NCBI GenBank assembly: GCA_937888775.1
Contig: CALAQT010000445.1
Coordinates: 1-20,427, forward strand
Direction of reading: 5' to 3'
DNA from: an uncultured Actinomycetes bacterium
GTDB taxonomy: Bacteria > Actinomycetota > Thermoleophilia > Solirubrobacterales > Solirubrobacteraceae
DNA length: 20,427 nucleotides
This document shows positions 1 through 20,427 of the stretch, piece by piece (positions within the stretch are counted from its first letter, which is position 1; each line of letters starts with the position of its first letter). Below the pieces are notes generated by a model that was not told the origin of the DNA, did not search any database, and saw nothing but the letters and a program-made list of their open reading frames with translations. Both the position numbers and the translations under genes were made by a program.

Positions 1-243
1 ACCCAACACCCAAGCGGAACGACCCGCCCCGCCCTACTCACTGAAGTAGGTCTGACCAATGTCTGGCCCGATCTACGCCCCGCTGAGCGTCAGCGTCTCT
101 TTGCTTCGGCGATCGATGTCATCTACGTCAGGCGTGGTGCAAAGCGCATCGAGGACCGAGTCAAGATCCTCTGGCGTGGTGAGAACGTCGAGCCCCTGAG
201 TGGTCCTGGTCGCAGCGTCCCGATCAGGACGATGAGCTGGTAG
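1..243 (+). CDS. Large serine integrase, C-terminal fragment (gene enters from the left)
   Basis: Frame 1 is open from the first base to a TAG at 241-243, giving 80 residues with no start, so this is the 3' end of a gene that begins outside the window. The tail has the pattern I associate with actinobacterial large serine recombinases: a Leu/Trp-rich helix (LTNVWPDL), an ERQRLFASAIDVIYVRRG segment, then RIEDRVKILWRGE. In that family this part follows the zinc ribbon and coiled coil of the DNA-binding C-terminus. The enzymes integrate and excise phages and integrative elements at short att sites using an N-terminal catalytic serine, which is not visible here. A strong terminator follows 42 bases after the stop. 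The family call is by recognition of the tail only, because catalytic residues cannot be checked. Confidence 0.72.
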   Translation, partial: TQHPSGTTRPALLTEVGLTNVWPDLRPAERQRLFASAIDVIYVRRGAKRIEDRVKILWRGENVEPLSGPGRSVPIRTMSW

Positions 244-285
244 CCAGATCGATCCCTGGCTCGTCCCCATGTCTTGAGCGCAGAG

Positions 286-305
286 GGCCCCGAAAGGGGC
301 CTTTT
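286..305 (+). terminator. Rho-independent terminator of the integrase gene
   Basis: A perfect 6-bp GGCCCC/GGGGCC stem closed by a GAAA tetraloop is followed directly by TTTT. It lies 42 bases after the integrase stop and 78 bases before the next gene on the same strand. This separates the integrase transcript from the replication-like gene. Confidence 0.85.
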
Positions 306-383
306 GTGGTTTACGGATTCATCGCCTGCTTTACTAGTAACTGAGTGTGTCATTGGGATGCACTCTTCAAGATAGGACGCCAT

Positions 384-1046
384 ATGAAGCACCGTAGTGA
401 CAATACCTCACCCGATCCATTTGGTGAGAGCCCTCGCGTATATCGTCCCTCGATTGCCAAAGCACTTGGCAATGTCATCCAAGCCGTTGTGCTTGAGCAG
501 ATGCACTATTGGCTCAAGGGTCCTGGTGGCAAAGACCACAATGGTCATCACTGGATATGGAAAGCTCAGGCTGAGCTAGCCGAAGAGTTAGGGATGACTG
601 TCGGTGTCGCTAGGAAAGCGTTGGAGAAACTCCGCGATCAAGGTCTACTAATCTCGACCTCTAATCCTGATCATGCTTGGGATAGGACATTGCTCTGGCG
701 CATCGACCAAGACGCCATGGCGCAGCTAGTGGCCGGAATCCCTCTATCTATGCATTCGTTCCACAGCCCGAATGCATGCGTTCCGCAGAACGCATCGAGT
801 CGTTCTACAGAACGCATCGAGTCGGTCCCTGGAACGTATCGATGCGGCCCACAGGCCGAAGCAATACCAGAGAGTACCTCAGAGAGGCCACACAAAGATC
901 ACGACAACAGGATTACACCAATGGATTACCGCGCGCGGGACCAGGATCAGTCAATGTTGATCTCACCTCGGAAGCTCCTGGCTCGACTTAGAGAAGAGAG
1001 TACTTCAAGGAGTGAAAGTGACCGAACCCTGGAGGTAAGTCTGTAG
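384..1046 (+). CDS. Replication-initiator-like winged-helix protein
   Basis: This encodes 220 aa. The ATG at 384 is chosen over the one at 345 because GGA sits six bases upstream and the homologous-looking part begins after it. Residues about 20-120 follow the layout of N-terminal winged-helix domains of phage and plasmid replication proteins: RPSIAKALGNVIQAVVLEQMHYWL, then a WIWKAQAELAEELG helix, a VARKALEKLRDQGLL recognition region and a WDRTLLWRID strand. The C-terminal 100 residues are polar and low-complexity and contain no enzyme motif, so it would be an origin binder, not a polymerase or helicase. The gene is visibly poorer in GC than the rest of the window, consistent with acquisition. 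The frame also carries DNA-level iterons (759-846), which supports an origin-binding role. The family is recognised by pattern; the exact type is not known. Confidence 0.68.
   Translation: MKHRSDNTSPDPFGESPRVYRPSIAKALGNVIQAVVLEQMHYWLKGPGGKDHNGHHWIWKAQAELAEELGMTVGVARKALEKLRDQGLLISTSNPDHAWDRTLLWRIDQDAMAQLVAGIPLSMHSFHSPNACVPQNASSRSTERIESVPGTYRCGPQAEAIPESTSERPHKDHDNRITPMDYRARDQDQSMLISPRKLLARLREESTSRSESDRTLEVSL
750..777. repeat. Perfect 9-bp inverted repeat beside the iterons
   Basis: ATGCATTCG at 750-758 and CGAATGCAT at 769-777 are perfect inverted arms separated by 10 bases. They lie inside the replication-like gene and overlap the first iteron. The pair could be a hairpin or a dimer-binding site at the edge of an origin. 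Confidence 0.6.
759..846 (+). repeat. Four 22-bp iterons inside the replication-like gene (candidate origin)
   Basis: Units are at 759-780, 781-802, 803-824 and 825-846, each exactly 22 bp. Units 2 and 3 share AGAACGCATCGAGTCG and differ at two positions out of 22. Unit 4 matches unit 2 at 15 of 22 positions and unit 1 at 14. Because 22 is not a multiple of three, the units fall in different reading frames and the encoded protein is not repetitive, so conservation is at DNA level. Iterons embedded in an initiator gene are the arrangement of lambdoid phages (ori inside gene O) and some theta plasmids. That this is an active origin is inference. Confidence 0.7.
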
Positions 1047-1158
1047 GGTTGCTTCACAACCTGGGACACTCCCTCTGTGTGCCCCGGCATGGCCTCTCGG
1101 TGACTTTCCTTGTCGTAGCAGGCGCCCTCGGCGACTAGGGTCACTCAGCAGTGGCCGT

Positions 1159-1182
1159 GAGCAGCCCCTTTGAGGGCAGCTC
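1159..1182 (+). terminator. Weak hairpin downstream of the replication-like gene
   Basis: GAGCAGCCC and GGGCAGCTC can form a 9-bp stem with one A-A mismatch and a six-base loop. It lies 113 bases after the stop codon and has no T tract, so termination is only a possibility. The surrounding 1047-1213 stretch shows no convincing gene. Confidence 0.3.
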
Positions 1183-1213
1183 GACGAAGACGCGCTTGGC
1201 AAACTATTGTGTC

Positions 1214-1253
1214 TGGTTCTGTCACACGTTTAGTACAACAGTATGTAGAACCA
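1214..1253. other. Symmetric 40-bp att-like site
   Basis: TGGTTCT at 1214-1220 and AGAACCA at 1247-1253 are perfect inverted arms. An inner GTT (1228-1230) and AAC (1237-1239) pair shares exactly the same centre, 1233.5, so the central dinucleotide is GT. A 38-50 bp site with outer and inner inverted arms and a short asymmetric core is the form of att sites used by large serine integrases, and an integrase gene ends about 1 kb to the left. Alternatives are an operator or a long-loop hairpin. No second copy was seen in the window. Confidence 0.4.
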
Positions 1254-1276
1254 TTGACTCATTGAAAGGCCAGCCA

Positions 1277-2570
1277 GCTTATGCCGCAGGCAATGAGCCT
1301 CATTGTCCAGACGGACGGTAGATGCCAAACCTGCAAGCGTAACTGTGCCAAACAAAGTCTACGGCACTTTCCGGCAGGTTGCAGCACGTGCAACCCAGTG
1401 GTTCCAGGCAAAATGGTGCGTCTGGCCCGGCAACTGACTTGACCGACCTTTTCGCCGGGTTGGCGTCTAAACGCCGCAAGCAACAGGCGTACTCCCGTGC
1501 GCGCGTGAGAATGGCTGCGGTCGGGGAGGGTCTCCCCAGCTTATGCCGCAGGCAATGAGCCTCATTGTCCAGACGGACGGTAGATGCCAAACCTGCAAGC
1601 GTAACTGTGCCAAACAAAGTCTACGGCACTTTCCGGCAGGTTGCAGCACGTGCAACCCAGTGGTTCCAGGCAAAATGGTGCGTCTGGCCCGGCAACTGAC
1701 TTGACCGACCTTTTCGCCGGGTTGGCGTCTAAACGCCGCAAGCAACAGGCGTACTCCCGTGCGCGCGTGAGAATGGCTGCGGTCGGGGAGGGTCTCCCAA
1801 GCTTATGCTGCGGTTTATGAGCCTCATTTTGAAGACGGACGTAATCACCAAGTGCAAGATGACTTTGTAGAACATCCGGCTTCGTGGCAGGTTGCCGCGT
1901 ACGCAACACCTTAATTGCAGGGCAAATGGTGCTATAAGGGTGTCATGGAGCATGACCGCCTTCTGGCAGCGTGTGTCGTCTGTGCGTCAACAAGCATCGC
2001 CGGACTCCCCTTCGCGCGTGAGAAGGACTTCGGGCGAGAGGGGTCTCCTAGTTTATGCGGCAGGCAATGAGCCTCATTTTCAAGACGGACGCTAAATGCC
2101 TAAAATGACACCTTGACTTTTCAAAACCCGGCACTTTCCGGCAGGTTGCAGCACATGCAATCCAGTGGTTGCAGGCAAAATCGTGCGTCTCGCCCGGCAA
2201 CTGACTTGACCGACCTTTTCGCCGGGTTGGGCGTCTAAACTAAAAGCACCGCCAAAGGTGGCTCTTTGCGCGCGCGCGTGAGAACGTGCCCGGTCGGGGA
2301 GGGTCGCCAAAGTTTATGCGGCAGGCAATGAGCCTCATGGTCCAGACGGACGGTAGATGCCGAACCTGCAAGCGTAACTGTGCCAAACAAAGTCTACGGC
2401 ACTTTCCGGCAGGCTGCAGTACGTGAAATCCAGTGGTTGCAGGCAAAATCGTGCGGCTGGCCCGTCGACTAGGGTGACCGACTTTTGGCCCGCTTGGGCT
2501 TCTAAAGCGCCGCCAGAGGTAGCGGTACTTCCCGTGCGCGCGTGAGGACAGCTCCGGGCGGGGAGGGCCT
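1277..2570. repeat. Tandem array of five ~262-bp non-coding units
   Basis: Units begin at 1277, 1539, 1801, 2051 and 2312, each opening with a (G)YTTATGC box followed by GCAGGCAATGAGCCTCAT or a variant. Spacings are 262, 262, 250 and 261, and the last unit ends near 2570. By direct reading, units 1 and 2 differ at one position. Units 4 and 5 are closely related, and unit 3 is the most diverged. Each unit closes with a CGCGCGTGAG box and a G-rich hairpin. The period is 3n+1, so no reading frame is kept from unit to unit, and the open frames on the minus strand are by-products. I do not recognise the repeat. It could be a structured RNA array, a replication or partition site array, or a packaging or recombination region of the neighbouring element. 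Confidence 0.9.
1377..1395 (+). other. Conserved hairpin in the repeat unit (example from unit 1)
   Basis: GGTTGCA and TGCAACC form a perfect 7-bp stem around a five-base loop. The same hairpin is at 1639-1657 in unit 2. In unit 4 (2144-2162) it is kept with one G-T wobble, in unit 3 (1891-1907) as a 5-bp stem, and in unit 5 it is decayed. Two other hairpins recur: GGCGT/ACGCC (1462-1475 in unit 1) and GGGGAG/CTCCCC (1523-1537 in unit 1, GAGA/TCTC at 2036-2047 in unit 3). Confidence 0.6.
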
Positions 2571-2663
2571 GCTCTCTCAGAAGAGGTCTACCTGGCAAAG
2601 GATCGGAAGCTGGCCTATCGAGTCGCTCTCGAACGTGTTCTCACGCAACGCGATCATGCATAA
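2571..2663 (+). pseudogene. Start-less open frame after the array, possible gene remnant
   Basis: A frame open from inside the last repeat unit to TAA at 2661-2663 ends with a normal-looking helical tail (EEVYLAKDRKLAYRVALERV). It has no ATG, GTG or TTG start in frame. It may be the 3' end of a gene cut off by the repeat array. No family is recognised and it could be chance. The following 2664-2815 shows nothing convincing. Confidence 0.2.
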
Positions 2664-2815
2664 CGAGCTGACTGCGATGTCTAATGTCTAACCATCCTTC
2701 ATTCAGTCGCACGGTTATTGAACCTGACGCTTGACACCGATCGTTTTGAACCACTTGTGGCGCTTTGCCTGACACAAATCACCACGGTTGCTGACGATTG
2801 GGCATGATCCGTGTG

Positions 2816-2868
2816 GCAGGCAACCTAGGCTGGCTTCGCCAGCCCTGGGAGCTTCGCTCCCTACCTGC
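2816..2868. ncRNA. Two-hairpin element enclosed by an outer stem
   Basis: A 7-bp stem GGCTGGC/GCCAGCC (2828-2844) and a 6-bp stem GGGAGC/GCTCCC (2847-2861) stand two bases apart, and each is closed by the same TTC loop. GCAGG (2816-2820) and CCTGC (2864-2868) can close the whole into a three-way junction. The base pairing is seen directly. Whether it is a transcribed RNA, a REP/BIME-like palindromic repeat or part of a leader is unknown. Confidence 0.4.
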
Positions 2869-2901
2869 TCGCGCGCCTGACCCGTGTGTCGCCGTCGGGG
2901 G

Positions 2902-3072
2902 ATGGAGGGCGAGGATGAGGGGCGAGCGCTCTTCAACGTCGAGGATGGCGAGGTTCTCCGCTGGATCGGTCCCGAGACCGACGAGGAGGAGAACTACGTC
3001 CGAGAAGAGCCCCGCAAGGCCCGCGAAGCCTGGCGAGCGTGGGAGCAATCGTTCCGCGAGTCCGATTCTTAG
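2902..3072 (+). CDS. Small acidic hypothetical protein
   Basis: This is a 56-aa frame starting at ATG 2902 (an in-frame GTG at 2884 would add six residues). It is very rich in Glu, Arg and Trp (EEENYVREEPRKAREAWRAW) and probably helical. Third codon positions are strongly G/C-biased, as in the clear genes of this window. A G-run touches the start but there is no well-spaced ribosome site. No family is recognised. It faces the minus-strand operon that ends at 3109. Confidence 0.42.
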   Translation: MEGEDEGRALFNVEDGEVLRWIGPETDEEENYVREEPRKAREAWRAWEQSFRESDS

Positions 3073-3108
3073 CGAGAGTGGCAGCAGTCGCGTACCCGAT
3101 TCGGTAGC

Positions 3109-4806
3109 TCATTGGCACCGGAGGTTTTCGAGGCCGGTCCAGATGCGGCGCGGGATCGCCGGTTGACCGTGACGACTGCGCGGGACTTTGCAACCAGGCT
3201 CGTCGCCCTCTGTGACTATCTGCCAGTGCCGATTGTAGTGAAGAATTGAATAACCACCCGCCTGAAGCTGCGGGCAGCGGCTGTTGGTTGTTGCGAGCGC
3301 CCAGCTACGATCGGTTGTCGAGACGTAGATGGTCTCACAGCGGGCAGGGATCCCGTCAGCTGCCGCGATTTTCGTTCTCTCCTTACTCGTTGGCTCGCGC
3401 CGAGTCATCTTGGGCTTTGGCTTCGGTGCAGGCCTGGGTTTCGGGGCAGGGGGCGGAGCGTTGCTAGCCACGAACTTGCCCTTGACAGTCGCCTGGTTGC
3501 CCACGTTGTCAGTCGTCTGGATCTGCCACGTGTGGTTGCCGAGACTCCACGGGCCAGGAGAGCTGAAGGCGTCGTTGGTCACCAGCGGGGTGCCCGAGTA
3601 CCCCCCGAGATCGTCTACGTCTTGGCCGTCGATCAGGAGCGAAATGCTTGCGACCCCGCTCTCGGCGTCAGCCACCAAGAAGCTCACGGACTGTTGCGGG
3701 CGAATCGTTTGAGGCGACGTCATCACGGCGGTTGGCGGGGTGCCGTCGAGGGTGAGCGTTGTCTGAGCAGTAGTGGTATCCCCGCTTGGATCGGCCGAAG
3801 CCAAGCTCAGCGTATAGAGACCGTCCGGAAGCGACGCACCACCGGAGCCGCGACCGTCCCACGGAATCGATGATGATCCCTCACTGACAGGGAACGTGCC
3901 CAGGCTCCGGACTATCTGGCCAGCGGAATTGGTGACCGTAGCGGTAATAGTCGTAGCGCCGGTTACCGAGAAGCTGGCCGGAAGACCCGTGCCTGGCGCC
4001 ATAAAGGCCTGGCCAAAGGACAAGCCATTAATTGCGACCGGCAACTCCCTGACCGTCAGCGTCCACTGTGCAGGAGGACCACTCTGCGCCACGATTGGAA
4101 GGTCGACGTCTCCCGCTCCAACCGCGCCAAGTGAGTACTCGCCGCTTGACTCGATGATTCCCGAAACGCCGCCGACCGTGATAGCGCCCTGAGTCAAGGT
4201 CGCGTCGAGAACGTACTGGCCCGCCCCCGGCGCTTGAAATGAGAGAAAGCTGCGCGTGCCCGGACTGGTGGCTCCGCTAAAGGTAGCGGGCGCACTCGGT
4301 CGATCAGCCAGGGCCGCATTAACCGACCCAGAGGAACAGTTCATCTCGTCGGTAGGGACAGTCCCGGCCTCAACGGCGCCATATGGAAGCCAACCCGTAT
4401 CGCCCTCCCCGAAACTCAGCCCCCAACCATCGAGGACACCTTGGCTTCCGACAGACTGAAACCAGATCAGCGTGTCGGGATGCGCACTCGACTGCGCCGG
4501 AAACGTGATTTGACGGTCGCTGCAATTGCCGCTCGCGGTGGCAAACGTCGGGGGATCAGCGAGAACCGTACTCGGTAGAAAACACAACAGAAGTAGCGTG
4601 AAGGCGAGCACCCACGTGACTTTCGCGCATCGCCCAGAACTGATCTTCGCCTGATCTCGCAGCGACAATCGCCTCCCACATGCTTTTGATCTCCTAGCCA
4701 TGCCCTCGCTGCCTAGCGGACGCGCTGTCGAAGATAACTGGGCCACGCAGGTCATGCCGTGCGGGCGAGGAAGATGACTGCCGGTACCGGTGGGAGTCGT
4801 GCGCAT
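3109..4806 (-). CDS. Large exported protein with FlgD/Ig-like domains and Cys-containing C-terminal domain
   Basis: This encodes 565 aa. The start at 4806 has AAGGA six bases upstream (minus strand) and lies 33 bases after the upstream gene's stop. An internal ATG at 4701 would give a more usual signal peptide. A hydrophobic stretch (WVLAFTLLLLCFLPSTVLA, residues about 64-82) with a likely cut after VLA indicates export. The middle carries an FlgD-type Ig-like motif (SIPWDGRGSGGASLPDGLYT), followed after TPPTA by a second Ig-like domain ending in DNVGNQATVKGKF. A Pro/Lys-rich linker (PAPKPRPAPKPKPK) leads to a small C-terminal domain with several Cys that I associate with secreted Solirubrobacterales proteins. 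It probably acts at the cell surface; substrate and partner are unknown. Confidence 0.75.
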   Translation of the reverse strand: MRTTPTGTGSHLPRPHGMTCVAQLSSTARPLGSEGMARRSKACGRRLSLRDQAKISSGRCAKVTWVLAFTLLLLCFLPSTVLADPPTFATASGNCSDRQITFPAQSSAHPDTLIWFQSVGSQGVLDGWGLSFGEGDTGWLPYGAVEAGTVPTDEMNCSSGSVNAALADRPSAPATFSGATSPGTRSFLSFQAPGAGQYVLDATLTQGAITVGGVSGIIESSGEYSLGAVGAGDVDLPIVAQSGPPAQWTLTVRELPVAINGLSFGQAFMAPGTGLPASFSVTGATTITATVTNSAGQIVRSLGTFPVSEGSSSIPWDGRGSGGASLPDGLYTLSLASADPSGDTTTAQTTLTLDGTPPTAVMTSPQTIRPQQSVSFLVADAESGVASISLLIDGQDVDDLGGYSGTPLVTNDAFSSPGPWSLGNHTWQIQTTDNVGNQATVKGKFVASNAPPPAPKPRPAPKPKPKMTRREPTSKERTKIAAADGIPARCETIYVSTTDRSWALATTNSRCPQLQAGGYSILHYNRHWQIVTEGDEPGCKVPRSRHGQPAIPRRIWTGLENLRCQ

Positions 4807-4839
4807 GATGGGTCCTTCTTCTGGCTGCGAGGTTGTTGA

Positions 4840-5397
4840 TCAGCCGTTGGTGGTGCTATTTGGTTCGAGCAGCTTCGTGCAGTTGCTAGAGATCACAGTC
4901 GGGTTCTGGAGGAACGCGCTGGTGAGGAATGAATCCGTGGTGCCGTCGTTGAGCGGGATCGAACCCGAGTTGGAATTGACGCTAAGGCCGCTGATCTGTT
5001 GCTGGACCTCCGGAATGCAGATCTTGAGTTGCGCCGAGTCCCCCTGCAAGCCAGAGACGGTGCGGTTGAGCCCGGACACCGAGGTCTGCAATGTGGAGAC
5101 GGAGGTTTGCAACGCGCCGAGGTTGGATGACGTGGCAACGCTCGCGAGCTTGGCGTTAACCGACGTGAGGCTGGCGCGGGCAGTGGTGAGTTGGGCACTG
5201 AGACGATGGACCTGATGCTGGAGCGTGTCGATGTTCGAGTTGGCGTTCAAGATGTTCACTCCCACGCCGATGACGCCAAGGGCGAAAGCGATCGAGACGA
5301 GCGCCAGGACGATCCCCTTGAGAAACCGTCTGTGCTCAAGTGACATGTGCGGCAATGGCACAGTGACGGAACGCGGAGCTTGATCGGTGGTGGGCAT
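4840..5397 (-). CDS. Membrane-anchored coiled-coil protein
   Basis: This encodes 185 aa with AAGGGA ten bases upstream of the ATG. A basic cytoplasmic N-terminus (about residues 1-27) precedes one transmembrane helix (about 28-50, GIVLALVSIAFALGVIGVGV). A Ser/Thr/Leu heptad-like coiled coil follows (about 55-140, with the repeat LQTSVSTLQTSVSGL), then an Asn/Ser-rich tail with two Cys (ICIPEV, SSNCTKLL). It is the first gene of a two-gene operon with the exported Ig-like protein. The topology suggests an extracytoplasmic stalk, perhaps helping to hold the partner at the membrane. No enzyme motif is visible. Confidence 0.7.
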   Translation of the reverse strand: MPTTDQAPRSVTVPLPHMSLEHRRFLKGIVLALVSIAFALGVIGVGVNILNANSNIDTLQHQVHRLSAQLTTARASLTSVNAKLASVATSSNLGALQTSVSTLQTSVSGLNRTVSGLQGDSAQLKICIPEVQQQISGLSVNSNSGSIPLNDGTTDSFLTSAFLQNPTVISSNCTKLLEPNSTTNG

Positions 5398-5745
5398 ACG
5401 ATATTCGTCCCTTTCGGGCGACTATGGTGGATGGGTTCAATAGCGGAACCCTGAGGCGCCAAGACATCTCATCGGCAACGGGTTCTCGGGCCTTTAGCGA
5501 AATGCCCGTTGACCGGCCAAGAATCGACTGCACGTTCGATTATGGGGCGGGCAGGCGACCTGTGGCCAGAGTGAAGAACCCTCGGATTGGTCCGTAGTAG
5601 GGCGCGAAGGCGGCTAATCCAGAAAGCACGGGAGATCAGGAGCGACAGCGGCGCGAGGCCGGCAGAGCGAGACCGACGTGTTTACCGGGTGCCCGCCCCG
5701 CTGGAAGCGGGGACGAGTCGGGGACAACCTTTGCTGCGGATGCGG
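5398..5745. other. Divergent intergenic region with two inverted repeats
   Basis: About 350 bases without a convincing gene, between the minus-strand operon and the recombinase. It contains AATCGA/TCGATT (5522-5541, eight-base spacer) and a 7-bp hairpin CCCCGCT/AGCGGGG with a GGA loop (5696-5712) lacking a T tract. Either could be an operator or a recombinase-binding site. Confidence 0.4.
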
Positions 5746-5775
5746 CGTCCACGTTACTCTTGAATAGCGTGGACG
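5746..5775. promoter_or_regulatory. Inverted-repeat operator or recombination site over the recombinase promoter
   Basis: CGTCCACG (5746-5753) and CGTGGACG (5768-5775) are perfect 8-bp inverted arms whose centres are 22 bp apart, two helical turns, so a dimer would contact one face. The left arm ends just before the -35 box and the right arm lies in the -35/-10 spacer, so occupancy should block transcription. Resolvases and related recombinases commonly bind sites at their own promoter, which makes autoregulation plausible. Confidence 0.55.
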
Positions 5776-5788
5776 TGAATGGTAGAAT
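5760..5788 (+). promoter_or_regulatory. Sigma-70-type promoter for the serine recombinase
   Basis: A -35 box TTGAAT (5760-5765) and a -10 box TAGAAT (5783-5788) are separated by exactly 17 bp. Transcription would start near 5795, about 29 bases upstream of the chosen ATG, leaving room for the AGGGGA ribosome site. Confidence 0.6.
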
Positions 5789-5823
5789 ATGCCAGTGTCT
5801 ACAACGAGATCAGGGGAACTAGC

Positions 5824-6600
5824 ATGAACCCGCTCCCCACCCCTGATCCTCGGTGCTGCGTTCTTTACCGCCGTGTCTCGACCGCCGACCAGGCTGACAG
5901 CGGATACGGGCTTGAGGCTCAATCAGATGCCATCGCCGCCTTCGTGAAACGGGAGCGCCTAGTAGTCGTTGGATCATTCGCCGATCCGGGTGTATCGGGA
6001 ACCGTCCCCCTAGAAGATAGGCCCGGCCTCTCGCAGGCGCTCGTCACCGCCATGACCAAGGGAGCGGGAGCGCTTGTTGTTGCTCGTCACGACCGGCTAG
6101 CCCGAGACACCCTCGTTGCTCTGCTGATCGAGCGGAGCTTCGCGGACGCAGGCATCAGGATTCTGTACGCCGACTCAAGCAACGGTGAATCTGACGCCGA
6201 CCGCTTCACTCGCACAGTTCTCCATGCCGCTGCTGAGCAGGCCAAGCGCGATGTTGTGCGCCGCTTGGCAGCGGGACGGAAGGTCAAGGCCGCCAGCAAG
6301 CCGGGCAGCTACCTCGGGGGCCGTCCTCCCTACGGCTACAAAGCCCAGGGGCATGAGCTAGCCATCGACTCCGGTCAAGCGCAGATCGTGCGCCGCATCT
6401 ACAAGCTCGCCCGTGATGGCGCGAGTATCCGGGACATCGCCGCCCTGATTGACGCCGAGGATCCCTCCCGCCGTTGGCACCGCACTGCCGTCGAGCGCAT
6501 CCTCAGACGAGACATCTACATGCGGAAGAGCCCGGACCGCGTCGTGGATCCGCGCCTATGGCATGCAGCACAACGAGCGCTAGACGGCCGCCGTCGATAG
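5824..6600 (+). CDS. Serine recombinase (resolvase/invertase family, mid-length)
   Basis: This encodes 258 aa. The ATG at 5824 has AGGGGA six bases upstream; the open frame extends back to 5779, but that stretch is the promoter. Residues about 11-150 are the catalytic resolvase domain with the nucleophile Ser19 in YRRVSTADQ, a GYGLEAQ motif, DRPGLSQAL, the HDRLARD motif and EQAKRD. Residues about 165-250 match the Recombinase domain (GGRPPYGYK, IVRRIYKLARDGASIRDIAALI). The protein stops there, lacking the zinc ribbon and coiled coil of large serine integrases, which are about twice as long. It is therefore either a compact recombinase or one that has lost its C-terminus. It probably moves or inverts an accessory segment; the target site may be the upstream inverted repeat. 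Confidence 0.85.
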   Translation: MNPLPTPDPRCCVLYRRVSTADQADSGYGLEAQSDAIAAFVKRERLVVVGSFADPGVSGTVPLEDRPGLSQALVTAMTKGAGALVVARHDRLARDTLVALLIERSFADAGIRILYADSSNGESDADRFTRTVLHAAAEQAKRDVVRRLAAGRKVKAASKPGSYLGGRPPYGYKAQGHELAIDSGQAQIVRRIYKLARDGASIRDIAALIDAEDPSRRWHRTAVERILRRDIYMRKSPDRVVDPRLWHAAQRALDGRRR

Positions 6601-6724
6601 CCGTGCGGCAGGAAACGTCGATTGCTGCAGTCGGTCCCTGCGACGCCGATGACTTCCTCCCCGACTCACTTCCGCACAGCCCGCTTGATCGCCTGTTCTG
6701 GCCGATCGCGATCGAGGCCGAGCT

Positions 6725-7123
6725 ATGAGCGCCCCGGCGAAGGTGTGCTCGGAGGGCTGCGAGTGGCCGGTCTACTGTCGCGGTCTGTGCAAGAGGTGCT
6801 ATTACCGTGACTGGCGGCGTCGCGCAGGCCACAACGTCAGCGGGAGCGAAGCGCACCGGGCCATCCTTCGGGATCAGTGGATCGACCAGTTTGGTGAGCC
6901 TCGCTGGACCCGCGACAGCATCGTCCGGGCGATTCTCCTGTGGGCAAAGGGGCACGACGGCGAGCCCCCGGCGGGTCCGGCCTGGCCTCGCGGTACACGA
7001 AGGCATCCAGGCGCCTCGACGGTCCAACGGGCCTTTGGCTCATGGAATAACGCGCTTGACGCTGCTTCGCCCGGCGCTCCGACCGATGAAGAAGCCGCCG
7101 GCTCCAACTCCAGCGAGCGCTAG
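6725..7123 (+). CDS. Zinc-finger protein with homing-endonuclease-associated (HNH) repeat
   Basis: This encodes 132 aa with GAGG eight bases before the ATG. The N-terminus (residues about 8-32) has a C-x3-C-x5-C-x3-C-x2-C zinc-knuckle-like cluster ending in CKRCYYRDWRRR. Residues about 60-113 match the homing-endonuclease-associated repeat: RWTRDSIVRAILLWAKGHDGE, a Pro/Arg-rich turn and ASTVQRAFGSWNNALDAA. Such repeats bind DNA and often accompany HNH nucleases, but no HNH catalytic motif is present here. After the repeat the C-terminal tail is unlike the family and is encoded antisense to a small membrane-protein gene, so the true end may have been altered. The gene lies 124 bases downstream of the recombinase on the same strand. 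Confidence 0.65.
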   Translation: MSAPAKVCSEGCEWPVYCRGLCKRCYYRDWRRRAGHNVSGSEAHRAILRDQWIDQFGEPRWTRDSIVRAILLWAKGHDGEPPAGPAWPRGTRRHPGASTVQRAFGSWNNALDAASPGAPTDEEAAGSNSSER

Positions 7124-7171
7124 AACACCGATGACCACGAGCAGGGCGGCGCGTGGGATTTGGATGGTCAT
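7040..7171 (-). CDS. Small single-pass membrane protein, probably truncated
   Basis: This encodes 43 aa, starting at ATG 7171 with a near-ideal AAGGAGG five bases upstream (7177-7183). It reads MTIQIPRAALLVVIGVLALA then GVGAGGFFIGRSAGRSS: one transmembrane helix with a GxGAGGFFIGRS end. The motif recalls longer Thermoleophilia membrane proteins that continue for about 100 residues; here it stops soon after the helix. Its last 84 bases overlap, in antisense, the 3' end of the HNH-repeat gene. The strong ribosome site makes translation likely; the truncation is inference. Confidence 0.6.
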   Translation of the reverse strand: MTIQIPRAALLVVIGVLALAGVGAGGFFIGRSAGRSSVKRVIP

Positions 7172-7236
7172 ACACTCCTCCTTCTAAGAGTGCGCACTTC
7201 GCTGACAGCGCTCGTTCTCCGCTTGCCGTGCCAATT

Positions 7237-7268
7237 GGCCGCCCCCACCCAAGCGGATGGGAGCGGCC
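7237..7268 (-). terminator. Strand-specific hairpin downstream of the collagen-like gene
   Basis: Two 14-base arms enclose a four-base loop. In minus-strand RNA all 14 positions pair (12 Watson-Crick and two G-U), while in plus-strand RNA the two wobbles become C-A mismatches. This asymmetry indicates that the hairpin serves the minus-strand transcript. It lies 37 bases after the stop at 7305. There is no clear U tract, so it may be a terminator or an RNA-stability element. Confidence 0.55.
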
Positions 7269-7304
7269 CACAGAAGCAGCTACGCCGTCAGGCTGCTCTT
7301 GCTA

Positions 7305-7883
7305 CTACCGATGAAGCGCGAGAGCCGCTTGAACATCGCGTTGGTACTGCGCCCCTGATGACGAGGCATGCCTTGCGTTCGCACCCGAGCTGCCACTCGG
7401 CACGACCCCGCAAATCGCCTGAACGTAGACGGTGATTGTGACGCTCGACTGGTTGCTGATAAAGCCGCCGACGAACGTGCCGTAGGAGAGCACAAACCCG
7501 ACGGTCCCGACCCCTTCGGCATTGAATCCGGTGCCCAGCACCGAGTAGCCAGAGGGGCAAATCGCGTTGAGGTTGATATCCGTGTAGCTGCCGGGCGCCA
7601 CAACTTCCTTTGGCGAGTCCACCGTGATGATCGCCGGGACCACACCCGAAGCTCCGGTCGCTCCGGTCGCTCCCGTCGCTCCCGTCGCGCCGGTGTACCC
7701 ACGGTACCCGCGCGGGCCTCTATTGCCGCTCGCCGCGACCGCCCTGGCCTTGTGCTGCACCTTTCCCCCGGGGGCCGCGACTGCGACCCCGCTAATCGCC
7801 GCAGTCAGCGCGACCAGCGCGACCACCATGGATGGCGACACGCCGAAAATCCTTCGGCGTGAGTGCTTTTGCCGGTTAGGCAT
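7305..7883 (-). CDS. Secreted protein with collagen-like Gly-X-Y segment
   Basis: This encodes 192 aa. The ATG at 7883 is preferred over 7979 because AAGGAGG lies five bases upstream and the signal sequence begins just after it. A basic start (MPNRQKHSRRR) is followed by a hydrophobic segment SPSMVVALVALTAAISGVAVA, a signal type common in Solirubrobacterales. Residues about 53-80 are Gly-X-Y triplets, including four GAT repeats, as in bacterial collagen-like triple helices. The C-terminal ~110 residues are Val/Ser/Gly-rich with two Cys (AICPSGY, AICGVV), probably a beta-sandwich trimerising head. It should be exported and form trimeric stalks. A terminator-like hairpin follows the stop. Confidence 0.75.
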   Translation of the reverse strand: MPNRQKHSRRRIFGVSPSMVVALVALTAAISGVAVAAPGGKVQHKARAVAASGNRGPRGYRGYTGATGATGATGATGASGVVPAIITVDSPKEVVAPGSYTDINLNAICPSGYSVLGTGFNAEGVGTVGFVLSYGTFVGGFISNQSSVTITVYVQAICGVVPSGSSGANARHASSSGAQYQRDVQAALALHR

Positions 7884-8089
7884 AATGCCCTCCTTCCGGG
7901 GACCTGAGGTGAAGACGGGTTCCCCTTTTGTAACGGCGTTTCTGCCGCTGTGGACGAAACGGCCCGTGAGGTCGGCCAAAGGCAGGTCTTGCCCGGCGAT
8001 GCCTCCGCGAGAGGTTCGAGCAATGCGGCCGATAACGGCCCTTCGTCTAATGTACTCCTCTTTCCAGCGCGTAACGGACTATTTGTTGA

Positions 8090-8470
8090 CGAACCCCTGT
8101 TTGTCTTGCGGCTTCGAGCGCCAACTCGCTGTCGAGGTCGGCGAGTGACTGTCATCTGACCTCCGCGACGGGGCGTCTGTCGGCCCAGATCGACCGACTG
8201 GGTCCACGGCAGCCAAACGATCGAAGGGACCCGTACGGGAACCCGCAGAAAGAGATCCCTACCTGGATCGTTCCATCTGGGGTTGGTACAGAGGTCGGTC
8301 TGATCCTGCGGCAGACAGTTCGGGTGGGAAAGGAAAGCCTCATTGCAATCCTCCGCGCGCGTGACCCTCTGCGTGATAGCGTCGAGTATCTGGAGAGTTT
8401 GTTGTGCGTCGTGGGGATCTACCACCACGAGATGGTTCGCCGTCGTGCTGGCGGTCATCAGATTTCATGA
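8090..8470 (+). other. Open frame and diverged repeat R1 upstream of the first paralogue
   Basis: The 580 bases between 7884 and 8466 contain no certain gene. A frame open from 8090 ends in TGA (8468-8470), overlapping the next gene's ATG as ATGA; its only plausible start is a GTG at 8322 (48 aa). The stretch from about 8215 to the start resembles 10600-10785 before the second paralogue and 11221-11320 after it, sharing blocks such as CGGGAACCCGC, TCCATCTG and GCGGCAGAC. The translated frames of the first two are alike (LILRQT versus LISRQT, then a matching D-L-x-D-x-V spacing), so it may be a decayed coding sequence or a conserved leader. Confidence 0.4.
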
Positions 8471-8940
8471 AGCGGCTAGCTACAGCACTCAGCATCGCTC
8501 TCGCACTTGCAATCCCGGCGGTTGCCAGCGCGACAAGGATGCCAGTGCTAGCAGGCGTTAGCGGGCCGTTGCAAGTGCGGCCCAACATCGTCGATCTCAG
8601 CGCGGACGGCTCCGAACTCTTGGGAGGCGTTACCGGACGGCATCCTCACGAAGACACACCGGGCCACCCGTTTGGCCGACTGCATTGGACGACGTGGAAT
8701 TCGACTGAGGGACGGGCTTGGGGAGCGGAATGGCTCAACAACTGCCGACCCAGTTGTGGTGCGGGCACGTACTACGCCTATAAGGCCACTGTCCACGTCT
8801 ATGATCCCGGCAGGTCTGGTGTGTTCCTGCGCATGACGGTAAAGAGTCGCCGCAGCTTCCGCTATTCCGCCATGTATGTCGGCGGCTACGGCGGCGGATG
8901 GGTTGGGGATAGGCGCTGGTTCTTATCATCGGTCGGCTGA
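8467..8940 (+). CDS. Small secreted protein, paralogue 1
   Basis: This encodes 157 aa. The ATG at 8467 begins a clean signal peptide (MKRLATALSIALALAIPAVASA). The mature part has a conserved core: LGGVTGRHPHEDTPG, WTTWNSTEGRAWGAEW, a two-Cys pair (NNCRPSCG) and ATVHVYDPGRSGVFLRMTV. About three quarters of residues are identical by eye to the protein at 10786, the difference being mainly a longer Gly/Trp tail here. It is likely exported. Function unknown; no catalytic motif is evident. There is no clear ribosome site, but the start overlaps an upstream open frame (ATGA), which would allow coupling. Confidence 0.7.
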   Translation: MKRLATALSIALALAIPAVASATRMPVLAGVSGPLQVRPNIVDLSADGSELLGGVTGRHPHEDTPGHPFGRLHWTTWNSTEGRAWGAEWLNNCRPSCGAGTYYAYKATVHVYDPGRSGVFLRMTVKSRRSFRYSAMYVGGYGGGWVGDRRWFLSSVG

Positions 8941-9010
8941 GGCCTGATGCAATCCGGTTTGCTTTACGGCTCAACCCAGATCGCACTTCGAGGCCAAGAG
9001 GAATCTCCAC

Positions 9011-9106
9011 ATGCGAGTTAGAATCACCGAGAATGGCGAGCCTCTGGGCCTCCGATACTTCTGTCGGCTCGGCCGAGGACAGCGGACTGAGGAGGCTCGA
9101 CGGTGA
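9011..9106 (+). CDS. Possible 31-aa leader or small protein
   Basis: ATG 9011 has AGAGGA eight bases upstream and opens a 31-codon frame (MRVRITENGEPLGLRYFC, then an Arg-rich tail). Its TGA (9104-9106) overlaps the GTG of the next gene as GTGA, the usual sign of translational coupling. It could be a small protein, a leader peptide or a decayed fragment. No family is recognised. Confidence 0.35.
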   Translation: MRVRITENGEPLGLRYFCRLGRGQRTEEARR

Positions 9107-9510
9107 GAAGGCGGATTCGTAAGTTCTTCATCGGGGTGCTGGTAGCGATTGGCGTCTTGGGGCTGGCAGCTTCGTCGGCTGGTGCCCGAGTCATCGATTG
9201 CGCGAACTACTACGGACACCCGCACAGCTACGCCCAGGGAAACGGTCCGAGGAACGATCGCCTCGCCAACGTCGGCAACCTGAGTGCGCCCAACCTGAGT
9301 TGCTCGGCGGCTCGCCATGCGATCAAGTACGGCTCTCTTAATGAGTTCAAGGGCCGTTTTCACACACGCGGGTTCTACTGCTACGTCATTCAGCAATCGA
9401 GGCTTCCTGGTGGTGTTGGGCCGAATGGACCGTATCCACCGTTGATCACTGGGCAGACGATCCGGTGTGTACGACCCGGGCAAGCCTTTCGATTCGGTTG
9501 GGCCACCTGA
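9103..9510 (+). CDS. Small secreted Cys-containing protein
   Basis: This encodes 135 aa from GTG 9103, with GAGGAG eight bases upstream. A signal peptide (RKFFIGVLVAIGVLGLAASSAGA, cut near residue 29) precedes a mature part with four Cys (VIDCANYYG, LSCSAARHAIKYG, FYCYVI, IRCVRPGQ), probably two disulfides. Its stop overlaps the next gene's start as TGATG, so the two are co-translated. The Cys-Ala-rich SCSAARHAI segment resembles small exported actinobacterial proteins of unknown role. Confidence 0.65.
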   Translation: MRRRIRKFFIGVLVAIGVLGLAASSAGARVIDCANYYGHPHSYAQGNGPRNDRLANVGNLSAPNLSCSAARHAIKYGSLNEFKGRFHTRGFYCYVIQQSRLPGGVGPNGPYPPLITGQTIRCVRPGQAFRFGWAT

Positions 9511-10010
9511 TGAACCGTCCAGGTCAGAAGCTCCTGAGTGGGGCGATCGCAGCGGCGGCCAGCGTTTGCTTCGCTACTTCTGCCTTGGGAAGCGCTGCAA
9601 CGCCCCATTGCGACCGACTCGATGCTCGGGTAGACATTTCCAACACTCGTCCTGGGCATCGGCTAGAGAGCACGAGTGGGTTCGCCGTCACCGATCCCAG
9701 CAGTTGGATGATCGGGCGGTTCCTTTGCGCTGACCTCATTGGCGACCATCAAGCCGAGATGGTCGTGCTTCTTGCAACCGGCCGCGACGAGGCATTCCTC
9801 TTTATCTTCCGACCGATCCATGGGCACTGGCGCTTGAGCTACTCAAAGACGAGCAGTCTGCCTTACATTTGGCAACTCTCGGTACGAGGCAGAGCCCTCA
9901 TTGAGAAGCGTCCGTTTTTCGACAGCGCGCTCTGCTGCCCCTCGGGATATAGCTACTGGGCCGTGAGTTGGAACGGACACGGCTGGACGGTGCGACCAAC
10001 CCAGAAGTAG
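9510..10010 (+). CDS. Exported FG-GAP-like protein
   Basis: This encodes 166 aa from ATG 9510 (TGATG overlap with the upstream stop). The signal peptide is about residues 1-34 (LLSGAIAAAASVCFATSALG). The mature region contains FLCADLIGDHQAEMVVLL, an FG-GAP-like strand-loop of the kind D-x-x-G-D-x-x-x-E-M-V-V, then paired hydrophobic strands and a CC pair near the end (SALCCPSGYSYW). Similar small proteins are frequent in Solirubrobacterales genomes as far as I recall. It probably acts outside the membrane; ligand unknown. An upstream in-frame start at 9465 is unlikely because it would overlap the previous gene by 46 bases. Confidence 0.62.
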   Translation: MNRPGQKLLSGAIAAAASVCFATSALGSAATPHCDRLDARVDISNTRPGHRLESTSGFAVTDPSSWMIGRFLCADLIGDHQAEMVVLLATGRDEAFLFIFRPIHGHWRLSYSKTSSLPYIWQLSVRGRALIEKRPFFDSALCCPSGYSYWAVSWNGHGWTVRPTQK

Positions 10011-10173
10011 CCTCAGCTTCGGGACCTGAGGATCTGGAGGGACCCAGACAGGAGTCCATTTGGAAGAGGAGCTAAGGAATCTCATTTTGAGGTCGGCGCG
10101 GACCTCGATCCTCCCCCCGGCCATCTGTCCGAAAAGCGCGCGCTGATCTGTAGCTCCAGGCCCCGATGTACGG

Positions 10174-10185
10174 GATAATGGGTCC
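10174..10185 (+). promoter_or_regulatory. -10 element for a possibly leaderless transcript
   Basis: GATAAT (10174-10179) ends six bases before the GTG at 10186, so transcription would begin at or next to the start codon. There is no ribosome-binding site in front of that GTG. Leaderless mRNAs starting with ATG or GTG are common in actinobacteria. No -35 box is evident. Confidence 0.35.
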
Positions 10186-10569
10186 GTGCTGAAGACGACG
10201 GACTCCAAGACCGGCGAGCCCGTCATTCTTCGCCGCTGCACGGACTGCCGGACGCCTTTCAAGCATCCCGTCCTGCCCGAGGGCCAGACGGTCAGGTGCC
10301 CGTGCTGCGGGGTATCTCATCCCTCTGGTCATGAAGATCTACCTGACATCGAGGATGCACTGACCAAGCCCGGCACCGGCTATCAGTTGATCAACGCCGC
10401 TACCGGCAAGGAGATCATGGCCGTCCGCTGCCTCTGCGGCCACCGGTTTGACTTTCCTCGCTGGGAGATCGGGAAGTGCCCCTTATGCGAAAGGGAGTTC
10501 TTGATCCCACCGCCGCCTGAAGCCGATCAAGAGCGCTGGCAGACCGATCCCCGAGTCGAGGGCGCTTAG
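10186..10569 (+). CDS. Zinc-ribbon protein
   Basis: This encodes 127 aa from GTG 10186. Two zinc ribbons are visible: C-x2-C at residues 18-21 (RRCTDCRTPF) paired with CPCC at 38-41, and a second pair, CLCGHRFDFP and GKCPLCERE, in residues about 82-102. Between and after them are hydrophilic linkers and a Pro/Glu-rich tail. Such proteins bind zinc and usually nucleic acid or protein partners, and no catalytic residues are seen. It is cytoplasmic (no signal peptide), unlike its neighbours. Confidence 0.65.
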   Translation: MLKTTDSKTGEPVILRRCTDCRTPFKHPVLPEGQTVRCPCCGVSHPSGHEDLPDIEDALTKPGTGYQLINAATGKEIMAVRCLCGHRFDFPRWEIGKCPLCEREFLIPPPPEADQERWQTDPRVEGA

Positions 10570-10599
10570 CCACTATCAGCGTGCTCTCGACCGGTTTGG

Positions 10600-10785
10600 C
10601 CGGGAACCCGCCAGACTGGAGTCCCAAGGAAACTCCATTTCGGTTCCGCCCGCAAGTCATATCTGATCTCGCGGCAGACGGCCTGGGGCAGGGCGAGCCC
10701 CATTCAGATTTTCCGCACCGCTGAGTCTCTGACTGATACCGTCGCTGAAACCGTCTCCCCGTCGTCCTGGTGATTACCGGATTTC
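10600..10785 (+). repeat. Diverged repeat R2 upstream of the second paralogue
   Basis: This stretch aligns with the region before the first paralogue through shared blocks: GGGAACCCGC, ACTCCATTTCGG versus GTTCCATCTGGG, TCTGATC then GCGGCAGAC, CATT then TCCGC, and ATTTCATGA at the gene start. Relative to R1 it lacks about 45 bases before the gene. The match shows that the duplication covers the upstream region as well as the gene. Confidence 0.5.
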
Positions 10786-11217
10786 ATGAGGCTGCTAGCT
10801 ATCGCAATCATCACCGCCCTCGCGGTTGCCATCCCGGCGGTCGCTAGCGCGGCAAGAATGCCGATCTCTGCGACTAACGGACCATTGCGAGTTCGGCCTC
10901 GTATCGTGGTCTTCAGCGCGGATGGCTCCAGATTGTTGGGAGGCTTTACTGGACGGCATCCGCACCAGGACACCCCCGGCAACCCATTTGGCCGCTTGCG
11001 CTGGACTACATGGAATTCGACTGAGGGCCGGGCTTGGGGAGCGGAATGGCTTAACAACTGCGAGCCGAGTTGTGCCCAGGGCACATACCATGCCTTCAAG
11101 GCGACGGTCCACGTCTATGACCCAGGCAGGACCGGGGTGTTTCTGCGTATGACCGTCAAGAGCCATATGAGCTTCACGTACTCGGCTTTCTATGAGGATG
11201 GCGGATGGGGTTGGTGA
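10786..11217 (+). CDS. Small secreted protein, paralogue 2
   Basis: This encodes 143 aa and is the close paralogue of the protein at 8467, with the same signal-peptide style (MRLLAIAIITALAVAIPAVASA) and the same core (GGFTGRHPHQDTPG, TTWNSTEGRAWGAEWLNN, CEPSC, ATVHVYDPGRTGVFLRMTV). The tail is shorter and ends in EDGGWGW. The invariant Trp, the His in GRHPH and the Cys pair suggest a folded exported domain under purifying selection. Function unknown. Both paralogues lie in the same orientation about 2.3 kb apart. Confidence 0.72.
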   Translation: MRLLAIAIITALAVAIPAVASAARMPISATNGPLRVRPRIVVFSADGSRLLGGFTGRHPHQDTPGNPFGRLRWTTWNSTEGRAWGAEWLNNCEPSCAQGTYHAFKATVHVYDPGRTGVFLRMTVKSHMSFTYSAFYEDGGWGW

Positions 11218-11220
11218 TCC

Positions 11221-11320
11221 CGGAGGATCGAAACGGATCCGTATGGGAACCTGCGAAAGGGAACCCATCAGGCACCGCTCCATCTGATGTCGGTACAGAG
11301 GGCGGCTCAGATCAGAGAAG
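11221..11320 (+). repeat. Diverged repeat R3 after the second paralogue
   Basis: GATCGAA, CCGTAYGGGAACC, CTCCATCTG and GGTACAGAGG are shared in order with 8219-8305 (R1). R1 and R2 precede a paralogue, whereas R3 is followed by the minus-strand defence island. This suggests a third module whose gene was lost or replaced. Confidence 0.5.
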
Positions 11321-12082
11321 CCGCTCGAATCGGGGCACGACTTCGCCCTCGATGAAGTTTCCGATGCTTGCCAGCGTCGCGCGAATTGGTTTCCCCCTGA
11401 TCTCTCCTGGCGTTCCGTATGCAAAGACTGCTTGCTTGGCAAGATGTCGGTGAACATAGACATGGTCCCCATGGCTGCTGTTTTCCATCTCGACGCGGGA
11501 AAATAGTGCGCCTGGTTTGATCAGTCCCCGGAAGGACTCTGTGCCCCGCACGGACGTTCCGGCGCTGGGCGTCGCTGTGAGATTCCGGACCTCCCCAAAC
11601 GCTGTAGAGGCCAGCAGCGCACGGTGCTTGTCCCAGTTATTGATCTCTCGCAACTGGGCGAGCACGAACGTCTCGGGCCACTTTCGACGATGGTAGGGCT
11701 GCAATTCGTCGATCACACTTCGAACGGCCCGCGTGGTCCCAGGCATTCGCCATTGGGCGTTATGCCACGCCTTTCTCGTGCTACATATTGGGAACTGGAG
11801 GTTGGTCTCTTCTCGTTCCGTCGCAGGATTAGCCAGGAGGAACAGTAGATGGTCGAGGACAGAGCGAAGTTGATGCGCGCAATCGCTGACGAGGACACCC
11901 CACAGCGGCGGCGGCGGGTCAACTTCGATGACCCGCTCTACCAGCCTGCCGTTTCGGTCTTGCTTCCCCGCGGTTCTGTAGAAGTTCGATTTGAGGAACA
12001 CGTCGACGACCTCACCGAGGGCCTCGTGGTGTTTGCGGGCGCGCCAGAGCTTCCAGCGAATGTCATTTAGCGGATCGCCCAT
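11312..12082 (-). CDS. Uncharacterised protein in the restriction island
   Basis: This encodes 256 aa from ATG 12082. It has no signal peptide or membrane helix. Two motifs stand out: SDCAHQLRSVLDHLLFLLA (about residues 66-84) and LREINNWDKHRALL (about 140-153). I recognise this pair from a widespread uncharacterised bacterial family with a D-x-x-H-x-L-R-S-x-L-D-H-L helix and a downstream D-K-H-R. The first half looks all-helical, the second half beta-rich. The conserved polar residues on helices are compatible with a HEPN-like fold, but that is inference. It lies downstream of the hsd operon on the same strand, separated by a gene remnant. Confidence 0.6.
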   Translation of the reverse strand: MGDPLNDIRWKLWRARKHHEALGEVVDVFLKSNFYRTAGKQDRNGRLVERVIEVDPPPPLWGVLVSDCAHQLRSVLDHLLFLLANPATEREETNLQFPICSTRKAWHNAQWRMPGTTRAVRSVIDELQPYHRRKWPETFVLAQLREINNWDKHRALLASTAFGEVRNLTATPSAGTSVRGTESFRGLIKPGALFSRVEMENSSHGDHVYVHRHLAKQAVFAYGTPGEIRGKPIRATLASIGNFIEGEVVPRFERLL

Positions 12083-12114
12083 GGGTCCTGCGCTCCACCG
12101 AGGTTCCTTCTCGG

Positions 12115-12276
12115 TCAGGCCGCGTCGCGTAGTTGTTCATAGACCTTCTTGACGTAGTAGTCGCCAAGCAACTCCCTGAAGTCATCGTCATCCAGGATCC
12201 GTGTGAAGATCTCGCTGTTGGCGATCGTCCGGTCGGAGCCACGCCGCTCGGGGTGCTGACACCAGTCAGCACCCTT
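12115..12276 (-). pseudogene. Start-less remnant resembling an HsdR C-terminus
   Basis: This minus-strand frame of 53 codons has an in-frame stop just upstream (12277-12279), no start codon, and ends in TGA at 12115-12117. It reads like a real protein end: SDRTIANSEIFTRILDDDDF, then RELLGDYYVKKVYEQLRDAA. The NxEIFxxILDDDDFR...VYxxLR pattern resembles, from memory, C-termini of type I restriction subunits other than the intact HsdR here. It directly follows the metallopeptidase stop. An alternative is a C-terminal extension of that gene in the +1 frame. Confidence 0.45.
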
Positions 12277-12604
12277 TCAGGCCTTCTTCACTGCCCAGGT
12301 AGGCCGAAAGCAGTGCCCGAAAGAGAGGACCGTGATTTGGGATCCTGAGGTGGAGCAGTTCGTGGACGATCACCTCTCTGCGAAACGGCTCCGGTTGCGA
12401 GAGAAGATCGGCCGCAAAGGTCAGTCGTCCGCGAGTCGAGCAACTGGCCCACTTGCGACGCATGTCGGTGATGCGGATCTCTAAGGGCTCCACCTCAAGC
12501 TTTGCGGCCCAGCTTCGGACTTCGGCCGTGAACTCTTCGCGAGGAAGCGCGGCTACGGCAGGTTCCGAGGGCGCAAGGCTGTGGCGGCGAACGTCGCGCC
12601 TCAT
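12266..12604 (-). CDS. YgjP-type (DUF45/M48-like) metallopeptidase of the hsd operon
   Basis: This encodes 112 aa. Its ATG overlaps the hsdR stop as ATGA. The zinc-binding motif HELLHLRIPNH has HExxH plus a third His, preceded by the family's WASCSTRGRLTFAADLL strand and a (R/E)EVIVHE lead-in. YgjP-like proteins are usually about twice this long; this one has only the catalytic half, which is common for copies attached to type I restriction operons. The role in those operons is not established; proteolytic control of HsdR is a reasonable guess. Its C-terminus ends soon after the third His. Confidence 0.75.
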   Translation of the reverse strand: MRRDVRRHSLAPSEPAVAALPREEFTAEVRSWAAKLEVEPLEIRITDMRRKWASCSTRGRLTFAADLLSQPEPFRREVIVHELLHLRIPNHGPLFRALLSAYLGSEEGLKGC

Positions 12605-15504
12605 GTCTTGATCCTCCGGAGGGATTCGAGAATGTCTCCAACGTACGTGCCCGCGCCGTCCATCTCACCGGCGTGAATGAGCGCAGCGTGAAGTCTCAGC
12701 CGCATCCCGCGCTCCTGCTCGGACCGTAGACGCCATTGCGGGAATACCTCGAAAGCGGCAGCAGCAGCTTGCGCGATGCCTTCGGCCTTCTCATCGTTGA
12801 TGCCCTTGCCTCTGAGGTACCAGAGCACCGCAAAGGCGTCCGGTCGTAGCCCTGTCGCCTTCTGTGCCTTCTCAGCCTCGATGGTCTCGGCACTCAGGTT
12901 GGTGAGCGCCGCCAACGCCTCCTCCGTTGAGATCTGGCGATCTCGGAAGTCCGCTGCGATCTGCTCGGCCTTCTCGCCAATCGACATCAGGAACGGCTTC
13001 ATGTCGCGTTCGTCGGCAACCAGGTCATGGAGCAGCTTGACCAGGTTGACCACCTTCACCGTGTCGGGTGTCTCGCTCGTGACTAGCTGGTCGAGGGTTT
13101 CGGGGGTCAGCTTGTGGATCTCCTCCGTCGCGCCAATGTGTGAGGCGGTCGTGTGCTCCTGGACTAACTCAGCGGTCTTCCGGAGGAAGGACCGATCCAC
13201 GTCGAGACCGGGGTAGAACGCCTCGCGAACGATGGCGTAGATCCGCATCAGCGCGTCGTAGTCCTCCAGGTAAGGACGAAGGAAAGCGTCGGGCGAGATG
13301 ATCTCGAACAGGTTCTCTAGCTCGGAAACGAACTCCTGAAGGGCAGTCCGGCGATCAGCGTCCCGGAAGTGCTCGACCACCGCCTCTACCTGCTTGTCTG
13401 CGTGCAAGCCCCTACCAATGCTGAGGAAGTCCTCCCGACCCCGAGCGATCAACCCAGCGAACCGCTTCTGGAGGTCCGGGAGCCCGGTGACGACCCCGGA
13501 CACGTCCTTGGAGTCGAATGCCAGTGCCTCCTCCAGCTTCTCGAAGATGCCTACGAAGTCGAGGACGAAACCAGCGGGCTTGACCCGCTCGTCTGGGTCC
13601 TCGTAAGGACGGTTGACCCGGGCAATCGCCTGGAGAAGCACGTGGTCGCGCATCGGTTTGTCCAGGTACATCGCGTACAGAACGGGCGCGTCGAAGCCGG
13701 TCAGCAGCTTCTCGGTGACGAGCAGGATCCTGGGTGTGGCGTCCGCCTTTCGGAAGGCTTTGCGGATCTCCAGTTCCTTGGTCTCGTCGTAGTGAAAGCG
13801 GCGAAGTTGAGCGGAGTCGTTATGGGCGGGACTGATCACGACCTCTGAATACTCGGGAGGCAGATAGCGGTCGAGCGCATCCTTATAGAGCGCGCAGGCT
13901 TCGCGATCCACCCCCACCAGGAACGCCTTGTAGCCCATCGGCTCCACGTTCTTCGTGTAATGCTCAGCGACGTACTTGGCGATGCCGTCTACTCGCTCGC
14001 GGTTCTTCATCATGTTCCGCAAGGTCACGGCACGTTCGAGAACCCTGTTTAGGGTCTCGATGTCTGAGACACCCTCAAGCTCCGCGACGTGGAGGAATTC
14101 TTCCTCCAGGGTCGTTCGGTCCACGAGCATTTCATTCGGAGCGAGGGCATAGTTGAGCGGCACGGTGGTGCCGTCCTCAATTGACTCGCGGATCGAGTAC
14201 TTGTCAAGGAAGCCACTGTCGTCATCAGAGCCAAAGGTCTTGAACGTGCCCTTGCCATGGGCTGTGCGATCAATCGGAGTGCCGGTGAAGCCAACGTAAG
14301 TCGCGTTGGGAAGGGCACCCATGAGGTAGCTCCCGAGCGAGCCACCGGTCGTGCGGTGCGCCTCGTCGATGAGCACGAACACGTTTTCTCTGGTGCACAG
14401 ATCTGCTGGCATCCGCTCGAACTTGTGGATCATCGAAACGATCAGCCCTCGCCAGTCGGAGGCAAGGAGCTTTCGCAAGTCCTCCTTGGAGTGCGCCATG
14501 CGCACGTCGCCGAAGCCAAGGGATTGCAAGTTGCTCGACATTTGTGTCTCCAACTCGGTCCGGTCGATCAGGACCAGCACCGTTGGATGCTCCATAGCGG
14601 GATCCTCGATGAGCAGCTTCGCCGCCGTGATCATCGTGTAGGTCTTGCCGGACCCCTGGGTATGCCACACCAGCGCACGGTGCTTCCTGGGATCCTTTGC
14701 CCGTTCCACAACACGGTCAGCGGCTCGCATCTGGTGCGGGCGGAGAACGAACTTCTTCAGTTCCCCATCCACATTGGTGAAGAGGATGAAGTCCGAGATC
14801 ACACGCAGGATCCGCTCCGGTTCTACGAACGCTTGGACCAGCGACTCGTAGTTCCCCTCTGCCTCCTCGCGCCAGTTGTAGACCGCTCTATGCGACGTGT
14901 TCCATGTCGCCCCGTACTTGAAGCCGAGGATGTGCGTGATTCCGAAAAGCTGCAACACCGCCAGCGCTTCTGGCCCCTGCTCGTGATAGCGCCGAATCTG
15001 GGCGAGCGCCTCAGCCATTCCGTCCCGTTTGTGAGCGGACTTGGTCTCGATCAGCACAACAGGGATCCCATTGATGAGCATCGCCACGTCAAAACGAATC
15101 GCCTCCGCGTCTGGTCGGGCTCGGAAACTGAACTCGTCGGTGACGTGGAAGGTGTTCGCCCCAGGATTGTCTACGTCTGCAAAACGCACATCCCTCTCGC
15201 GGCTATCCTCCTCGACGAAGACAGTCTTGACCCCGCGAAGATGCTCCCAAACATCGAGGTTCCCGTGGATGGTGGGGAGTGCACGAGTAAGGCGATGACC
15301 AAGGCCCTCGGCGCGCGAGCGATTGACAGTTCCAGGATTCAGCACCTGAAGCTGCTCAACGAGCACTTTGGTGAACAGAATGCCCGCTTCGTCGCCACGC
15401 ATCACCATTGCCTCGTCCCGTGAGACCAAGCCCCAGCCCGAAGCAACCGCATACCGGACGAAGGGATTCTGAACGGCGCTGCGCTCAGAGCCGAGAGTCA
15501 CCAT
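12601..15504 (-). CDS. hsdR: Type I restriction enzyme, R subunit
   Basis: This encodes 967 aa from ATG 15504, with GGAGG upstream; the following GTG at 15501 has better spacing, and the frame extends back to 15588 inside hsdS. Residue numbers are for this start. The endonuclease domain has D139 and E153-x-K155 (IRFDVAML, LIETKSA), a PD-(D/E)xK nuclease. The translocase has Walker A HTQGSGKTYT (~281-290), DEAH (380-383), motif III GFTGTP (405-410), TGFDAP and motif VI ARVNRPY (628-634). The C-terminal helical region would contact HsdM/HsdS. It cleaves unmodified DNA at a distance after ATP-driven translocation. It overlaps hsdS by 20 bases and the peptidase gene by 4. Confidence 0.95.
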   Translation of the reverse strand: MVTLGSERSAVQNPFVRYAVASGWGLVSRDEAMVMRGDEAGILFTKVLVEQLQVLNPGTVNRSRAEGLGHRLTRALPTIHGNLDVWEHLRGVKTVFVEEDSRERDVRFADVDNPGANTFHVTDEFSFRARPDAEAIRFDVAMLINGIPVVLIETKSAHKRDGMAEALAQIRRYHEQGPEALAVLQLFGITHILGFKYGATWNTSHRAVYNWREEAEGNYESLVQAFVEPERILRVISDFILFTNVDGELKKFVLRPHQMRAADRVVERAKDPRKHRALVWHTQGSGKTYTMITAAKLLIEDPAMEHPTVLVLIDRTELETQMSSNLQSLGFGDVRMAHSKEDLRKLLASDWRGLIVSMIHKFERMPADLCTRENVFVLIDEAHRTTGGSLGSYLMGALPNATYVGFTGTPIDRTAHGKGTFKTFGSDDDSGFLDKYSIRESIEDGTTVPLNYALAPNEMLVDRTTLEEEFLHVAELEGVSDIETLNRVLERAVTLRNMMKNRERVDGIAKYVAEHYTKNVEPMGYKAFLVGVDREACALYKDALDRYLPPEYSEVVISPAHNDSAQLRRFHYDETKELEIRKAFRKADATPRILLVTEKLLTGFDAPVLYAMYLDKPMRDHVLLQAIARVNRPYEDPDERVKPAGFVLDFVGIFEKLEEALAFDSKDVSGVVTGLPDLQKRFAGLIARGREDFLSIGRGLHADKQVEAVVEHFRDADRRTALQEFVSELENLFEIISPDAFLRPYLEDYDALMRIYAIVREAFYPGLDVDRSFLRKTAELVQEHTTASHIGATEEIHKLTPETLDQLVTSETPDTVKVVNLVKLLHDLVADERDMKPFLMSIGEKAEQIAADFRDRQISTEEALAALTNLSAETIEAEKAQKATGLRPDAFAVLWYLRGKGINDEKAEGIAQAAAAAFEVFPQWRLRSEQERGMRLRLHAALIHAGEMDGAGTYVGDILESLRRIKT

Positions 15505-16654
15505 CGCCTCCAACAAGGCGTGCAAGCGCAGCAGCGAACACAGCGGCGGTTCGCATAGACACCTCGCGCTCAGCGGCTTCCTTTGCATCCATAGCGCTCA
15601 CCGCTTCGCAGAGCAATTCCTGCTTATCGAGCGAGGGAACAGGTATCTCTACCGCATCGACGTTGTGCTTGTTGAGTTGCGGAACTGGCGTGTCGTCTTG
15701 CAGCGACCGCAGATCGAAACCTTCAAAGAACGCCAAGAGATACCGGGGCAGCAAGACCGCGCTCGGCTCGATCCCTATGAGGTTTGGATCCAGAGCAGCA
15801 GGTCTGCCGATCATGCGCTTTACGTTCTTTCCGATTGCTGCGCCCCGCTTGGGGAAGACAGTCGCGCCCACAGCGAGTGGACGAGCGATGGGCTTGAATA
15901 CCTCCGCCGAAGCGCCAACAACAGGTGCTGGATCGCGCCCAATGTCCGATACCTTCAGGTAAAGCATGTGGTCGGGATCCGCTCTGACGGTTGGCACCAG
16001 CTTTCCGTATGGGGGGAACGAAGTACGGACATTGGCGACCTCGCCGATTGGGTTCTTCTTGCCAGCCAGATCGGTAAACGCTCGATTGAGAAACGCCCTC
16101 TTGACATCGCTGGCCATCGCGAGAACCCGCTCATTTGTCACTTGCGCGTCCTGAATCGTTGCCATTACCTGCGAGATGCGGCGCTGCTCGTCCAGTGGTG
16201 GAAGAGGAACCTCCAACTGTTCGAAGTTGCTCTTGTTGACGATCTTCACAGTCACGCCCCCCGCAACACGCTCAAGCTCAGCCCGCTGGGTCATCATCGC
16301 GTAGTACATGAACTCCGGCCCTACCGTGTCTTTCGGGATGATCGCGTTGATCTGTTGGTTGGTCGTGGTCTGCTCTGCGGCTGTCAGCCCCACCTTTCCA
16401 AGGGTCCCGATGCAAGACACAAGGACGCAGCCGGGAGGCAGCGCACGCGAAACCGCCAGTCCCTCAGGCGTAAGGGACTGCGCTGCGTTGGTTATCCACT
16501 TGGTTCCATCTAGGTCAGGAGGAGTGACAAACGGGATCGTGCCGCCGTAATACTCCCGGCGACTTGTTGCCGGAGTCGTACCCGTCACGATCGTGCCGAT
16601 TTCCTTGAGCCGGACCCTGGGCCAAGTCTTCGGGTGATGCCGAGGGGTTCTCAA
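15485..16654 (-). CDS. hsdS: Type I restriction system, specificity subunit
   Basis: This encodes 389 aa. Its ATG overlaps the hsdM stop as ATGA. Two target-recognition domains are visible: residues ~12-150 (VRLKEIGTIVTGTTP, IPFVTPPDL, GTLGKVGLT, NQQINAI) and ~200-340 (DHMLYLKVSDIG, PKRGAAIGKNVKR, LDPNLIGI). Each is followed by a conserved spacer helix, PLPPLDEQRRISQVM and PVPSLDKQELLCEAV. This is the standard HsdS plan, in which each TRD reads half of a bipartite site and HsdM methylates it. The sequence recognised cannot be predicted from here. Confidence 0.93.
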   Translation of the reverse strand: MRTPRHHPKTWPRVRLKEIGTIVTGTTPATSRREYYGGTIPFVTPPDLDGTKWITNAAQSLTPEGLAVSRALPPGCVLVSCIGTLGKVGLTAAEQTTTNQQINAIIPKDTVGPEFMYYAMMTQRAELERVAGGVTVKIVNKSNFEQLEVPLPPLDEQRRISQVMATIQDAQVTNERVLAMASDVKRAFLNRAFTDLAGKKNPIGEVANVRTSFPPYGKLVPTVRADPDHMLYLKVSDIGRDPAPVVGASAEVFKPIARPLAVGATVFPKRGAAIGKNVKRMIGRPAALDPNLIGIEPSAVLLPRYLLAFFEGFDLRSLQDDTPVPQLNKHNVDAVEIPVPSLDKQELLCEAVSAMDAKEAAEREVSMRTAAVFAAALARLVGGDGDSRL

Positions 16655-18234
16655 GGGATGCGTAGGATCGCCAGGACCTTCCGCAGTTCGGCATCGGCGT
16701 GGCCACGCGCAGCTTCCGCCTCATGGAGAAGACGAACGGCTTCCTCAAGAGTTGGCACGTCATTCGGCGAAGGCGGGCGGACGTACCTGCTCGGGGATAG
16801 GTTGTAGTCATTATCCGCAACCTGAGCAGTCGTCACTGTGATGGACAGCCCCGCACGGCTTTCCCAATCCACAATCAACTGATGGACAAGTGCAATGTCA
16901 TCATCGGTCATTTCGTTCTTCGGACGACGCTTGACAAAGCGTCCTGCCGCATTGACGAGCACGACCTCGGTGTGATGCCGCTTCCGCTTGTTCAGCAGCA
17001 TGATGATGCCGGGCGCTGGCGTGTTGTAGAACATATTTTCAGGGAGTTGGATCACCGCCTCAACGAGGTCCGCCTCGACAAACGCCTTTCGGATATCACG
17101 CTCCCGACTCGCTCCGACGTTGCCACTGCCGCGACTCAGGGCTCCCGTGTCAAGGACTATTGCCATCCGGCCTGATGAAGTAAGTGAGGTGAACATATGC
17201 TGAACCCAACCCCAGTCAGCGGATGACGCCGTTGGGATCCCATTGTCAAAGCGACCCGTGGTGTCGTTCTTGTACATCTCGTCGGGGAAGTCCTGGTTCC
17301 ACATCGGATTGGCGGTCACGATGTCGAACTGCCGGAGCTTGCCGTCCCGCCCTGTGAACGCTGGCGAACGCATCGTGTCGCCCAAAGCGATCTCGGCATC
17401 CATGTCGTGGAGGAATGCGTTCATGCGCGACATCGCGAACGTAGAAGGATTGATCTCTTGCCCGAATAGACGAAGCGGAGCCACGTCCTTCGGAAGCTCC
17501 GAATGCTCATTGAGCTTGACCCCATGGGTTTCACGGAGTCGGAGGTGGCACTTGATGAGAAGCCCTGCCGATCCACACGCGGGGTCGTAGACCGTCATGC
17601 CCGGCTGAGGATCGAGGATGCGAGCCATGAGCCGGGCGACCTGTGGCGGTGTGTAGAACTCCCCGGCGCTCTGTCCCTGACCTTCAGCGAACTTCCGGAT
17701 TAGGTATTCGTACGCACGACCAAGAAGGTCGGGTTGAACGTCGGTTAGCCCAAGGCGATGCTGGCCAAGTGTCTTGACGAGTGCTGCCAGCCTGCTGTTA
17801 TCGACAATCGGTTGCCCCGCTGTGGTGGCGTTGAAGTCAACGGTGTCGATGACGCCTTGGAGGCGAGGGTTCTGCCGGGAGACCGAGCGAACTGCGTCCG
17901 TAAGGATCTCGCCGAGCCCGGTGGTCTTGGCGGCGATGAACGACCAGCGACTCTCGGCTGGAACATAGAACCGGACGAGTGCGTGGTCCTGGTCGATGAT
18001 GGTCTCAGCAGTCTTGCGATCGCCTACCTCGTCAGCGACTCGCTGGACCTCATCATCGAACACGTGGGAGAGGCGCTTCAGAAAGACCAGCGGGAGGATG
18101 TAGTCCTTGAACTTTGGGGCATCCAGTGGCCCCCGGATCTGGCAGGCGGCATCCCAAAGCCAGCCTTCGAGGGTCTTGAGGTCTAGGTCCCGTGGCTGAG
18201 CGCCCCCGTTTGAGTCCGTCTTCCGCCGTGCCAT
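16651..18234 (-). CDS. hsdM: Type I restriction system, DNA adenine methyltransferase subunit
   Basis: This encodes 527 aa. The N-terminal helical domain (~15-170, TLEGWLWDAACQIRG, KDYILPLVFLKRLS) precedes the methylase fold with GEFYTPPQVA (191-200), the AdoMet-binding motif DPACGSAGLL (217-226) and motif IV NPMW (309-312). Motif IV departs from the usual N-P-P-F/Y; this NPMW variant is known to me in one HsdM branch, so activity is still expected. The enzyme makes N6-methyladenine at the site chosen by HsdS. It is the first gene of hsdM-hsdS-hsdR-peptidase, all linked by overlaps. No strong ribosome site precedes the ATG. Confidence 0.94.
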   Translation of the reverse strand: MARRKTDSNGGAQPRDLDLKTLEGWLWDAACQIRGPLDAPKFKDYILPLVFLKRLSHVFDDEVQRVADEVGDRKTAETIIDQDHALVRFYVPAESRWSFIAAKTTGLGEILTDAVRSVSRQNPRLQGVIDTVDFNATTAGQPIVDNSRLAALVKTLGQHRLGLTDVQPDLLGRAYEYLIRKFAEGQGQSAGEFYTPPQVARLMARILDPQPGMTVYDPACGSAGLLIKCHLRLRETHGVKLNEHSELPKDVAPLRLFGQEINPSTFAMSRMNAFLHDMDAEIALGDTMRSPAFTGRDGKLRQFDIVTANPMWNQDFPDEMYKNDTTGRFDNGIPTASSADWGWVQHMFTSLTSSGRMAIVLDTGALSRGSGNVGASRERDIRKAFVEADLVEAVIQLPENMFYNTPAPGIIMLLNKRKRHHTEVVLVNAAGRFVKRRPKNEMTDDDIALVHQLIVDWESRAGLSITVTTAQVADNDYNLSPSRYVRPPSPNDVPTLEEAVRLLHEAEAARGHADAELRKVLAILRIP

Positions 18235-18604
18235 CCCGCGTCAGAGTATGCGACGGAGCACGGCTGGACACGTCCGAGAACCCCCCGATGTAGAGATGCA
18301 GGGAGTCGGCGATCGTGTTCGGGTCGTCGAGAAGCTTGGTGAAGGTCAGCGGGCTCGTGTTATAGAACTGCTGGCCCGCCACCGCCTGGAGAACCGGCTC
18401 AAGGTTCTCGATCCTGCCCGCAAGCTGCTGCTGCCTCTCCAGAACTGCCTGCTTGGTCGGCTCAAGGACGCAATCCAAGCGGCGAATGACCGTGAGCGGG
18501 AGGACCACCTTGCCGTACTCGGACTGCTTGTACTCCCCGCGCAGAAGGTCAGCCACGCTCCAGATGAAGGCCGCGTGATTCCTGATCGTCTCACTATCGG
18601 CCAC
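18053..18604 (-). pseudogene. Truncated second HsdM, N-terminal domain only
   Basis: From GTG 18604 (GGGG seven bases upstream) the first ~110 residues are a good HsdM N-terminal domain of another subfamily: AAFIWSVADLLRGEYKQSEY, VVLPLTVIRRLDCVLEPTK, NTSPLTFTKLLDDP and SLHLYIGGFS. Homology stops near 18275. The remaining ~73 codons run into the intact hsdM in another frame and look like nonsense. The methylase fold and catalytic motifs are missing. It is the leftover of an older type I system cut by the arrival of the present operon, or a free regulatory N-domain; I favour the first. Confidence 0.72.
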
Positions 18605-18775
18605 GATTAAGCCCCAACTCCCTCTTGCTCGTGCAGGAAGCCGAGCTTACTCGGCCAGGTAGATGAACTTGATCGTCGGTCGGGGCGACGATCCCGATCA
18701 CTAGGCAGGTCCATTGCGGCAGTTACGTCGAGGATGCTCGACTGGACATTGTGTCCGTGATCCCGCGTCTGCCAT

Positions 18776-19174
18776 TCATTCGCAAGCCTCCTGAACTCGG
18801 TCGCCAGCAGGCTCCGCGTTCAGGGATTCAGTCAGCTTTTCCTCGGCGTCGGAGAAGGCGTCGAGAGCCCCTCTGAGGTCTGCCGGATCCTCCTGCGAGA
18901 CGGCTGCGTTCAGGACGACCAGCGCGGCACGGACTCGCCCCCACGCATTGACGCTCTCCTCCGAAGCCTGACGCTCTGCCTCCACGGCGACGCTCGAAGC
19001 AGATGTTTCGCCCGCAGCGATGAAGCGATCAAGCTCCGACTGGCGTACGCGGATTCGTCGAGCACCGATTCGAACCGCAGCCAACTCTCCCCGGTCGATC
19101 CAATTCCGAACGGTCTGCTGGTTCACCCTGAGCCGCTCCGCGATCTCGGCAACCGTGAGGAACTGGTCTTCCAT
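18776..19174 (-). CDS. Excisionase/MerR-type helix-turn-helix protein
   Basis: This encodes 132 aa from ATG 19174. Residues ~5-55 are an excisionase-type winged HTH (FLTVAEIAERLRVNQQTVRNWI then GELAAVRIG and RIRVRQSELDRFI). The rest is an Ala/Glu-rich helical tail (~65-125) that may dimerise. Proteins of this type act as recombination directionality factors or small repressors. It is the nearest complete gene upstream of the restriction operon on the same strand (170 bases from the truncated hsdM), so it could control that operon or its own. No ribosome site precedes the start; a TAGCAT box eight bases away hints at a leaderless mRNA. Confidence 0.7.
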   Translation of the reverse strand: MEDQFLTVAEIAERLRVNQQTVRNWIDRGELAAVRIGARRIRVRQSELDRFIAAGETSASSVAVEAERQASEESVNAWGRVRAALVVLNAAVSQEDPADLRGALDAFSDAEEKLTESLNAEPAGDRVQEACE

Positions 19175-19196
19175 TCACGCTGATGCTAACTGAGCC

Positions 19197-19210
19197 GATT
19201 AGAGCTAATC
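19197..19210. promoter_or_regulatory. Inverted repeat in front of the HTH gene
   Basis: GATTAG and CTAATC form perfect 6-bp arms around AG. The repeat lies 23 bases upstream of the HTH start, where a -35 region would be for the weak TAGCAT -10 box. A dimeric HTH repressor binding here would regulate its own gene. Confidence 0.4.
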
Positions 19211-19355
19211 AGGGCAGGATGCGCCGCTACGGTGGGTGCGGGTTCCGTGTCGGCGGAGTGGCCCGCAACTCGGTTGCATCGGCAAGCGCCGCAGACGGGC
19301 TCACAGCGGCTCTCAGCGACCCGTCTCCTTGTGGCTCAGCCTAGGATTGCGATCC

Positions 19356-19742
19356 ATGACCTCCCCAGACGAACTTCGCACCAAGCTAGAAGCAGGGCTC
19401 GCCTCGCTGATCAAGGATCGCGAGCAGATTGATGCCGACATCGCCTCGGTCCGCAAGGCCCTCGAAGCCCTCGATGGCAAGCCAGCAGCTCTCAAGGCTC
19501 GGGCTCGTAGGAAACCAGCAGAGCCACCAGCGCCGGTAGAGGTCGTGCCAGCAGGCAAGCTCGTCGGGGTGCTCAAGGGCTCGGACGGGTTGAGCACCAG
19601 GGAGCTGGCCAAGAACACCAACGGCGATCCAGCCCAGCTCTTGGAGCTGCTCAAAGAGCTAGAGGCCGGGGGCCAGGTCCATCGGACGGGTTCGAAGGCA
19701 GCTACCCGCTGGCACGCTGGATCCGCTCCAGATGAAAGCTAG
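19356..19742 (+). CDS. Coiled-coil plus winged-helix protein
   Basis: This encodes 128 aa; ATG 19356 is preferred (AGGA nine bases upstream), since the frame back to 19236 adds an unlikely basic extension. Residues ~4-42 form an amphipathic coiled coil (LRTKLEAGLASLIKDREQID). Lys/Arg/Pro-rich residues 45-65 are a linker. Residues ~66-120 look like a winged helix (GLSTRELAKNT, AQLLELLKELEAGGQVHRTG). It is probably a small dimeric DNA-binding protein; I do not recognise a named family. It converges with the next gene, and the two share the CTAG at 19739-19742 as opposite stop codons. Confidence 0.65.
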   Translation: MTSPDELRTKLEAGLASLIKDREQIDADIASVRKALEALDGKPAALKARARRKPAEPPAPVEVVPAGKLVGVLKGSDGLSTRELAKNTNGDPAQLLELLKELEAGGQVHRTGSKAATRWHAGSAPDES

Positions 19743-19954
19743 AGATCGAGCGGGACGTACTCGATGTGCGAGTAGGCCCGTACACCGTTGGTACTTCCGC
19801 GCTGGAACTTGGCGCGCTCCCCGACCTTCACGCCATCCTTGTAAGCGCCATCGGGTCCGACCGCCCATCCTGCGGACGGAGGCTCCTCACCGAGCCCGAC
19901 GATGGCGAAGGTCTCTCCCCTGCCGAACCTTTGAATACGGAAGTTGCTTTGCAA
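19739..19954 (-). CDS. Small hypothetical protein, TTG start
   Basis: This encodes 71 aa. The only in-frame start is TTG 19954, since a stop lies two codons upstream. It is beta-rich and Gly-rich (IQRFGRGETFAIVGLGEEP, GWAVGPDGAYKDGVKVGERAKF) and ends IEYVPLDL. It looks like a small SH3/OB-type barrel, but no family is assigned. Codon bias and sense composition are better than on the opposite strand. It is convergent with the coiled-coil/wHTH gene. Confidence 0.55.
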   Translation of the reverse strand: MQSNFRIQRFGRGETFAIVGLGEEPPSAGWAVGPDGAYKDGVKVGERAKFQRGSTNGVRAYSHIEYVPLDL

Positions 19955-20018
19955 GGTCTAGAGAATCCTAGCCTCGGGCTCGGCGGCAGCCGAATCGATG
20001 CTCCTCCTCCTCGTTATG

Positions 20019-20032
20019 CGAACATATGTTCG
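20019..20032. promoter_or_regulatory. Perfect SOS (LexA) box
   Basis: CGAACATATGTTCG is a perfect 14-bp palindrome and fits the Gram-positive/actinobacterial LexA consensus CGAACRNRYGTTCG at every position. It contains the ATG (20026) of the following gene, so LexA would sit on the start of that gene and on any leaderless promoter. Binding is not shown by sequence alone. Confidence 0.6.
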
Positions 20033-20358
20033 TGACCTCGCAAGGCAGCGCGTACGGACGATTCAGACGAGCGCTGGCAACCGGCAACCTGACGATCATC
20101 AGAGCCGCGGCGGCGGAGCTGCCCAGAGTCGGGCTCCAGGACGCCCTGGAGGTCTGTCTGCTGTTCCGCGAGGAAGCTGGAGATCGCTTCGAGCGAGCAG
20201 CGGTCAGATGGCTTGGACGATTCGCCCTAGAGGGTCGAGACGTGACCCTGGAGGCCATTCAGAGAGCTGCTGCGGCGTTCGACGCGATGCCTGATCGTCC
20301 GGAGTCCTCGATGGAGGCTCTGGCCTCGCTTTGCGTCGAGCATCACGTCTCGGTCTGA
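20026..20358 (+). CDS. Small helical hypothetical protein, possibly SOS-regulated
   Basis: This encodes 110 aa from ATG 20026; a GTG two codons later (20032) is the alternative. It is nearly all helix: SAYGRFRRALATGNLTIIRA, ELPRVGLQDALEVCLLF, ERAAVRWLGRFALEGRDVTL, EAIQRAAAAFDAMP. I recall the same pattern (T-x-Q-G-S-A-Y-x-R-F-x-R-A-L) in a common actinobacterial family of unknown function often found near mobile elements. No enzyme motif is visible. The start codon lies inside a perfect SOS box and there is no ribosome site, so a leaderless, damage-inducible transcript is possible. Confidence 0.65.
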   Translation: MFVTSQGSAYGRFRRALATGNLTIIRAAAAELPRVGLQDALEVCLLFREEAGDRFERAAVRWLGRFALEGRDVTLEAIQRAAAAFDAMPDRPESSMEALASLCVEHHVSV

Positions 20359-20386
20359 GACAGCGCCTCGGCTGAGAACGATGCTC

Positions 20387-20424
20387 TGAACTGGCCCCAC
20401 TGCGACGTCTTGAACTGGCCCCAC
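20387..20424. mobile_element. Direct repeats resembling an IS21-family end
   Basis: TGAACTGGCCCCAC occurs at 20387-20400 and again at 20411-20424, a 24-bp period, at the very edge of the window. IS21-family elements carry multiple short terminal repeats, and this motif with its GTGGGGCCAGTTCA complement is familiar from actinobacterial members. The transposase genes would lie to the right, outside the window, so the call rests on the repeats alone. Confidence 0.42.
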
Positions 20425-20427
20425 CTA

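Follow-up and report, generated by a model that had tools for sequence, protein, structure and literature searches.

A tandem array of five ~262-bp units beside a lambda-O-like initiator gene, tentatively read as cis-acting repeats of a mobile element

What is an array of five long tandem repeats, each more than ten times the length of the 22-bp repeats nearby, doing next to a gene for a putative replication initiator? This question was addressed in a window of 20,427 nucleotides (the whole stretch of DNA that was analysed). The preliminary description had reported a five-unit tandem array with a period of ~262 bp, and the array proved to be real. TRF detected five head-to-tail units at 1276-2567 (period 262, 5.0 copies, score 1324), and the unit boundaries are as follows.

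1277..1538, plus strand, array unit 1 (262 bp), one base apart from unit 2
1539..1800, plus strand, array unit 2 (262 bp)
1801..2050, plus strand, array unit 3 (250 bp), the most diverged, 63.5-68.4% identical to the others
2051..2311, plus strand, array unit 4 (261 bp)
2312..2570, plus strand, array unit 5 (259 bp)

The start-to-start spacings of the units are 262, 262, 250, and 261 bp. A period of 3n+1, as had been proposed, therefore holds for the spacings of 262 and 250 but not for that of 261. Units 1 and 2 had been called virtually identical and unit 3 strongly diverged. Both statements were borne out, since units 1 and 2 match at 261 of 262 positions and unit 3 is only 63.5-68.4% identical to every other unit. 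The remaining pairs are intermediate (unit 1 and unit 5, 84%; unit 1 and unit 4, 80%; unit 4 and unit 5, 76%), and 116 of the 271 columns of the five-unit alignment are invariant. A sequence-only model of the unit, run over the whole window with filters off, matched 1277-1536, 1539-1799, 1801-2049, 2051-2310, and 2312-2572. These five matches scored 174 to 241 bits, values that are high by construction because the model was built from the same units; the next match in the window scored 6.8 bits. A decayed sixth unit was sought in both flanks, and none was clear among 16 flank-to-unit comparisons, the strongest of which (unit 4 against 2571-2830) was equalled in 3 of 200 shuffles.

The longest run that is invariant in all five units, ATGAGCCTCAT (alignment columns 17-27), is exactly a perfect 11-bp dyad, ATGAGcCTCAT, whose 5-bp arms flank a single central base. 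Columns to either side of the run vary. The dyad is located as follows.

1293..1303, unstranded, dyad of unit 1 (ATGAGcCTCAT, invariant across the five units)
1555..1565, unstranded, dyad of unit 2 (invariant 11-bp run)
1817..1827, unstranded, dyad of unit 3 (invariant 11-bp run)
2067..2077, unstranded, dyad of unit 4 (invariant 11-bp run)
2328..2338, unstranded, dyad of unit 5 (invariant 11-bp run)

An invariant run of this length was obtained in 50 of 5000 column shuffles, a test based on four distinct sequences. Of the 20,417 positions in the window, 25 are starts of perfect odd 11-bp dyads, and those within the array are the five unit dyads; these counts describe the array rather than test it because the dyad had been seen before counting. 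The dyad is intact in unit 3 despite the low overall identity of this unit. The longest runs that unit 3 has in common with units 1, 4, and 5 (12, 14, and 11 columns, respectively) all start at column 17 and include the dyad. Successive dyads are separated by 262, 262, 250, and 261 bp, corresponding to about 24-25 helical turns. Two observations on the same alignment argue against a role of the dyads as cis-acting sites: the 250-bp spacing corresponds to 23.81 helical turns, which is not a whole number, and no dyad is formed by the two further invariant runs of 10 and 9 columns, CGCGCGTGAG and AGACGGACG. Gene conversion can also produce runs of invariant sites. A second dyad, GTTGC-N7-GCAAC, is kept in units 1, 2, and 3, has one changed arm base in unit 4, and is lost in unit 5.

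A replication-like gene had been placed upstream from the array, and the comparison with PHROGs agreed with this assignment. The encoded protein matched a DnaD-like helicase loader (phrog_6493, E 5e-16) and an O-like replication initiation protein (phrog_9773, E 1.6e-12). The gene and the repeats that it contains are located as follows.

384..1046, plus strand, gene for a DnaD-like / lambda-O-like replication initiation protein (PHROGs; 220 residues from the ATG at 384)
750..859, unstranded, five direct repeats of 22 bp within the initiator gene (period match), candidate iterons of a lambda-type origin

Searches by tblastn with the initiator returned weak matches, all of them below 60% identity, in phage records (41) and plasmid records (45); at E up to 0.01, only three additional matches were present in the protein database; and none of 58 pattern matches in IMG/VR was confirmed. 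Within the gene, 62 of 88 positions at 750-859 match at period 22, versus a maximum of 41 in 200 shuffled sequences examined at periods 15-30. These iteron-like repeats, which were absent from the entry of the preliminary description, carry partial dyads. They occur in codon phases 0, 1, 2, 0, and 1, indicating that DNA rather than protein is repeated. The segment at 750-859 provides the short direct repeats within an O-like initiator gene that characterize a lambda-type origin. However, no AT-rich tract was clear beside the repeats, the AT content of 40-bp segments across 864-1063 being 0.45-0.55, and this speaks against complete agreement with an origin of this type. A homologue of the initiator, P0002 (184 residues), maps to 384-770 and then to 793-942: it skips exactly 22 bases (771-792) and continues in another frame. 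This gap reflects either variation in the copy number of the repeat or an assembly error.

The explanation that we prefer, although we hold it with less than even confidence, is that the array consists of cis-acting, putatively protein-binding repeats that belong to the replication or maintenance module of a mobile element and were enlarged by in-register recombination. Several observations argue for this explanation: the longest invariant run coincides exactly with a dyad that is intact even in unit 3, an O-like initiator gene with its own 22-bp repeats adjoins the array, neither an RNA structure nor a shared reading frame is supported, and unit 1 has the make-up of a mosaic (see below). The mobile element is probably integrated. 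By analogy with phage lambda, the initiator and its 22-bp repeats would start replication. A putative dimeric DNA-binding protein would bind the dyad of every 262-bp unit, and such repeated sites might then act in copy-number control, in partition, or in pairing of the element. The number of units would change by in-register unequal crossing-over, units 1 and 2 being the putative product of a recent duplication and unit 1 a mosaic. Both the binding protein and the role in copy control or partition are inferred. Against the cis-acting explanation, no second locus with such an array beside a replication gene was shown in the collections searched, and a Pfam scan of 20 translations from the window revealed no ParA/ParB-type gene, though part of the element may lie beyond the left end of the window. 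It is doubtful that the locus represents a new kind of cis-acting array, in which 262-bp modules built round an invariant dyad would form a platform for copy control or partition of a lambda-O-type element, with a copy number set by recombination.

Almost as likely as the cis-acting explanation is a tandem duplication devoid of function, in which a chance duplication of 262 bp was enlarged and homogenised by homologous recombination in the absence of any selection. The history of the array is compatible with such a process. A recent duplication had been proposed, in agreement with the single difference between units 1 and 2 over 262 bases. Gene conversion had also been proposed, and unit 1 is indeed a mosaic that resembles unit 5 on the left and unit 4 at about columns 103-163. 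This split was equalled in 25 of 2000 shuffles and is consistent with conversion or with unequal crossing-over. Together, the pair formed by units 1 and 2, the mosaic unit 1, and the whole copy number fit in-register unequal crossing-over or conversion. A copy number of 5.0, two near-identical units, and a mosaic unit are the expected outcome of in-register recombination, and the indels that are not multiples of three and the very diverged unit 3 also favor a duplication without function, as does the lack of terminal inverted repeats. For the latter, the terminal 40 bases of the unit were compared with their reverse complement, and the score was reached by 84 (unit 1), 488 (unit 3), 365 (unit 4), and 396 (unit 5) of 500 shuffles. 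An insertion sequence or a MITE was rejected on the basis of this absence in units 1, 3, 4, and 5. The argument against a functionless duplication is the dyad itself, since it coincides exactly with the longest invariant stretch, and a run of this length was reached in 50 of 5000 column shuffles. The array had been presented as the best candidate for an undescribed element. This view stands as far as the class is concerned, which remains unassigned with no Rfam match and no CRISPR layout, but not for functional status, since ordinary recombination could generate a similar array.

The lack of relatives in the collections searched also favors a duplication devoid of function. The preliminary description had proposed a nucleotide search of one unit, and no relatives were found in phages, plasmids, IMG/VR patterns, or sampled GTDB genomes. 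Unit 1 gave no blastn match to phages and plasmids at E up to 1. The segment 250-3110 gave none to plasmids and, to phages, a single 25-base match (Synechococcus phage) at 281-305, outside the array. Exact-pattern scans of IMG/VR with conserved blocks returned 0 matches in all but one scan. The two matches obtained in that scan, L105 and L106, had equal scores and the same relative layout, apparently corresponding to one stretch present in two contigs; they scored 5 bits with the unit model and were judged to be due to chance. TRF, applied to L105 only, found no long-period array. One exact 20-base pattern had 0 matches in GTDB contigs. Local blastn of units 1, 3, 4, and 5 against 80 HsdM loci gave a best E of 0.21, and unit 2 gave a best E of 0.235 in three genomes.

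The unit model was also compared with whole GTDB genomes, in partial and overlapping samples, with stricter filters and five or six candidates scored per genome. At E<=0.01, 7 of 301 and 8 of 396 genomes had matches, and at E<=0.001 a single genome of 399 did, for chance expectations of about 3, 4, and 0.4, respectively, according to per-genome E-values. The excess, about two-fold, is within the roughness of these E-values and near the chance level. The best genome match had an E-value of 1.6e-4 (21.8 bits). None of 16 loci from the samples of 301 and 396 genomes had a similar array, and only one of them (L087) held a tandem array with a period above 60, in this case 65 bp. Units 2 to 5 had 0 blastn matches in 399 genomes of one class, an empty answer that shows nothing since there was no known positive; the class, which may not be that of the host, had been picked via the best of the 7 genomes, among 198, that matched a secreted-type protein of the window. 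In the titles and abstract openings of the papers listed, no array of this kind was described.

It is improbable that the array arose as tandem copies of a small protein gene that later decayed, although several local signals point in this direction. In columns 85-170, substitutions favor one codon position (10 of 13 between units 4 and 5, and 5 of 6 between units 1 and 4), a bias that is unexplained. Some pairs also exceeded random substitution when tested frame by frame. The observed score was reached by 0 of 1000 random-substitution simulations for units 1 and 4 in columns 85-170 (minus strand, frame 2), by 10 of 1000 for units 4 and 5 in the same columns (plus strand, frame 1), and by 10 of 1000 for units 1 and 4 in columns 1-77 (plus strand, frame 0). 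Finally, a local codon-like GC skew, also unexplained, is present around 1740-1860; the 120 bases that begin at 1800, for instance, give 0.35/0.72/0.38. However, the winning frame and strand vary with the pair and the segment in what amounts to dozens of dependent tests, and there is no consistent codon GC periodicity over the whole array. The 53- and 105-residue translations had no homologue in a search of 5.8 billion proteins. None of the array translations matched Pfam below E 0.1 or plasmids at better than E 6, and the 53-residue translation had no confirmed relative in IMG/VR. Protein readings of the minus strand and of the plus strand were both rejected, as the array translations had no homologues in the databases searched. 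The 53-codon plus-strand frame, which contains five cysteines, is kept in units 1 and 2, is interrupted by a stop codon in unit 5, and is shifted in units 3 and 4. No reading frame is kept through all units, which differ by indels of 1, 2, and 7 bases in addition to indels of 3 and 9 bases. The units had been described as non-coding. The absence of a common frame and the non-triplet indels support this description, whereas the codon-position bias and the GC skew detract from it. We conclude that the array is non-coding now, with a small probability of a decayed coding origin.

Equally improbable is the possibility that the units are tandem genes for a structured non-coding RNA of ~240 nt. In each of the five units, the two ends can pair with each other (columns 2-11 with 234-242), and 6 of the 68 predicted pairs are changed on both sides. 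In addition, the consensus-structure z-score relative to column-shuffled alignments is -1.18 on the plus strand (0.21 on the minus strand) when unit 3 is omitted. With all four distinct units, however, folding is no better than that of the column-shuffled controls on either strand (z-scores of 0.14 for the plus strand and 0.59 for the minus strand), and the covariation term is a penalty (+5.44 kcal/mol). Minimum free energy z-scores of single units on the plus strand are also unremarkable (unit 2, -1.13; unit 3, -0.82; unit 4, -0.51; unit 5, -0.02), as is that of unit 2 on the minus strand (-0.47). A match to a known Rfam family had been regarded as a possible refutation of novelty, and Rfam 15 gave 0 matches in the window at gathering scores. 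At E up to 5, nothing was found in the array, and the only match within 1000-3110 was RsmV at 1001-1149 (20 bits for a gathering score of 100). Since four distinct sequences are available, these results are weak evidence against an RNA structure rather than proof.

An assembly artefact, in which the copy number, above all the pair formed by units 1 and 2, was created or collapsed by metagenome assembly, is very improbable for the array as a whole: units 1 and 2 are one base apart over 262 bases, which exceeds a typical short read, and could be an assembly duplicate, and the second product of the upstream initiator gene differs by one 22-bp repeat, but units 3, 4, and 5 differ by 16-37% from unit 1 and from one another, are by this measure too dissimilar to be assembly duplicates, and call for a genuine array with four or more distinct units.

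The window appears to be a metagenome contig (the initiator is listed with five contigs, the longest of 23,911 bases), and its remainder contains additional features. The 3' end of an ORF at 1-243, which we take to resemble the end of a large serine recombinase, had no Pfam or PHROG match. Directly after the array, a plus-strand frame at 2571-2660 ends in SEEVYLAKDRKLAYRVALERVLTQRDHA and may represent the 3' portion of a gene that was cut by the array. This frame had no Pfam match and only a weak match, at E 0.9, to two records of one phage; codon-like GC periodicity is clear at about 2550-2680, mostly past the array. Two adjacent perfect hairpins, GGCTGGCTTCGCCAGCC and GGGAGCTTCGCTCCC, are present at 2828-2861. 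Further downstream, the window encodes an Ig-like-domain protein and a serine recombinase (5779-6600) and, at ~12.6-18.6 kb, a type I restriction-modification set. Two paralogous secreted-type proteins, encoded at 8404-8940 and 10786-11217, are located ~2.3 kb apart; their DNA is 78% and 79% identical in blocks of 300 and 107 bp, and neither protein had a Pfam match. The HsdM N-terminal domain is matched by each of two overlapping ORFs, 18053-18604 and 16651-18234, which lie in different frames, as though the start of hsdM had been duplicated. The first three relatives of HsdM among the matches listed belong to Dormiibacterota (76%), Acidimicrobiaceae (73%), and Chloroflexi (68%). Given these relatives and the apparent metagenomic source of the window, an actinobacterial origin is at most putative. 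An HTH protein encoded at 18776-19174, just upstream from the type I restriction-modification genes, matched PADLOC mad1 (E 1.1e-12) and PHROG excisionases.

Should the array function in replication or segregation, it would constitute a repeat platform whose unit is more than 10 times longer than the adjoining 22-bp repeats. This would raise the question of how two sets of repeats share labour beside an origin-like gene that has its own iterons. The close homologue of the initiator that lacks one 22-bp repeat may represent a natural change in repeat copy number, if it is not due to an assembly error. If the array is devoid of function, it would be an instructive case of recombination alone yielding a striking-looking structure.

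Comparison with known systems did not assign the array to any of the families tested, and nothing in it requires a new principle. CRISPR arrays and type III antitoxin repeats are direct repeats in a largely non-coding region, and so is the array, but its units are 250-262 bp long and show no alternation of repeats and spacers. The short near-identical repeats and unique spacers of CRISPR arrays are replaced here by contiguous homologues of 250-262 bp, in agreement with the earlier exclusion of this class. Iterons have repeat units of about 17-22 bp, and the size of the array unit likewise upholds the view that the array does not consist of ordinary iterons.

Extrachromosomal mycobacterial prophages provide a second comparison. 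Miko and Rachaly are reported to harbor a parS locus with five direct repeats directly downstream of repA, and the parS repeats of RedRock are copies of an 8-bp motif accompanied by parA and parB (PMC7157519). The array resembles the parS loci of RedRock and Miko in that repeated DNA sites adjoin a replication gene, but differs from that of RedRock by a unit of 262 bp instead of an 8-bp motif. The same paper describes non-RepA mycobacterial prophages in which the origin region expresses a non-coding RNA and no repA-like gene was found (PMC7157519). A non-coding region within a phage replication module is common to both cases, whereas an initiator-like gene is present here and an RNA structure is unsupported. 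The last comparison is with the origin of phage lambda, in which O-binding iterons are located within the O gene. Although this likeness concerns the 22-bp repeats at 750-859 rather than the 262-bp array, and no clear AT-rich tract follows these repeats, the locus shares with phage lambda an O/DnaD-like gene that carries its own direct repeats, five in number.
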